Shown: in pieces, positions 1-64,000 of the stretch
How the letters are laid out: every line of letters starts with the position of its first letter
Numbering within the stretch: the stretch's first letter is position 1
Assembly (NCBI RefSeq): GCF_014642855.1
Contig: NZ_BMJB01000001.1
Span: 1,426,001 to 1,490,000, forward strand
Source of the DNA: Edaphobacter acidisoli
Lineage (GTDB): Bacteria > Acidobacteriota > Terriglobia > Terriglobales > Acidobacteriaceae
DNA: 64,000 bases
Direction of reading: 5' to 3'
Translations under genes and position numbers: made by a program
The notes under the pieces: model-generated
Database searches by the model: none
What the model was told of the DNA's origin: nothing
The model's input: the letters and a program-made list of their open reading frames with translations, nothing else

Positions 1-914
1 ACTGCGTCGGCGAAATCGCCACCGAGATGGCCGCCAACCTCGAGTCCGGCCAGCCGCTGCTGCTCGAAAACCTCCGCTTCCACCCCGAAGAAGAGGCAAA
101 CGACCCGGCCTTCGCCAAAAAACTCGCCTCGCTCTGCGACATCTACATCAACGACGCCTTCGGCAGCGCCCACCGCGCCCACGCCTCCACCGAAGGCATC
201 ACGCACTTTGTCAAGGTCTCGGCCGCTGGCCTGCTCATGGAAAAAGAGCTGAACTATCTCGGCAAGGCGCTCAGCGAGCCCGATAAGCCCTTCGTCGCCA
301 TCATCGGCGGCGCCAAAGTCTCCGACAAGATCCAGGTCATCGACAACCTGCTCGACATCGCCGACGCCATCATCATCGGCGGCGGCATGGCCTACACCTT
401 CCTGAACGCGCAGGGCCAGACCACCGGCAAGTCGCTCGTCGAACTCGACAAGATCGACATTGCCAAAGCCGCACTCGAAAAGGCGAAGGCCAAAGGCGTG
501 CGCTTCCTGCTGCCCATCGACCACGTTCTCGCCGACAAGTTCGCGCACGACGCGAAGACGCAGCTTCACGAAGGCGAAGGCCCGTTCCACGCCGAGATGA
601 TGGCGCTCGACATCGGCCCCAAGTCCATCAAGCTCTTTGAAGAAGAAATCTCCGAGGCCCGCACCGTCATCTGGAACGGCCCCATGGGCGTCTTCGAGAT
701 GCCGGCCTTCGCCAAGGGCACCCACGCCATCGCCCACTGTGTCGCACGCAACGGCGACGCCATCACGATCATCGGCGGTGGAGACTCAGTCGCAGCGATC
801 AAGCAGTCCGGAGTCTCCGATCGCATCACGCACATCTCCACCGGCGGCGGAGCCTCGCTCGAATACCTCGAAGGCAAAATCCTCCCGGGCGTAGCTGCAC
901 TCACAGATAAATAG
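1..914 (+). CDS. pgk: Phosphoglycerate kinase, 5' end outside window
   Basis: This is the C-terminal three quarters of 3-phosphoglycerate kinase, which moves a phosphate between 1,3-bisphosphoglycerate and ADP in cytoplasmic glycolysis. The reading frame is open from base 3 (Cys-Val-Gly-Glu...), so the start lies before the window; the first internal ATG at 27 is not the start. Family motifs seen are [45 protein letters not shown] and the C-terminal [15 protein letters not shown], which covers the nucleotide-binding lobe. It lies 87 bases before tpiA on the same strand, the usual glycolytic neighbour, so co-transcription is likely. Nothing in the visible part looks damaged. Confidence 0.97.
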
Positions 915-925
915 CAATAAGCACT

Positions 926-966
926 GGTCATTCTGAGCGAAGCGAAGAACCCCCGCATTTCGCTCG
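926..966. repeat. Dispersed intergenic repeat, TCATTCTGAGCG type
   Basis: The pgk-tpiA gap contains GGTCATTCTGAGCGAAGCG followed by AAGAACC. The same word recurs at 13192-13265 with an internal insertion. From memory, this word is common between genes in acidobacterial genomes. Its function is unknown. Confidence 0.6.
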
Positions 967-1001
967 AATCGCCACGAACGAACAAAGGAATCGAAAACAC
1001 A

Positions 1002-1760
1002 ATGCGCAAAAAACTATTCGCCGCTAACTGGAAGATGTTCAAGACCCCTGCGGAGGCAACGGCCTTTACCGAAGCCTTCTTCCCTCTCGTCGCCGGTCAC
1101 AAGAGCGCCGAGATCGTCCTCTGCCCCTCGATGACCTCGCTCGGCACCGTCATCGCCGCCGCGAAGGGCACACACGTCCACGTCGGAGCCCAGACCATGG
1201 ACTACCACGACAACGGCGCCTACACCGGCGAGACTTCGCCCGTGATGCTCAAAGCCATCGCAGCCACGCACGTCATCCTCGGCCACTCCGAGCGCCGCCA
1301 GTATTTCAACGAGACCGACACCACCGTCAACCTGAAGCTCAAGGCAGCCCTCGCCCACGGCCTCGTCCCCATCGTCTGCGTCGGCGAGCACCGCGAAGAG
1401 CGCGAGTCGGGCAAGACCAACGAAGTCCTCGAACTCCAGATCAGAATCGCGCTCGAAGGCATCGACCGCGCAGCCGCAAAGCCGCTCGTCATCGCGTATG
1501 AGCCCGTCTGGGCCATCGGCACCGGCCTCACCGCCACGCCCGAGATGGCAGCCGACGCGCACAAGTTCATCCGCGCCGAAGTCGCCAAGGCCCTCGGCTC
1601 CGAACTCGCCGCCAGCACCCGCATCCTCTACGGCGGCTCCGTCAAGCCCGACAACGCCGCAGCCTTGTGCGCGCTCGAAGACATCGACGGCGCACTCGTC
1701 GGCGGAGCCAGCCTCGATCCCAAATCCTTCAACGACATCATCCAAAACGGCTGCGCCTAG
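1002..1760 (+). CDS. tpiA: Triose-phosphate isomerase
   Basis: Interconverts dihydroxyacetone phosphate and glyceraldehyde 3-phosphate in glycolysis and gluconeogenesis. The 252 residues match the usual family length and form one TIM barrel. The catalytic set is visible: Lys11 in AANWKM, His95 in ILGHSERR and Glu167 in AYEPVWAIGTG; the phosphate-binding YGGSVK and GALVGGASL motifs follow near the C-terminus. The ATG start sits right before MRKKLFAANW, the normal N-terminus. It follows pgk on the same strand and is closed by a strong hairpin at 1781-1810. Confidence 0.98.
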   Translation: MRKKLFAANWKMFKTPAEATAFTEAFFPLVAGHKSAEIVLCPSMTSLGTVIAAAKGTHVHVGAQTMDYHDNGAYTGETSPVMLKAIAATHVILGHSERRQYFNETDTTVNLKLKAALAHGLVPIVCVGEHREERESGKTNEVLELQIRIALEGIDRAAAKPLVIAYEPVWAIGTGLTATPEMAADAHKFIRAEVAKALGSELAASTRILYGGSVKPDNAAALCALEDIDGALVGGASLDPKSFNDIIQNGCA

Positions 1761-1780
1761 CCTCCGGCCAAAAACACAAA

Positions 1781-1810
1781 GGCCCTTGCAGACACCAGCC
1801 TGCAAGGGCC
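1781..1810. terminator. Hairpin terminator after tpiA
   Basis: An 11-base perfect inverted repeat, GGCCCTTGCAG...CTGCAAGGGCC with an 8-base loop, stands between the converging tpiA and the small minus-strand gene. It is A-rich upstream and T-rich downstream, so it could stop transcription from both sides. Confidence 0.8.
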
Positions 1811-1838
1811 ATTTCCTTTGCCGATAGACTTCGCTAAG

Positions 1839-2126
1839 CTACTTATGGTTCCGGTTCGCGTCCGTCGCCGCCGCTCTCAATTCACGGTTTGCCTGGTCAA
1901 GCAGGTCTTTGGCCTTGGCAGCATGACCATCCATATCCCACTCATTGGCCTGCTGAGCAGCCGTGATCTTCTGATACGCCTGTTCCGTTAACCGCTGCGC
2001 CGCCGCAATATTCGGATGCCGACGACCGCTCACATTCTCCTCAGGACGCTGCTGCGCAATCATTACTCCACTGGCAATTAGGGTCGCACCTGCAATTCCG
2101 CTTAGCACAATTCGATTGAGTTTCAT
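1839..2126 (-). CDS. Small secreted hypothetical protein
   Basis: About 95 residues with a clear signal peptide (MKLNRIVLSGIAGATLIASG, then VMIAQQ). The mature part is short, charged and helical (AAQRLTEQAYQKITAAQQAN...AKDLLDQANRELRAAA). It looks like a small periplasmic helical protein, but I recognise no family. A longer reading frame begins at a TTG three bases upstream. I chose the ATG because AAGGAG lies seven bases before it. The gene is divergent from the VWFA protein gene at 2365. Confidence 0.7.
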   Translation of the reverse strand: MKLNRIVLSGIAGATLIASGVMIAQQRPEENVSGRRHPNIAAAQRLTEQAYQKITAAQQANEWDMDGHAAKAKDLLDQANRELRAAATDANRNHK

Positions 2127-2364
2127 CAATGATCTCCTTGAATTTGGTTCTGGAATGACGATCCTTCGTCACGGGCGTGACCAGCCGATTCTACACAGCG
2201 CCTATACCTGGAGAAAGAATGTCAACCACCGGGGTACAAACCCGGTTATTGTCAAGAAGTCGCACGGTTGTCGTCGATCATACGTAGCCACGAGTAGCCA
2301 GCTTCATCTGCATCGAACCACGCAGCTCGCAACTCCGTATCATGGGAAGCACCCAGGAGCCGCC

Positions 2365-3312
2365 GTGCGCACAATCTTCTCGCGCCTGCTTCTAGCAGCC
2401 GCATCGTTCGCAATCCTCTGCCCCGCACTTCACGCGCAGAACTTCCCCACCATCCACGTCGACACCCGCCTCATCGACACCACCTTCAGCGTCCGCGACA
2501 CCAACGGCCAACTCGTCCACGGCCTCACCCAAAACGACTTCACCATCACCGAAGACGGCGTCCCCCAGACCATCCGCTTCTTCTTCCGCGACACCGATCT
2601 CCCCCTGAGCATCGGCCTCGTCATCGACTCAAGCGGCAGCCAGGACAAGTTCGTCAAGGCCCACGAGAAAGACATCGAAGCCTTCCTCCATCAGATCCTC
2701 GAGCCCAACGACCAGGCCTTCGCCATCTGCTTCGGCAACTATCTCCGCATGGTCAGCGACTCCACCTCATCGCCCGAGAAGATCACCTCCGGCATCCACC
2801 GCTTCAACAAAGGCGAGCGCAACTTTCCACAAATCGGCCCGAAGGAAGACCGCGACCTCGGCACCGCGCTCTACGACGCCGTCTTCTACTCTGTAACCGA
2901 AAAGTTCAGCAACATCCACCAGCGGCGCAAAGTCATCGTCGTCTTCAGCGACGGCGAGGAGAACTCCAGCGAACACGACCTGCTCGACGCCATCGAAGCC
3001 GCGCAGAACAATGACGTGCTCATCTACGCCATCCGCTACACCGAACTCACTCACGGCCAGATGAACGCCCGTGACCGCTACGGCGTCCGCGCGCTCAACC
3101 ACCTCACCGAACAAACCGGAGGCCACGCCTTCGATGCGCAGAGCAATCTCAGCCAGGCCTTCGCCCAGATAGCCGACGACTTGCGCTCACTCTACGAGAT
3201 CGCCTATCAATCCACCAACCACGAGCGTGACGGCACCTACCGCAAGGTAGTCATCCACACGACGCAGCCCGGACTCATTGTCCGCGCCCGTACCGGCTAC
3301 TATGCTCGATAA
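2365..3312 (+). CDS. Secreted VWFA-domain protein, acidobacterial type
   Basis: A 315-residue exported protein of the VWFA-related family that is strongly expanded in Acidobacteria. A signal peptide (RTIFSRLLLAAASFAILCPA, cleavage near ALHAQ) is followed by a short beta domain with LTQNDFTITEDGVPQ, then a von Willebrand A domain. The metal-ion site begins with DSSGS at residue 88, and DGEENSSEHDLLD follows later. The open frame reaches back to 2116, but those extra residues are not secretory; AGGAG lies five bases before the GTG chosen here. Its role is unknown; such domains usually mediate protein-protein contact outside the cytoplasm. It converges on lepB with only three bases between the stops. 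Confidence 0.85.
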   Translation: MRTIFSRLLLAAASFAILCPALHAQNFPTIHVDTRLIDTTFSVRDTNGQLVHGLTQNDFTITEDGVPQTIRFFFRDTDLPLSIGLVIDSSGSQDKFVKAHEKDIEAFLHQILEPNDQAFAICFGNYLRMVSDSTSSPEKITSGIHRFNKGERNFPQIGPKEDRDLGTALYDAVFYSVTEKFSNIHQRRKVIVVFSDGEENSSEHDLLDAIEAAQNNDVLIYAIRYTELTHGQMNARDRYGVRALNHLTEQTGGHAFDAQSNLSQAFAQIADDLRSLYEIAYQSTNHERDGTYRKVVIHTTQPGLIVRARTGYYAR

Positions 3313-3315
3313 AAA

Positions 3316-3867
3316 CTAATGCACCACCCCAGCCTGGTCCATCGGCCAATAGACAAACGCAGCCTTGCCGTAGATCAGGTCCTGTTCCACCGGGCCAAAG
3401 TCGCGGCTATCGCTCGAGATCGAGCGATGGTCGCCCATCACAAAATACTCATGCGGAGGAATCACTTCCTCAGGCAGCGAGCGATCGTCTTCAAACCGCA
3501 ACGGCACATACTTCTCCGCCAATTTCTTGCCGTTGACATACACCTGCCCATGATCGATCCGCAGATCATCACCCGGCAACGCAATCACGCGCTTGATGTA
3601 GCTCTTCGAGTGGTCCTCCGGATACAAAAACACCACCACGTCGCCGCGATGGATATTCCCCACCTCATACGCCATCTTGTTAATAAACAGCCTGTCCTGG
3701 TCCCTCAACTGAGGCAGCATGCTCGTGCCTTCCACCCGCACCGGCTGGTACAGAAACACAATGATGAACGCCGACACCGCCACGGAAATCACCAGGTCCC
3801 GCACCCAAGAACGCATTCCGTTGCGTGTTACCTCCGGCCCATCTTGCCTCGCAGCCTGTTCGTCCAC
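3316..3867 (-). CDS. lepB: Signal peptidase I
   Basis: Membrane-bound serine protease that removes signal peptides from exported proteins. One N-terminal transmembrane helix (DLVISVAVSAFIIVFLYQPV) precedes the catalytic Ser49 in GTSMLP; the general base Lys92 lies in SYIKRVIALPGD, and box E reads GDHRSISSDSRDFG. At 183 residues it is a short, single-helix form. The frame opens with GTG; GGAGG is about 13 bases upstream, longer than ideal, and an internal ATG at residue 18 is the main alternative. It starts 20 bases after the beta-lactamase-like gene, so the two probably form an operon. Confidence 0.93.
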   Translation of the reverse strand: MDEQAARQDGPEVTRNGMRSWVRDLVISVAVSAFIIVFLYQPVRVEGTSMLPQLRDQDRLFINKMAYEVGNIHRGDVVVFLYPEDHSKSYIKRVIALPGDDLRIDHGQVYVNGKKLAEKYVPLRFEDDRSLPEEVIPPHEYFVMGDHRSISSDSRDFGPVEQDLIYGKAAFVYWPMDQAGVVH

Positions 3868-3887
3868 GATATTTCCCAGTCCTCCAT

Positions 3888-4913
3888 CTACTTAGACGCT
3901 GCCTGCGAGCCTTCGGCTACAGGAGCAAGCCCCAACCCGGGCACCAGCGTCTTGCCATCGATCCCCGTTGGCGACCACCGCTCCACAATCGCCTTCGCCA
4001 GTTTGGCAATCGTTACCTCACCTTCATTATCCACCGACCAGCCGTGGTCCTGATTGTCGTAGGTAAAAATCGACAAAATCATCGGCCCAGACTTACCCGC
4101 CACAATCGCCACATCGTTCCGCACCGCATTCAGGCTGCCCGTCTTGCTGGCAATTCCCGAACCCTCCTCGGTCGAATCCAGCGTCTCCAGATAGCGCGGA
4201 ATCGTGTCGCGATAAAACTGGTTCCGCAGCATATGCAGTGCGACGCTGCAAATCGCTGCATCCCCCGGCAACGCAGGCTCACCCGGCCCAGCAAGCTCGC
4301 AGCGGCCAATTCGCTCCATCACCTTCGCCATCTCCCGCGGAGTCGTCTTACCCAGTCCAAACTTCGGGTAGTCAGCCGGCAGCGGCTCCGTCGCCGGCTT
4401 CATGATCTTTTTGTACAAATGCGTGTCCTTCAACCCCATCCATGCAATACGCTGATTCACCGCATCGATGCCAAAGCGATCAATCATCAGGTTCGTCGCC
4501 GTGTTGTCGCTCATAATCACCATCAGGGTCAGCGCGTCCTTCAGCGTCAGCGTCATCGGCGCATCCATAAACATCAACACACCCGACCCCGTCACCGCAT
4601 CGCCCGGCTTCAACACAATCGGCTCGTCCCACCTGGCCTTGCCCGCTCGCACCTCTTCCATCGCCTCAAACAGAATCGTCAGCTTAATCACCGAAGCCGT
4701 CTGCACCGGCCGGTCCGCATCGAGCCCCACCGTCTTGCCCGTATTCAACTGCTCGGCAAACATCGCCACCTTGCCATGGTGCTGCGCAGCGATCGCAGCC
4801 ACCTGCGTCTGCAATGCCTCATCCGTGCCCGTCACCTGCTGCGCCCAAAGACCCCCGCTCGCCAGCACAACCGCAAGCGCGCCCATCACCACACCGGGAT
4901 AACTCTTTTTCAT
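3888..4913 (-). CDS. Class A beta-lactamase-like serine hydrolase
   Basis: Exported serine hydrolase of the beta-lactamase 2 fold. A signal peptide (MKKSYPGVVMGALAVVLASG, cleavage near LWAQQ) precedes the catalytic motifs SVIK at residue 74, SDN at 135 and KTGS at 257, in the order and spacing of class A enzymes. The omega-loop glutamate is less clear; Glu176 in PATEPLP is a candidate. It may hydrolyse beta-lactams or process peptidoglycan; the sequence does not decide. The frame can extend to a TTG at 4940, but the ATG before the signal peptide is more natural. lepB follows downstream, and murQ (peptidoglycan recycling) is divergent, which gives a cell-wall context. Confidence 0.88.
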   Translation of the reverse strand: MKKSYPGVVMGALAVVLASGGLWAQQVTGTDEALQTQVAAIAAQHHGKVAMFAEQLNTGKTVGLDADRPVQTASVIKLTILFEAMEEVRAGKARWDEPIVLKPGDAVTGSGVLMFMDAPMTLTLKDALTLMVIMSDNTATNLMIDRFGIDAVNQRIAWMGLKDTHLYKKIMKPATEPLPADYPKFGLGKTTPREMAKVMERIGRCELAGPGEPALPGDAAICSVALHMLRNQFYRDTIPRYLETLDSTEEGSGIASKTGSLNAVRNDVAIVAGKSGPMILSIFTYDNQDHGWSVDNEGEVTIAKLAKAIVERWSPTGIDGKTLVPGLGLAPVAEGSQAASK

Positions 4914-5150
4914 ACGCGGCATCTTACAGGGAGTAGGCAAGTTGCAGCCATGCTTTTGTTCTGGCCAACCGCGCAGCGCGATTCAGTGCCTTACCACAGC
5001 ACACCCAGTTCGGCCATGAAAAAATGCCCTTTTGCGTGCACTCCAAACCATCGAATGACAAGCTTTAATATCGCTTCCCGGCGCAGATAGGACTAGAATC
5101 GTCTTAGCGGCGGAACACGGCCGCATAAAAAGACGCAAAGCAGAACTTTT

Positions 5151-6119
5151 ATGGCCACCATTACCATGCTCGAACCGTCGCCCATCACTAAGAATGAAAA
5201 CCGAGGCCCGGCGGACCTGATTAATCTCACCACCGAGACCGTCAACGCAGCCTCGGAGGGCCTGGACACCAAGTCCGCACTCGAGATTGCCCGCATCATC
5301 AGCCACGAAGACGCCAAAGTCGCCGCAGCCGTCAAAAAGGCCCTGCCCGAGATCGCCGTCGTCATCGATACCGTCGCCCGCGCCCTCCGCGACGGAGGCC
5401 GCCTCATCTACGTCGGCGCAGGCTCCTCGGGCCGCATCGCCGCACTCGACGCCTCCGAGTGCCCACCCACCTACTCCACCCAGCCCGCTCAGGTGCAGTA
5501 CATCATGGCTGGAGGACCCAAAGCTCTCGCCTCCGCATCCGACGTCAACGAAGACTCACCCGAGATCGGCCAGCGTGACATCGCCCGCCGCCGTCCCACG
5601 CGCAAAGATATCGTCATCGGCGTCTCAGCCAGCGGCCGCACGCCCTACGTCGTCGGCGCAGTCGAATACGCGCGCGCCCGCGGCGCCAAAACCGCAGCCG
5701 TCACCTGCAACTACAACACCGCTCTCGCCGAAGTCTCCGACACCACCATCGTCGCTGAGGTCGGCCCCGAGGTCATCTCCGGCTCTACGCGCATGAAGTC
5801 TGCCTCCGCGCAGAAGATGATCCTCAACATGATCACCACCGGCGCCATGACCCGCCTGGGCTATGTGTACGACAACCTCATGGTCAACGTGCACATGAAG
5901 AACTCCAAGCTGGTCGAGCGCGGCATCCGCGTCCTGATGAAGGTCTGCAACATCGACCGCGAGACCGCCATCCGCACCATCAAAGCCGCGGGCAAATCCA
6001 TCCCCATCGCCGTGGTCATGCTCAAAGCCAACGTCGACAAGATGGAAGCCGTCCGCCGCCTCTCCAAATCCGACGGCAACGTCCGCCTCGCCATCGAAGA
6101 TTCGCGCCTCGAACTGTAG
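5151..6119 (+). CDS. murQ: N-acetylmuramic acid 6-phosphate etherase
   Basis: Cleaves the lactyl ether of MurNAc 6-phosphate to give GlcNAc 6-phosphate and lactate during peptidoglycan recycling. The SIS domain carries the family signature GAGSSGRIAALDASECPPTY at residues 90-108, with the expected acidic residue Glu103; SGRTPYVVGA and STRMKSASAQK follow. The C-terminal helices end in NVRLAIEDSRLEL. At 322 residues it is slightly longer than the E. coli enzyme because of an N-terminal extension. It is divergent from the beta-lactamase-like gene across about 240 bases. Confidence 0.95.
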   Translation: MATITMLEPSPITKNENRGPADLINLTTETVNAASEGLDTKSALEIARIISHEDAKVAAAVKKALPEIAVVIDTVARALRDGGRLIYVGAGSSGRIAALDASECPPTYSTQPAQVQYIMAGGPKALASASDVNEDSPEIGQRDIARRRPTRKDIVIGVSASGRTPYVVGAVEYARARGAKTAAVTCNYNTALAEVSDTTIVAEVGPEVISGSTRMKSASAQKMILNMITTGAMTRLGYVYDNLMVNVHMKNSKLVERGIRVLMKVCNIDRETAIRTIKAAGKSIPIAVVMLKANVDKMEAVRRLSKSDGNVRLAIEDSRLEL

Positions 6120-6125
6120 GGTTAT

Positions 6126-6707
6126 TCAATTGGATGGCCCTTCCAGATCACCTACGTCCTTTGCAAATGGCTCTGCCCACCCGGGCAGAGTTTTGCTTTT
6201 GCCGCGATGCCATTCATCCAGCAGCTCCCCGCTCATGACGTCTCGGAGTTCGCATGTTGGATTAAGGTTGCTATGTACGGTATCCGCGTAATACTCCACC
6301 TCATTCCCATCCTCAAGAAACGCCCATCTCCACAACGGCAACCCGGTTTTGGGCACGATACGACGCAGTATCGTGCCATCTCTGTAGAGAACCAGCACAA
6401 GCGGGATCGGGTAGGAAGTGCAGCAATTCGGAAACTCAGCGAGCCATCCAACGGTACGGCCATCCTTTGCGATAACCGGCTCCCGTACCGAAACCTGCAT
6501 GTCCATCTTGTCTGATAGTTGAATCGGGCTCACCTCACGCGGCGCAACAAACTCCGTGCCATCGCTGCGCAGGATGTGTATCAACCCATCCTTACCAATG
6601 CGTGCGCTCGTGACCGCTCTCACCTGAGCCGTGACATGGCTTGGACAAAGACAGACGACCAATCCAATCACAACCGCAAACCGCGTGAAGTGGTTCGTCG
6701 TCCCCAT
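6126..6707 (-). CDS. Secreted hypothetical protein
   Basis: About 193 residues with a signal peptide (TNHFTRFAVVIGLVVCLCPS, then HVTAQV). The mature part is rich in beta strands and has a Cys-Cys pair in FPNCCTSYP and one more Cys in NPTCELRD. No family recognised. A GTG start 27 bases upstream is possible, but the ATG places the signal peptide at the N-terminus; no clear ribosome site marks either. It ends six bases from the converging murQ stop, and its base composition is less biased at third positions than its neighbours. Confidence 0.65.
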   Translation of the reverse strand: MGTTNHFTRFAVVIGLVVCLCPSHVTAQVRAVTSARIGKDGLIHILRSDGTEFVAPREVSPIQLSDKMDMQVSVREPVIAKDGRTVGWLAEFPNCCTSYPIPLVLVLYRDGTILRRIVPKTGLPLWRWAFLEDGNEVEYYADTVHSNLNPTCELRDVMSGELLDEWHRGKSKTLPGWAEPFAKDVGDLEGPSN

Positions 6708-6765
6708 AGGCTTCACAATGCGGCAGCATACCACGCTCGATGACCAATCCTGTGTCGCAACTGCC

Positions 6766-8940
6766 TCACTTCACATCCGCCGACCGGTCTCCCTCATAGT
6801 GCATGATGTGGTAGTACGCGTCCCACTCGCTTGAGAAAACCGGCGCAGGCAGATGCACCTGCGGATCGTCCAAATACCTGCCGAACGCATCCGACACCTG
6901 CTGGGTGAAGTACACGCCCGTCAGTCCATCTCCCCTGTACCAGTTCTTCCACTTGCCATACTCGGCCTTCGCCTGCGCCTCGCGAACCACAGCCAATGCG
7001 CTCTCGGCCGCGGCCTGGTCCTTCTTCGCCGCAGCCATGTCGCCCTTGCTCGCGTCTTCAATCGCCCGCGACACCTCCACCAGCATCCGGTTGCTCTCGC
7101 GATTGATCTGAATCATCGTCAGCACCGCGCCCTGATAAAATTCGCGACGCGAAGGCTCAACCAAAGTCTCCGCAGCCAGAGCCTTCTGCCACACCGCATC
7201 CCATCTCGGCTGCGCGTCGCCACACTGCTGAATCTCGCGAGCTGTCTCTGTCTTCAACCACTCCGCCGCAGTCGCCCCATGCGGCCCGAAGCCAGCGGCC
7301 CGCGGCACCTCCCACTTCGGTGCCTGCCCGGCAATGCTGTAGAGCGGAAAGTCGATCATGTAGGCCAGCATCATCCGCCGCGCCTCGGTGTGGTAAAGAT
7401 TGTCTCCATACTCCAGCGGCGGCGTACCATACTGCGCCGGGGCCTGAAAGTAGTTCTTGTACATCGCAGCCACAGCCGGAGCAGCCTTCGCGCCAAACTC
7501 CTCCGCAGCCCACGTGCGCCGATACGCATCGGCGTCCGCCTCACCCTTCATCGCTTCGCCGCGCCACGCAATGTCCATCACCGCCCGCGTCGTCATCGTC
7601 ACCGGACGAATGTCGCTCGTGTTCACCAGAAAATATCCCGTCGCCCCGCCCTTGATGTACCGCCCCATCTCCGAGTAAATCCGCTCCGGCGGCACCATCT
7701 CGCTCAACTGGTTCGCCCGCCCATTCATCATCGCCACGTGATAGTAAGCACCCTGCCCCGCCGCCACCTGCCCACCATCGAGCATGTAGCCGTACCCCGC
7801 ATCGGCCCACACCAGCGTCACCTCTGGCGGCACCTTCAAATATCCCTCATGCATCAGCCGCGCGCCCTCCTGCCACAGGTCCGTCACAAACTGCGCATTC
7901 GGATGCGCCGCGCGCACAATTCCCATCTGGTCCGCAATCGCCTTGCTGATCAGCCGTCCCAACGCCGCATCATTCCCCCTCACGCTCGGATCCATCGACG
8001 CATAGCTCACATCCGACAACCCCCTCAGCCCCACCGACCACAGAATCTCCTGATGCGGGTCATACTCCGCCACCGCATTCTTCCACGCCCGCTCCAGAAT
8101 CTCCGGATGCGTCGAGTAGTTATACGGAACATCCTTCGGCCACCGCGCCACATTCAACCCCAGCGGAATCGCATGATGCTGATTCAGAATCAGCCCACGC
8201 TCACCCGCCAGCTTTACCTGCGGGTCATCGGGAAAGATCCACGTCCCCGGCACCACCATATTGCCCTTCAGCCGCAGAATCGTCTCATACACCTTGTTCC
8301 ACACCGCCAGAGAGATGCCCGTCTTGTCCTTCTTCTCGCCCGGAGCCCACCCCGTTAGCAAATCCTCATCGTTCAAAAAGAACCCGCGATACTTGAACAC
8401 CGGCGCAGGAAACACCTCGTCAAGCGAAGCCGAAACCTCCACACGCGCCCTCCGCGCAGGTTCATGATCGGTCCAGTAATACATCGGGTCCACACCCAGA
8501 AACTCCTGCGAAAACTGATACACCGCATAGATCGTCCCGCGCATGTCCGCGCCCGAAAGCACGATCGCCCGCCGCTCACGCCCGCCCAGCTCCGCCTGCT
8601 TCACCGCAATCGAGAACGACTCCGCACCGCTCAATCCCGCAGGCTGCAAATCCGCAGGCAGCTTCTCCCTCTCGCCCACCACCAGCGTCACCGGCCCGGC
8701 ATCTTCCGCGCGCTCCACAATCTTCGGCTTCGCACCCATGACCTTGCCAAAGTCCGCAACCACATCCTCAACCGCTAGCCGCACCGCCCCAGGCTCATCA
8801 GCACCAAGCAAAACCGTCACCGAAGGCCCCACTTCAATCTGCATCGCTTTCGTCTGCGCAGCAAAAACCGTTTCACACCCAAACGCAACGACCAATATCA
8901 CCGCACAAAAAAACACAAAGCCCTGCTGCCGTTCCCTCAC
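6766..8940 (-). CDS. Exported GH115-like alpha-glucuronidase
   Basis: A 724-residue secreted glycoside hydrolase. After a signal peptide (ERQQGFVFFCAVILVVAFGC) comes an N-terminal alpha/beta domain, then motifs resembling family GH115: YRGFFLNDEDLLTGWAP, RLKGNMVVPGTWIFPDDP, ILNQHHAIPLGLN, VTLVWADAGYGYM, GAYYHVAMMNGRANQLS and GATGYFLVNTSDIRP. GH115 enzymes remove glucuronosyl or methylglucuronosyl groups from xylan side chains. The open frame runs back to a TTG at 8994; the GTG chosen has AGAGGTG just before it and puts the signal peptide at the start. It stands alone, with no other xylan gene beside it. Confidence 0.82.
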   Translation of the reverse strand: MRERQQGFVFFCAVILVVAFGCETVFAAQTKAMQIEVGPSVTVLLGADEPGAVRLAVEDVVADFGKVMGAKPKIVERAEDAGPVTLVVGEREKLPADLQPAGLSGAESFSIAVKQAELGGRERRAIVLSGADMRGTIYAVYQFSQEFLGVDPMYYWTDHEPARRARVEVSASLDEVFPAPVFKYRGFFLNDEDLLTGWAPGEKKDKTGISLAVWNKVYETILRLKGNMVVPGTWIFPDDPQVKLAGERGLILNQHHAIPLGLNVARWPKDVPYNYSTHPEILERAWKNAVAEYDPHQEILWSVGLRGLSDVSYASMDPSVRGNDAALGRLISKAIADQMGIVRAAHPNAQFVTDLWQEGARLMHEGYLKVPPEVTLVWADAGYGYMLDGGQVAAGQGAYYHVAMMNGRANQLSEMVPPERIYSEMGRYIKGGATGYFLVNTSDIRPVTMTTRAVMDIAWRGEAMKGEADADAYRRTWAAEEFGAKAAPAVAAMYKNYFQAPAQYGTPPLEYGDNLYHTEARRMMLAYMIDFPLYSIAGQAPKWEVPRAAGFGPHGATAAEWLKTETAREIQQCGDAQPRWDAVWQKALAAETLVEPSRREFYQGAVLTMIQINRESNRMLVEVSRAIEDASKGDMAAAKKDQAAAESALAVVREAQAKAEYGKWKNWYRGDGLTGVYFTQQVSDAFGRYLDDPQVHLPAPVFSSEWDAYYHIMHYEGDRSADVK

Positions 8941-9243
8941 AAAGCACCTCTGTAGGTTTAAATTCGCAAAGCCAAAATAGCACAGGAAGTTCAAACTTGT
9001 GCATATTTTTTACGGCACTCCAACTAAATCGATACAACCAACGAATGCTTGACTCACTTCAATAAACAACAAGAATCTGGCACAGAAAAAGACCAAGCTC
9101 TCGCAGATCTCGACAATATTTTTATCAAACAAATAAACATCCTGGCATCCAGCAACCGAACAGCCTCGCCCTTCCACCGCAACATTCATCCTGCAACGTG
9201 TTAACTCCTGCAGCGGCAACCGGGGCCGCACAAAGGAGATTCC

Positions 9244-9693
9244 ATGAACCGCACCCTTCTCGCCGCAACACTTGCACTCGCGCTCACCGGTACCTTCGCC
9301 ATCGCGCAGGACGCAACACCCGCACCCGATTCCCAGGCACAGGCACAACCCCAGCCGCAGGCCCATCGCCGCGCACCCAACCCGCACCGTCAGGCCATGC
9401 GTCTCAGCCGTCAGTTGAACCTCACCTCCGACCAGACCTCGAAAGTCGAGTCCGCCTTCACCAGCCGCGACCAGCAGATCGCCCAAATCCAGTCCGACAC
9501 CACCATCTCGCCGCTCGTCGCCCAGGAGAAGATCCGCGAGGTCCGCAAACAAACCCAGCAGCAGCTCTCCACCATCCTCACGCCCGACCAGCTCCAGCAG
9601 ATGCGCCAGATGCACCGCCGCAAACCCGCGCCATCCGACGAGCCGCCCGCATCTGGCGCCGAAGCTCCGACAACTCCCCCGTCCACAAACTAA
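9244..9693 (+). CDS. Secreted Spy/CpxP-like LTXXQ protein
   Basis: A 149-residue exported protein. The signal peptide MNRTLLAATLALALTGTFA is cut near AIAQD, followed by a Gln/Pro/Ala-rich linker. The helical core RQLNLTSDQTSKVESAFTSR...ILTPDQLQQMRQM has two LTxDQ motifs, as in Spy/CpxP periplasmic chaperones. The tail is Pro-rich. AAAGGAGAT lies six bases before the ATG. The likely role is an envelope chaperone or stress-response protein, by family analogy only. The 300 bases upstream are AT-richer and hold its promoter region, but I see no clear boxes. Confidence 0.8.
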   Translation: MNRTLLAATLALALTGTFAIAQDATPAPDSQAQAQPQPQAHRRAPNPHRQAMRLSRQLNLTSDQTSKVESAFTSRDQQIAQIQSDTTISPLVAQEKIREVRKQTQQQLSTILTPDQLQQMRQMHRRKPAPSDEPPASGAEAPTTPPSTN

Positions 9694-9752
9694 CCCACAC
9701 ATTCTGGCGAGAGGTATGCTGAAGCAACCAGCATTCTCTCGCCGGAGCGCAC

Positions 9753-10118
9753 ATGCCCACCTTCAACAACGGCAAGATCTGCTACATCGAAATCCCCACC
9801 ACCGACATCGCCCGTTCCGCCGCCTTCTATCAGCGCGCCTTCGGCTGGAACCTCCGCACACGCAACGACGGCAGCACTGCATTCGATGACGGCGTCGGCG
9901 AAGTCAGCGGCACCTTCACCCTCAAGCGTCCGCCCTCCCCCGCACCGGGCCTGCTCATCTACATCATGGTCGACAGCGTCCCCGACACCATCACCCGCAT
10001 CCTCGCCAACGGCGGCGAAATCACTCAACCCGTCGGCGGCGACCCCGGCGAGATCACCGCCCACTTCCGCGACCCCGGCGGAAACGTCCTCGGCATCTAC
10101 GGCGGCCCGGAGAAGTAA
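9753..10118 (+). CDS. VOC-family (glyoxalase-like) protein
   Basis: A 121-residue single vicinal-oxygen-chelate domain. It opens with GKICYIEIPTTDIARSAAFY, the usual first strand and helix, has FGWNLR, and closes with FRDPGGNVLGIYGGPE, which carries the typical C-terminal DPxGN metal-side motif. Members include glyoxalases, dioxygenases and antibiotic-binding proteins, so the substrate is not predictable. The ATG follows CCGGAGCGCAC, a fair ribosome site. It lies 76 bases before murA on the same strand but shares no obvious function with it. Confidence 0.9.
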   Translation: MPTFNNGKICYIEIPTTDIARSAAFYQRAFGWNLRTRNDGSTAFDDGVGEVSGTFTLKRPPSPAPGLLIYIMVDSVPDTITRILANGGEITQPVGGDPGEITAHFRDPGGNVLGIYGGPEK

Positions 10119-10194
10119 CCCGGCTAAATAGCCCGAGCCGGAACGAACCATAGCCGCTACCCATTTCCACGCCCGCACCTCGTAATATCAACCC

Positions 10195-11490
10195 ATGGAC
10201 AAGTTTGTTGTACGCGGCGGCAACCCGCTTCTCGGCACCATCAAAGTCTCCGGAGCCAAAAACTCCGCCCTCCCCTGCATGGCCGCCGCCATCCTCACCG
10301 AAGACGAGGTCATCCTCGAAAACATCCCCCAGGTCCGCGACATCGAGACCGAGCGCAAGCTGCTCACCAGCATGGGCGCCGAAGTCGAGCTCGGCTACGG
10401 CCGCGCCCAGCACCGCACGCACATCAAGTGCGCCGTCCTCTCCGACCCTGTCGCCAAATACGAGATCGTCAAAACCATGCGCGCCAGCTCGCTCGTGCTC
10501 GGCCCGCTCATCGCGCGCACCGGCATCGCTCGCGTCGCCATGCCCGGAGGCTGCGCTATCGGCGGACGCCCCATCGACCTGCACATCAAGGGCCTCGAAG
10601 CGATGGGCGCCACCATCACCCAGGAGCACGGCTACCTCGAAGCCCGCAGCCCTAACAACGGTGAAGCCCGCCTGAAAGGCGCACGCATCCTCTTCGACAA
10701 AATCACCGTCACCGGCACCGAAGACCTCCTCATGGCCGCCACGCTCGCCGAAGGTGAATCCATCTTCGAGAACTGCGCCCGCGAACCTGAAGTCACCGAC
10801 CTCGCCGCGCTACTCAACGCCATGGGCGCAAAAATCGAGGGCGCAGGCACCAGCACCATCCGCATCCAGGGCGTCAGCAAGCTCCACGGCGCGCGTCACC
10901 GCATCAACCCCGACCGCATCGAGGCCGGCACCTTCCTCATCGCCGGGGCCATCACCGGCGGCGACCTCAACGTCGACTCCTGCGAACCCGCTCACCTCGG
11001 CGCGCTCATCCACAAGCTCGAGCAATGCGGCGTCCGCATCGATGTTGGCAAAGACCACATCCGCGTCCGCAGCGGTGGCGATCTCAAAGCCGCCGACGTC
11101 TCCACTGAGGAGTACCCCGGATTCCCCACCGACATGCAGGCACAGTACATGGCGCTCGCCACGCAAGCCGAAGGCACCAGTATCATCACCGAAAACATCT
11201 TCGAGAACCGCTTCATGCACGTGCAGGAGCTGGCCCGCATGGGAGCGAACATCACCATCAACGGCCGCACTGCAACCGTGCGTGGCAAGAGCCCACTCCA
11301 ATCAGCAGCAGTGATGTGCTCCGATCTCCGCGCATCGGCGTCACTCGTCCTCGCCGCGCTCGTAGCCGACGGCGAAACCATCCTCGACCGCGTCTACCAC
11401 CTCGACCGCGGCTACGAGCACTTCGAAGAAAAGCTCCGCGGCGTAGGCGCACAAATCCGCCGCATGGGCGACGTCTTCGGCAAAAAGTAG
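10195..11490 (+). CDS. murA: UDP-GlcNAc 1-carboxyvinyltransferase
   Basis: Transfers enolpyruvate from PEP to UDP-GlcNAc, the first committed step of peptidoglycan synthesis in the cytoplasm. The 431-residue length is normal. Lys22 and Asn23 are in SGAKNSALP. The fosfomycin-target cysteine is Cys120 in PGGCAIGGRP, so the protein should be fosfomycin-sensitive at this position. RIEAGTFLIAGAITGG and DRGYEHFEEKLRGVGA mark the C-terminal half. It converges on a GNAT gene over a strong hairpin at 11499-11535. Confidence 0.98.
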   Translation: MDKFVVRGGNPLLGTIKVSGAKNSALPCMAAAILTEDEVILENIPQVRDIETERKLLTSMGAEVELGYGRAQHRTHIKCAVLSDPVAKYEIVKTMRASSLVLGPLIARTGIARVAMPGGCAIGGRPIDLHIKGLEAMGATITQEHGYLEARSPNNGEARLKGARILFDKITVTGTEDLLMAATLAEGESIFENCAREPEVTDLAALLNAMGAKIEGAGTSTIRIQGVSKLHGARHRINPDRIEAGTFLIAGAITGGDLNVDSCEPAHLGALIHKLEQCGVRIDVGKDHIRVRSGGDLKAADVSTEEYPGFPTDMQAQYMALATQAEGTSIITENIFENRFMHVQELARMGANITINGRTATVRGKSPLQSAAVMCSDLRASASLVLAALVADGETILDRVYHLDRGYEHFEEKLRGVGAQIRRMGDVFGKK

Positions 11491-11498
11491 TTCACCCT

Positions 11499-11535
11499 CG
11501 CAAGAAGCTCATTGGCTCACACTGAGCTTCTTGCG
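11499..11535. terminator. Bidirectional hairpin between murA and GNAT gene
   Basis: A 13-base perfect inverted repeat CGCAAGAAGCTCA / TGAGCTTCTTGCG with an 11-base spacer. It includes the last codons and stop of the minus-strand GNAT gene. It lacks long T runs but is well placed to stop transcription from both converging genes. Confidence 0.65.
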
Positions 11536-11991
11536 ATACACAAACGCATCCAGCCCCACATCCCCATAGAACCGTTCTTCCCTACCCACCCGCTCATACC
11601 CCAGCTGCTCGTAGAACCTCACCGCTCCATCGTTCCCGGTGAACACATGCAGGTCCATCCACTGCGCGCCCCGAGCCAACATCCTCTGCTCCATCTCCCC
11701 AATCAGTCTTGCCCCAAGCCCACCGCGCCTGTACTGCGGCAACACATCCAGAGTGACCAGATACCCTCTTCGAACACCATCCCTCTGCCCTAGGTGAGCA
11801 ATCACAAACCCAGCCATCTCTTTTTCAGCCGTCTCCGCTACTACAGCCTCGGCATTACGGGCCTCTGCAAACGCACTCATCGACACCTGATCGAACCGGA
11901 AGTCGGCTGCAAAACACAGGTCGTCCACCCTGGTCATCTCCTCCAGGTCGTCTTCCCTGTAGTCCCGCAGAGAAATCATTTCCGCCCCCAT
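11509..11991 (-). CDS. GNAT-family N-acetyltransferase
   Basis: A 160-residue single acetyltransferase domain of the GNAT superfamily. It begins ISLRDYREDDLEEMTRVDDLCF; the acetyl-CoA site is YLVTLDVLPQYRRGGLGARL (Q-x-R-x-G-x-G/A pattern), followed by LHVFTGNDGAVRFYEQLGYE. This resembles RimI-type enzymes, but the acceptor cannot be told. The frame is open for another 220 codons upstream, but those residues are antisense to the LacI gene. GCGAGG lies seven bases before the ATG chosen; a second ATG four codons in is also possible. Confidence 0.85.
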   Translation of the reverse strand: MGAEMISLRDYREDDLEEMTRVDDLCFAADFRFDQVSMSAFAEARNAEAVVAETAEKEMAGFVIAHLGQRDGVRRGYLVTLDVLPQYRRGGLGARLIGEMEQRMLARGAQWMDLHVFTGNDGAVRFYEQLGYERVGREERFYGDVGLDAFVYRKKLSVSQ

Positions 11992-12075
11992 CGCCAACCT
12001 CGCTCCAATTCCCGTATCCTCTCCAAAAGGTGTACAACTGTTGCAATATATCCGCGGACGAAACAACGGGGAACG

Positions 12076-13149
12076 ATGACTGGAAAGAAAAAGAACCTGC
12101 CCGAAGCCGGCAAGCCGATAACGCTCAAAATTCTCGCCGAGTACCTTGACCTCTCCCCAGCAACCGTCTCCATCGTACTCAACAACTCTCCCGTGGCGAA
12201 GTCCATATCGCAGGCCACGCGTCAGCGCGTCATCGCCGCCGCAAAAAAGCTCGACTACCGGCCCAACCTGCACGCGCGCATGTTGCGCACGCGGCTCACC
12301 AACACCGTCGGCATCATCGTGCCCGAGGTCAGCGAAGGCTACTTCACCAAGGTCATGCTCGGCGTCGAGCAGCATCTGCTCCAGGAAGGCTTCCTCTACT
12401 TCACCGTCAGCCATCTCGGCCGTCCCGACCTGATGGAGGAGTATCCCAAGCTGCTCACCAACCGTGCCGTTGACGGCTTCCTCGCCATCAACACCGAGCT
12501 CAATCACAAGACCTCCCTGCCCGTCGTCGGCATCTCGTCGCACAGTAAGCTTCCCGGCGTCACCAACGTCGTACTCGACCACAACCGTGCCGCCCGCATC
12601 GCGCTCCGTCATCTCTACGATCTCGGCCATCGCCGCATCGCCTTCATGAAGGGCACTCACTTCGTCTCCGACTCTGAAGTCCGCTGGCAGGCCATCGTCT
12701 CGATCGCGCGCGAGCTAGGCATCACCGTGCGCCCCGAACTCTGCATCCACCTTGAGAAAAACTCCTGGTCGCCCGACCTCGGCTATCCGCCCGTGCGCGA
12801 GCTGCTCAGCCGCACCCACGACTTCACCGCGATCTTCAGCTTCAACGACACCGCCGCCATCGGCGCCATCCGCGCCATCGAAGACGCCGGCCTCAACTGC
12901 CCGCGCGACATCTCCGTCATCGGCTTCGACGACATCATCGTCTCCGAGTACTTGAACCCGCGCCTCACCACGGTCCGCCAACCGCTCTACAACATGGGTT
13001 CTACCGCCGCGCAGCTCCTCGTCAAACGCATCCAGTCGCCCGAAGCTCCTTACCAGGAAGAGGTCAGCTTCGAGCCCGAGCTTATCGTCCGCGAATCTAC
13101 AGCAGGCGTCCACGACCACCTGTCTGCGAAGTCACGCCGCCCACGCTAG
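12076..13149 (+). CDS. LacI-family transcription regulator
   Basis: A 357-residue regulator. The N-terminal helix-turn-helix is ITLKILAEYLDLSPATVSIVLN with the hinge region YRPNLHARMLR. The sugar-binding core has VGIIVPEVSEGYF, LGHRRIAFMKG, AIFSFNDTAAIGAIRAIEDAG and ISVIGFDD, then the typical LTTVRQPLYNMG. It probably senses a sugar linked to the MFS transporter and GH42 beta-galactosidase genes that follow on the same strand. The frame extends to 11794, but GGGGA before this ATG and the family N-terminus decide the start. Confidence 0.93.
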   Translation: MTGKKKNLPEAGKPITLKILAEYLDLSPATVSIVLNNSPVAKSISQATRQRVIAAAKKLDYRPNLHARMLRTRLTNTVGIIVPEVSEGYFTKVMLGVEQHLLQEGFLYFTVSHLGRPDLMEEYPKLLTNRAVDGFLAINTELNHKTSLPVVGISSHSKLPGVTNVVLDHNRAARIALRHLYDLGHRRIAFMKGTHFVSDSEVRWQAIVSIARELGITVRPELCIHLEKNSWSPDLGYPPVRELLSRTHDFTAIFSFNDTAAIGAIRAIEDAGLNCPRDISVIGFDDIIVSEYLNPRLTTVRQPLYNMGSTAAQLLVKRIQSPEAPYQEEVSFEPELIVRESTAGVHDHLSAKSRRPR

Positions 13150-13191
13150 GCTGCATCGACTGCTTATGCGCTAAATCACCGTCGTCGAAGC

Positions 13192-13265
13192 GGTCATTCT
13201 GAGCGCAGCGGGGTCCCCGGCCAGCTTGCTGGCTGGGGTGGAAGCGAAGAACCTCTGTATTTCTT
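13192..13265. repeat. Dispersed intergenic repeat, second TCATTCTGAGCG copy
   Basis: Begins GGTCATTCTGAGCG like the copy at 926-966 and ends AAGCGAAGAACCTCTGTATT. It carries an insertion of about 35 bases that can fold (GGCCAGC...GCTGGCT). It reaches to within about 15 bases of the MFS start, so it may lie in that gene's leader. Confidence 0.6.
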
Positions 13266-13280
13266 CTAGTGGAAGCTCGG

Positions 13281-14507
13281 ATGTTCGGGCTAAACTGCAA
13301 CAGCCCGAGGCCGGTACCACCCATGCACCCCGCGTCAGACGTACAACCCAACTCCCGCGCGGAAGCCTTCCGCGCGCTCGCGCCGGTCTTCTTCTACTTC
13401 GCCATCGGCGGAGTCGCCACGGTCATGCTCGGGCCGCTGCTGCCCGCGCTCATCGGCCGCTATCAAATCCAGGACGCGCAGGCTGGCACACTCTTCACCT
13501 TCAGCTTCGCCGGTCAGCTCTGCGGAGCGTGGATCGCCGTCCGCAATCTCCGCGCCAGCGTCCTCTACGGCGCACTGCTTTCAGTCGCCGGATGCCTCGC
13601 TATGGCATGGGCGCCCTTCGACCTCGCCCACTTCGCGCTCTTCGTCAACGGTCTCGGTCTCGGCCTCGGCCTAACCGCGGGCAATGTCATCGCGGGCACC
13701 TACGTCACCGAAGGCCGCGCTCGCCTGCTCGCCCTGCTCAACACCTGTTGGAGCATCGGCGCCATCCTCTGCCCCGTCCTCGTCCGCGCCTGTGGCCCCT
13801 CACACATCAACATCTTCTTCTACGTCCTCTCCGCCATCTTCCTCATCTCTGCTGCCGCGTCCGTCACCATCCCCCGCGCATCCGCCCGCGAGCGGCAACA
13901 ACCGCAAACGAAGTCGCGCCTTCCGCTCTCGCCATCCATGATCTTCTTCTTCTCCTGCGCGCTGCTTCTCTACGTCGGCATTGAAAACGCGCTAGGAGGC
14001 TGGCTGCCTACCTACGCAGTCCGCGTCGACCCCACAGCCCACGCAGCCGACATCTCCTTCTGCTTCTGGCTCGCCGAGATGGCCGGTCGCTTCCTCATGT
14101 CCACGCCCCTCAACTTCCTCAGCGAAAAGAATCTCTACAAAGCCGCCGCCACGCTTCTCATCGCAGCACAAGCCCTCTTCATCGCCATCCCCCATCTCCC
14201 CGGAAGCCGCATCGAACTGCTGACCATCGCCACCGGACTCGCCATCGCCCCTATCTATCCGCTCATCCTCTCCTTCCTCCTCAGCCGCACCGGCAAGCAC
14301 CCACACCTCGGTCCGCTCTTCGCCAGCGCATCCCTCGGCGGAGCCACCTTCCCATGGTTCACCGGCATCGTCTCCACGCACTTCCACGATCTCCGCACCG
14401 GCCTCATCGTTCCCACCATCGGAACCTTCCTGATTCTCCTGCTGGCAACCGTTATTGCGCAGCAATCAAAACCCAGGCTTAAGCAAGCCGTTGCCAAATC
14501 ATCCTGA
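13281..14507 (+). CDS. MFS sugar transporter, FucP-like
   Basis: About 408 residues with roughly 12 hydrophobic helices. The first starts at FFYFAIGGVATVMLGPLLP, and NGLGLGLGLTAGNVIAGTYV marks the N-terminal half. The pattern resembles the fucose/glucose-galactose proton symporters of the major facilitator superfamily. Its place between a LacI regulator and a beta-galactosidase suggests import of the monosaccharides released by that enzyme, or of the galactoside. The start is uncertain: GGAAG lies six bases before this ATG, while an ATG at 13323 gives a tighter N-terminus. Confidence 0.85.
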   Translation: MFGLNCNSPRPVPPMHPASDVQPNSRAEAFRALAPVFFYFAIGGVATVMLGPLLPALIGRYQIQDAQAGTLFTFSFAGQLCGAWIAVRNLRASVLYGALLSVAGCLAMAWAPFDLAHFALFVNGLGLGLGLTAGNVIAGTYVTEGRARLLALLNTCWSIGAILCPVLVRACGPSHINIFFYVLSAIFLISAAASVTIPRASARERQQPQTKSRLPLSPSMIFFFSCALLLYVGIENALGGWLPTYAVRVDPTAHAADISFCFWLAEMAGRFLMSTPLNFLSEKNLYKAAATLLIAAQALFIAIPHLPGSRIELLTIATGLAIAPIYPLILSFLLSRTGKHPHLGPLFASASLGGATFPWFTGIVSTHFHDLRTGLIVPTIGTFLILLLATVIAQQSKPRLKQAVAKSS

Positions 14508-14581
14508 CCGCAGCAGCGCGAACGCCTCGCACTTCCCCATTCCCTCTCGTACAACAAAACAGTTACTATGGGTGCGCCGTA

Positions 14582-14591
14582 AAAACGTTTT
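14582..14591. promoter_or_regulatory. Candidate LacI-type operator
   Basis: The perfect palindrome AAAACGTTTT with a central CpG, inside GTAAAAACGTTTTCAT, matches the form of LacI/GalR-family operators. It lies about 120 bases before the GH42 start and in the same cluster as a LacI regulator gene. Binding is inferred, not shown. Confidence 0.5.
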
Positions 14592-14711
14592 CATAGCCCA
14601 TTTTTGTAATGCCCTGCAAACGCAGGTGCAATACAAACCCTGAATCGCACCTTGCCGCATTCGCCCGTGTCACCGTTTACATCCATCAAGCCGCAGCAAA
14701 TCGGAGACCGC

Positions 14712-16790
14712 ATGATCGTTTCGCCCCGCAAACTCCTTCCGCTCCTCCTCGCCTTACTCGTCACCAGCCTCATTCCCGCCTCCCGCGCGCAAGAGCAACA
14801 GCCTAACGAGCACCCTGCTCTCTATCTCGGTGCCGCCTGGTATCCCGAGCAATGGCCCGAGTCCCGCTGGGACGCCGACCTCACCCTGATGGAGCAGGCC
14901 CACATCCGCTTCGTCCGCGTCGGCGAGTTCGCCTGGTCCACCATGGAGCCAACCGAGGGCAACTATCAGTGGGAGTGGCTCGATCGCGCCATCGCCGACG
15001 CCGCCCGCCACCACATCTACGTCGTGCTCGGCACACCCACCGCAGCGCCCCCTGCGTGGCTCACCACGAAGTACCCCGAGACCCTCCGCATCATGGAAGA
15101 CGGCCGCCGCGACCAGCACGGCAACCGCCAGCAGTTTGACTGGGCCAATCCCAAATACCGCGAACTAGCCCGCGATATCGCCGAGCGCATGGCCAAACGC
15201 TACGGCCACAATCCCAACGTCATCGGCTGGCAGATCGACAACGAGTACGCCGCCGAGTCCTACGGCCCCGAAGACCAGAAGCAGTTCGACGAGTGGTGCC
15301 ACGAGCACTACAAGACGCTCGACAATCTCAACACCCGCTGGACCACCGCCTACTGGTCGCAGACCTACACCGACTGGTCGCAGATCCCCATCGAAGAGCG
15401 TTACGGCAACCCCGGCCTGCTCCTGAGCTGGAAGCGCTTCGTCTCCGACACCTGGCGCAGCTACCAGAAGAACCAGCTTGACGTCATCCGCGCCAACTCC
15501 GACCCGCGCCAGTTCATCACCACCAACATGATGGGCTGGTTCGACGGCTACGACCACTACACCGTCTCGCAGGACCTCTCGCTCGCCTCATGGGACGACT
15601 ACGTCGGCGAAGGCCATCTCGACCCGTACAAGAACGGCGCAGCCGACGACCTCACCCGCGGCTTCCTCCGCAAAAACTTCTGGGTCATGGAGACGCAGCC
15701 GGGCTTCGTCAACTGGGCGCCCGTCAACACCCCGCTCGACAAAGGCGAAGTCCGCGCCATGGCCTGGCACAACATCGGCCACGGCGCCGACGCCGTCGAG
15801 TACTGGCAGTGGCGCTCCGCGCTCAATGGCCAGGAAGAGCTCCACGGCACGCTCGTCGGCGCAGACGGCACACCCGTCCCTGTCTACTCCGAAGCCCAGC
15901 AACTCGGCGCAGAGTTCGCCAAAGCCGGCCCAGTCCTCGCCGGAACCAGCGTCCACTCCGAAGTCGCCATCCTCCACTCCTACGACTCGCGCTGGGCCAT
16001 CAACTGGCAGCGCCACAACAAGAACTTCGATCCCGTCACGCAGATCGTCAGCTACTACAAGCCACTCCGCGAGGTCGCACAGTCCGTCGACATCGTGCAG
16101 CCAACCGTTGACCTCAGCCAATACAAGCTCGTCGTCGCGCCCGGCCTCGAAGTCATCACCGAAGCCGCCGCGAAAAACCTCATCGCCTACGTCCAGAACG
16201 GAGGTCACCTCGTCCTCGGCCAGCGCACCGGCATGAAGAACGACGACAACGGCCTCTGGCCCCAGCGCGAACCCGGTCCCCTCGCCGAACTCCTCGGCGG
16301 CCGCGTCGATCAGTTCTACGCCATCGACGACAAACCAGGCGACACCGTCCCCGTCACCGGCACATGGGGCGACACCACGGCCAAGATCTGGGCCGAGCAG
16401 CTCAGCGTCTCCTCACCAGACACCAAAGTCCTCATGCGCTACGGCAAATCCAACGGCTGGCTCGACGGCCAGCCCGCAGCCATCACCCGCCAGGTCGGCA
16501 AAGGCAGCATCACTTACATCGGCGCATGGATGGACGATGCCGCGATGCTGAACGCAGCCAAATGGATGGTCGAAACCAGCGGCGTCACCCCAGCCTTCGG
16601 CCCCGTCCCCGACGGCGTCGACGTCTACCCGCGCGAAGGCGAAGGCAAGAAGGTCTTCATCCTCGTCAACTTCAACAAGGACCCGCAAACCGTCACGCTG
16701 CCCTCAACCATGCACGCTGTCCTCAGCGGCAAGGACGAGAGCTCCATCACACTTGACCAATACGGCGTAGCCGTTCTCGAAGCAAAGTAA
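14712..16790 (+). CDS. Exported GH42 beta-galactosidase
   Basis: A 692-residue secreted enzyme that hydrolyses beta-galactosides. After a signal peptide (VSPRKLLPLLLALLVTSLIP, cleavage near ASRAQ) the TIM barrel begins LYLGAAWYPEQWPESRWDAD. The acid/base is Glu178 in IGWQIDNEY and the nucleophile Glu327 in FWVMETQPG. The barrel is followed by a trimerisation-like domain (VEVITEAAAKNLIAYVQNGG region) and a C-terminal beta domain. GGAGA lies before the ATG; the longer frame back to 14652 was not used. Most GH42 enzymes are cytoplasmic, so the signal peptide suggests use of an external substrate. A hairpin at 16814-16835 ends it. Confidence 0.94.
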   Translation: MIVSPRKLLPLLLALLVTSLIPASRAQEQQPNEHPALYLGAAWYPEQWPESRWDADLTLMEQAHIRFVRVGEFAWSTMEPTEGNYQWEWLDRAIADAARHHIYVVLGTPTAAPPAWLTTKYPETLRIMEDGRRDQHGNRQQFDWANPKYRELARDIAERMAKRYGHNPNVIGWQIDNEYAAESYGPEDQKQFDEWCHEHYKTLDNLNTRWTTAYWSQTYTDWSQIPIEERYGNPGLLLSWKRFVSDTWRSYQKNQLDVIRANSDPRQFITTNMMGWFDGYDHYTVSQDLSLASWDDYVGEGHLDPYKNGAADDLTRGFLRKNFWVMETQPGFVNWAPVNTPLDKGEVRAMAWHNIGHGADAVEYWQWRSALNGQEELHGTLVGADGTPVPVYSEAQQLGAEFAKAGPVLAGTSVHSEVAILHSYDSRWAINWQRHNKNFDPVTQIVSYYKPLREVAQSVDIVQPTVDLSQYKLVVAPGLEVITEAAAKNLIAYVQNGGHLVLGQRTGMKNDDNGLWPQREPGPLAELLGGRVDQFYAIDDKPGDTVPVTGTWGDTTAKIWAEQLSVSSPDTKVLMRYGKSNGWLDGQPAAITRQVGKGSITYIGAWMDDAAMLNAAKWMVETSGVTPAFGPVPDGVDVYPREGEGKKVFILVNFNKDPQTVTLPSTMHAVLSGKDESSITLDQYGVAVLEAK

Positions 16791-16813
16791 GAACGCATCA
16801 CAAAAAGCAAGAA

Positions 16814-16835
16814 GGCCAGGCTCGAAAGCCTGGCC
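16814..16835. terminator. Bidirectional terminator between GH42 and small peptide gene
   Basis: GGCCAGGCT-CGAA-AGCCTGGCC, a nine-base stem with a tight tetraloop, then TCTTTTA. It serves the GH42 gene on the plus strand and the 28-residue peptide gene on the minus strand. Confidence 0.88.
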
Positions 16836-16858
16836 TCTTTTATTCCGGAGAAACAATC

Positions 16859-16945
16859 TTAGTGCAACGTAACAAACTGGTCGCGAAGGGTGATGCATGC
16901 AATCACCACCAAAGCAGCCATTGCAGGTGTGAAGAAAAGATACAT
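16859..16945 (-). CDS. 28-residue membrane peptide, copy A
   Basis: A tiny gene: MYLFFTPAMAALVVIACITL and then RDQFVTLH. Residues 2-20 form one hydrophobic helix, followed by a short polar tail. GGAGA lies six bases before the ATG. Two paralogs of exactly the same length occur at 17242-17328 and 21139-21225. Against copy B most codon differences are silent (about ten) and only two change a residue, which shows selection on the protein. It has its own candidate promoter at 16996-17011, an upstream inverted repeat at 17109-17124 and a downstream terminator. Function unknown; the link to the nearby PEP-CTERM genes is inference. Confidence 0.8.
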   Translation of the reverse strand: MYLFFTPAMAALVVIACITLRDQFVTLH

Positions 16946-16995
16946 GGAAAATCTCCTAGCTCAAAAAATGTACAGCAGTGAAGCACCTCCAAATA

Positions 16996-17011
16996 TGCCT
17001 GTAAACAGCCA
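16996..17011 (-). promoter_or_regulatory. Candidate sigma-54 type promoter of peptide A
   Basis: Read on the minus strand: TGGCTGTTTACAGGCA, with GG and GC exactly ten bases apart as in -24/-12 promoters (consensus TGGCACG-N4-TTGCA). The start would fall near 16985, giving a leader of about 40 bases. The inverted repeat at 17109-17124 would sit about 100 bases upstream, where sigma-54 activators usually bind. This is pattern matching only. Confidence 0.4.
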
Positions 17012-17108
17012 ACAAAACATCACCCGCACAGGTAGGTCACGAGGTATACGAATGGGCCACGCTCCACCGAACCAACCTCAGTGCTCACGCTCGATCAGCA
17101 CAATCAAC

Positions 17109-17124
17109 ATGCAAAAATTTGCAT
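17109..17124. promoter_or_regulatory. Inverted repeat upstream of peptide A
   Basis: ATGCAAA-AA-TTTGCAT, seven-base arms. Related sites lie upstream of other genes in this cluster: 18445-18458, 19621-19634, 20781-20794 and, more weakly, 21523-21540. A shared activator or repressor site is inferred. Confidence 0.55.
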
Positions 17125-17169
17125 AGCATCGAGCAGTCTCGAAGCTATCTTCTCTCCAGACACAGCAAA

Positions 17170-17189
17170 GCCAGGCGCTCAGGCCTGGC
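17170..17189 (-). terminator. Terminator of peptide B
   Basis: GCCAGGC...GCCTGGC within AAAGCCAGGC...GCCTGGCTTC, about 50 bases after the stop of peptide copy B. The same hairpin core, with one base pair changed, follows copy C at 21059-21082. Confidence 0.7.
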
Positions 17190-17241
17190 TTCGCACATCA
17201 AGATAGAGAACTATTCAGACAGATGGTTACGACAGCGCCAT

Positions 17242-17328
17242 CTAGCTCAACGTCGCAAACTGATCGCGTAGCGTGATGCACGCAATCACTACCAGAGCAG
17301 CCATCGCAGGTGTAAAGAACAGGTACAT
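17242..17328 (-). CDS. 28-residue membrane peptide, copy B
   Basis: MYLFFTPAMAALVVIACITL and then RDQFATLS. It differs from copy A at only two residues (Val25 to Ala, His28 to Ser). AGGAGG lies eight bases before the ATG. It starts about 120 bases after the stop of the PEP-CTERM gene at 17453-18076 on the same strand, with a long hairpin between them (17378-17428), so partial read-through from that gene is possible. The stretch before its ribosome site resembles that of copy A, including a TTGGC...GGCATA element one base longer. Function unknown. Confidence 0.8.
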   Translation of the reverse strand: MYLFFTPAMAALVVIACITLRDQFATLS

Positions 17329-17377
17329 GGGGAAATCCTCCTAGCAAAAAAATGCACATCAGTGGAGCAAATCCACT

Positions 17378-17428
17378 ATGCCCGCAGCCAGGCCAAATAG
17401 GAATCACCTGCAAGGCTACGGGCATCGA
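17378..17428. other. Hairpin between PEP-CTERM gene and peptide B
   Basis: ATGCCCG at 17378-17384 pairs with CGGGCAT at 17422-17428, and AGCC with GGCT inside. It could be a terminator or processing site between the PEP-CTERM gene and the peptide. There is no T run. Confidence 0.45.
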
Positions 17429-17452
17429 GTTAGTTATTACTCCTCTGCGTTC

Positions 17453-18076
17453 TTATCCGCGGCTCATCTTGCGTCGAATCAACTCAGTCAGCCCAATCAG
17501 TCCCGAACCAAACAGCATCAGGCTCGAAGGCTCTGGCACCGACGTGTCGCCCACAAAGTTCTGCGGGGGATAATCCTCATATTGCTGGGTAATCGTCCCG
17601 CCGTTATAGATGTAGAACGTCGTATCCGACAGCATTGCGTTGCTCCCGGTATTGCCCACATTGCCCAACGCAAAGCTGTAGGCAGCCGAAACCAACGCAT
17701 CCGACCCAGGATTGTTGTTGCTGGAGTTCGATGGATCGAATATCTGCCACAGTGCATGTTGTACCGTTGCAGCATCCGATCCCACCAGCTGGCTGTAGAT
17801 GTACGCCTCTTCCTCATACTGGAAGCCCGTTGTATTCAGCGCGCTTCCCGCAAAGGTCGCCCCATTCACCACATTCACGCTCCAGCTCTCGCCGGTCTGA
17901 ATGAAGTTCTGGTCATTCATGCAGAAGAGCTGCAGTGACTGCGTTCCATTCAGCGTCAGGTTGTAGGGCCCAATCTCTCCATTGGGCGCGTTGTTGAACG
18001 TTAGCATGTCCCCCTTGGCCAACACAGGTGCCGTGGCAAGACACACCACTAACAGAAACATCGATATCCGCTTCAT
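17453..18076 (-). CDS. PEP-CTERM protein with Cys...VQxALW domain, paralog 1
   Basis: A 207-residue exported protein. After the signal peptide MKRISMFLLVVCLATAPVLA comes a beta-rich domain with GPYNLTLNGTQSLQLFCMND, TGESWSVNVVNG, TTGFQYEEEAYIYS and VQHALWQIFDPS. The C-terminus is a PEP-CTERM sorting signal: VPEPSSLMLFGSGLIGLTEL followed by IRRKMSR, which an exosortase would cleave. Cys52 and Gln106 sit where a thioester domain would have its Cys and its TQxA-like Gln; a Cys-Gln crosslink is inference. AGAGGAAAT precedes the ATG. Paralogs lie at 18634-19245 and 19903-20553. No exosortase gene lies in the window. Confidence 0.9.
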   Translation of the reverse strand: MKRISMFLLVVCLATAPVLAKGDMLTFNNAPNGEIGPYNLTLNGTQSLQLFCMNDQNFIQTGESWSVNVVNGATFAGSALNTTGFQYEEEAYIYSQLVGSDAATVQHALWQIFDPSNSSNNNPGSDALVSAAYSFALGNVGNTGSNAMLSDTTFYIYNGGTITQQYEDYPPQNFVGDTSVPEPSSLMLFGSGLIGLTELIRRKMSRG

Positions 18077-18460
18077 ATTTCCTCTTCACGCCCACATGGC
18101 AGGCGTTGGCTAAGCAGGACAGCAATGCCATAAGAGGTTCTTACTCACTCATCTCTACGGCACACGTCCGCGCCCTCGCGAAGGACGCAGCAACCCCAAT
18201 GCGACAGATCGCATATCCCGCATGGAACTATGGTTTCAGCCACTTGTCTAAGGAGACTCAGCAGATCAAGACAGGCGTGACTCGTTACTCGCTGTAGCTG
18301 CTGCTACCCGTACGAAGTAAATCGTCGAGCCATTTCTTCGTCGAGCCATCCAGAGAAATTTGCCCGTTTTCCCTGAAGATCAGAAGGGATTATGACACCA
18401 AACCTTCCACTTCGAACGCAACAGAGACTCCATTATGCAAACACGCAAAAGCTTGCATAA
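18077..18460 (-). promoter_or_regulatory. Long leader and upstream region of PEP-CTERM paralog 1
   Basis: No gene lies between 18077 and the next gene end at 18634. A block at 18232-18249, AGACAAGTGGCTGAAACC on the minus strand, is repeated exactly in the region before paralog 2 (19414-19431) and partly before paralog 3 (20641-20652). In both exact copies an upstream TGTCT can pair with AGACA. The TGGCTGAAACC start resembles a -24 element, but the -12 GC is missing. The inverted repeat GCAAAA-GC-TTGCAT is at 18445-18458, about 200 bases upstream. Confidence 0.5.
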
Positions 18461-18555
18461 AACCTTTGCTGGCCGAGACACATTCATCCTGCAGAAAACA
18501 TGACCATTACAACGGCACACTCACGTCGCGCACAAAATCCCCACGCAAAAGAAAA

Positions 18556-18582
18556 TGCGCGGATGAGAAACTCACCCGCGCA
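18556..18582 (-). terminator. Terminator of PEP-CTERM paralog 2
   Basis: TGCGCGG-A-TGAG-AAA-CTCA-C-CCGCGCA folds into a long stem with one mismatch. It follows the gene end by about 50 bases, and a closely related hairpin follows paralog 3 at 19839-19866. Confidence 0.75.
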
Positions 18583-18633
18583 GCCAGTTATCAAGCTAGT
18601 TAATTCAAGCTCGTTAGTTATCGACTTTGATTT

Positions 18634-19245
18634 TTATGCGCGACCCATCTTGCGACGAACCACTTCGGCCAGACCCATCAGGCCCGAACCAAGCAGCATC
18701 AGGCTTGAAGGCTCCGGAACTGGTGAAGGATCACCTACGAAGTTCTGAGGCGGCGAGCACTGGTACTGATTCGTAATATCCCCGCCGTTCCAGATGTAGA
18801 ACGTCGCTTCCGACAAAATCGCGTTGTTGCCCGTGTCACCAACAAGGCCCAGAGCAAAGTTGTAGGCGGACCAGATCAGCGTGTTCGAAGCAGAGTGCGA
18901 AGGATCGAAGATGTGCCACAACGCGTTCTGCACCGTCGAAGCATTCGTCCCGTTGTAGACGCTGTAGATGTAAGCCTCTTCTTCATACTCGAAGCCAGTC
19001 GTATTCTTCTTGCTGCCTGCAAACGACTGCCCGTTCACCACATTCACGCCCCAGCTCTCGCCAGTCTGAATATAGTTCTGGTCATTCATGCAGAACAGTT
19101 GCACGGACTGTGTTCCATCCAGCGTCAGGTTGTAGGGCCCGGTGCTTCCGGTGGGCGCATTGTCGAACGTAAGCGTGTCGGCCTTAGCCAACACAGGAGT
19201 CATTGCAAGGCAAAGCACTGCAAAAAGTGATGCAATTCGCTTCAT
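18634..19245 (-). CDS. PEP-CTERM protein with Cys...VQxALW domain, paralog 2
   Basis: A 203-residue paralog of the gene at 17453. It has a signal peptide (MKRIASLFAVLCLAMTPVLA), then QSVQLFCMNDQNYIQTGESW, NTTGFEYEEEAYIYS and VQNALWHIFDPS. Cys52 and Gln106 are at the same positions as in paralog 1. The sorting signal is VPEPSSLMLLGSGLMGLAEV plus VRRKMGR. An upstream in-frame ATG at 19251 leaves only one base after GGAG; the second ATG, used here, has the normal spacing of seven. The protein is probably anchored to, or released at, the cell surface by an exosortase system encoded elsewhere. Confidence 0.9.
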   Translation of the reverse strand: MKRIASLFAVLCLAMTPVLAKADTLTFDNAPTGSTGPYNLTLDGTQSVQLFCMNDQNYIQTGESWGVNVVNGQSFAGSKKNTTGFEYEEEAYIYSVYNGTNASTVQNALWHIFDPSHSASNTLIWSAYNFALGLVGDTGNNAILSEATFYIWNGGDITNQYQCSPPQNFVGDPSPVPEPSSLMLLGSGLMGLAEVVRRKMGRA

Positions 19246-19640
19246 GATCATTCTCCGCGCCCGAACATGCGGGCGTATGGTTATGTCGGACTGCTGTGTC
19301 GTAAGAGATTGACTGATCTACGTTCACGATCGAAACTCCCTTCGACACACGTCCACTCTCTGCGCGGAATCGACCATGATGCACGCCGGTCACTTCTCGC
19401 GTAGAACGACTAAGGTTTCAGCCACTTGTCTTGAGGGGACCCAACGGATGAGACAGTGTGACTAGTTACTTCGTATAGCTTCTGCTGCATGTACTAAATG
19501 CAATCACCCGGCCATTTCTTCCGTTCTTCACAAACACCTGAAATTCGCTAAATTCCAAAGGAAAATGCATATCGCAACCAGCATCTTCAGAGCCGCGAAC
19601 CGCGCGCACATTGCAAACATGCAAAATTTTGCGCAATATC
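19246..19640 (-). promoter_or_regulatory. Long leader and upstream region of PEP-CTERM paralog 2
   Basis: A gene-free stretch that aligns along its length with the region before paralog 1, with the identical block at 19414-19431 and similar flanks (AGTAACTAGTCAC versus AGTAACGAGTCAC on the minus strand). A perfect 12-base palindrome GCAAAATTTTGC lies at 19621-19632, about 190 bases above the block. The rest, to 19752, shows nothing I can name. Confidence 0.5.
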
Positions 19641-19752
19641 GGCACCTTCATGCCTCTCATCCCTTATCTTGCGGAAAATATGCAGGTTACCGTCGATGAT
19701 TACGTGCAGAGCCGGAAGTTACCTCTCGAATATTCCTTTAGACAAAGCAAAA

Positions 19753-19772
19753 CCAGGCCCACAAGAGCCTGG
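19753..19772 (-). terminator. Second hairpin after PEP-CTERM paralog 3
   Basis: CCAGGC...GCCTGG within an AAAACCAGGC...GCCTGGCTTC context. It matches the hairpins that follow the 28-residue peptide genes, although no peptide gene precedes it here. It may be a back-up terminator or the remnant of a lost peptide unit. Confidence 0.55.
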
Positions 19773-19838
19773 CTTCAGAACATCCACACCGCATTCGTTT
19801 TATTCAATTCGATCCGTATATATTCGTTCAACAAAAAT

Positions 19839-19866
19839 GCGCGAATGAGAGAGACTCATCCGCGCA
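19839..19866 (-). terminator. Terminator of PEP-CTERM paralog 3
   Basis: TGCGCG-A-ATGAG...CTCAT-C-CGCGCA, a stem nearly the same as that at 18556-18582. It lies about 35 bases after the stop of paralog 3. Confidence 0.75.
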
Positions 19867-19902
19867 GAGAAACTTTCAACTCAATTACAGTTCTTCGCGT
19901 TC

Positions 19903-20553
19903 TTATTCGCTCCACACCGCACGGCGCAGCAGCCCTGCAAGTCCAATCAGTCCCGAGCCAAACAGCAGCAAGCTCGAAGGCTCCGGAACAGGCGAGTTGT
20001 TGCTGATAGTGTTCCCCACACTGCTGCTGCCCACATAGTTCTCGGGCGGCAGATTCTGGTCCTGGTGCGTCACATTCCCGCCATCCCATATATAGAACGT
20101 CGCATTCGCCAGAAGCGTGTTGCCTGCCGTGTCACCGACGTTGGCAAGCGCGAAGTTGAAGGCCGCCGAAGCCAACGCATTCGACGACGAGTTGTAGTTG
20201 CCAATGTTTAACGAATCGAAGACCTGCCACAGCGCATACTGCACCGTCGAGGCGTTCGTCCCGTTGTACTGCCCGGCAATGTAGGCTTCCTCTTCATACT
20301 GAAAGCCCGTCGTGCTCAGTGCGCTGCCGGCAAAGGCCGAACCGTTCACCACGTTTGCGCCCCAGCTTTCGCCATGTTTGACGCCATCCTGGTCGTTCAT
20401 GCCAAACAGTGAAAGCGCCGTACTCCCATCCGTCAGCGAGTACGGTCCAATGCCGTTGTTGGAAGCGCCAGTAAACGTCATCGTATCGGCCTTCGCCAAT
20501 ACAGGGGTCATAGCAAGGCAAATGATCGCAGCAATTACACCAAATCTCTTCAT
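19903..20553 (-). CDS. PEP-CTERM protein, divergent paralog 3 without the Cys
   Basis: A 216-residue paralog of the genes at 17453 and 18634. It has a signal peptide (MKRFGVIAAIICLAMTPVLA), then SLFGMNDQDGVKHGESWGAN, TTGFQYEEEAYIAG and VQYALWQVFDS. Where paralogs 1 and 2 have FCMND, this one has FGMND, so the conserved Cys is replaced by Gly51, while Gln105 is kept. There is a longer Ser/Asn linker before the sorting signal VPEPSSLLLFGSGLIGLAGL plus LRRAVW. The open frame extends to 20658, but the first 35 residues do not fit the family. The start is the ATG that begins the same MKR signal peptide. Confidence 0.88.
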   Translation of the reverse strand: MKRFGVIAAIICLAMTPVLAKADTMTFTGASNNGIGPYSLTDGSTALSLFGMNDQDGVKHGESWGANVVNGSAFAGSALSTTGFQYEEEAYIAGQYNGTNASTVQYALWQVFDSLNIGNYNSSSNALASAAFNFALANVGDTAGNTLLANATFYIWDGGNVTHQDQNLPPENYVGSSSVGNTISNNSPVPEPSSLLLFGSGLIGLAGLLRRAVWSE

Positions 20554-21138
20554 TCTCTTCTTCACAACTCTCTCCGGTACACTTCCGGCGTTCCCTGCGC
20601 GAGTAACCGAAGGTAATGCGACGGCCACAAGGAGGATTAGGGTTTGAGCTACGCGCACGCTGGAATCTACAGGAAGTGCTCACAGCCAGTTACTTACACA
20701 AATTTCTTACGCGACTTAGATGTGCAATTGAGCGCCCATTCATAAATTCACCAAACGGCTGTGCAAATCTTTACGACATTGCAACAATTTGCGAGTCAAA
20801 GTCAGGCCTCTACGTCCACGCGATGCGACCAAAAGCAACACATAGCCCACAGAAAATGGAAGATTTTGAATGCCTGAAATATGTGTAAATATATGACCAA
20901 CAATAACTTGCGAACAAAGGTAACTTCTATAGCCCCTGCTCGAAGTTACCTATTTGGAATTCTCTCTTCACCGCTGGTACAACCTCCGGAATCACCTATG
21001 TGCCTGCCCGTTTCTCTGAGCAAAGCAACCAGTTCAGATATTCCTCCAAACGCAGCAAAGCCAGACCCGCGAGAGTCTGGCTTCACACAAAATTCAAGGT
21101 CGTCCCCACCCAACCACCCGGCTGGATCAGCGGAACCC
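20554..21138 (-). promoter_or_regulatory. Gene-free region before PEP-CTERM paralog 3
   Basis: No credible gene in about 585 bases. GGTTTGAGCTAC at 20641-20652 corresponds to the GGTTTCAGCCAC block of the other two PEP-CTERM leaders. An inverted-repeat relative GCAACAATTTGCGA lies at 20781-20794, about 130 bases above it. The terminator of peptide C ends the region at 21059-21082. The rest is AT-richer than the genes and shows nothing else I can name. Confidence 0.45.
21059..21082 (-). terminator. Terminator of peptide C
   Basis: AGCCAGAC-CCGCGAGA-GTCTGGCT, an eight-base stem in the AAAGCCAG...CTGGCTTC context shared with copy B. One stem pair has changed on both arms (A-T in place of G-C), which keeps the fold. 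Confidence 0.75.
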
Positions 21139-21225
21139 TTAGTTCAACGTCGCAAACTGATCACGCATGTGAATGAAGGCGATCAGAACCACAGCAACCA
21201 AAGCAGGACTAAAGAACAGATACAT
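21139..21225 (-). CDS. 28-residue membrane peptide, copy C
   Basis: MYLFFSPALVAVVLIAFIHM and then RDQFATLN. It has the same 28-residue length as copies A and B, with the identical ends MYLFF and RDQFATL; the helix core has drifted to other hydrophobic residues, and the Cys17 of A and B is Phe here. GGAGGAGG lies about eight bases before the ATG. The helix pattern is one transmembrane span with a short polar tail. It is followed by its own terminator. An imperfect inverted repeat lies about 300 bases upstream at 21523-21540. Confidence 0.8.
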   Translation of the reverse strand: MYLFFSPALVAVVLIAFIHMRDQFATLN

Positions 21226-21858
21226 GGTGTAGCCTCCTCCGCATCAATGGCGGCACTCAGGTAAGGGTTCCCCGACTGATGTCCAGAGAGCCTCGCTACG
21301 TATCGCAGGGCTTCCAGCAGCCAGCCAGTTGGTTTCGCCCAAATCGCAGCGCTACTCCAGATAGCGCGTCGAAAGGGCACGTCTCGGCAATCTGCCCACA
21401 CCTCAAGTAAGGTGTCTGGCAACTTCTCTACAACGTGCAACTCTTTGCTACGCGTATCTAATTAGCAACTAACGAACCATTAACGAGGCATGCCCCGGTC
21501 ACCCAAAAACATCGAATTTGCTGGGAAATTTGCATTTCCCCAGTATTTCCTCACCCAATCCACCTGTTTCCCTTGCAGAACTTTGCACATATTGATGGCA
21601 TCAAAATTCACCTTTATGCCATTCCACCTCCTCAGACTGGCCGCGAATCATGCCCTCCTCGCTGTAGTCGCAACCCCTTGCATACGATTCAGATCTCGCT
21701 TTTAGACCTTGATCATTTACTCCTTCGGCAATAACTCCCACATCCAGGCCGAACGAACCCGAGGCCACCCAAGACAAAGGTTCAAAGAATGAACTATGTT
21801 ATCTGGTGAGAAAAACCTGCGAACCGCAGCGTCCCGAAACAATCCATCAGGAGTCGAA
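21226..21858. promoter_or_regulatory. Gene-free divergent region before peptide C and lyase gene
   Basis: About 630 bases between the divergent peptide C and lyase genes, without a credible gene. The clearest structure is GGGAAATTTGCATTTCCC at 21523-21540, a near-palindrome that contains the TTTGCAT half of the repeats found in the PEP-CTERM cluster. The 150 bases before the lyase gene are plain and show no strong promoter boxes. Confidence 0.4.
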
Positions 21859-23784
21859 ATGAGACTGCTCTCCCGCCTGGGCCTTTATCTGCCATTTGCC
21901 ATCCTCGCCGCCACTACCGCCATCTCCGCCCAAACCATCGCCCCCGGCCAATACGCCGGCATCACTCCCGAGCAGGTTCAGCAAATCGCCTCCATGCTGC
22001 CCGCCAAGCCCACCGGCTTCGGCCCACCCTGCTCCGACCGCGCCGCCTGGTCCCGGCTCGCCGCGCAGTTCCAGCCGCAGATCGCGCAAGCCGAGTCCAT
22101 GCTCACCGAGCCCTTCCCTGCCTGGAGCGACGACGCCTATAGCGACTACCTCCGCACCGGCTCCCGAACGCGTGGCAACCAAATGCTCGCCGCACGCGAA
22201 CACTGGCTCGCGCCGCTCGTGCTGGCCGAGTGCGCCGAAGGCCGCGGGCGATTCCTCCCGCGCATCGCCATGGTCCTCGACCAGCTTTCCACCCAGCCCA
22301 CGTGGAATGAAGCGGCCAACGACGCCGACCTGCGCGACTTCGGCACGCCGCTCTATCGCCAGACCATCTCACTCGACTCCGCGACCCTCGGGCAAAACAT
22401 CGCCGAAGCCTTCTATCTCATCGGCGACCAACTCCCCGCCGAAACCCGTCAGCACATCCAAACCGCACTCGAGCAGCGCATCTACACACCCATGCGAGCG
22501 GCTCTCACACCAGGACACGGATATTGGTGGATGACCCGAGACTCCAACTGGAACGCCGTCTGCCTCGACGGCGTCACCGGCGCCGCCCTCGCCGCCCTAC
22601 CCTCGCGTGAAGACCGCGCACTCTTCGTCGCCGCAGCCCAACTCTACTCCCCCAACTACCTTCGCAGCTTCTCCGACAGCGGCTACGGCGTCGAAGGCAT
22701 CGGCTACTGGAGCTACGGCTTCTCCCACTACGCCGACCTGCGCGAAGCGCTCTGGGCTGCGACCAGCGGCAAGATCGATCTCTATTCGAACCCCCAGGCC
22801 CGCAAGGTCGCGCTCTTCAGCATCCAGCTCCAGATGCTCCCCGGCAACTTCGCTGCATTCGGCGACGCCCACTTCATGTCCGTCCCCAGCGCCCCGCTCG
22901 TAGCCTACGTCGAAAAAACCTTCGGCCTCGACATCACCGCACCCGCAAAGCCCACGCACGAAACCGCCGCGCTGGTCGACGCCGTGCGCACCGCCTTCCC
23001 TAACCACTCTGAGCTGCCTGCCAGTTCCAACGACGACATCCTCGGCCTGCGCACCTACTACGCCGACCCCGGCGTCCTCATCGCGCGTCCGGCTCCCGGA
23101 GGCGATCTCGCCGCAACCATCAAAGCCGGCGGCAACGGCGGCCACAGCCACAACGACATCGGTTCCTTCGTCATCGCGCTCGGCGCAACCCAGCCGATAG
23201 GCGACCCCGGCGGCCCCAACTTCTACACCAGCGACACATTCTCATCCAAACGCCTCACCTCGCGCCTGCTCAACTCCTACGGTCATCCGGTCCCGGTCAT
23301 CGGAGCCGCGCTTCAAAAAGACGCAACCAAACTCCACCCAAAAGTCCTTAGCACCAGCTTCACGCCGCAGCAGGACTCCATCACCATCGACATGACCAGC
23401 GCCTACGACGCGCCCACACTGAAGAGCCTCGCCCGCACCATGAAGTATTCACGCGAAGGCCAGGGCTCCGTCGAGATCGCCGACAACTTCAAACTCTCTG
23501 CCCCAACCGACATCGAAGAGTCTCTTCCCACCCACGGCACCTGGCGTCAGATCGACGCGAAGACGCTCGAGTTCACCATCGACGCCAACGCCGGAAAAGA
23601 ACATGGTCCCATCGACCCCAACGCCAAACCGGAACATCTCCGCGTCACCATCGAAGCCCCAACCACCTTCACCGTCACCGATGAGAAGATCGACGACTAC
23701 GGCAACCCGTTCACCCGAGTAGCCATCCACCTGCACCTCAAAAAATCCGGCACCATCACCCTCCACTTCACCCCAGCCGACTAG
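21859..23784 (+). CDS. Exported heparinase II/III-like polysaccharide lyase
   Basis: A 641-residue secreted protein of the heparinase II/III type. A signal peptide (MRLLSRLGLYLPFAILAATT, cleavage near ISAQT) precedes an alpha/alpha toroid domain with MTRDSNWNAVCLDGV and FSDSGYGVEGIGYWSYGFSH. The beta-sandwich half begins near GGNGGHSHNDIGSFVIALG, the family's typical metal and catalytic HxHND motif. Such enzymes cleave uronic-acid-containing polysaccharides by beta-elimination; the substrate (alginate, heparin-like or another) cannot be read from the sequence. AGGAG precedes this ATG; the longer frame to 21796 was not used. Confidence 0.88.
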   Translation: MRLLSRLGLYLPFAILAATTAISAQTIAPGQYAGITPEQVQQIASMLPAKPTGFGPPCSDRAAWSRLAAQFQPQIAQAESMLTEPFPAWSDDAYSDYLRTGSRTRGNQMLAAREHWLAPLVLAECAEGRGRFLPRIAMVLDQLSTQPTWNEAANDADLRDFGTPLYRQTISLDSATLGQNIAEAFYLIGDQLPAETRQHIQTALEQRIYTPMRAALTPGHGYWWMTRDSNWNAVCLDGVTGAALAALPSREDRALFVAAAQLYSPNYLRSFSDSGYGVEGIGYWSYGFSHYADLREALWAATSGKIDLYSNPQARKVALFSIQLQMLPGNFAAFGDAHFMSVPSAPLVAYVEKTFGLDITAPAKPTHETAALVDAVRTAFPNHSELPASSNDDILGLRTYYADPGVLIARPAPGGDLAATIKAGGNGGHSHNDIGSFVIALGATQPIGDPGGPNFYTSDTFSSKRLTSRLLNSYGHPVPVIGAALQKDATKLHPKVLSTSFTPQQDSITIDMTSAYDAPTLKSLARTMKYSREGQGSVEIADNFKLSAPTDIEESLPTHGTWRQIDAKTLEFTIDANAGKEHGPIDPNAKPEHLRVTIEAPTTFTVTDEKIDDYGNPFTRVAIHLHLKKSGTITLHFTPAD

Positions 23785-23802
23785 CTTTTTCAACCAGCCA
23801 CC

Positions 23803-23857
23803 ACTGTCGGGTGCCCCATCTTCGCGACGGCCTTATCGTCGCTAAGGTGGGGTTCAT
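23803..23857. repeat. GC-rich intergenic hairpin repeat
   Basis: GGGTGCCCCATCTT...AAGGTGGGG can fold with an inner GCGAC/GTCGC stem. It has the form of the short hairpin repeats common between acidobacterial genes. It may act as the terminator of the lyase gene. Confidence 0.5.
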
Positions 23858-23883
23858 TCTCGCGGCAGCGAAAATCCAAAAGG

Positions 23884-23965
23884 CCGCCCGTCCTTACGAT
23901 TCTCAACGCACCACAAAAGATCGCGCGCCCCATCCTTCCGCTTTTTGCGAAGAGCAGGAACGCAC
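23884..23965 (+). repeat. Direct repeat flanking cupin/AKR pair, left copy
   Basis: Contains CCGTCCTTACGATTCTCAAC, then CCATCCTTCCG-CTTTTTGCGAAG. Roughly three quarters of its positions match 25577-25660 in the same orientation. The two copies bracket the cupin and aldo-keto reductase genes. Confidence 0.6.
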
Positions 23966-23982
23966 AGACTCTCCCGGGAGCT

Positions 23983-25660
<1,678 letters not shown>

Positions 25661-25837
25661 GTAAACTGCTTGCGCCGCCGACAGGTAAACGCTTTGTGTG
25701 GGATAAAAATCCGTGTCAAGCCCCCAATCCGTGGAAATCCCCACATCCTCAACAAACGAAACCAAATAAAAATCTCCCCGAGTTGGCGGGTTAGTTTTGC
25801 TCAACCCGCTACAATTAATTCAGAACTCAAAAAGACA

Positions 25838-25857
25838 AACCCGGCTCAGGCCGGGTT
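25838..25857. terminator. Rho-independent terminator
   Basis: AACCCGGC-TCAG-GCCGGGTT followed by TTTTT on the plus strand and by GTCTTTTT on the minus strand. It is well placed to end mqnE, whose stop lies about 85 bases away. Confidence 0.85.
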
Positions 25858-25943
25858 TTTTCATGGCTCGGACTCAAGCTGAAGTCCAGACTTAAACCAT
25901 TTCGATGGAATACTTTAGTACTTAAAGTAGGGGGAGGGGGGTA

Positions 25944-27095
25944 CTACACCGCCACGGTAAACGAGTCCTCACTCCGAGTCACCGCCCGGTAGAGCGTATC
26001 CCGCTCAAACGGCACCCGCCCAGCCTCGGCAATCAGCCGGATCAAGTCCGCCCGCCGCAGCCCCTGCGGAGTCGAAGCCCCCGCATTGTGGTAGATCTTC
26101 TCCTCCACCACCGTCCCGTCGATATCATCCGCCCCAAACCGCAGCGCGATCTGCGCCATCTTCGGCGTCACCATCTGCCAGTAGCTCTTGATGTGCGGAA
26201 AATTGTCCAGCATCAACCGCCCGACGGCGATCTGCCGCAGATCCATCATCCCCGTCGTCTTCGGAATGTGCGCCAGCGCCGTGTGGTCCGGGTGGAACGC
26301 CAGCGGAATAAACGTCTGGAACCCACCCGTCTCATCCTGCACCGCCCGCAGCCTCACCAGATGGTCCACGCGGTCCTCGTCGTTCTCGACGTGCCCATAA
26401 AGCATCGTCGCATTCGACTTCAGCCCGATCCTGTGCGCCGCCTTCGCCGTCTCCAGCCACTCGCCGCCGTCAATCTTGTGGTCGCAGATGATGTGCCGCA
26501 CGCGATCCGCAAAGATCTCCGCACCGCCGCCCGGCATCGAATCCACGCCTGCGGCCTTCATCCGCTCCAGCGTCTCGGGAATCGTCATCTTCCCCCGCTT
26601 AGCCAGAAACGCCACCTCCACCATGGTGAACGCCTTGATGTGAACCTTCGGAAACCGCTGCTTCAACCCGCGCACCAGGTCCATGAAGTACTCAAACGGA
26701 AGATCAGGGTGCAGCCCGCCGACAATATGGAACTCCGTCACCGCTTCGGAATAACCGGCGCCAGCCGTCTCCCAGGCCTCTTCCAGAGCCATCGTGTACG
26801 TGCCGACATCGCCCTTCTTCTTGCCAAACGCACACAACCTGCAAGAAGCCACGCACACGTTAGTCGGATTGATGTGCCGGTTCACATTGAAGTACGCCGT
26901 ATCACCGTGCAGTCGCTCCCGCACCATGTTCGCCAGCCACCCCACCGCCAGAATGTCACCGGTACGATAGAGCGCAACACCGTCATCGAAGCTCAGCCGC
27001 TCGCCTGCCTGCACCTTCGCCGCAATCGGCAAAAGCGCCGGGTCGTCGGTCTGAAAAGAGTGCCGTGGCCGCTGGCTGGATGATCGAAAGCTCAT
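25944..27095 (-). CDS. mqnE: Aminofutalosine synthase, radical SAM
   Basis: Radical SAM enzyme that joins 3-[(1-carboxyvinyl)oxy]benzoate to SAM to give 6-amino-6-deoxyfutalosine, the second step of the futalosine route to menaquinone. The 383 residues hold the 4Fe-4S motif CxxxCxxC at Cys81, Cys85 and Cys88 in NPTNVCVASCRLCAF, then EFHIVGGLHPDLPFEYF, typical of MqnE rather than MqnC, and IPLAFHPDHT. It stands alone here, so the other mqn genes must be elsewhere. It implies menaquinone-based respiration. Confidence 0.92.
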   Translation of the reverse strand: MSFRSSSQRPRHSFQTDDPALLPIAAKVQAGERLSFDDGVALYRTGDILAVGWLANMVRERLHGDTAYFNVNRHINPTNVCVASCRLCAFGKKKGDVGTYTMALEEAWETAGAGYSEAVTEFHIVGGLHPDLPFEYFMDLVRGLKQRFPKVHIKAFTMVEVAFLAKRGKMTIPETLERMKAAGVDSMPGGGAEIFADRVRHIICDHKIDGGEWLETAKAAHRIGLKSNATMLYGHVENDEDRVDHLVRLRAVQDETGGFQTFIPLAFHPDHTALAHIPKTTGMMDLRQIAVGRLMLDNFPHIKSYWQMVTPKMAQIALRFGADDIDGTVVEEKIYHNAGASTPQGLRRADLIRLIAEAGRVPFERDTLYRAVTRSEDSFTVAV

Positions 27096-27126
27096 ACTAC
27101 GATTCTACCCCTCGGCAGCGGCAGCA

Positions 27127-29100
27127 TCAGTGCCCATGCACATCAGCCGAGTCCACCATCCTCGGCTGCACCACAACTCCGTCATACAGAGTCGCACCAA
27201 CCAGATGATCTCCCACTGCGCGCACCAGCTTCAAATTCCAGCCTGTGTTCCAGTACTCGACGCGCATGTCCGGCAGATGAACCGCATACGCAATCGTGTT
27301 CCCGCCATCGGCAGTAATCAGCATCCGCTGCGTGCCCTCGTCAAAGTACAGGCTGTTGACGCCCTTGATCGCGACCGCACTCAGCGTCTGCCAGGTCGCA
27401 CCCTCGTTCTCCGAATAGAACACGCCCTGCAATCCGCCCATCCAGATTCCGCCTGAACCATCCACGGCCAAACCTGAGATCTGCGTCAGCGCAGGAGGAA
27501 GACTGACATGCACCCAATGCTTCCCGTCGTTCACCGACATCATCGCGCTGTTCAGTGTCGCGACCGCAATCATCGATCTCGACGCAGCAACGAAGTTCCA
27601 ATCCTGCCTCGCCAAACCCGCGACGAGTTTCCAGCTCAAACCAGCCGAGTAGCTCGCGAGCAGCCCATCCGAAGTCGCGGCATAGAGAGTGTCGCCCGCT
27701 CGCGCCAGCGAAGATACATTCGCATCGAACGGATCACCCGGAGGATCCACGCGCAGCCGCACATTACGCCGCACCACAGCGCCTCTCCGCATCGCAGTGG
27801 AGAGATCGATCTTGTCCACACGGACCCACACATCGCCCTGAAGTCTGAAGACGCCATGTCGCGTTCCGGCAAGGATAGCGCCGTCCGGAGCCTGCTCGAG
27901 GCTCACAACATCATGTCCATCGAGCCCCGCGCTCTTCTGCGCCCACGTCAGCCCGCCATTCTCGCTCTCGAAGACACCGCCCCACTCCTTATCATTCACC
28001 ACCCCGACATAGATCCGCGCCGGATACTCCTGGTCCGCGACATAAGACACAATCTGCCGCGTCGAAAATCCCGTATTCGATGGAATAAAAGAATACCCGC
28101 CATCGCGGCTGGCCAGCACACCTCCACGATCGGTAGCTAACAGCACGCGGTTCGTGTCATTCGGATCAACGTAAACATCGTTGACAATGATCTCCGGCCC
28201 TGTCGTCCGGAGCCACGTCTTGCCGGAATCCCCACTACGGAAAAGCCCCTCGGTCGTTCCAGCGAAGACAATATTCAGGTTCTTCGGGTCCTGCATCAGC
28301 ACGCGCGTCCTGCGCGCAGTGGAAGGTATCCCTTGAATCTTCTGAAATCGCAAGCCGCCATTCTCGCTCTTATAAATACCCGAGCACGCGCTGGCGTAAA
28401 CCGTCTTGGGTGTCTTTGGATCAACGATGATCGAGAACACATCCGAGTCGTCGATCACGCCTTCCTTGATATTGACCCAGTGCGCTCCTCCATCAGTCGT
28501 CTTCCATGGAAGATGCCATGTTCCGGCATAGATAATCTGAGGGTCGACCGGGTCGATCGCAACCGACTCCACCTCATGAATCTCCCTGCTGCCTGCCGGA
28601 CTGATCAACGTCCAATGCGTTCCGCCATCGGTCGAGCGGTACACTCCCTTGAGAGATCCCGCCACCAGCAGGTTCGGGTCCGACGGCGCCTCTGCAAGCG
28701 AGCGAATCGATTGCCCGCGCATCTCCGGCTCGTCTGTCCAGCTATGTCCGCCATCGTTGCTGACGTAAATTCCGCCATCAACATCGCCCAGCACCCATGC
28801 ACCGACAACGATGTGTCTGGGATTCGCCTTGTCCACCACCATCGAATCCAGCACCAGGTCATGCCGCTTGCCCACCCAGGCCAGCCGCTGCCAGCTTGCT
28901 CCCGCGTCGCGCGACTCGTACATCCATCCTGTTGCGGTTCCCAGATAGATATGCGACGGGTCGTGCGGGTCCGCCGCAAAAGCGCGAGCGTCTCCCCCAT
29001 CCGGCCCAAATGGCAGCCAATTGACCGCCCACAACTGAGGACATGAAAACACAACAACCAAGGCCAGTAATAGAGCGTGAAACTTGTACTTTCGGTTCAA
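27127..29100 (-). CDS. Exported BNR/sortilin-like beta-propeller protein
   Basis: A 657-residue secreted protein made of repeated Asp-box (BNR) blades such as SNDGGHSW, STDGGTHW, TTDGGAHW, SGDSGKTW, SENGGLTW and SENEGATW. These resemble the VPS10/sortilin and xyloglucanase-type propellers common in Acidobacteria. The signal peptide (NRKYKFHALLLALVVVFSCP) is cut near QLWAV. No catalytic residues can be assigned, so it may bind glycans or proteins. The frame opens at a TTG with only weak ribosome-site support; no in-frame ATG lies near. Confidence 0.82.
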   Translation of the reverse strand: MNRKYKFHALLLALVVVFSCPQLWAVNWLPFGPDGGDARAFAADPHDPSHIYLGTATGWMYESRDAGASWQRLAWVGKRHDLVLDSMVVDKANPRHIVVGAWVLGDVDGGIYVSNDGGHSWTDEPEMRGQSIRSLAEAPSDPNLLVAGSLKGVYRSTDGGTHWTLISPAGSREIHEVESVAIDPVDPQIIYAGTWHLPWKTTDGGAHWVNIKEGVIDDSDVFSIIVDPKTPKTVYASACSGIYKSENGGLRFQKIQGIPSTARRTRVLMQDPKNLNIVFAGTTEGLFRSGDSGKTWLRTTGPEIIVNDVYVDPNDTNRVLLATDRGGVLASRDGGYSFIPSNTGFSTRQIVSYVADQEYPARIYVGVVNDKEWGGVFESENGGLTWAQKSAGLDGHDVVSLEQAPDGAILAGTRHGVFRLQGDVWVRVDKIDLSTAMRRGAVVRRNVRLRVDPPGDPFDANVSSLARAGDTLYAATSDGLLASYSAGLSWKLVAGLARQDWNFVAASRSMIAVATLNSAMMSVNDGKHWVHVSLPPALTQISGLAVDGSGGIWMGGLQGVFYSENEGATWQTLSAVAIKGVNSLYFDEGTQRMLITADGGNTIAYAVHLPDMRVEYWNTGWNLKLVRAVGDHLVGATLYDGVVVQPRMVDSADVHGH

Positions 29101-29172
29101 CGTATTGATCCAGTCATTCTGCTACTTAAAGTCTAAAACAATCTGCTTCCGGTTAGACATACGCAACACAAA

Positions 29173-29201
29173 GGCTGACTGGATATGAAATCCAGTCAGC
29201 C
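29173..29201 (-). terminator. Terminator of OmpA-like gene
   Basis: A perfect 11-base stem GGCTGACTGGA / TCCAGTCAGCC with a seven-base loop, 20 bases after the stop of the OmpA-like gene. The T run is weak. Confidence 0.75.
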
Positions 29202-29222
29202 CTGTGGTTACTAGCTACCAGT

Positions 29223-30863
29223 TTAGTTCGCGGCCTTCTTGGCAGCGTGGTGACGCACATGGTGCTTCTCATGCGCCGTCGCGTAAGCTGCCTCGTCCAC
29301 TGCGGTGATGCCCGTGTTGTCGAGCGTCGCACCGGCCGGGATTAGGGTCGTCGAAACGGTCTTGCTGTCATCAGAACCCGTATAGAGCGAGATCCTGCTG
29401 GCATCAATACCCTTGTCCTTGACCAGGTAGTCCTTCGTGTTAATTGCGCGCTCGGTCGCAACCTCGTCGCGGTGCCGTTCCTTGGTCTCAGCATTGCCAA
29501 CCAGGGCGAGCTTCGCGTCCGAAGACTGCTGCATCTTCAGTGCGACATCGTCCAGGCAAGCCTTGCCTTCGTTGTCCACGCGGGTCGGACGGCGCTTGTC
29601 ACGCTCGAAGTTGACCGTGCACAGTGCGCTGGTCTTCGGCGCCGGCGGCGGAGGAGGAGCGTTGACCGCAACCGAGGTCGTCGACGAAGAAGTCTGGCCC
29701 TTGTCGTCCACCACGTTGCAGGTCACCGTAATCGTTCCAGGTGCAGCGCCAGCCGTGTTCAGCGTAGCGGTTGAGGTGTTACCCGAAACCGTACCAGCCG
29801 ACGCGCTGTAGCTGTAGGTCAGCGGACGGTTCTGCGGGCTGGTGCCCGAAGCAGTGATCGTCGAAGTCCCGCCGGGTTCAACCGTGGAGGGGTTCGCCGA
29901 GCAGCTGACCGTGGGCGGCTCGTACTGCTTGATGGTGTACTGCGCCGAGCAGTCTGCCATCTCGCCAGGCTTGTTGCCCTCGGAGATGTGGCCCTTCGCC
30001 GTGTAGGTTCCCGGCTGCGCATTCTTGGTGTCGACGTTGGCTACGTTCGAAGTGCCCGAAATCGTACCACCATCGGTCGACCAGTTATAGGTCGCGTTTT
30101 TCTTCGGGTTCAGGTTCTGAGCCGTACCGGTCACCGTGATCGGGTCGCCCGGATAACCTTCCGCAGGCGAAGCCGAGCAGGCGTACGTCACCGGCGGAGG
30201 AGGAATGATGTGGCCAAAGTGAGCGACGATACCAGTGCTCAGCTCAGCTCCGCTCAGGTTCGCACGACCGCCGATCGGGCCACCAGTCGGAGGCGCCGTG
30301 GCAGGACCGAAGTTCGCATGAATATAGCGATAGTCCGCCTCGAACAGACGATACGAGAAGCGATGATTGAAGAACGGCAGATCGTAATCCATACCGCCGC
30401 CAGCAGTCAGCGCAGGTCCCCACGTCCATGGGTTGTGATAACCACCCGAGTCCGAGTCAGGTCCCGTCAGCTTCGCCGCGCCAACCAGGCCATGCGCGAA
30501 CAATGTGAAGTTGTCCATCGGGGCGCGGAAGATCGGACCAAGCGACATGGTGTACAAGCCGTCGTTGTTGCCATCCGGGTGCGCCGCAAAGATGGCCTCA
30601 CCACCGAAGTACTTGTTAAAGTAGTAGGCCCCGCTTCCAATCGCGCCTTTGTCGATCGAGGAGTAGTTAATTCCCGAGGGCTTGTTCTGCCCATGCGCTC
30701 CGAAGTAGGAATAGCCCAGGAAAACATCCACACGCGATGGATTGATCTCCGAGGGGGCAGCTGCGTTGGGCGCGGTCTGCGCGCCCAGACTCGCAACTCC
30801 AAAGCTGACTGCACATGCAGCCAGTACGAACCGGCCAAGATAATGTTTAGGGCTATGCTCCAT
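29223..30863 (-). CDS. OmpA-like outer membrane protein with Ig/PKD domains
   Basis: A 546-residue envelope protein. A signal peptide (near RFVLAACAVSFGVASLGAQT) is followed by an outer-membrane beta-barrel of about 190 residues (VDVFLGYSYFGAHG...ADYRYIHANFG). Then come two Ig/PKD-like domains, each with one Cys pair (YACSASPAEGYPGDPITVTG and VSCSANPSTVEPGGTSTITA), a Pro-rich linker, and an OmpA-type C-terminal domain with VATERAINTKDYLVKDKGID, which should bind peptidoglycan. GGAGGAAG lies seven bases before the ATG. It probably links the outer membrane to the wall. The end is His/Lys-rich. Confidence 0.85.
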   Translation of the reverse strand: MEHSPKHYLGRFVLAACAVSFGVASLGAQTAPNAAAPSEINPSRVDVFLGYSYFGAHGQNKPSGINYSSIDKGAIGSGAYYFNKYFGGEAIFAAHPDGNNDGLYTMSLGPIFRAPMDNFTLFAHGLVGAAKLTGPDSDSGGYHNPWTWGPALTAGGGMDYDLPFFNHRFSYRLFEADYRYIHANFGPATAPPTGGPIGGRANLSGAELSTGIVAHFGHIIPPPPVTYACSASPAEGYPGDPITVTGTAQNLNPKKNATYNWSTDGGTISGTSNVANVDTKNAQPGTYTAKGHISEGNKPGEMADCSAQYTIKQYEPPTVSCSANPSTVEPGGTSTITASGTSPQNRPLTYSYSASAGTVSGNTSTATLNTAGAAPGTITVTCNVVDDKGQTSSSTTSVAVNAPPPPPAPKTSALCTVNFERDKRRPTRVDNEGKACLDDVALKMQQSSDAKLALVGNAETKERHRDEVATERAINTKDYLVKDKGIDASRISLYTGSDDSKTVSTTLIPAGATLDNTGITAVDEAAYATAHEKHHVRHHAAKKAAN

Positions 30864-31087
30864 TCGACTTCCTCCGCTCCAAATTCTTCATTGTTCACGA
30901 ACCTGACTTCCGAGTTCGTCTGAAATTGTTCGATTCTTTACAGCTTACAGCAGTTGCTAACACAATCGGTAAAAAATACTCTTCGCCGACTATCCTTTTC
31001 AGTACTTTAACAGCCAAGTACGAAAAAACTCCCTTTTACCCGCAATATGGAATCTACCGAGTAACCTAACCCACGGTGCACCCGCAT

Positions 31088-31705
31088 CTAATCCAGATTC
31101 AACGTCTTACGAATCGTTCCCCGCTCCTGCTGAATCTTCTCCTGCAAGAGCGTAATGGCATACAGCAACTGTTCGGGCCGCGGCGGGCAGCCCGGAACGT
31201 AAATATCGACCGGAATCACCTGGTTGACCCCCTGCAACAATGCGTAGTTGTTGAACACTCCACCCGAGGTCGCGCACGCGCCCATCGAGATCACCCACTT
31301 CGGCTCCGGCATCTGCTCATAGAGCCTCCGGATGACCGGCGCCATCTTCTGCGAAACCCGTCCGGCAATAATCATCAGATCGCTCTGTCGTGGAGACGGA
31401 CGAAACACCTCCGCGCCAAACCGCGCGATATCGTAGCGCGAGCCCCCCATCGACATCATCTCGATCGCGCAGCACGCCAGGCCAAAGGTCATCGGCCAGA
31501 CTGAATTCTTCCGCACCCAGTTGATCGCCGCGTCCACCGACGCGAGCAGTATGCCCTCGGTCGGTTCGTCGCCCCAGCTTACCTCCCGCAGTTTGTCCTG
31601 GTTCTTGCCAAAGCTGTCCAGGCTTCCAAAGAGGTAGCGATCATTTTTCTGCGGAACCGCTGTCGGGCGGCCGTTGCTCGAAGTTTCATTTGCAGGAGTG
31701 GTCAT
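31088..31705 (-). CDS. nuoB: NADH-quinone oxidoreductase subunit B
   Basis: Respiratory complex I subunit that holds cluster N2, next to the quinone site. The four ligands are present: Cys78 and Cys79 in [11 protein letters not shown], Cys144 in MGACATSGG and Cys173 in VPGCPPRPE. The 205 residues are near the usual length. Unlike most nuoB genes it has no other nuo gene next to it: glnD lies upstream and the OmpA-like gene downstream. It may be a separate copy or the only one; the window does not show which. Confidence 0.95.
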
Positions 31706-31855
31706 ATCTCTAATAATAAAACTCTTGCGCCCGCGCGGTCACGCTGTCGCCACGCTTCGAGCTACCGAAGGAGATTTTTCGGCGTTAATTGTTTGGACGT
31801 CTATCGCATCCGGTCCGGTTGGCCACATGGAACCAGAATGCATATTAACCGCGAG

Positions 31856-34510
31856 CTAACTATTCGCGTTCTCCTCAACGGCCGCAATCAGGTCACGCTT
31901 CAATTCAATCTCTTCATCCGCGTTTAACTTTGCGTTGTTCTTGGTCAGATAGAAGACGTCGATTGCGGTTTCACCTTCTGTGTCCACCAGGGCCACTTCA
32001 ATGTTGCAGCCGTGGCTGGCCAGAGTCAGGCTCAGCACTCGTAGCAACCCAGTGGTGTCCTGAGCGATCACCTCCACCAGCGTGCTGTGCGATGAAGCCT
32101 CGTCATCGAACTCCACACTCGTCTCGACCGCAACCAGAGGTGCTTTCTTCCTCCCGCGCCTGCGTCCGCTCAGCAGTTGTTCCGCCGAGACCTGCCCGGT
32201 CATCACATCATGCACGCTCTTGATGAAGTTCCCATGCTCGGACGCATTCATCTCCAGCGTCCTGAAGCTGTCGGTGAACCGGAAGCTGTCCACCACCATG
32301 CCCTGCCGGTTCGAGAACGCATCCGCGGTCACGATGTTCATTCCCCACGACGCCAGCGCGCCGGCAATATTGACAAACAGCTGCGCACGGTCGCGTGTCA
32401 CCAGCGTCAACTCGCTCACTCCCGGAGCGTACCGAAAATCCAACTGCACCGGATCATCTGCAAGACGCTGCGCCATCTTGAAGTGCGTCCGCACCTGCTC
32501 CGGCGTCCGCGTCAACACGTACCGCTCCGGCAGCCCTTCCAGAAACTCCAGTACCGCGCCCTTTTCTCCAGGCGCAAGCGCAGTCACCCGATGCACGAGT
32601 TCGCTCTCCTCATGCGGCCCTACACGCTCATCGTCCACGCTGCGGTCCAGATAGTTCGCCGTCGCAATATAAAGCTGCCACAGGTTCTCCGCCTTCCACG
32701 GCGTCAGCGCGTCCGGATGCACTGCGTTAATATCCGCATACGTGAACAGCGTCAGCATCTTCAGCGCCTCAGGCGTCTGCACCTTGCCCGCAAAGGCCCG
32801 CACCGTCTCCATGTCAAAGATGTCGCGCCTGAGCGCCGCCGACATCTCCAAGTGTCCCGCGATCAACCCCAACACGAGCCCGCTCTCGTAGGAATCCAGT
32901 TCCAGCCGCGCCAGCACGCTCTCCGTCATCTGCTTGCTCTCAAGCGCATGGTCGCCCGTGTCTCGCCCTTTTCCTGTGTCATGCATCAACGCCGCCAGAT
33001 ACAGCAAGCCGGCATGCGGAAGCTCGCGCAGAATCCCGCCAAATCGCGCCGCCCACTCCGCCATTGGGCCCTTCTGTGGCAACTCCATGCCATGCAGCGT
33101 ATCGATCAGCACAAACGTATGCTCATCGACCGTGTACCGGTGATACGCATCGCGGATCACCAGCGCATCAATCCCATGAAACTCAGGAACCAGCAGCTCC
33201 AGCACTCCCAGTGCGTGCATCGATCGCAACGCGATGCCGGCCAGCGGTCCGGTCAATATCTGTTCCAACTGCCGCCACAGCGCCGGTCCCTCCTCCAGGT
33301 TTGCCGACATCACGGGCAGCGCCTGTAACAGCCGCTCCTCTGCGTCCCGGCCCAGCATGCACCCCGTCTGCGCCATCGTGTTAAACACATCGAGCACCAC
33401 ATCCGGGTCCTCTGCCGGGTCGCGCCCATCTACACGAGCATCGAGCATGACAAGACCTCGCTCCACGCAAAATCCCCGCCCTGCCATCTCCGCTTTGCGC
33501 TCGCGCTTCAAGCTAAGCAACCTTGACGTAGCCCTGCTGGCCGAAGCCTCTTCTATCCTCTGCTTCACTCTGCGCTCTACACTGCGAGCGCAACGGAAAT
33601 AAAACCGCATCCAATACGCCGTGTCGCTCTCCGCGTTCGCTCCTGCGCTATCAGAACGCGGCGTCATCCCGATACCAGCCGCGGCAGCAGCTGCCTGCGC
33701 CTGCCAGTCGAGCGTATTGTCATCACGCTCATGCCGGTAGTGAAGAAAGCAGCGCACGAGCCATAGAAAATCCACGGCCTTGCGAAACTCATCGCCCTCC
33801 GCAGCCGACTCCGCTCCGTTGTCTCCATTCTTCTCCGCCGGCTTTCCTGCATGGCTCAGCGTCTTCATCCACGCGCAGACATGCACATCTCGCAACCCAC
33901 CCAGGCAGTCCTTGATGTTCGGTTCCAGATGAAACAGCGTGCCGCCGTACTTCGCATGACGCACCTCAGTCAGCTCCACCAGCCGCCCGATCATCGCTTT
34001 GTAATCGCGCGCAAGCAGCTTCGGTATGACCTGCCGTTCCAGGCGCATGTACAACGCTGCGTCACCGGTAATCAGCCGGTGATCCAGCAGCGCAATGGCA
34101 AACTCCGCGTTCCCATCGTCAAAGCGCTCGCACTCAGCCAGTCTCCTCGTCGCCGGCGAGACGCGAATCCCCGAGTCCCACATCTCCTGGTTCACTCGCC
34201 GGATCGTGTCCTTTACCTGCTTCTCGTTCACGCGTCCATCGAGCAGAAACAGCAGGTCAACATCCGAGTACGGAAAAAGCTCGCGCCGTCCATAGCCACC
34301 CGTGGCCGCCAGCGTGATCCCCGTCTTCAGACGCTCGTTCTGTTCCGTCTCAAGACGCCACAGCCCGCGCACCAGATCGTCCAGCGCAGAGGCCCGCGCC
34401 ATGATCGTCGCCGCGCCTGTCGCCCCCGCTTCAAACGCGCCGCGAATCTCCAGCATTCTCCGCTGGTATCGTTCGCGCAATACGCTGGCCACCGGTAAGC
34501 TCGTCTGCAT
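31856..34510 (-). CDS. glnD: PII uridylyltransferase/uridylyl-removing enzyme
   Basis: Bifunctional nitrogen sensor that adds or removes UMP on PII. The 884 residues show the nucleotidyltransferase site [19 protein letters not shown] (Asp83, Asp85), the helical GlnD linker domain, the HD phosphohydrolase motif LMHDTGKG with HLEMS, and two C-terminal ACT domains that sense glutamine ([20 protein letters not shown] and [20 protein letters not shown]). A TTG two codons upstream is possible, but AGGTG fits this ATG. It is third in the order amtB, PII gene, glnD, about 60 bases after PII. Confidence 0.97.
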
Positions 34511-34568
34511 CGCCAATCACCTGAGAAGTTCTTGCTGAAACACCACTGCCCTGGCGCGGCGCCCATCG

Positions 34569-34907
34569 CTACAGCGCGATCTCGCCCCGCTCATCGTTAC
34601 GAATCCGAATTGCCTCGTCGATCTTCGACACAAATATCTTTCCGTCTCCAATCGACCCCGTCCGCGCCGCTCCACTGATCGCCTGAATCGCCTTGTCCAC
34701 CATGTGGTCGGCAACTACCAGCTCGAGCTTCACCTTCGGCAGTAGGTCCACCGAGTACTCCCGTCCCCGGTAGAACTCCGTATGCCCCTTCTGCCGTCCG
34801 TGTCCGCGTGCCTCGGTGATCGTCATCCCCTCAACGCCCGCATCCACCAGCGCGTCTTTCACCGCATCCATCTTCGACGGCTGAATCACCGCTTCAATCT
34901 TCTGCAT
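34569..34907 (-). CDS. glnB: Nitrogen regulatory protein PII
   Basis: A 112-residue trimeric signal protein that reports 2-oxoglutarate and ATP/ADP and controls AmtB and glutamine synthesis. The N-terminus MQKIEAVIQPSKMDAVKDAL is typical. The T-loop carries the uridylylation residue Tyr51 in GREYSVDLLPK. The second signature is GDGKIFVSKIDEAIRIR. It lies 31 bases after amtB, so it is a GlnK by position; sequence alone does not separate GlnB and GlnK. glnD, its modifying enzyme, follows. Confidence 0.96.
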   Translation of the reverse strand: MQKIEAVIQPSKMDAVKDALVDAGVEGMTITEARGHGRQKGHTEFYRGREYSVDLLPKVKLELVVADHMVDKAIQAISGAARTGSIGDGKIFVSKIDEAIRIRNDERGEIAL

Positions 34908-34938
34908 ATCGGATCCTCTTCTTTAGTCTCGCACCACA

Positions 34939-36411
34939 CTAGTGCGCCCAATCGTAGCCCTCTTCACCGTGCTGCGAAAGGTCAAGCCCTTCGTGCTCGG
35001 CCTCTTCGCTCACTCTAAGGCCAATCAGCTTATCCACGATGAACAGAATAATCAGCGTACCCACAATGGAAAGACTCCACGCAATAGCCACGCCGATCAA
35101 CTGATGCACCGGCTGCATCCAGTTGCCTTCAAAGAACCCCGTCGCCTTGCCCGCACCGAAGATCGGATTGATCGCGCTCGAAGCAAAGAAGCCCGTCAGG
35201 ATCGCGCCCAGCGTCCCGCCCGCGCCATGCACGCCGAACGCGTCGAGCGAGTCGTCATAGCCGAACCAGCCCTTCACCTTCGCCACCATGAAGTAACAGA
35301 AGACACCGGCGATCAGCCCAATCCAAAGCGCCGACATCGGCGTCACAAACCCGGCAGCAGGCGTAATCGCCACCAGCCCGGCCACCGCGCCTGAGATCGC
35401 TCCCAGCGCCGAAGGCTTGCCCTGGCGAATCCACTCCGCCGCGCTCCAGCTCACTGCAGCCGCGGCCGCGCCAAAGTGCGTCGCCACAAACGCCGAAGTC
35501 GCCAGCGTTCCAGCCGACAGCGCCGAGCCGGCATTGAACCCGAACCAGCCCACCCACAACATGCATGCGCCGATAAAGCTCAGCACCACCGAGTGCGGCG
35601 GCATTGGTATCTTGGGAAACCCGATCCGCTTGCCCAGATACAGCGCCGTCACCAGCGCCGACACGCCCGACGTCACATGCACCACCGTGCCGCCCGCAAA
35701 ATCGAGGCACGGAATCCGCCCGCCGAGCGCGGCATTGAGCAATCCGCCCTTGCCCCACACCATGTGTGCCATCGGGCTATAGACAAAGATCGCCCACAGC
35801 ACCATAAACACCAGCATCGCCGAAAACTTCATCCGCTCAGCAAACGCGCCCGTAATCAGCGCCGGCGTAATGATGGCAAACATCAACTGATACACCATGA
35901 ACGTCTGCAGAGGAATCGTCGCCGCATACGACGGGTCAGGCGTAAGCCCCACGCCGCGCAGAAAGACATTGTGCAGCCCGCCGATGAACGCATTGCCGGA
36001 GCCGAACGCCAGCGAGTACGTCACCAGCCCCCACAGCACCGTAATCACGGCCATCATGGCGAACGTCTGCATCATCGTCCCCAGAATATTTTTCTTCCTC
36101 ACCAAACCGCCGTAGAACAAGGCCAACCCCGGCCCGCTCATCATCAGCACCAGCGCCGCCGAGACCAGCATCCAGCTGTTGTCTCCCGCCTGCTGTGCCG
36201 CCACAATCGCAGCCTTGTTCGCTGCGTCTTCTTTTTCAAGGGCCGCAATGCGGTCCGCCTGACTCTGTTCGGTAACTGTCGCCTGGCTGCCCGGCGACTG
36301 GGCCATCACGTAAGAACCACCAAAGACTGAAGCGCTCACCACCAGCGCAAACACAAGGCACAGGAAGGCCCTGACCACAGAACGACGCAATCTCATAGAC
36401 ACACTACCCAT
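34939..36411 (-). CDS. amtB: Ammonium transporter
   Basis: Inner-membrane ammonium channel with about 11 core helices. The 490 residues begin with a signal-peptide-like helix (ending VSASVFGGSYVMAQS), then a periplasmic, coiled-coil-like stretch (QADRIAALEKEDAANKAAIV) before the first core helix. Family motifs are FYGGLVRKKN, AFAERMKFSAML, DFAGGTVVHVTSGVSALV and DAFGVHGAGGTLGAILTG, which include the pore histidines. The PII gene and glnD follow in the same operon, as expected for PII gating of the channel. The ATG used has no clear ribosome site; one five codons in is an alternative. Confidence 0.95.
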   Translation of the reverse strand: MGSVSMRLRRSVVRAFLCLVFALVVSASVFGGSYVMAQSPGSQATVTEQSQADRIAALEKEDAANKAAIVAAQQAGDNSWMLVSAALVLMMSGPGLALFYGGLVRKKNILGTMMQTFAMMAVITVLWGLVTYSLAFGSGNAFIGGLHNVFLRGVGLTPDPSYAATIPLQTFMVYQLMFAIITPALITGAFAERMKFSAMLVFMVLWAIFVYSPMAHMVWGKGGLLNAALGGRIPCLDFAGGTVVHVTSGVSALVTALYLGKRIGFPKIPMPPHSVVLSFIGACMLWVGWFGFNAGSALSAGTLATSAFVATHFGAAAAAVSWSAAEWIRQGKPSALGAISGAVAGLVAITPAAGFVTPMSALWIGLIAGVFCYFMVAKVKGWFGYDDSLDAFGVHGAGGTLGAILTGFFASSAINPIFGAGKATGFFEGNWMQPVHQLIGVAIAWSLSIVGTLIILFIVDKLIGLRVSEEAEHEGLDLSQHGEEGYDWAH

Positions 36412-36666
36412 TCCAGGAATTAGGTCAACGTAGACCCCAGACGCAAAGGTTGCCGCCTGTCATGGACGCTCACGCAAATTCAGCCTGCCTCGGCAACCTG
36501 CGCAAACGATAGTCCCGCCGCATCGTGGGAGCGTGACCATCAAAAATGTCCCGATGCCGTTAAATGTACACAACCCACCCCGCAATACAAAGCAGAAATC
36601 GAGTCCCCTATCGAAATCCGCTCATCTGCCAACAAAATTGGGACACCACTCCTTCCTCGCAGTTCC

Positions 36667-36945
36667 CTAACCTCTACCCAACATCTCCCCCACAATCCGC
36701 TCCCACTCCACGCGCAGATCCCCACTCGCCGCCGGCCTTCCCGCCTGCCGATACCAATACGCCGCATCCCCCACGTCACCCTCCTTGCGATGCAGATACG
36801 CATGGACCCACGCCCCATCCGCGCTCTCCACATCCTGCGCCACCTCATGCGCCTTGTCCCAATCGCCGCGCGCGTCCCACCACAGGGCAAGCAAAGGGCC
36901 GCTCAGCGAGCGGCCATCGCCATGTTCAAACTCCTGAATCGTCAT
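36667..36945 (-). CDS. Hypothetical protein coupled to esterase gene
   Basis: A 92-residue cytoplasmic protein, TIQEFEHGDGRSLSGPLLAL...WVHAYLHRKEGDVGDAAYWY. It is Trp-rich and helical, and resembles short TPR/Sel1-like proteins of unknown role that I have seen described as conserved hypotheticals. Its ATG overlaps the TGA of the esterase gene (ATGA), which suggests translational coupling. The gap upstream to amtB (36412-36666) shows nothing clear. Confidence 0.75.
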   Translation of the reverse strand: MTIQEFEHGDGRSLSGPLLALWWDARGDWDKAHEVAQDVESADGAWVHAYLHRKEGDVGDAAYWYRQAGRPAASGDLRVEWERIVGEMLGRG

Positions 36946-37868
36946 TTCGCCACCGGATCAGTCGACGCAGCATACCCACGCTCCCGCATCCACTTAATCA
37001 GCAGATCCGGCCACACACTCAACTGCGGATTCGCTGCCGCCAATCCCGCTCCGTGCGAACCATGTTGAAACAGATGCAGCTCCGCCGGAACTCCTGCCCT
37101 CACCAGCGCCTCATAGAACATCACGCTATTCATCACCGGCACAGTCTTGTCATCGGTCGTCGCAAACAGAAACGTCGGCGGCGTGTCCTTCGTTACCTGC
37201 GTCTCTGCTGAGAGCCAGGCCACCATCACCGGGTCAGGAGTATCGCCCAACAAATATTCCCTCGACCCCACATGAGCATACGGAGCCTCCAGCGTAATCA
37301 CCGGATACGCCAGAATCAGAAAGTCCGGCCTGCTGTCCACGCGGTCCACGGGGTCCGCAGCGTCAGTGTTTCCCGGACCAGACTTCGTTCCCGCAGTCGC
37401 CGTCAGATGCCCACCCGCCGACGAACCCCACATTCCAATGCGGCCGGGATCGACACCATACTCCGCGGCATGTGCCCGCACGTAGCGCATCGCCCGCTGC
37501 GCATCCTCCAACTCCACCGGATAGTGATACACCGGCCCCAGCCGATACTTCAGCACAAACGCCGCCACGCCGTGCTGATTCAGCCACAGCGCATAAGCCT
37601 CGCCCTCTTTCCCCATCGCCAGATGCGCATATCCTCCGCCCGGCGCGACCACCACCCCCGTCTTCGTCGCGTTCTCGCCCTTCGGCAGATAGATTGTCAG
37701 CGAAGGCTTGTCGGCATCGTCATTACCCTTCGCTCCCGGCGCGCCATTCGGCCACAGCAGAACCGTCTTGCCCAGCGTCGTCGACCAGGGCTTCTGCGCC
37801 TGCTGCCCCATCACCAAACCCGAACCCAACACTGCAACCGCCAGCCCGCACAGAAATCTCCTCACCAC
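36942..37868 (-). CDS. Exported alpha/beta-hydrolase, acetylxylan-esterase type
   Basis: A 308-residue secreted esterase. The signal peptide (RRFLCGLAVAVLGSGLVMGQ) is followed by the start LLWPNGAPGAKG typical of this subfamily, the oxyanion motif VVVAPGGGYAHLA, the nucleophile Ser150 in GMWGSSAGGHL, an acid in TTDDKTVPV and the His in HGSHGAG. It probably removes acetyl or other acyl groups from plant polysaccharide, by family. Two tandem GTG codons open the frame; GGAGGA is adjacent to the first, so the second is also likely. It overlaps the next small gene by four bases. Confidence 0.88.
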   Translation of the reverse strand: MVRRFLCGLAVAVLGSGLVMGQQAQKPWSTTLGKTVLLWPNGAPGAKGNDDADKPSLTIYLPKGENATKTGVVVAPGGGYAHLAMGKEGEAYALWLNQHGVAAFVLKYRLGPVYHYPVELEDAQRAMRYVRAHAAEYGVDPGRIGMWGSSAGGHLTATAGTKSGPGNTDAADPVDRVDSRPDFLILAYPVITLEAPYAHVGSREYLLGDTPDPVMVAWLSAETQVTKDTPPTFLFATTDDKTVPVMNSVMFYEALVRAGVPAELHLFQHGSHGAGLAAANPQLSVWPDLLIKWMRERGYAASTDPVAK

Positions 37869-38000
37869 TCCTCCAGCATTTAGAAATTATTCAGAAACCG
37901 CTTTCATGGTACAACCACCCGAACCAACCCACTCAACACCACACCTTCGACATTCCACCAACGCATCCCGTACCCTTGCGATAGCCAAAGCGGAGACCCG

Positions 38001-38603
38001 ATGAAGCAGCTCGTCCAGAAGCAGATCGCCCAGTCCATCGCCACCATGCAAGCCGTGCTCGCCGACGGCCACATCGCCGACACCATCGTCGCCATCGGCG
38101 AGCTCACCGCGCACGCCATGCAATCCGGCCACAAGCTCCTCGTCGCCGGCAACGGAGGCTCCGCCGCCGACGCCCAGCACCTCGTCGCCGAGTTCGCCGT
38201 CCGCCTCACCGTCAACCGCCCAGCCTTGCGCGCCGTCGCCCTCACCACCGACACCTCCATCCTCACCGCCTGCGGCAACGACTACGGCTTCGACCGCATC
38301 TTCTCCCGCCAGATCGAAGCCCTCGGCCAGCCCGGCGATGTCTTCCTCGGCATCTCCACCTCCGGCAACTCGCCCAACATCCTCTGCGCCCTCGAACAAG
38401 CCCGCAAGCAGAACATCACCACCATCGGCTTCACCGGCGGCGACGGCGGACGCATGCGCGAGCTCTGCGATCACATCGTTGTCATCCCATCCAAAGTCAC
38501 GATGAATATCCAGGAATCCCACCTGGCCCTCGAACACATCTTCTGCATGGTCGTCGAGCGCACACTCTTCGGCATGGACTTCGACAAGCCAAAGAAATCC
38601 TGA
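38001..38603 (+). CDS. gmhA: Phosphoheptose isomerase, SIS domain
   Basis: Converts sedoheptulose 7-phosphate to glycero-manno-heptose 7-phosphate for lipopolysaccharide core synthesis. The 200-residue SIS domain has the signature LLVAGNGGSAADAQHLVAEF, then TTDTSILTACGNDYGFDRIF, GISTSGNSPNILCALEQAR and IQESHLALEHIFCMVVERTL, close to GmhA proteins. GCGGAGA lies before the ATG. No other heptose genes are nearby. The related DiaA family is an alternative, but the length and the CGNDYGF motif favour GmhA. Confidence 0.92.
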   Translation: MKQLVQKQIAQSIATMQAVLADGHIADTIVAIGELTAHAMQSGHKLLVAGNGGSAADAQHLVAEFAVRLTVNRPALRAVALTTDTSILTACGNDYGFDRIFSRQIEALGQPGDVFLGISTSGNSPNILCALEQARKQNITTIGFTGGDGGRMRELCDHIVVIPSKVTMNIQESHLALEHIFCMVVERTLFGMDFDKPKKS

Positions 38604-38651
38604 CCGAGCACACCACGTCAGTTATTTTGTATTGCCCACCCGAAAAATGAA

Positions 38652-39386
38652 CTAGAGCCCCAACCCACCATCCACCGCCAGCAACTGGCCGGTAATGAAG
38701 TGCGGCGCTGTAGCAAAGAAGACGGCAGCAGCAGCCACATCATCCGCGGTGCCATTGCGCTGCATCGGAGTCTTCCGCGCAAAGTGCGCATACGCCTCAT
38801 CCACTTCGCCCTGCACAATCATGCCCGGAGCAATGCAGTTCACACTGATCTCCGGAGCCCACGCCTTGGCCATCGTCTTCGAAAGCATATGCAGCGCAGC
38901 CTTCGACGTACAGTAGTGCCCATGCGTCGCCCACGGATGCAGCCCGCCCAGCGAGCCGATATTGATGATGCGTCCCTGCGCCGAGCGAAGATGCGGATGC
39001 GCCGCCTGCGCCACCAGAAACGGCGCGCGCGTATTGGTCGAGAACATCGCATCCCACTGCGCGACTGAGATATCCTCCAACGCCGCAGACTCAAACACGC
39101 CGGCATTATTGACGAGAATATCCAGCCGCCCAAGCTCCTCGACCACCTCAGCTACCGACTCCTCGATGCTCACCGGATCACGGAGATCGGTGCGCACCGC
39201 CATCGCCTCCACGCCAAGCGCTGCAAGATCACGCACCGTCTGCTCAGCCTCACCCTGCGAAGACAGATACGTAATCGCCACATCGGCACCGTTCTCCGCC
39301 AACGCCATAGCAATGGCGCGTCCAATGCGTCGCGCAGCGCCCGTCACAAGCGCGGTCTTCCCCTTGAGTGGCTTTGCTTGATCCAT
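38652..39386 (-). CDS. Short-chain dehydrogenase/reductase
   Basis: A 244-residue NAD(P)-dependent oxidoreductase of the classical SDR type. The Rossmann motif is TGAARRIGRAIAMALAENGA, followed by DILVNNAG, the catalytic Ser in IINIGSLGG and Tyr/Lys in HYCTSKAAL, and the end IAPGMIVQGEVDE...FITGQLLAVDGGLGL. It resembles FabG and pteridine-reductase-like members; the substrate is unknown. It follows the gene at 39408 by 21 bases on the same strand and may share its transcript. Confidence 0.93.
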   Translation of the reverse strand: MDQAKPLKGKTALVTGAARRIGRAIAMALAENGADVAITYLSSQGEAEQTVRDLAALGVEAMAVRTDLRDPVSIEESVAEVVEELGRLDILVNNAGVFESAALEDISVAQWDAMFSTNTRAPFLVAQAAHPHLRSAQGRIINIGSLGGLHPWATHGHYCTSKAALHMLSKTMAKAWAPEISVNCIAPGMIVQGEVDEAYAHFARKTPMQRNGTADDVAAAAVFFATAPHFITGQLLAVDGGLGL

Positions 39387-39407
39387 AGATAGGTATAGAA
39401 CGCGCTA

Positions 39408-40016
39408 CTACTTCGTGTTCGAGTTGGAAGAGTTCGAGTTCTGCGACGAACCTGACGAGGACGAGCCGGACGGAGGTGGAGTGGAACCCGACGCAGGCGG
39501 CGCAGTATTGGTCTGTGAAGTGGCATTGGTCTTCAGGTTCGGCCAATCAGGCTCCTGCACGCCAGGTTTTCTCTCGGAAGCCTTGTCCTCGTTATTCTGA
39601 TAGGCCGAAACCTGCGCACGCGGACGAATCATCGAAACCGAAATATCCTTAGTCGCCGAATCGACTTCATACTGCTGCGCGAAGGTCGAAAAGCCCGTAG
39701 CGATAACCTGTACATCCACCGTGCTGCCCACAGGAATAATGTCGATTACCGCCTTGCCATCCGGTCCAGTCTTCACTTCCAGGTTGCCCAGGTCTTTGCC
39801 CTTCTGATCAAAGGGATTGAAGACTACGGCGGCATTCATAAGTGGCTTACCGTTATCCTTCCTCAACACCTCAACCTCTATATGCGCCGTAGGTGGCGGA
39901 GCCTTGTACTTACGGCCACGATAGTGCTGCTCCTGACTGAACGAAGCGGACGAAGCAACTGTCAGCAGGCAGAAGGTGAAGGCGAGCGAGAAACCAAGCG
40001 AACGACGTAACGGCAT
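39408..40016 (-). CDS. Secreted protein with carboxypeptidase-regulatory-like domain
   Basis: A 202-residue exported protein. The signal peptide is PLRRSLGFSLAFTFCLLTVA, cut near SSASFSQ. It has one Ig-like domain of the carboxypeptidase-regulatory type (HIEVEVLRKDNGKPLMNAAV...VQVIATGFSTFAQQYEV) and a low-complexity Pro/Ser/Asn tail (SGSSSSGSSQNSNSSNSN). The role is unknown; such domains often stand on secreted or surface proteins. It is the first gene of a probable pair with the SDR gene. Confidence 0.8.
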   Translation of the reverse strand: MPLRRSLGFSLAFTFCLLTVASSASFSQEQHYRGRKYKAPPPTAHIEVEVLRKDNGKPLMNAAVVFNPFDQKGKDLGNLEVKTGPDGKAVIDIIPVGSTVDVQVIATGFSTFAQQYEVDSATKDISVSMIRPRAQVSAYQNNEDKASERKPGVQEPDWPNLKTNATSQTNTAPPASGSTPPPSGSSSSGSSQNSNSSNSNTK

Positions 40017-40295
40017 GACGACATTCTACGACGCAGCATGGAGCTATGTCGCAACCGCAACCATGCCCAGGATCTTTACCAGCATCAAAAATAGAGTACG
40101 ACTCGGTAAGGGGGTCATCGGACCCCACCCACAAGAAAGAAAGCAGCTTCAAGGGTTGACACCAGTGACTCTGTAAGCCACTAGAAAAAAATACGTTATC
40201 CTCACCAAAGTACACTTCTTCGACTAAACGACACCCGCCAACACGCAGGCACTAAAAATATGCGCGACTTTCACTCATATTTTACCGGGAATGCC

Positions 40296-40325
40296 TTGAC
40301 AGGTATCGTCTCGGTGCCCTATCTT
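40296..40325 (+). promoter_or_regulatory. Promoter of groES-groEL
   Basis: TTGACA at 40296-40301 and TATCTT at 40320-40325, 18 bases apart, a good housekeeping-sigma promoter. The -10 box abuts the CIRCE element. The stretch from 40017 to 40295 shows no gene or clear motif. Confidence 0.8.
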
Positions 40326-40351
40326 TAGCAATCGGAAGGCATGAGTGCTAA
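40325..40351 (+). promoter_or_regulatory. CIRCE element, HrcA operator
   Basis: TTAGCAATC-N9-GAGTGCTAA, one mismatch from the CIRCE consensus TTAGCACTC-N9-GAGTGCTAA. It overlaps the start of transcription of groES. HrcA repression released by heat shock is established for this element in many bacteria; hrcA itself is not in the window. Confidence 0.93.
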
Positions 40352-40501
40352 GGCGCTTGGCCAGGAGTTCCCAATACAGCTTCGGCGTAAGCCGATCTCA
40401 TTGATCTTCGCGGGGTTACCGGGAGAAATCCCCGCCCGCGCCGTTCGAACGCGACAGGGCTTCCCTGTTCGCACAAATCAGCACCAAGGAGATGTAAAGC
40501 A

Positions 40502-40801
40502 ATGTCGAAAACATCGTTTACACCGCTGCACGACCGCATTCTGGTTCGCCGCGTGGAAGAGAGCGAGACCGTCCGTGGCGGAATCATCATCCCCGACTCA
40601 GCCAAAGAGAAGCCCCAGCAGGGCGAAGTGATCTCCGTCGGCAAGGGCAAGTCGAACGACGAAGGCAAGGTGTTCCCGCTCGACGTCAAGGCTGGCGACA
40701 GCATCCTCTTCGGCAAGTACTCCGGCACCGAGATCAAGCTCGACGGCGAGGAGTTCCTCATCATGCGCGAAGAAGAAGTCCTCGGCATCCTGAAGAAGTA
40801 G
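40502..40801 (+). CDS. groES: Co-chaperonin GroES
   Basis: A 99-residue cytoplasmic lid of the GroEL chamber. [20 protein letters not shown] marks the N-terminus; the mobile loop with [20 protein letters not shown] binds GroEL, and [18 protein letters not shown] ends it. AAGGAG lies before the ATG. It is the first gene of the groES-groEL operon under a CIRCE-controlled promoter. Confidence 0.98.
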
Positions 40802-40872
40802 CCACTTCATGCCGTACACCGCGGCCACGCCGCCTAATCGGCGCTTCGGGCGCCTCACTCAAAACATTTTGA

Positions 40873-42573
<1,701 letters not shown>

Positions 42574-42595
42574 ACCATCGCTGCAAAATAAAACA

Positions 42596-42625
42596 AACCC
42601 CGAAGGCCATGCGTGCTTCGGGGTT
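42596..42625 (+). terminator. Terminator of groES-groEL
   Basis: AACCCCGAAG...CTTCGGGGTT with a ten-base loop, followed by TTCCTTTTT. A classical rho-independent terminator right after groEL. Confidence 0.92.
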
Positions 42626-42749
42626 TTCCTTTTTGGTGCATGTCACGCCGCAACCTCTGTATCTCATTTGGCGCGGCCATCCACGTGGCCTAGACTGAAA
42701 TCAGGCGCTGATGCAGGCACGATAGCTTGGCGTACTCTCTGCGTTTGCG

Positions 42750-43928
42750 ATGAATGTGGAAACCGCCAGTTTGGTCACCGAAAAACGGAGATTGATTGTC
42801 CACGACACTCTGGCTATTGCCGTGTTGTCCGCCGTGACAGTGGTGCTGTTTGTCGTTACGCTCTTTCTGTTTCGCTCCTTCGAGTCCCACCGTGACGAGC
42901 TGGCAAAGCGCTGGTCTGGCCGCGGAGCCCGCGCATTGTCTGACGGCCATCCCATCCAGGCCATCGGCGCGCTGCGAACGGCTCTTACGTATTCGCCAGG
43001 CAATCGCAATTACCAGCTACTGCTCGCGCAGGCATTGGACAAAGCCGGCCACACCGAAGAGTCCTACAACTACTTCCTCGGCCTGTGGACCACGCAGCCA
43101 GGCGACGGCCAGATCAACCTCTGGCTCGCACGGCTCGAAGCCAAACGAGGCAACCGCGCCGACGCAATCAAATACTACCGCGCATCAATCTACGGCACAT
43201 GGGAAGGCAACGGCGTAGAGCGCAGGCGCGATGTGCGCCTCGAACTGGCCCAGTATCTGCTCGACCAGAAGCAGGACAACGCAGCGCGATCGGAGCTCCT
43301 CATCGCAGCAGGCAACAATCCCAGCGACCCCTCATTCGAGATGAAGCTGGCCGGAATGTTGGCCCAGGCAGGCGATCCGGGAAACGCGCTCACATCCTTC
43401 GAAAAGGTAATCGCAGCCCAGCCGAGAAATGCGGATGCCCTCATGGCCGCCGGACGCCTGATGTATGCAAACGGCATGTTTCTCGACGCGCGCCGCCTGC
43501 TCGACCGTGCCGACGCCGAGTACGACGCACACAAAGGCACGAAGAAGCCCGACGACCTGCCCGGGCTGCTTCAAAACTCCCAACGTGGAGTCGAGCTCGT
43601 ACCTTCAAAAAGGTTGAAGGAGCGCGACCGCATAGCCCGCATCCTGGTCGCTCGCAAAATTGCACAGAAGCGGTTCGCGGCCTGCAGCCTCCAGGTTGCG
43701 CAATCCGGCCAGTCGCCCTCCTCGCTGCAGGTGCTCAGCTCCGCCTGGACAGGCGATCTGCCAAGCGCAACCGGCAAAGCGCTGCTCAACGATCCCGACG
43801 CCGCAGACGCTACCCTCAAACTCATCTTCGATACCGAGGTCCAAACCAACCAGGTCTGCGGCGCGCCCACCGGAGACGACGCGCTGCTGCTGTTGCTCGC
43901 GCAGTCTCCCAACGCACAGGAGGAATAA
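42750..43928 (+). CDS. TPR-repeat membrane protein
   Basis: A 392-residue protein with one N-terminal transmembrane helix (LAIAVLSAVTVVLFVVTLFL, residues about 21-40), then TPR-like helical repeats (HPIQAIGALRTALTYSPGNR, NYQLLLAQALDKAGHTEESY, DPSFEMKLAGMLAQAGDPGN, NALTSFEKVIAAQPRNADAL). The repeats probably face the periplasm and hold protein partners. It precedes the ClC channel gene by 24 bases, so a shared transcript is likely; no functional link is known to me. The ribosome site is weak. Confidence 0.8.
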   Translation: MNVETASLVTEKRRLIVHDTLAIAVLSAVTVVLFVVTLFLFRSFESHRDELAKRWSGRGARALSDGHPIQAIGALRTALTYSPGNRNYQLLLAQALDKAGHTEESYNYFLGLWTTQPGDGQINLWLARLEAKRGNRADAIKYYRASIYGTWEGNGVERRRDVRLELAQYLLDQKQDNAARSELLIAAGNNPSDPSFEMKLAGMLAQAGDPGNALTSFEKVIAAQPRNADALMAAGRLMYANGMFLDARRLLDRADAEYDAHKGTKKPDDLPGLLQNSQRGVELVPSKRLKERDRIARILVARKIAQKRFAACSLQVAQSGQSPSSLQVLSSAWTGDLPSATGKALLNDPDAADATLKLIFDTEVQTNQVCGAPTGDDALLLLLAQSPNAQEE

Positions 43929-43952
43929 TCCAGGAGTGAAGAAAGCGACGTC

Positions 43953-45728
43953 ATGGACATAGAGCCCGCAGCAAACGAAATAAAGCCGCCACGCTCAGTG
44001 TGGTCTGATCCGCTTGAAGCGGCGAAGATCGCGCCCGACCGTGAAGAGCGCCTGTTCCTGCTGCTCTCTATCTTCATCGGCGTCATCTCCGGCCTGCTCG
44101 TCGTCGCATTCCGCATGGCCATCGAGTGGCTGCGCGTACTGCTGCTCGGCTCCTCGCCCGGCCCCGGGCAACATCGTCTCCTGATTGTGCCCGCGCTCGC
44201 CGGAATCATCATCGCGTTGCTTACTCGCTACGTCTTTCCTAACGTGCGCGGCAGCGGCATCAACCAGACCAAAGCCGCGCTCTACATCCACAACGGATAC
44301 ATCTCCTCGCGCACCGTCATCGGCAAATTCCTCCTCTCAGCGCTCGCGATCGGCAGCGGCCACTCCCTCGGCCCCGAAGACCCATCGCTGCAAATCGGCG
44401 CAGGCGTAGCCTCACTCATCAGCCGCCGCGTCGGCATGTCAAAAGCGAAGCTCCGCATCTTCGCCCCGATCGGTGCGGCAGCCGGCCTCGCTGCTGCATT
44501 CAACGCTCCCATCTCTGCAATCCTCTTCGTCATCGAAGAAGTCATCGGCCAGTGGAGCGCCGCCGTCCTCGGCTCCATCGTGCTCTCCGCTGTGTCCAGC
44601 GTCGTCGTCGCCCGCTGGTTCTGGGGCTCGGAGCCGATGTTCCGCATCCCGCCCGTCAACTTGCGCGACCCGCGCGAGCTGCTTGCCTACGCAGTGCTCG
44701 GCGTCGTCGGCGGCATCTTCGCCCTGATCTTCTCGAAGGCGCTCGGCTATCTGCGCCCATGGCTTCGCAAGCAACCCACATGGTCGCAATTGCTACAACC
44801 AGCCGCAGCGGGCCTGATCGTAGGCGGCATCGGCTACTTCGGCCTGCCACAGGTCATGGGCGCAGGATACGAAGCAATCGACCAGGCCATGCACTCGCAG
44901 TTCGCCTGGAAGATGCTTCTGATTCTCGCCATCTTCAAGCTCATTGCTACAACAGTCTCTTTCTCCAGCGGCACACCAGGAGGCATGTTCGCCCCCACAC
45001 TCTTCGTCGGCGCGATGCTCGGCGCATCTGTAGGCGCATTCGAAAAACTCTACTTCCCTCACCTCACCGGCTCGCTCGGCTCCTACGCGCTCGTAGGAAT
45101 GGGCGTGCTCTTCGCGGCATTCCTGCGCGCTCCACTCACATCCGTCTTCATGGTGCTCGAAGTCAGCGGCAACTATTCCATTGTCATCCCTGTAATCCTC
45201 GCGAACACGCTGGCATACCTCATCGCCCGCAGCCTGCAACCAGTCCCCATCTTCGAACTCATGACCAACCAGGACGGCCTCTATCTCCCATCCATGGAAG
45301 AGCAGCGCGAAGAAAGCAATCTGCACATCGAAGACGCGATGCACCCGGTAGCCGTGCCCGTGCTTCACGCCGCATGGACATTGGACGACGCATCACGCGA
45401 ACTCGCTCAGTATGGTGGCCTCAAAAACATACCCATCGCGCTCATCCGCTATACCAACGGCACCTGGTACACCGCAAAGAGCGAAGAGCTGGCAGCCATC
45501 TTCGCCAACCCCGCAGGCAAAGACGAGCACCCCTCCGCTGGCCACTCCTTAGGCGAGCGCTTCGGCACAGAGCGCACCCCGCTGCTCTTCCCCGACCTGC
45601 CACTCGACAGCGTCCTCCCATACTTCGAACGCTGGCCGCTCCTGCCCATCACCAACCGTGCCCAGCGCGGGTCACTCGAAGGCGTCGTAACCCTCGACGA
45701 AGTACTCAAACGCTACCAGCAGCATTGA
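43953..45728 (+). CDS. ClC-family chloride channel with CBS domains
   Basis: A 591-residue ClC channel or proton/chloride antiporter. The chloride-site motifs are GSGINQTK (Ser101), GSGHSLGPEDPSLQIGAG with the gating glutamate Glu142, and SGTPGGMFAPTL. About ten or more helices end near residue 430, followed by two CBS-like regions in the cytoplasm (HIEDAMHPVAVPVLHAAWTL and RWPLLPITNRAQRGSLEGVV) that may bind nucleotides. GSGIN and GPED replace the more usual GSGIP and GREGP. It is the second gene of a likely pair with the TPR protein. Confidence 0.93.
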   Translation: MDIEPAANEIKPPRSVWSDPLEAAKIAPDREERLFLLLSIFIGVISGLLVVAFRMAIEWLRVLLLGSSPGPGQHRLLIVPALAGIIIALLTRYVFPNVRGSGINQTKAALYIHNGYISSRTVIGKFLLSALAIGSGHSLGPEDPSLQIGAGVASLISRRVGMSKAKLRIFAPIGAAAGLAAAFNAPISAILFVIEEVIGQWSAAVLGSIVLSAVSSVVVARWFWGSEPMFRIPPVNLRDPRELLAYAVLGVVGGIFALIFSKALGYLRPWLRKQPTWSQLLQPAAAGLIVGGIGYFGLPQVMGAGYEAIDQAMHSQFAWKMLLILAIFKLIATTVSFSSGTPGGMFAPTLFVGAMLGASVGAFEKLYFPHLTGSLGSYALVGMGVLFAAFLRAPLTSVFMVLEVSGNYSIVIPVILANTLAYLIARSLQPVPIFELMTNQDGLYLPSMEEQREESNLHIEDAMHPVAVPVLHAAWTLDDASRELAQYGGLKNIPIALIRYTNGTWYTAKSEELAAIFANPAGKDEHPSAGHSLGERFGTERTPLLFPDLPLDSVLPYFERWPLLPITNRAQRGSLEGVVTLDEVLKRYQQH

Positions 45729-45808
45729 AGATATACACAAACTCAAAAACAGATTACGATTCCTCTGAATCGATTTAGAACAACATCGCCGCATCGAAAG
45801 AGGACACC

Positions 45809-46912
45809 ATGAATCTGTCGCGTCGTGACTTTTCAAAGCTGGGTGCAATGGGTCTGGCGTCCCGTATGCTGCCCGAAGGATTCGGCCAAACCAGCAGCCG
45901 CAAAATCGGCTACTGCGTCATCGGCATCGGCAGAATCGCCGACCACTTCCTCCGCGGCGTGCAGGAGAGCTCCCACTCAAAGATCACAGGCTTCGTCAGC
46001 GGCCATCGAGACAAAGCCGAGCGCTTCGCCGCGCAATACGGCGTGCCGAAAGACTCCATCTACAACTACGAAGACATGGACCGCATGATCGACAACAAGC
46101 AGATCGACGCCGTCTACGTCGCCCTGCCCAACAACATGCACGCCGAGTACACCATTCGCTCCGCCAAAGCAGGCAAGCACGTCCTCTGCGAAAAGCCCAT
46201 GTCCACCACCGTAGCCGATGCCGAAGCCATGATCGCCGCCTGCAAATCCGCAAACGTGAAGCTGATGATCGCCTACCGCCTGCACTACGAACCCTTCAAT
46301 CTGAAGGCCATCCAGATGATCCGCAACGGCGACATCGGCGAGGTGCAAACCATCAACGGCGCCTTCGGCTTCAACTCTCCTCAAGGCGAGTGGCGCCTCA
46401 CCAAAAAATACGGCGGCGGAGGCTCACTCTTCGACGTAGGCATCTACGTCGTAAACGCGTGCCGTTATCTCACCGGCGAAGAGCCCGCAAGCTTCACCGG
46501 CATAACGTCAACGCTCGACCACGATGGCCGCTTCAACGAAGTCGAAGAGAATGTCTCATGGACGATGAAGTTTCCCTCAGGCATCCTCGCCACCGGCAGC
46601 AGCACCTATGGGACGCAGATGCCCGGCTACTTCAAAGTCTTTGGCACAAAAGGCTGGCTCGGCATGAACCCTGCGTACAACTACGACGGCCTACGCCTGC
46701 AGGCAAATTACTGGAAGACGCCAGGAAGTCCGCTCGTGAAGATTGACGAGATCAACCCCGAGCGCGACCCGAAGCAATTCGCCCGCGAAGCCGACCACAT
46801 GTCCGAGTGCATCCTGAACAACCGCACGCCGTCGAGCCCCGGCGAAGAGGGCCTCCGCGACATGCGCTACATCAAAGCCATCTATCACGCCGCAGGCGTA
46901 GACGTGGCCTGA
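45809..46912 (+). CDS. Tat-exported Gfo/Idh/MocA oxidoreductase
   Basis: A 367-residue NAD(P)-dependent sugar oxidoreductase similar to glucose-fructose oxidoreductase. The N-terminus has a twin-arginine signal (NLSRRDFSKLGAMGLASRML). The Rossmann fold starts KIGYCVIGIGRIADHFL; the conserved CEKPMSTT motif carries the catalytic Lys, and GGGGSLFDVGIYVVNACRYL is typical of the C-terminal domain. Tat export suggests it folds with a bound cofactor and works outside the cytoplasm. GAGGA lies before the ATG. It converges with the VWFA-like gene, with two bases between the stops. Confidence 0.92.
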   Translation: MNLSRRDFSKLGAMGLASRMLPEGFGQTSSRKIGYCVIGIGRIADHFLRGVQESSHSKITGFVSGHRDKAERFAAQYGVPKDSIYNYEDMDRMIDNKQIDAVYVALPNNMHAEYTIRSAKAGKHVLCEKPMSTTVADAEAMIAACKSANVKLMIAYRLHYEPFNLKAIQMIRNGDIGEVQTINGAFGFNSPQGEWRLTKKYGGGGSLFDVGIYVVNACRYLTGEEPASFTGITSTLDHDGRFNEVEENVSWTMKFPSGILATGSSTYGTQMPGYFKVFGTKGWLGMNPAYNYDGLRLQANYWKTPGSPLVKIDEINPERDPKQFAREADHMSECILNNRTPSSPGEEGLRDMRYIKAIYHAAGVDVA

Positions 46913-46914
46913 AC

Positions 46915-47868
46915 TTACTCCGCTGTCGCCGAAACGGTATTTCCCGGACGCACCAGTTGCGGCGCGCGCAGCTTCGTCTTGGCAAGGTTCGTCTTCACAT
47001 TGATCCGGACAAGGTCCTTATTGCCCGACGCCGTAAATGTGGCAACATACGACTCCGACACCGCTTTCTTGAACTGATCGAGAAATGGCGTCAGCGAGAC
47101 GGGGCTGAGACTCCCTTGATAGAAGGACGTGCCGCCCGTCGCATCGGCTACCTGCTGAAGATAGCTCTGGCCGCTGAAGCTGCTGCGGCCGCCCCGCCAT
47201 CCCGCATCCGAATAGTAGATCGAGTACACCGGCACACCGGCGCGCTGCGCATCGGTGATAGCAGCCGAGACATATGGGCTGTCCTGATTGGCCATGCTCG
47301 TACTGCCGTTATACGGATCAACACCATTCGTAATCATCAACACGAAACGCGCCTTCGCTTCAGGCCGCGATGTCTGTTGCAGATCGACCTGGCGCTCGCT
47401 CCCTGAGGGCCAACTCTTCACAAAGCTCGAGAGGCAGAAGTACGGACTGGCGTTCACGCCCGCTGTGCCTTGTGGCAGGCGCAGAGCATTCGCAGCCGCT
47501 GCATGATCGGTTGTAAAGTTCTGCGCAACCGTCACTCCGCCATACCGCATATACCCAACCATCACCTCCGTGCCCGATGGCAACCCCATCAGAAAGCTGC
47601 GCAACTCATCCAGATTGCGCCCCACACCCAACCTCAATCCATCATCAATCAGCAGCGCCACCTGCGCTCCGCCAGGCTTGACAAGCGAGATACTCGTCAG
47701 CGGCGTAGCGCGGTCATTCACCTTCAACATCACGTTGCTGGTTGTAGGAAGAACAGGCGCCTTCGAATCCACCTGAATGATCGTTTGTGTCGGTGTAGGG
47801 CCCTCCTGGGCCTGCACCGCACCCGTGGCCAAAATAGAAAGAGTAAGTGCGAGGAAGTAACGAGTCAT
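46915..47868 (-). CDS. Secreted VWFA-related protein with altered metal site
   Basis: A 317-residue exported protein. The signal peptide TRYFLALTLSILATGAVQAQ is followed by a von Willebrand A-like domain. The usual DxSxS of the metal site is replaced by LLIDDGLRLGVGRN, so it may not bind metal. Other features are a Gly/Ser-rich stretch (GWRGGRSSFSGQSYLQQVAD) and one Cys (PYFCLSS). It resembles the VWFA-related secreted proteins of Acidobacteria, as at 2365, but is more divergent. Role unknown. Confidence 0.8.
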   Translation of the reverse strand: MTRYFLALTLSILATGAVQAQEGPTPTQTIIQVDSKAPVLPTTSNVMLKVNDRATPLTSISLVKPGGAQVALLIDDGLRLGVGRNLDELRSFLMGLPSGTEVMVGYMRYGGVTVAQNFTTDHAAAANALRLPQGTAGVNASPYFCLSSFVKSWPSGSERQVDLQQTSRPEAKARFVLMITNGVDPYNGSTSMANQDSPYVSAAITDAQRAGVPVYSIYYSDAGWRGGRSSFSGQSYLQQVADATGGTSFYQGSLSPVSLTPFLDQFKKAVSESYVATFTASGNKDLVRINVKTNLAKTKLRAPQLVRPGNTVSATAE

Positions 47869-47934
47869 TTTGCTCCCTTCAGCCTGTTAGACGTTGAAAT
47901 CGTGCAGAATGTCGCGGTATTTGCGAGGTACGCC

Positions 47935-50400
47935 TCACATGCCGCCAAACCGGATCTTCAATCCCGCTCGAACCGTAAACGGCAAACCAGGATAACCAAT
48001 CGGCCCAATATGCTGCTGGCTGAGCAGATTGTCCAGCTGCGCATACACCGTAGCGTGTCTCGTGACCGTAAAGAGCAGGTTCGCATCCAGCTTGGCAAAG
48101 CCAGCGTCGAGATTGCGATTCGGCAGCAGCAACGTGTTCCCGCCATTGAAGTCGTTATAAAGCTGAAACGTCGAATCGTCACTACGACTGGCAAGCGAGC
48201 CTTTGATCGCAGCAGCAAACCGCGTGCGCATGTACTCCACCGCAAAGAACCCCGTCTGCGGAGGCCGCCTGAAGGGACGGCTCCCGACAAGCGGTGACAG
48301 CGCCCCAATCGCAACTCCCGGAATATTCGGATTCGTCGTCGGCGTGCCATTGTTTGCCGCCACCGCATCGCTGGCAAACGACTGCAGCACAATCGGCGCA
48401 AGATACGTGTAGCCTCCGCGCATGAAGACATGCGTGAACGGCTGATACTGCGCCTCAAGCTCCGCTCCCTGCGCGCGAAAAGCCAGCGAGTTCAGCGCCG
48501 CTCCATAAAGCTGATTGGCAATACTCGGCGGAATCCCAAAATACTTCGTCAGGCTCGTCGAATCCGCAACCTCAATCTGGTGGCTGAACTGGTTATGAAA
48601 ATAGCCGGCCTTCACAATCAGCTTCTGCCCAAGAATGTTCTGGTCCACTCCCAGGTCCCACGTGCGCGAGCGTTCCTCACTAATCGGCGTCACGTGATAC
48701 GCCGCAATCGCATCCTGATTTCCACTCTGAACGAGTTCCGTGTACAAGCTCGAAAACTCCGCCGCCAGCGATGGCTCCTGCACGCCAGTAGCGAAGCTCG
48801 CGCGCAACCGCGTGCCATGAAACTTCCGCATACTCGGCCGCACCGGCACATAAGCCAGCCCAATGCGAGGCGTCCCGGCAATGCCATACAGATGGTTCTT
48901 CTCCACCGCGCCGCCCAGCGAGTAGAAGACGCGGTTCTTCACGTCACCCTGAAATTGCAGCGTGTACTCAAAGTTCGGGCGATCGATCTTCTCATCCTCA
49001 AATGCCGCCGGATCGACAAACCTTCCACGCTCATCCTCATAGCGAAACCCAAACAACGCAGTCATGCGATGAGGAAACGCATAATCAGACTGGTAGTAAA
49101 GCTCATCCCGATTGGCAACCGTATCTTCCGAAGGAGAGAAGAACGCCGCCTGTCCCGTAGCGCTATAACCATTGGCCCCGCGAATCGTCACCGTGTTGCC
49201 GTAGTAAGTCGTATAGCTGACGCCGCCGAACACGCTCGTCACCGGCTCACCCACCGGAGCAAACTGCTGCACCTGCTCACGCTTCCGCGCAATGCCATAG
49301 CGGACCAGGTTGTGCCACTTCCCCGCAGCAAGATTCTCCAGCGTCAGCCCCGAGTAGATGTCCTGATCACTCTGCTTGCCCGAAGCCGCAATCCCATAAA
49401 ATCCAATCGCTCCCGGCAGCCCCGTCGCCGAATCCGCATTCCTCAGCGTAAACCGGGCCTGCGTATTCGTCGTAATGTTGTACCCGATGTTCGCCACACT
49501 GGTCGCCGAGTGATACTGATCGTTCGCCACCGTGTTCGAAGTGTCGAACCTGCTGAAGCCCGCATAATAATCCAGCCGCGAGTGCGCTCCCGAAACCACA
49601 GCCTCATTGCGATACGTGCGAAAGTTCCCCGCATCGCCCGAATAGTTCACCACCGGCCGCAGCGAGCTGCCACGCGGCGTCACCAGGTTCACCACCGAAG
49701 CCGCCGCATCCGACCCATACAGCGCCGAGTTCGGCCCGCGATAAAGCTCCAGCCCGCTCAGCCCCGTAGTCGACACCGTCCCAAAATCAAAGACCCCGCC
49801 CGTATCCTCAGCCGGAACGCCATCAATCAGCACCTTGTTCGCATCCGAGTTTCCGCCGCGCACAAACAGCGAAGCCACCCCGCCATACTGTCCCGTCTGC
49901 ACCACAACGTTCCCCGGCGACTGCCGCAGATCATTCACAATCCCTACCTGCGTCGCCAGGTCTTTCATCGGAATCAGCGTCACCGCAGAGCTGGCCTGCT
50001 GAATCGGCGTCGAGATGCCCGTCGTCGTCACCGTCACCTGCTCCGTCACCGAAGCCGCTTCCAGCACAACATTCCGCGTAACCACATCCGTCCGCCCACC
50101 ATAAAAATCCGGGCTGATATTTGGCGAGAAAGTCGTAGCTGCCGTCAGCAGCACAAAGCGGCCCGTGTCGGCGGTGCGAATCTCATAGCTCCCATCCGCA
50201 CCCGAAACCCCAATCGCAACCGCCAGTGTCCCCTGAATCAGCCTCACCTGCGCTCCGGACACAACCGCGCCAAGCGGGTCCGTCACCACTCCGCGAACGA
50301 TCACCGCGCGCGCCGCCGCCGTCACAATAAACAGCGCAGCCAGCAACGTGGCCAACCCACGCGGCATGCGCAAAGACAGTGTGCGGAAGGCAAAGAGCAT
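47935..50400 (-). CDS. TonB-dependent receptor, BtuB-like
   Basis: An 821-residue outer-membrane receptor. After a signal peptide (MLFAFRTLSLRMPRGLATLL region) comes an N-terminal carboxypeptidase-regulatory-like domain (RGVVTDPLGAVVSGAQVRLI), then the plug (LFVRGGNSDANKVLIDGVPA, YGSDAAASVVNLVTPRG) and a 22-strand barrel ending in an amphipathic strand (FTVRAGLKIRFGGM). The plug is closest to vitamin B12 and siderophore receptors; the ligand is unknown. The frame opens five codons earlier, but GGAAG sits five bases before this ATG. It follows the quinone oxidoreductase gene by about 40 bases on the same strand. Confidence 0.92.
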   Translation of the reverse strand: MLFAFRTLSLRMPRGLATLLAALFIVTAAARAVIVRGVVTDPLGAVVSGAQVRLIQGTLAVAIGVSGADGSYEIRTADTGRFVLLTAATTFSPNISPDFYGGRTDVVTRNVVLEAASVTEQVTVTTTGISTPIQQASSAVTLIPMKDLATQVGIVNDLRQSPGNVVVQTGQYGGVASLFVRGGNSDANKVLIDGVPAEDTGGVFDFGTVSTTGLSGLELYRGPNSALYGSDAAASVVNLVTPRGSSLRPVVNYSGDAGNFRTYRNEAVVSGAHSRLDYYAGFSRFDTSNTVANDQYHSATSVANIGYNITTNTQARFTLRNADSATGLPGAIGFYGIAASGKQSDQDIYSGLTLENLAAGKWHNLVRYGIARKREQVQQFAPVGEPVTSVFGGVSYTTYYGNTVTIRGANGYSATGQAAFFSPSEDTVANRDELYYQSDYAFPHRMTALFGFRYEDERGRFVDPAAFEDEKIDRPNFEYTLQFQGDVKNRVFYSLGGAVEKNHLYGIAGTPRIGLAYVPVRPSMRKFHGTRLRASFATGVQEPSLAAEFSSLYTELVQSGNQDAIAAYHVTPISEERSRTWDLGVDQNILGQKLIVKAGYFHNQFSHQIEVADSTSLTKYFGIPPSIANQLYGAALNSLAFRAQGAELEAQYQPFTHVFMRGGYTYLAPIVLQSFASDAVAANNGTPTTNPNIPGVAIGALSPLVGSRPFRRPPQTGFFAVEYMRTRFAAAIKGSLASRSDDSTFQLYNDFNGGNTLLLPNRNLDAGFAKLDANLLFTVTRHATVYAQLDNLLSQQHIGPIGYPGLPFTVRAGLKIRFGGM

Positions 50401-50439
50401 CGGTACTTCCATCATACCGGCGGCCGCACGCTCTCGCGC

Positions 50440-51408
50440 TCAGGGAATCAGAATCAGCTTGCCAGTCGTCCTGCGCGACTCAAGTTCCCGATGCGCCTGC
50501 GCAGCCTCCGCCAGCGGATACGTATGCTCAATCCGCAGCTTCAGGCTTCCATCCGCCACTCCACGAAACACATCACCCGCCCGCGCCTCCAGGTCCTCGC
50601 GCGTGGCAATGTAGTCCTTCAGTGTCGGCCTCGTAATGTAAAGCGATCCCATCAGCGACAGCCTTATCAGATCAAACGGAGGCACCGCGCCGCTCGACCC
50701 TCCAAACAGCACCATCGTGCCACGCGGTCGCAGCACCTCCAGCGACTTGTCAAACGTTGTCTTCCCTACAGAGTCATACACTGCATGAAGTCCCGGTCCC
50801 GACGCCAACTTCTTCACCTTCGCGGCAAAGTCCTCGCGCGTATACAGAATCACCTCATCGGCCCCGGCATCGCGCACCAGCGCGGCCTTCTCGTCGGTCG
50901 AAACCGTCGTAAACACACGAGCGCCACGCGCCTTCGCCATCTGAATCAGCAACAGCCCCGTGCCTCCAGCCCCGGCATGAATCAGCACCTCATCCCCACT
51001 GCGTATCGCATAAGCCGAGTGCGAAAGATAATGCGCCGTCATCCCCTGCAGCATCACAGCCGCAGCCTGCACCGCCGTCACACCGTCCGGAATATTGACC
51101 AGCCGCGCAGCCGGAGCAACTGCAAACTGAGCATACGTTCCCGGAACTCCGCACCATGCAACACGGTCGCCCGCCTTCACGCTCGTCACGCCCGCGCCCA
51201 CTGCGGTGACAACACCAGCAGCCTCCTGCCCCAGCGTGTAGGGCAGCCGCGCCGGATACCGCCCCTCACGAAAGTATGTGTCAATAAAGTTCACGCCCGC
51301 GGCCTCAATGCGAACAAGCGCCTCACCCGCGCCAAGCGTGGGCATCGGCAGTTCCTGCATCGTCAGCACATCTGCCGGTCCGGTCGTAAGCATCTGAATT
51401 GCCTGCAT
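50440..51408 (-). CDS. NADPH:quinone oxidoreductase, zeta-crystallin-like
   Basis: A 322-residue zinc-free member of the medium-chain dehydrogenase family. It starts QAIQMLTTGPADVLTMQEL; FIDTYFREGRYPARLPYTLG is the quinone-reductase signature, and the NADPH site is VLIHAGAGGTGLLLIQMAKA. It is typical of Qor/crystallin-type enzymes that reduce quinones by one or two electrons. GGAAGG lies before the ATG; the longer frame to 51447 was not used. It may be co-transcribed with the receptor gene downstream, though no shared role is clear. Confidence 0.93.
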   Translation of the reverse strand: MQAIQMLTTGPADVLTMQELPMPTLGAGEALVRIEAAGVNFIDTYFREGRYPARLPYTLGQEAAGVVTAVGAGVTSVKAGDRVAWCGVPGTYAQFAVAPAARLVNIPDGVTAVQAAAVMLQGMTAHYLSHSAYAIRSGDEVLIHAGAGGTGLLLIQMAKARGARVFTTVSTDEKAALVRDAGADEVILYTREDFAAKVKKLASGPGLHAVYDSVGKTTFDKSLEVLRPRGTMVLFGGSSGAVPPFDLIRLSLMGSLYITRPTLKDYIATREDLEARAGDVFRGVADGSLKLRIEHTYPLAEAAQAHRELESRRTTGKLILIP

Positions 51409-51612
51409 CAATTGCCTTCCTTTAAAAATCTTTCTTTGAACACTCACTCGAAGTGGGCAAAAAAAAACAGCCTCACCCGTTGCATCTCCGTTACGCCTTC
51501 AACACTTTACCTGAAGATTTTTTGCTATGCCTAAAAAGACAGAACTAGAATAGCTCCGTCACCGAGACCCTCACCGGCAACGGCTGAAACGCTTGAGAGC
51601 AAACAGAAATCG

Positions 51613-52200
51613 ATGGATAAAAATAGAATGGCTGACTCAAAATCCTATCTCATCGCTTCTCTGGCGATTGCCTGTCTGGCAGTAACAGCAGGCTGCCACT
51701 CGCACCTGCACCATATCCAGCTCTCCGACGCAGCCATCGAAGCAGGCCGCGTCGACACACCACAAGCCTCCGCAAAGAAGATCGCCGGCGCAGGAATCTC
51801 CGTCATCTCCGCCTGCGCAACCCAGCCTTACGACAACGCCAGCAAAGGCATCATCGTCGACGAGCCAGGCCTGCACGAAGACGTACTCGATCTGCGCGAT
51901 CAAAAGTCCTTCCGCGCCGTCCCCTTCGGCCTCAGCGAGGCCCGGAGACTCGAATCCTTGCTGGAAAAGGAAACCAGCCTCGCTGGACACCCATACCCCG
52001 CGGAGCAGATCGCCTGTATCCAGCAATTTGCCTCGCATCTGCGCGATCTTACCCAACCACTCGTCGAAGCCGACGACGAACAGAAGCAACTCGACGTCTC
52101 CGCCTTCGACAAAGCCTCAAAAGAAGCCGAGCAGGAGACCGATGAGCAGACGCAGCAGGAAGAGAAAGCCATCCACTCCGCTCCATCCACCAATCAGTAA
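51613..52200 (+). CDS. Hypothetical lipoprotein
   Basis: A 195-residue protein with a lipoprotein signal: YLIASLAIACLAVTAGC, the lipobox VTAGC giving a lipid-anchored Cys, then HSHLHH, a His-rich start of the mature part. The rest is helical and acidic, with a charged Glu/Gln-rich tail (ASKEAEQETDEQTQQEEKAI). No family recognised. A second ATG five codons in is an equally good start. It lies 64 bases before the metallo-beta-lactamase gene on the same strand. Confidence 0.72.
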   Translation: MDKNRMADSKSYLIASLAIACLAVTAGCHSHLHHIQLSDAAIEAGRVDTPQASAKKIAGAGISVISACATQPYDNASKGIIVDEPGLHEDVLDLRDQKSFRAVPFGLSEARRLESLLEKETSLAGHPYPAEQIACIQQFASHLRDLTQPLVEADDEQKQLDVSAFDKASKEAEQETDEQTQQEEKAIHSAPSTNQ

Positions 52201-52264
52201 CCGCACCTCATCAGTAACGCATCCTTCCACACCAAATTCACATCACCCAGCATTACGCTGATTC

Positions 52265-53131
52265 ATGCTCTTTCGCGCCCTCATCCTCGCCTGCACCACA
52301 CTCCTCTTTACCAGCGGAGCCGCCGCACAAAACAACCCCGACTGGTACGCCCCACAAAAGCCCTTCCACATCGCCGGAAACCTCTACTACGTCGGAAGCC
52401 GCGATCTCGCCTCCTACCTGATCACCACGCCGCAAGGCGACATCCTCATTAACAGCAACTTCGAGCGCTCCGTTCCGCAGATACGCAAGAGCGTCGAAGA
52501 GCTAGGCTTCCACTTCAGCGACATCAAAATCCTGCTCATCAGCCACGCGCACATAGACCATGCCGCCGGCAGCTCTGCCATCAAAAAACTCACCGGCGCG
52601 CAGTACATGGTCATGGACGCCGACGTTCCCGTCATCGAATCCGGTGGCCGCAACGACTTTGCCTACGCCCACTCCGCCGACATGCACTTCCCACCCACAA
52701 AAGTTGATCGCATCCTTCACGACGGCAGCCAGGTGCGTCTCGGCGGCACCGTTCTCGTCGCGCATCTCACCCCCGGCCACACCAAAGGCTGCACCACCTG
52801 GACCATGAAAGTCACCGAATCCGGCAAGACCTACAACGTCGTCATCATCGGAAGCCCGAACATCAACCCCGGCTACAAGCTCGTCAACAACAAGCAGTAT
52901 CCGCAGATCGCACAAGACTACGAGAAGACCTTCCGCGTGCTCAAATCGCTACCCTGCGACATCTTCCTCGGCGCACACGGCAGCTACTTCGATCTACAGG
53001 AAAAACTCCCGCGCATGAAGCCCGGAGCACCCAACCCCTTCATCGACCCCGAGGGCTACAAAACCTATGTCGCCCAACACGAAGAGATGTTTCAGAAGGA
53101 ATTAGCAAAGCAGACCAGGCAAAAGACGTAG
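52265..53131 (+). CDS. Subclass B3 metallo-beta-lactamase
   Basis: A 288-residue exported zinc hydrolase. The signal peptide (MLFRALILACTTLLFTSGAA) is cut near AAQNN. Zinc ligands are complete for subclass B3: His94, His96, Asp98 and His99 in LISHAHIDHAAG, His172 in LTPGHTKGCTTW and His238 in LGAHGSYFD. There is no Cys at the B1/B2 ligand site. AGSSAIKKLTGAQYMVMDAD also fits B3 enzymes such as L1, THIN-B and FEZ-1. It probably confers some beta-lactam resistance; activity is inferred. A nested hairpin at 53151-53209 follows. Confidence 0.93.
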   Translation: MLFRALILACTTLLFTSGAAAQNNPDWYAPQKPFHIAGNLYYVGSRDLASYLITTPQGDILINSNFERSVPQIRKSVEELGFHFSDIKILLISHAHIDHAAGSSAIKKLTGAQYMVMDADVPVIESGGRNDFAYAHSADMHFPPTKVDRILHDGSQVRLGGTVLVAHLTPGHTKGCTTWTMKVTESGKTYNVVIIGSPNINPGYKLVNNKQYPQIAQDYEKTFRVLKSLPCDIFLGAHGSYFDLQEKLPRMKPGAPNPFIDPEGYKTYVAQHEEMFQKELAKQTRQKT

Positions 53132-53150
53132 CGCTCATTTCGCAGATAAA

Positions 53151-53209
53151 GACCACGGACTGTGCTGAAGTTGCGGATTTGTTGTTTCAAATCCGCACAA
53201 TCCGTGGTC
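53151..53209. terminator. Nested bidirectional hairpin after metallo-beta-lactamase
   Basis: The outer stem GACCACGGA / TCCGTGGTC encloses an inner stem TGCGGATTT / AAATCCGCA, followed by AATTATTTTTATT. It lies between the converging metallo-beta-lactamase and glycosyltransferase genes. Confidence 0.75.
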
Positions 53210-53217
53210 AATTATTT

Positions 53218-54192
53218 TTATTGAAGCAAGCTCTCTTCAGACCGCAACCGCAAAATCCGGTCCACCGCATACGGAGCGCGGTGCGAGGCCGTAAAGAAGT
53301 GCCGCACCTGCAACTCACCAAGCAGCCCGATCCCCATCATCTGAATGCCCGCCAGAATCAAAATTCCAGCAATCACGAAGATGGGGCCATGAACATCCAT
53401 AATGTGCTGGCCCGTCAGGATCTTCAGCACCAGCAGCCACACCGCGAGCCCCGAACCCGCTGTCATACCAAGCGCACCGATCGTCCCAAAGAAGTGCAGC
53501 GGCCGCGTCATGTAGCGCAGCAAAAAGCGAATCGTCAGCAGGTCGAAGAAGACCCGGAACGTACGCGAAATCCCATAGTGGCTCTTGCCAAACTCACGCG
53601 CCGGATTCGAAATCGGAATCTCGCAGATGCTCGCGCCATACCAGCTCGCCAGCGCCGGAATAAACCGGTGCATCTCGCCATACAGCGGAATATTCTGGAT
53701 GACCTCGCGCCGATAAGCCTTGAACGTCGTGCCAAAGTCATGAATGTTCACGCCGCTGAAGTACGCCATCATCCAGTTCGCAACGCGCGAAGGAATACGC
53801 CGCATGATGAAGTTGTCACCGCGCTGCGCCCGCCATCCGCTCACCACGTCGTAGCCCTCTTCGAGCTTCGCCAGAAAGTTCGGAATCTCATCCGGATCGT
53901 GCTGCAGGTCGCCATCCATCGCCAGGATGAACTCCCCCTGCGCATGATCAAAACCCGCGGCCAGCGCCGACGTCTGCCCGAAGTTCCGCCGCAGCTTGAT
54001 CACCAGCACCCGCGAATCCACCGCCGCAATCTCTTCCAACAGCCGATACGTCCGGTCACGCGATCCGTCATCCACCAGCACCAGCTCGAAGCTCTCACCC
54101 ACGTGTTCCATCACGGCCTTCAGCCGGTCATAGAGCGTGGTGACATTCTCCTCTTCGTTATGGAAAGGGACAACAATCGAATACTTCGGCAC
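53218..54192 (-). CDS. GT2 glycosyltransferase, dolichyl-phosphate-mannose-synthase-like
   Basis: A 324-residue family 2 glycosyltransferase with two C-terminal membrane helices. The catalytic domain begins KYSIVVPFHNEEENVTTLYD; the metal motifs are LVLVDDGSRDRT and FILAMDGDLQHDPDEIP, and the acceptor-side motif is WRAQRGDNFIMRRIPSRVAN. The helices are GTIGALGMTAGSGLAVWLLV and IFVIAGILILAGIQMMGIGL. It resembles ArnC/GtrB enzymes that move a sugar to a polyprenyl phosphate. The open frame starts at a TTG at 54327 and would overlap other sequence; the only other in-frame start is this GTG, with GGAG 12 bases upstream. Confidence 0.9.
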   Translation of the reverse strand: MPKYSIVVPFHNEEENVTTLYDRLKAVMEHVGESFELVLVDDGSRDRTYRLLEEIAAVDSRVLVIKLRRNFGQTSALAAGFDHAQGEFILAMDGDLQHDPDEIPNFLAKLEEGYDVVSGWRAQRGDNFIMRRIPSRVANWMMAYFSGVNIHDFGTTFKAYRREVIQNIPLYGEMHRFIPALASWYGASICEIPISNPAREFGKSHYGISRTFRVFFDLLTIRFLLRYMTRPLHFFGTIGALGMTAGSGLAVWLLVLKILTGQHIMDVHGPIFVIAGILILAGIQMMGIGLLGELQVRHFFTASHRAPYAVDRILRLRSEESLLQ

Positions 54193-54363
54193 GGTTTGAT
54201 AATACTCCTGTTCTCGTTTCTTCCTACCTATCTTTAGACCGCTCGTGACACGAGTTTGGTTCAGATTAAAGGATGCATCCAGCCCCTCGGCGATTCGCAG
54301 GATTTCAACGTTTCTCTCGAAACCCAAGCATCCCCGAGCATCGTGAACGCCGTCTCTCCAGGT

Positions 54364-54513
54364 ATGATCCGCAAACTAAAATCCGGAGAATATCGCCTCT
54401 ACTCCCGCAAAGCGAACCCCAAAACCGGAAAACGGCGCAATCTCGGCACCTTCGACACGCTCGAAAGAGCCAAGCAACACGAGCGCGAGATCCAGTACTT
54501 CAAGCGCCACTAG
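54364..54513 (+). CDS. Small conserved basic protein, 49 residues
   Basis: A 49-residue basic protein: IRKLKSGEYRLYSRKANPKT, then GKRRNLGTFDTLERAKQHER and EIQYFKRH. I recall close relatives in many bacteria as short conserved hypothetical proteins, often with the same SGEYRLYSR and REIQYFKRH ends. The frame extends upstream to 54256, but that part is not conserved in style. It is divergent from the GT2 gene and convergent with ispG, 11 bases between stops. Role unknown; the charge suggests nucleic-acid binding. Confidence 0.75.
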   Translation: MIRKLKSGEYRLYSRKANPKTGKRRNLGTFDTLERAKQHEREIQYFKRH

Positions 54514-54524
54514 CCGCAGGCTAC

Positions 54525-55757
54525 TTAGGCCCCAACCAACACCTTGCCATACCGCTTCTCCACATACTCGTCCAGAATCACCTGAAACTCTTCGACAATC
54601 CGGTCGCCCTTCAGCGTCGTATACAGCTTCCCGTCCACATACACCGGAGCCTTCGGCTCCTCAAACGTCCCCGGCAGCGAGATCCCAATATTTGCGTGCT
54701 TCGACTCGCCCGGCCCATTCACCACACAGCCCATCACCGCCAGCTTCAGCTCCTCGACGCCCGGATAGATCTTCTTCCACTCCGGCATCTGCGCCACCAG
54801 ATACCCCTGAATCCGCTCCGCCAGCTCCTGAAAATACGTCGAAGTCGTCCGCCCACAACCCGGGCAGCTCGTCACCTGCGGCATAAAGCTGCGAATCCCC
54901 AGCGACTGCAAGATCTGCTGCCCGCACCGCACCTCCTCCGAGCGATCACCCCCCGGAGTAGGCGTCAGACTCACGCGAATCGTATCGCCAATCCCCTTCA
55001 GCAGAAGAGGTGACAAGCCGGCAGTCGAGGCAACAACGCCCTTCATGCCCATCCCAGCCTCGGTCAGCCCAAGATGCAGCGCATAGTCGCACCGCCCGGC
55101 CAGTTCGCCATACACGTCGATCAGGTCGCGCACACCCGAAACCTTCGCGCTCAAAATAATCTGATCGCGCCGCAGCCCATACCGCTCCGCAGCCGCCGCA
55201 TTATCCAGCGCCGAGACGACCATCGCCTCCATCATCACATCCCGCGCCGGCAGCGGCTCCGCCAGCTTCGAGTTGTCGTCCATCATCTTCGTCAACAGCG
55301 CCTGGTCCAGCGACCCCCAGTTCACCCCAATGCGCACCGGCTTCTGGTGCTTCACCGCAACCTCCACCATGGTGCGGAAGTTGTCATCATCCTTGCGCCC
55401 AATCGAGCAGTTGCCCGGATTGATCCTGTACTTCGCCAGCGCCTTCGCCGTCTCCGGATACTTCGTCAGCAGCAGATGCCCGTTGTAGTGAAAGTCGCCA
55501 ATAATCGGCGTCGTCCAACCCTTCTTCGCGATGCCCTCGACGATATAAGGCACAGCCTTAGCCGCGTCCTCGTTGTTTACCGTCACGCGCACCATCTCCG
55601 ACCCCGCACGAGCCAGCGCAGCAACCTGCTGCACCGTGGCTTCGACATCCGCCGTGTCGGTATTGGTCATCGACTGCACCACCACAGGTGCATCCGACCC
55701 CACATGCACCCCACCAATATTCACCGTTACTGCACGTCGACGCACGATTTCAGGCAT
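54525..55757 (-). CDS. ispG: HMBPP synthase (4-hydroxy-3-methylbut-2-enyl diphosphate synthase)
   Basis: A 4Fe-4S enzyme of the MEP isoprenoid pathway that converts methylerythritol cyclodiphosphate to HMBPP. The 410 residues begin [20 protein letters not shown] with [12 protein letters not shown]. The iron-sulfur ligands are Cys298 and Cys301 in [10 protein letters not shown] and Cys344 in [10 protein letters not shown], with Glu351 next to it. It is the short two-domain bacterial form. GGAG lies six bases before this ATG; the longer frame to 55805 is not supported. Confidence 0.97.
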
Positions 55758-55848
55758 AAAGTCTCCACCCTCAAGTTTACCATTCCGACACGTCCGCGCC
55801 CGCACGATAGACTAGTTACGGCAGTTGGTTTGATGTGCATCTGTTAAG

Positions 55849-55903
55849 GGCACGGCTTCAGCCGTGCCACTCAGAGATCAATGATCGAGGGGGCTTTAGC
55901 CCC
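55849..55903. repeat. Paired REP-like hairpins before the tRNA
   Basis: Two adjacent short hairpins: GGCACGGC-TTCA-GCCGTGCC at 55849-55868 and GGGGCT-TT-AGCCCC at 55890-55903, followed by TGAGGTACG. I recall this combination as an intergenic repeat in acidobacterial genomes. It lies about 26 bases before the tRNA gene. Confidence 0.6.
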
Positions 55904-55929
55904 TGAGGTACGCTTCAAACCTCTCCCAT

Positions 55930-56006
55930 GGCCCGGTAGCTCAGTTGCATAGAGCAGCGCACTCCTAACGCGAAGGTCGCAGGTTGGACTCCTGCCCGGG
56001 CCACCA
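55930..56006 (+). tRNA. tRNA-Arg(CCU), unusual elbow bases
   Basis: A 77-base cloverleaf with encoded CCA. The acceptor stem GGCCCGG/CCGGGCC, D stem GCTC/GAGC and T stem GCAGG/CCTGC are fully paired. The anticodon loop CTCCTAA gives CCU at 55964-55966, arginine for AGG. Two near-invariant bases are changed: position 19 is C (55948, normally G) and position 56 is G (55986, normally C, so the T loop reads TTGGACT). These bases pair with each other in the tRNA elbow, so the swap keeps a possible pair. The anticodon stem has A31-C39 and G27-A43 mismatches. It could be functional or decaying. Confidence 0.8.
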
Positions 56007-56027
56007 GCTTACTTATGTTTGAGTCGC

Positions 56028-56060
56028 GGTATCCGTCAGGACTCCTTGCCCGGGCCACCA
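56028..56060 (+). repeat. Copy of tRNA 3' end, first
   Basis: GGTATCCGTCAGGACTCCTT, then GCCCGGGCCACCA. It repeats the T-arm and acceptor 3' strand of the tRNA at 55930-56006, with one extra T. Its CCA ends 54 bases after that of the tRNA. It has no 5' tRNA half, so it cannot fold as a tRNA. Confidence 0.8.
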
Positions 56061-56083
56061 TTAGCCACAAATCTTCGCAGCTC

Positions 56084-56115
56084 GGTACCCGTCAGGACTC
56101 CTGCCCGGGCCACCA
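56084..56115 (+). repeat. Copy of tRNA 3' end, second
   Basis: GGTACCCGTCAGGACTCCT, then GCCCGGGCCACCA. Its last 21 bases are identical to the tRNA 3' end, including the GGACTCC with the unusual G. Its CCA ends 55 bases after that of the first copy, giving a tandem period of about 55 bases. Confidence 0.8.
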
Positions 56116-56141
56116 TCAGCCAACCCCACCCCGTCCTCAGA

Positions 56142-56501
56142 CTAAGGGCTTATGCCCCCATAAAGAATCCAGACAGGACCCTTCTTTGCCGTGATGAGAT
56201 CAGCATCTCCCATAGGGCATTGAATGCAGTCGATCTGGACAGTGCTGTTGCTCTTCCAGGTGGCATTCACCGTATATGCACCTGGAACAATCAGCACATT
56301 GTTCTCAGAGTCCCAACCGTCCTTAGATGCGTGTAGATTTACCACAGTTACGGCCGGGGCTATTGCCCCATGATCATTCGAGTCCACCTCTAAAACCCAA
56401 CGTCCATTCGGCGACGAAAATCTAGCAGAAGAATTACCGGCACGGTTACATCCAGCAAGAACGATAATTGCTAAGAACGAGCAAATCAACATCGGCTTCA
56501 T
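56142..56501 (-). CDS. Hypothetical lipoprotein
   Basis: A 119-residue protein with a lipoprotein signal MKPMLICSFLAIIVLAGC (lipobox VLAGC). The mature part is a small beta-rich domain (SSPNGRWVLEVDSNDHGAIA, NNVLIVPGAYTVNATWKSNS) with a Cys pair in IDCIQCPMGD. No family recognised. An ATG two codons upstream is possible, but AGGAT is spaced better for this one. Its stop lies 27 bases from the last tRNA-end repeat. The gap upstream (56502-56732) has no clear gene; a 27-codon frame at 56624-56707 on the plus strand is too weak to call. Confidence 0.7.
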   Translation of the reverse strand: MKPMLICSFLAIIVLAGCNRAGNSSARFSSPNGRWVLEVDSNDHGAIAPAVTVVNLHASKDGWDSENNVLIVPGAYTVNATWKSNSTVQIDCIQCPMGDADLITAKKGPVWILYGGISP

Positions 56502-56732
56502 CGACATATCCTAGATATGAAATCGGCAGTGAAACAACATCGTCATGCCGGCCACCACATTAAGGCCGACGTCATCCCTTGCATAGCATAAGCCCGTACC
56601 GCCTGCTCCTATTCTCATCCCCAGATGGCCGACTCCAGCAACTACGAGCTCGCAAAGGCCATGCGAGGCAAACACAAACGCATCGCGCCTCTTCGAAGGG
56701 CTGCATAAAAAGCGCCCTGGTGAAAAAAAGCA

Positions 56733-58961
56733 TTATGCCTTCTGCTGTGCGAGGTCTTTTCGATAGAGCATGACTGGCTGGCGCGCCTGCACATTGACGG
56801 TGACGCTTCGATTATCCAGTTGAAAATGGACAGGCTCTTTCCCGCTGGGTGACAGGGCCACTGCCGTCACTTCGCTGGGATTCCAATCACCCGGAAGGAC
56901 AGCAGTAAGCGGACCAGCGGCCACACTGTACAGTGCTATACGGTCTCTCCCAATAGGACAGAACGTTGCTCCATTTCTCGCTACTTCGGCTCCGTCGAGC
57001 GATACAGAGTAGCTCTGTTTCTTCCAATCAATGTCGATGTGGTTGCCTGCACCTTCCAACGTGGTGAGCGTCGTGTCCTGATTGCGTTCAAAGCCCTCAA
57101 TGTTGAGCAGATGAAGTTTGAACCAGGGAACCATCGCCAGGTAAAAGCAATCCAGCATCCGGTCAAGAGGCGCATCGCCGTTGAAGATGTTGTGCTGCGC
57201 TTCGCCGTAAAACATCATCAACAGCAGAATGTCGTCCGAGTTTTTCGCGCGCCCCCAGACCGCGCTTTTGCGATAGATCATGGAAAGCATCGGGATGGGA
57301 CTTCCGCCAAACGGGCACGGCTTGGGGCCGCCTGCGTACCAGCTCATGCTCATCTTGCCGATGAATGGATATCGAAGCCCCTCGGAGGTCACATCGACTC
57401 CGTGCTTCTTAAATTCTTCGAGCACACGATAACGCCCCGCGTAAAGATTTCTTATTCCACTCGCAGGACGCTTCCGGTCCCAGTCGTTGCGAATCGCATA
57501 GTACGAAAGCACATCGACGTGGATTGTTCCCGGCAATTTGTAGCGTTCGCAGCTGTATCGAACACGCTCCGGGCCCGGCCCTTCCATGTACTTCGCGAGC
57601 CCCTGGATATAAGATTCCTCGCCAGTCCACTCGCGGCTCTTCCACAGATCGCCATCCGGCTTGCGTGCAATCATCGCCTCATTCCATGCAGGGCTGCTGC
57701 GGTATGCGTCGTCGTAATTATCCGAAAGGCTCACCGTAGCATTCAACGGTTTGGTCCGTTCCATTAAACGCATCATGCCGTCATAGCCGCCAATACGCTC
57801 GTCAACAACATTGACTGCGGGATAGCCCGTATCTTTGCCGCGAAACTGCCAACCCCACAGGTGCACCAGTTGAGGCGAGTCGTCCGTCATGGCATGGATG
57901 GTGCGAATCATCTCTTCGCAGTGTTCAAAGGTGGCCGATGGTTTGGGAAACTTCGGCTCATCGACACGGATTCCATAGACAAACTTATCGTCGTAAAAAT
58001 GGTTCGGAATCTCAGGCATTCGCGCGCGAACCAGACGCGCCCCATCAAGCCAACCGAGCCCTGCGCCCGAGGCAGAGGGTTCAAGAAAATCGAGACGGCA
58101 CGACGATGGCTGGTCAACGAGCAGGTTCGGCGTTGTCTGGTTGCCGCAATCCTTCGGTGCTCCTCTACCCAGGTTCATGTCATAGCAGGCCCCGCCGTCG
58201 ACACGATGGACCTTGGTCGTTCCCATGGACGCGCGCCTGCCAGGGGCTTCTCCTGTGACAGAGAGAAGAGTGCCGTCCATATAAGCAGTTGTCTCCTGCA
58301 CGCACACCGCACCGGAGTGTCCAGTCATGATCACGGGAAGCACACCGTTGATCTCTCCCCAGAATGTATTCAGTCCGAGCTTGCCTGCATGTGCTTCGCC
58401 AAGCGAGACGAAATCTCCGCCATCGTCACCATGGGCCAGCCACGCAGCGCTGTCGTCTTCGCTGACGCTTACAAGCGTCGGCATGGGAAGCGAGATGAGT
58501 TCGAAACCGGGACTCTCCCGAATGTCTTCCAACGTAACGCGAACGGTATTGCCCTGGAGCGCATAACGCAGTGTGAACGTTGCAGCCGAAGTACCCGAGA
58601 TGGCTGCTGCAAAGTGAAAATCCGCATGACGCTGCGCCGTGGAATGACCTGTCGGTCGCACTTCGACATCCGAGAAGGACCACGGACTATGACGGCAAAT
58701 GCGTGCCTGCAGCGGAGTGCCGGCGCTTTCACCACGGAAGACAATGCCGGATTTCAGCAGACGGTACGTGAGTGGAAGGCCGTTGGAGCTATCCAGCGCC
58801 AGCTCAAGCGAGGACGTCCGCAACACCACATGCTGTTGCTTCGCATGCGTATCCAGTGCAGCCAGTTGCGGAAACATCTTCTGGCTTCCGGCAACGGCTA
58901 CACCAGTAACACCAAGCTTCAAAAGTTTTCGGCGATTCATATCTGTACCGACCTTACGCAT
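56733..58961 (-). CDS. Tat-exported putative glycoside hydrolase, GH101-like
   Basis: A 742-residue exported protein. A twin-arginine signal (NRRKLLKLGVTGVAVAGS) precedes an N-terminal beta-sandwich domain and a TIM-barrel-like region with PQLVHLWGWQFRGKDTGYPA, VNATVSLSDNYDDAYRSSPA-type and HVDVLSYYAIRNDWDRKRPA motifs, then a C-terminal beta domain. The pattern is closest to endo-alpha-N-acetylgalactosaminidase-like (GH101) folds; catalytic residues cannot be fixed from the sequence alone, so the substrate is open. GAGGAAA supports the ATG used; a second ATG lies seven codons in. It follows the big TonB receptor gene on the same strand (113 bases) and faces a GH2 gene beyond it. Confidence 0.72.
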   Translation of the reverse strand: MRKVGTDMNRRKLLKLGVTGVAVAGSQKMFPQLAALDTHAKQQHVVLRTSSLELALDSSNGLPLTYRLLKSGIVFRGESAGTPLQARICRHSPWSFSDVEVRPTGHSTAQRHADFHFAAAISGTSAATFTLRYALQGNTVRVTLEDIRESPGFELISLPMPTLVSVSEDDSAAWLAHGDDGGDFVSLGEAHAGKLGLNTFWGEINGVLPVIMTGHSGAVCVQETTAYMDGTLLSVTGEAPGRRASMGTTKVHRVDGGACYDMNLGRGAPKDCGNQTTPNLLVDQPSSCRLDFLEPSASGAGLGWLDGARLVRARMPEIPNHFYDDKFVYGIRVDEPKFPKPSATFEHCEEMIRTIHAMTDDSPQLVHLWGWQFRGKDTGYPAVNVVDERIGGYDGMMRLMERTKPLNATVSLSDNYDDAYRSSPAWNEAMIARKPDGDLWKSREWTGEESYIQGLAKYMEGPGPERVRYSCERYKLPGTIHVDVLSYYAIRNDWDRKRPASGIRNLYAGRYRVLEEFKKHGVDVTSEGLRYPFIGKMSMSWYAGGPKPCPFGGSPIPMLSMIYRKSAVWGRAKNSDDILLLMMFYGEAQHNIFNGDAPLDRMLDCFYLAMVPWFKLHLLNIEGFERNQDTTLTTLEGAGNHIDIDWKKQSYSVSLDGAEVARNGATFCPIGRDRIALYSVAAGPLTAVLPGDWNPSEVTAVALSPSGKEPVHFQLDNRSVTVNVQARQPVMLYRKDLAQQKA

Positions 58962-59075
58962 GTCATTTCCTCGTGGATGCTCATGAATCAGTGTTGAGAG
59001 CTATACCGCGGGCCGGACAGCCAGCACAGTTTCGGCTGGATCGCCCGGCCCATTTGTCATGCCATTGCAGCGGTT

Positions 59076-62000
59076 TTAGAACGTAATCTTCGCACCGAAC
59101 TGCAACTCTCGCGGAGTATTTCCGAGCGTTGTTGCCAACCCGGCAGATGAGTTTCCAATGGTGGTGCCCGGACCGCCCGGAATGACGGCGTTATACGTGT
59201 TGAACGATTCGGCACGCAGTTCCAGATTGAATCCCTCATACAGAGGCGTCACTTTGACGAGAGAGAAATCCAGGTTGTTGTAGTTCGGCATCCGATAAAT
59301 CATCTTGCCCATGTTTCCGAACGATCCGCTTGGAATCGCAAAAGCGTTGGGGTTGAATTCGCAGTAACCCGTCGCGCCACGCTTGCCGATGGGAGTGGTT
59401 CCACAACCACCCTGCGCTGGATTGCCGATCACGTTTGGCCGCGAGTAGCTGGTGATGGAGCCGTTATCGCCGGATATGTTCGCCGGATCGCCTCCTACGC
59501 CGAGGTTATATGGCTGACCGGAGTGCGCCTGGAAGACATAGTTGGCAGTCACACCACCGAACAGATACGAGAGCCATCCCGTCTGCATCCAGCGCTGGTC
59601 TTTGCCAAACGGAAGACTATAGACCGTGCTCCAGCTAAAGAAGTGGCGTGTGTCATACGATGAGATTCCGTATGCGTTGCGAGGTGTAAAGAAGCTCTGA
59701 ACGACCGATCCGCCTCCCGTTCCGTTTTCTGCGTTGAACCATCCGCTGCTGTTGTCCAGATTCTTCGACCACGTATACGAGACAATGGTGTTGAGCCCAC
59801 GCGACATGCGCTTCTGGAACTGCGCCAGCAATGCGTTGTAGTTGGCATATCCGGTATCAGTGGAGTAGTGCCACCCCGGCGCCATCCATGGCATGTATTT
59901 GTACGTGTCAATCGTCGTAAGAGCCGTTCCGGCAGGCGACGCTTGCGACGCGGCGTTCGCAAAGCCGGTGAAGTCCAGACGCGTGCTCTTCGAACCCGCA
60001 TATCCGAGCGTGAAGACCGAGCTGTTTCCCAACTGCTGCTGAACCTGCAGGTTGTATTCGACCGCACGCTGGTCCTTGAAGTTTGGTGCGCTGACATATC
60101 CGCCGCCCGTGCTCAACCATGGAGTAGCCGCGATCACCGGATTCGGAAAGTTGCCCTCAAGATTGGTGATCTGCGTCAGAGGATTGCCTGCGCCTCCCTG
60201 CCATACACCGCCTTGTGAGAAGTTCACCTGCTGCGCCGAGATGCCGGTCGTCCATGGCCATGTCGGACCTTCGATATTGTTCTGCACCCATTGGCTGCGG
60301 GCCGTAATGGTGTCGTACAGAATGCCGACACCACCATTGACAACGGTCTTGTCATAAGCCTGGTATGCAAAACCAAGACGCGGCCCGATGTTGTCCTCGA
60401 TGGGCGATCCGACCTGCTGTGTCCCGTTGGCAAAGGAGATATTGCTGTTGTGCGACACAGACTCGATGCCGCCAGGGATGCATGGATTCGAGAAGGTAGA
60501 AGTGCACGCAGACACGTTCTTCTGAATGATGTACTTCTGATTCGGAATGTCGAGAGCATTCGCGAGCCTGTCGTTCAGCATGTGAATTGCAGGAATGTAG
60601 TCGTACCGAATTCCTGCATTGATGGTCAGCTTGGCAGTTGCCTTCCACGAATCCTGAATATAGCCAGACCACAGTGACATGCTGAAGTAGTCTTCCGAAA
60701 AGTCAGGGTTCTGCGCTGTAAAGGTGGCCGGAAGCCCAAGCAGTGCCGATGCAAGCGAATTGCCTGTCTTCGATGCATTGATGTTGCTGGTCGTCGAATC
60801 GCTGAACGTGAACTGCTGATACAGGTTGCGCTGCAGACGGTTCTGATAGATGTAGTCAACACCTGCCTTCAGCGTGTGGTTGGCTTTGATCCAGGTCACA
60901 CTGCCTCCGCCATTAATTACAGGATTGCCACGATACAGCGTGCCTTCCTGGCCGGCATTCGAAGTGCTGTATGGACCACCCAGATTGACGTACATGCCAC
61001 CATACTGAGCCAGGTTGGAAAATCCAGCCTGTTCCGCCGCACTATAGCCTCCAGGTGCATTCGCCTGGCTGAACTGATAAGGCTTCAGCATCGCTCCGCC
61101 ACGAACATCCATGATGAGGTTCGGGCCAAACACATGCGTGTATCCGCCGCCGAAGTTGTATGCGTGGTAGTGCGAGACGTTCGAGCCGATGGTCCCTGCA
61201 ATGGGCGAGGTGTCATAGACCCACATCTGGCTGATTCGGCCAAAGCCAAAGTTCTTATCGCTCTTATGAAAGTCAATCCGAAGCTGATAGCTATTGTTGT
61301 TATCGATATTCGGGCGGCTCTCGATGAAGTTGTATCCAGAAGGCTCCGAGCTCGCCGCATTCGGCGTCAGGTAATAAGCCTTCATATAGGCCTGCATCGT
61401 GGAGCTAAGCAAAGCCGAGGGGACCTTCAGGCAATTCGTGCCGCCTGTCTGTATGCCATTCGAATTGGGTGTGATCGGGTTGCCGGAGGCATCGCATTTA
61501 AATTGCTGAACCGTGCATTTTCCTCCTGCACACGTCGTCGAGTAAGGATTGAAGATCGGATTCTGGTAATAAGAGCTGGAGAAATCGCCGCCGATTTCCT
61601 GCGCTGTCGGAAGCAACGTCTGCGAGAGGACCGGCTTGCTGTAGCGCCAGCCCTCATACGCGCCATAGAAAAACAGCTTGTCCTTGAAGATGGGCCCACC
61701 GATTGCGGCGCCAAATTCATTTTGCGTGTAGTGTCCCGGCGCAGCGGGAGTGGTCGTCGGAGTGCCAGGAGCGCACCGGCCCACAGAACAGAAATCGGAG
61801 AACGAGTTGCGCGCGTCGAACAGGTTGTTCCGGTCGAACTCCCAAATGGACCCATGAAACTGATTGGTGCCAGACCTTGAGAGCATGTTAATGACTCCGC
61901 CGGTCACCACACCAAACTCCGCGCTGTCCATGTGCGACTGCATCTTGAACTCCTGCATCGCATCAATGATGGGCAGAAAGCCATAGATAGCGCCGCGAAG

Positions 62001-62651
62001 GTCCGTGTTGACGATTCCATCCATCAGGTAAAACGTCTCGCGGTTCTGCTGACCGAAGAACGACGGCTTGAAAAATGCAGTGCCGGGAATCGCGCTGATG
62101 CCGGCATCGGTCGTGCTGATGCCAGATCCCTGCGCCGTCGAAATCGGAGTCACGCCAGGAGAAAGAATCATCAACTGCGTAAAGTTGCGCCCGTTGAGCG
62201 GCAAATTCTGAATCTCTTTTGCCTCGATTACATTGCCAAGCTCCGAGGAGCTCCGTTGCAGCATCACACCTTCCGCGCTCGCGTCCACCGTAACCGTCTC
62301 GCTGACCGTGCCAATATCCATCTTCTGGTTTGCGGTAAATGTCTGGTCAACCACAAGCTGGAAGGGCGGAAGAATCACCGTCTTGAATCCAGACTTCTTG
62401 ATCGTCATCGTGTATTGACCAGGATTGACGTTGACGAATGCAAAGTACCCGCTGTTGTTCGTCTTCGCGTGTGCCGCTACGTTCGTGTCGACGTTGGTCA
62501 GCACGACGTCTGCACCAGGAAGCACCAGCCCCGACGCATCGCTGACCGTCCCGTTCACGCCTGCAGACGTGTGCTGAGCAGCCAGGGGCAATGACATGAC
62601 CGCAAACAGCGTCAAAACCAGACACCACAGATTGAAATTTTTCGGATACAT
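59076..62651 (-). CDS. Oar-like TonB-dependent receptor
   Basis: A 1191-residue outer-membrane transporter. The signal peptide (FNLWCLVLTLFAVMSLPLAA) is followed by a carboxypeptidase-regulatory domain (VNGTVSDASGLVLPGADVVL), a plug (LPLNGRNFTQLMILSPGV, FYLMDGIVNTDLRGAIYGFL, MDSAEFGVVTGGVINMLSRS) and a very large barrel that ends in PRELQFGAKITF. This is the SusC/Oar-like type that is highly expanded in Acidobacteria and takes up glycans or other large ligands with TonB energy. AAGGAGGAGA lies right before the ATG. Its neighbours, a GH101-like gene downstream and a GH2 gene divergent, suggest oligosaccharide uptake. Confidence 0.93.
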   Translation of the reverse strand: MYPKNFNLWCLVLTLFAVMSLPLAAQHTSAGVNGTVSDASGLVLPGADVVLTNVDTNVAAHAKTNNSGYFAFVNVNPGQYTMTIKKSGFKTVILPPFQLVVDQTFTANQKMDIGTVSETVTVDASAEGVMLQRSSSELGNVIEAKEIQNLPLNGRNFTQLMILSPGVTPISTAQGSGISTTDAGISAIPGTAFFKPSFFGQQNRETFYLMDGIVNTDLRGAIYGFLPIIDAMQEFKMQSHMDSAEFGVVTGGVINMLSRSGTNQFHGSIWEFDRNNLFDARNSFSDFCSVGRCAPGTPTTTPAAPGHYTQNEFGAAIGGPIFKDKLFFYGAYEGWRYSKPVLSQTLLPTAQEIGGDFSSSYYQNPIFNPYSTTCAGGKCTVQQFKCDASGNPITPNSNGIQTGGTNCLKVPSALLSSTMQAYMKAYYLTPNAASSEPSGYNFIESRPNIDNNNSYQLRIDFHKSDKNFGFGRISQMWVYDTSPIAGTIGSNVSHYHAYNFGGGYTHVFGPNLIMDVRGGAMLKPYQFSQANAPGGYSAAEQAGFSNLAQYGGMYVNLGGPYSTSNAGQEGTLYRGNPVINGGGSVTWIKANHTLKAGVDYIYQNRLQRNLYQQFTFSDSTTSNINASKTGNSLASALLGLPATFTAQNPDFSEDYFSMSLWSGYIQDSWKATAKLTINAGIRYDYIPAIHMLNDRLANALDIPNQKYIIQKNVSACTSTFSNPCIPGGIESVSHNSNISFANGTQQVGSPIEDNIGPRLGFAYQAYDKTVVNGGVGILYDTITARSQWVQNNIEGPTWPWTTGISAQQVNFSQGGVWQGGAGNPLTQITNLEGNFPNPVIAATPWLSTGGGYVSAPNFKDQRAVEYNLQVQQQLGNSSVFTLGYAGSKSTRLDFTGFANAASQASPAGTALTTIDTYKYMPWMAPGWHYSTDTGYANYNALLAQFQKRMSRGLNTIVSYTWSKNLDNSSGWFNAENGTGGGSVVQSFFTPRNAYGISSYDTRHFFSWSTVYSLPFGKDQRWMQTGWLSYLFGGVTANYVFQAHSGQPYNLGVGGDPANISGDNGSITSYSRPNVIGNPAQGGCGTTPIGKRGATGYCEFNPNAFAIPSGSFGNMGKMIYRMPNYNNLDFSLVKVTPLYEGFNLELRAESFNTYNAVIPGGPGTTIGNSSAGLATTLGNTPRELQFGAKITF

Positions 62652-62980
62652 ATTCTCCTCCTTAAATTCGCAATTCGAGCAAAACAGGGGGCCGGTTCGA
62701 AATGCATTATTTCTTCTATAAAACGCAATTTTTAGATGTTGAGAAACACCGCTGTCAAATCAATTGCGAAAATGTATTTTTATTTCCGAAATAGACAAAA
62801 CGAGCCGCATCAGGCTTTGTTGCCGCAACTGAATGCAGCGAACGGCTTTCCCGCATAAAAAAGGAAGTTAAATATCAATTGAAAAATAATTTCACATTTG
62901 GTCTTCACCCGCGCTACCATGCGTACCAGAGGCCACCCAGCCAATACCCGCCTTAGATCCAGCCCTATGGAGAATGTTTG
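62652..62980. promoter_or_regulatory. AT-rich divergent control region of the TonB/GH2 locus
   Basis: About 330 gene-free bases between the divergent receptor and GH2 genes, much richer in A and T than the genes. It holds the small palindrome ATTTC-C-GAAAT at 62782-62792 and CAATTGCGAAAATG just before it. Promoters for both directions are expected here, but no box pair is strong enough to call. Confidence 0.45.
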
Positions 62981-64000
62981 ATGTTCCTGCGAACTCTGTC
63001 ACGACGCCAGTTCATCGGAGGCGCAGCCGCCACTTCAGCCGCATTTTCTTCAGCACTCTCACCCATGCAAGCGCTGGCAGCCGAGCCGTACTTCCCTCCA
63101 AAATCGCCGCGCCAAAAACTAAGCTTCAATATCGACTGGCGCTTCCTGCGCTCCGATGCCACAGGTGCAGAAGCCCCCTCATTCGACGATTCCTCCTGGG
63201 CCACCATCAGCACACCCCACACCTATAACGACGTCGACTCCTTCCGCGATCTCATCTCCCACAGCCACGGAGACGTCGGCATCTATCAGGGCCTTGCCTG
63301 GTATCGCAAACGTTTCCGTCTTCCAGCAGACTTTGCCGGAAAGAAACTCATACTCGAGTTCGAAGGCATGCGCCAGGCCGGGGACATCTACCTCAACGGC
63401 AAAGCCATCGGCCTCTACGAAAACGGCATCAACGCATACGGTGTCGATATCTCCAACGCAGTCCAGTTCGGCGCCCACGACAACGTGCTCGCCGTCAAAG
63501 TCGACAACCGCTCCACCTACAAGGAGCGAGCCACCGGGACGCCCTTCGAGTGGAACGCCGACGACTTCAACCCGAACTTCGGCGGAATCAACCGCCGCGT
63601 CTGGCTGCACGTCATGGACAACATCCACCAGACGTTGCCGCTCTACTATGGCCTCGAAACCACCGGCGTCTACATCCACGCCGGCAACTTCAACATCGCC
63701 GCACGCAACGAGACCGTCACCGTCGAATCGCAAGTGCAAAACGCCTCCAGCAAACCGGCCACCGTCGCACTCTCGGTAGTCATCGTCAACCCCACAGGCA
63801 AAAAGGCCGCAACCTTCAAAGGCAAACCCGCAGAAGTAGCCGCAGGTGAAAAGCTCGTGCTCAGCGCCACCGGCTCGCTCACCCACGCGCGCTTCTGGAG
63901 CGTCGAGGACCCCGCGCTCTACGACGTCTACACCATCCTCAAAGTCAACGGCCGAGTCGTCGACGTCGCCCAAACCACCACCGGCTTCCGCAAAGCCGAA
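62981..64000 (+). CDS. GH2 beta-galactosidase, cut by window end
   Basis: The first 340 residues of an exported family 2 glycoside hydrolase; the frame is still open at base 64000. A twin-arginine-like signal (LRTLSRRQFIGGAAATSAAF) is cut near QALAAE. Then follow the sugar-binding jelly roll (LSFNIDWRFLRSDATGAEAP, WATISTPHTYNDVDSFRD, GLAWYRKRFRLPADFAGKKL, GMRQAGDIYLNGKAIGLYEN) and the start of the Ig-like domain. The TIM barrel and catalytic glutamates lie outside. GGAG lies eight bases before this ATG; an ATG at 62974 is in another frame. It is divergent from the Oar-like receptor, forming a probable glycan-use locus. Confidence 0.9.
   Translation, partial: MFLRTLSRRQFIGGAAATSAAFSSALSPMQALAAEPYFPPKSPRQKLSFNIDWRFLRSDATGAEAPSFDDSSWATISTPHTYNDVDSFRDLISHSHGDVGIYQGLAWYRKRFRLPADFAGKKLILEFEGMRQAGDIYLNGKAIGLYENGINAYGVDISNAVQFGAHDNVLAVKVDNRSTYKERATGTPFEWNADDFNPNFGGINRRVWLHVMDNIHQTLPLYYGLETTGVYIHAGNFNIAARNETVTVESQVQNASSKPATVALSVVIVNPTGKKAATFKGKPAEVAAGEKLVLSATGSLTHARFWSVEDPALYDVYTILKVNGRVVDVAQTTTGFRKAE

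Follow-up and report, generated by a model that had tools for sequence, protein, structure and literature searches.

Analysis of a 64,000-nucleotide stretch of the Edaphobacter acidisoli genome (hereafter the window) identified a gene that is most likely functional and encodes the single-copy tRNA-Arg(CCU) reading AGG, with the tertiary pair of its elbow inverted to C19-G56. The G19-C56 pair is regarded as all but invariant, and the ribosome and several tRNA-binding proteins and RNAs make use of its outward face. The sequence comparisons described here show an inversion that is real, conserved, and repeated, in a tRNA that probably works.

The gene was called tRNA-Arg(CCT) by ARAGORN and matched RF00005 from 55930 to 56003 with 56.5 bits, compared to a gathering score of 29 (Rfam). 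With a cloverleaf, a CCU anticodon, and a CCA end above the Rfam threshold, it has the features of an elongator tRNA, except that the conserved identities G19 and C56 are missing, making it a non-canonical variant at these positions. Numbering by position gave Watson-Crick pairs throughout the acceptor, D, and T stems and the usual tertiary partners U8-A14, G15-C48, G18-U55, and U54-A58. Misnumbered loops as the source of C19 and G56 were rejected, since these other tertiary partners fall in place. Position 19-56 is C-G rather than G-C, and can form a Watson-Crick pair. The arginine identity bases A20, C35, U36, and A73 are all present, following the rule given in PMC9976931. C19 and G56 had been reported by the initial annotation and were confirmed by ARAGORN, RF00005, and the numbering. 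The A31·C39 mismatch that it described is also real, but a second mismatch, G27·A43, had been missed; the anticodon stem consists of three pairs flanked by these two mismatches. Folding of the bare strand gave no full cloverleaf (z −1.34), and was weighed neither for nor against the gene. The divergent neighbor is ispG (GcpE). The coordinates of all features are listed in Table 1.

Table 1. Features of the tRNA-Arg(CCU) locus, in positions of the window.
Feature	Position	Strand	Evidence
tRNA-Arg(CCU) gene, CCA encoded	55930..56006	+	ARAGORN, Rfam RF00005, position-by-position numbering
C19 (normally G19)	55948	+	position numbering
G56 (normally C56), partner of C19	55986	+	position numbering
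Anticodon arm, anticodon CCU, with G27·A43 and A31·C39 mismatches at the stem ends	55957..55973	+	Rfam alignment, numbering
G27·A43 mismatch	55957/55973	+	numbering
A31·C39 mismatch	55961/55969	+	numbering
ispG (GcpE)	54525..55805	−	PF04551
TAGACT, perhaps the −10 element of the tRNA promoter in a displaced position	55808..55813	+	read by eye
Palindrome	55849..55868		
Palindrome	55890..55903		
Two repeats, each with a CCA-ending tRNA 3' end	56027..56115		
Decayed tRNA 3' end (bases 57-77 of the 77-base tRNA, with one T inserted)	56039..56060	+	repeat comparison
Second tRNA 3'-end copy (21/21 bases)	56095..56115	+	repeat comparison

The genome of the strain (4.2 Mb, 7 contigs, 99.55% complete) contained 49 RF00005 matches, 48 of them above the cut-off, and ARAGORN applied to these places returned 48 distinct tRNAs with only one CCU anticodon. 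The arginine set comprised UCU, CCU, UCG, CCG, and ACG (ARAGORN), and the four isoacceptors other than CCU were unswapped. All other 47 distinct tRNAs had TTC at positions 54-56 (list read by eye), leaving tRNA-Arg(CCU) as the only one without C56. The initial annotation had raised the matter of another AGG-decoding tRNA in the genome; RF00005 and ARAGORN revealed no second tRNA-Arg(CCU) in this 99.55% complete assembly. AGG was used in 15 of 4380 codons of eight chosen ORFs of the window, in which AGA occurred 9 and CGC 85 times.

Within the genus, a full-length match to the tRNA was found in 57 of 62 genomes, and 46 of the 57, including that of the strain itself, were identical over the 76 bases compared. 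Three other genomes (G015, G017, and G037) held only parts of the gene, at contig ends or as a displaced copy, and two members with 74% and 83% completeness gave no match. C19 and G56 were kept in all 12 variants fetched (11 from the genus and one from genus g32), which differed from one another in T stem, acceptor pairs, and base 26; the stem changes were mostly compensated, as in the T stems of L082 and L086-L091. A compensated change was also seen at pair 28-42 of G327, a genome of genus g107. The 3' half was present in 60 of 62 genomes (47/47 among the better assemblies), with more than one copy in ten of them, and all 71 listed copies carried G56 under a pattern that allowed only G or C at this position. 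Conservation across the genus argues strongly for function. Combined with the absence of half-changed forms from the searched genomes (see below), it makes a chance origin of the swap very unlikely. In the 96% complete genome G017 only a displaced 3' half was seen (G017:C60, L095) and the whole gene was not found, possibly reflecting a real loss or an assembly gap.

A decaying pseudogene with two lucky changes would fit the two anticodon-stem mismatches, the low score of the gene (42nd of the 49 RF00005 matches), and the lack of a standard promoter in a consensus scan of the window. We nevertheless consider this highly improbable and rejected it on copy number and conservation, since the gene is neither truncated nor decaying beside an intact copy elsewhere, is nearly identical over the genus, maintains pairing elsewhere in the tRNA, shows compensated stem changes among its relatives, and has no second CCU tRNA to replace it. 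As for the promoter, the 70 bases upstream of the gene contain TACACT at 47 of 56 distinct loci (the own locus being counted among the 56), in 40 of the 47 at −14 to −17; in the own strain they lack it. A TAGACT lying farther upstream is a candidate displaced −10 element. Transcription in the own strain is plausible. Between ispG and the tRNA, where most relatives have TACACT, there are two palindromes, both situated between the tRNA gene and TAGACT.

The spread of the inversion was assessed with patterns that required the D stem GCTC/GAGC (except for the 3'-half pattern); those accepting either state allowed only G or C at the positions in question. In the own family, tRNA-Arg(CCU) in either state was matched in 130 of 150 genomes, 13 of which were swapped (genera g1, g32, g106, g107, and g310) and 117 of which had G19/C56; none of the 130 was half-changed. 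The order of Brevundimonas gave a similar picture, with 116 of 150 genomes matching, 10 swapped, 106 unswapped, and again no half-changed tRNA-Arg(CCU) among the 116. In Brevundimonas the inverted pair sits on a different tRNA backbone. For the phylum Acidobacteriota, 352 of 396 genomes matched, and the swapped ones among the matches listed included five genomes of family f30 (G221, G267, G277, G379, and G550) and one of f19 (G435), the tRNAs of which have a different backbone and a fully paired anticodon stem. A narrower phylum pattern, which requires G52 and therefore missed swapped f30 genomes with C52, matched 28 of 396 genomes, which belonged to five of the 210 genera. When any tRNA with the GCTC/GAGC D stem was considered in 247 genomes of the phylum, the G19/G56 half-state did not occur and C19/C56 gave one raw match, which was taken as G18G19 with another loop spacing. 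Eight genomes reached via named loci yielded one match each, the swapped copy. Within genus g107, G327 has the swapped tRNA-Arg(CCU) and its congeners G769 and G790 the normal one, indicating that the state of 19-56 changed or was imported inside one genus, in what would be a recent switch or a transfer.

That no half states occurred in the genomes sampled fits an inverted pair with its geometry kept. A compensatory swap, as proposed in the initial annotation, is supported as the better reading over decay by the sole CCU copy, the conservation in the genus, and the absence of half states. Its expectation that such a swap should be very rare in a working tRNA needs correction, as the own genus and the sampled Brevundimonas normally carry the inverted pair, which in the samples examined is concentrated in arginine tRNAs.

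This concentration emerged when named genomes were scanned for tRNAs of any kind carrying C19 and G56. The scan left out A31 to skip the own genus; it gave at least 119 stretches and is no census. Arginine tRNAs made up 112 of the 119 matches listed (CCU 101, CCG 6, and UCU 5), accompanied by Gly UCC (3), Ala CGC (1), Asn GUU (1), and Pro CGG (1); the remaining one, L142 (GCU), has GG at 18-19 and is no true swap. The bias of the inversion to arginine tRNAs, above all CCU, is real in this listed sample, in which 68 of the 101 CCU matches share one Caulobacterales-type anticodon-arm sequence. By record title, the arginine swaps among the matches listed came from Caulobacterales including Brevundimonas, Marinicaulis, Blastocatellia/Pyrinomonadaceae, Holophagaceae, cyanobacteria, Bacteroidetes, and one Oscillospiraceae MAG. 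Isolated occurrences in MAGs may reflect errors in binning; a Bordetella MAG (L175) carries the Brevundimonas-type swapped tRNA. Redundancy alone leaves the excess of CCU over other redundant C34 tRNAs unexplained.

The position of A20 next to 19 brings in the possibility of co-adaptation with an unusual arginyl-tRNA synthetase (ArgRS) reading A20, which we consider unlikely. A20 is the main arginine determinant for the E. coli ArgRS (PMC9976931) and is found in the listed swapped arginine tRNAs except L163; the ArgRS of Acidobacteriota is divergent from the Pfam model, and the swapped genomes score lower than most unswapped ones. The best Pfam match in family f1 gave 25.6-36.1 bits in four swapped genomes vs. 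40.4-45.9 bits in three unswapped ones, and the corresponding values in f30 were 29.5-32.0 bits (three swapped) vs. 45.6 and 50.1 bits (two unswapped). Although the scores of these two families lean towards ArgRS type as a cause, it is disfavored by the unswapped genome G069, which also scores low (23.0 bits), and by swapped Brevundimonas, which has an ordinary ArgRS scoring like that of unswapped relatives. Furthermore, swapped f30 genomes were not grouped apart on the ArgRS tree (19 genomes compared, with some low tree supports), and the other four arginine isoacceptors of the own genome are unswapped. The ArgRS of the Acidobacteriota examined (G000:C1:1503181-1504419; L430, L432) scored approximately 20-50 bits per Pfam match, compared to more than 260 bits in alphaproteobacteria.

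A staphylococcal tRNA-Gly serves cell-wall synthesis and offers a model for a specialized tRNA-Arg whose elbow would mark it out for a role other than ordinary translation. The altered elbow, the expected failure of the TruB consensus (see below), and the concentration in one isoacceptor would agree with such a role. We regard it as very unlikely, since this is the only CCU tRNA found in the own genome, AGG codons are used in ORFs of the window, and the 19-56 pair is inverted rather than abolished.

In congeners the gene serves as an attachment site, in G002 for a prophage. Five of them (G002, G027, G035, G040, and G057) carry, on the contig of the tRNA and 16-77 kb away from it, displaced 3' halves that begin at positions 27-29, and further displaced 3' halves of the genus lie on other contigs than the tRNA. 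Their start in the anticodon arm corresponds to the repeat geometry in the Islander catalogue of islands in tRNA genes (PMC4383910). Islander islands likewise consist of a regenerated tRNA and a displaced 3' fragment, with the repeat from the anticodon arm, but differ from the present locus in that the window keeps only short remnants and the element sits in congeners (PMC4383910). In congener G002 (L091), a tyrosine integrase (PF00589, 3.3e-23), a portal protein (PF04860), and a capsid protein (PF05065) are encoded between the tRNA and the displaced 3' half. This element (L091, 437-16563) spans approximately 16 kb with 16 ORFs of at least 120 aa, nine of which were translated and eight scanned in Pfam; no tail family was matched in these eight, which makes a satellite or a degraded prophage possible. 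The T stem is GGCAG/CTGCC in the intact tRNA of L091 and GCAGG/CCTGC in the displaced copy, with G56 in both. In the usual logic of tRNA-gene islands, an integrating island restores the gene and pushes its old end away as the displaced fragment. By this logic, the element would have replaced the T arm of the tRNA in G002 with a new one that also had G56. In G029 the order of the two alleles is opposite to that in L091, on two contigs.

Such exchanges could also have produced the inversion, an origin that we regard as possible but tentative. An integrating phage with the 3' half of tRNA-Arg(CCU) as its attachment site would have brought a T arm with G56, for which the host D loop compensated by C19, and a favored site would lead to recurrence. 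The genes and the different G56 T stems of L091 and the opposite allele order on separate contigs in G029 are consistent with this, as are the viral contigs: 11 carried a G56 3' half, which lacked a D arm in five of them and was part of a whole tRNA with C19 in the other six. The C56 version is, however, far commoner there (at least 120), and 43 of its 118 uncut copies had no recognizable whole tRNA. Elements with a mismatched T loop were not encountered: G56 was present in all 71 copies from the genus (under the pattern allowing G or C only). Likewise, no second copy of at least 17 identical bases was found at the 119 listed swapped loci of other bacteria, which at 2.7-8 kb each are too short to include the far end of a prophage. 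Slightly more doubtful is an extended form, in which the inversion would be repeated in tRNA-Arg(CCU) through phages repeatedly replacing its 3' half: G56 would force C19, after which only G56 elements could integrate without breaking the elbow, so that the tRNA and its phages would be locked together.

In the own strain, the region directly downstream of the tRNA contains two repeats of approximately 27 bases, spaced by 56 bases. The decayed 3' end in the first is probably an old attachment-site remnant, and the second copy can probably be read in the same way. Such remnants were present approximately 30-145 bases downstream in 7 of 56 distinct loci, including the own locus and one of genus g106. 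The initial annotation had described the swap correctly, and had missed both these remnants and the role of the gene as an attachment site in congeners.

Returning to a functional tRNA with a compensatory swap, C19-G56 would fill the same Watson-Crick slot as G19-C56, so that the tRNA can keep its L shape and the flat face of its elbow. The outer face of 19-56 has been reviewed as a flat stacking surface for many partners (PMC4810234), and in human mitochondrial tRNA-Ser(UGA) the change G19C abolished charging, which was restored by C19:G56 (PMC10412605). We infer that the switch passed via an unpaired intermediate, which may have been tolerable in the CCU isoacceptor as AGG is uncommon and tRNA-Arg(UCU) probably also reads it; the use of the gene by phages may have supplied the first change. 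Afterwards, C19 and G56 would have held each other through the divergence of the clade, including the exchange of T arms by phages. Expression, charging, and decoding of AGG by this tRNA would follow the same reading. A cost of the inversion should fall on enzymes reading base 56, such as TruB (psi55), the consensus of which (GUUYRANYC) has a pyrimidine at 56 (PMC7912444); the corresponding GUUGGACUC has G at this position and departs from it. This departure stands against the functional reading, together with the two anticodon-stem mismatches, the lack of a usual −10 motif in the 70 bases upstream and of a promoter in the consensus scan, the genome G017, in which no whole gene was found, the two less complete genus members with no match, and the excess of CCU that redundancy leaves unexplained.

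Compared with canonical bacterial tRNA-Arg(CCU), the present tRNA shares the anticodon, the loop YTCCTAA, A20, and the full cloverleaf, but differs in its inverted 19-56 pair and, in its own clade, in a non-Watson-Crick 31-39. Unswapped orthologues occur in other genera of the family (L096 and L097). The engineered human mitochondrial tRNA-Ser(UGA) has the same inverted C19:G56 pair and is charged by the mitochondrial SerRS, but is a laboratory mutant, mitochondrial, and neither natural nor an arginine tRNA (PMC10412605). Departures from G19/C56 are also described for tRNA-Pyl and metazoan mitochondrial tRNAs, in which the pair is lost, unlike the present tRNA, which keeps the pair with its bases reversed (PMC7609411). 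Searches of the open-licence PMC literature, based mostly on listings, brought up no report of a natural C19-G56 tRNA-Arg; a lone mention of C19-G56, as an A-site pair, was taken as the usual pair given in reverse order.

A natural, fixed, and repeated inversion constitutes a ready experiment on whether the elbow needs shape and pairing or the bases themselves. The inverted tRNA-Arg(CCU) can also serve to probe whether tRNA evolution can be driven by phage integration, and to test tRNA annotation and covariance models. Three cyanobacterial swapped tRNA-Arg(UCU) (L147, L174, and L206) were labeled tRNA-Pyl(CUA) by ARAGORN, an identity contradicted by their loop, CTTCTAA, which belongs to Arg(UCU).
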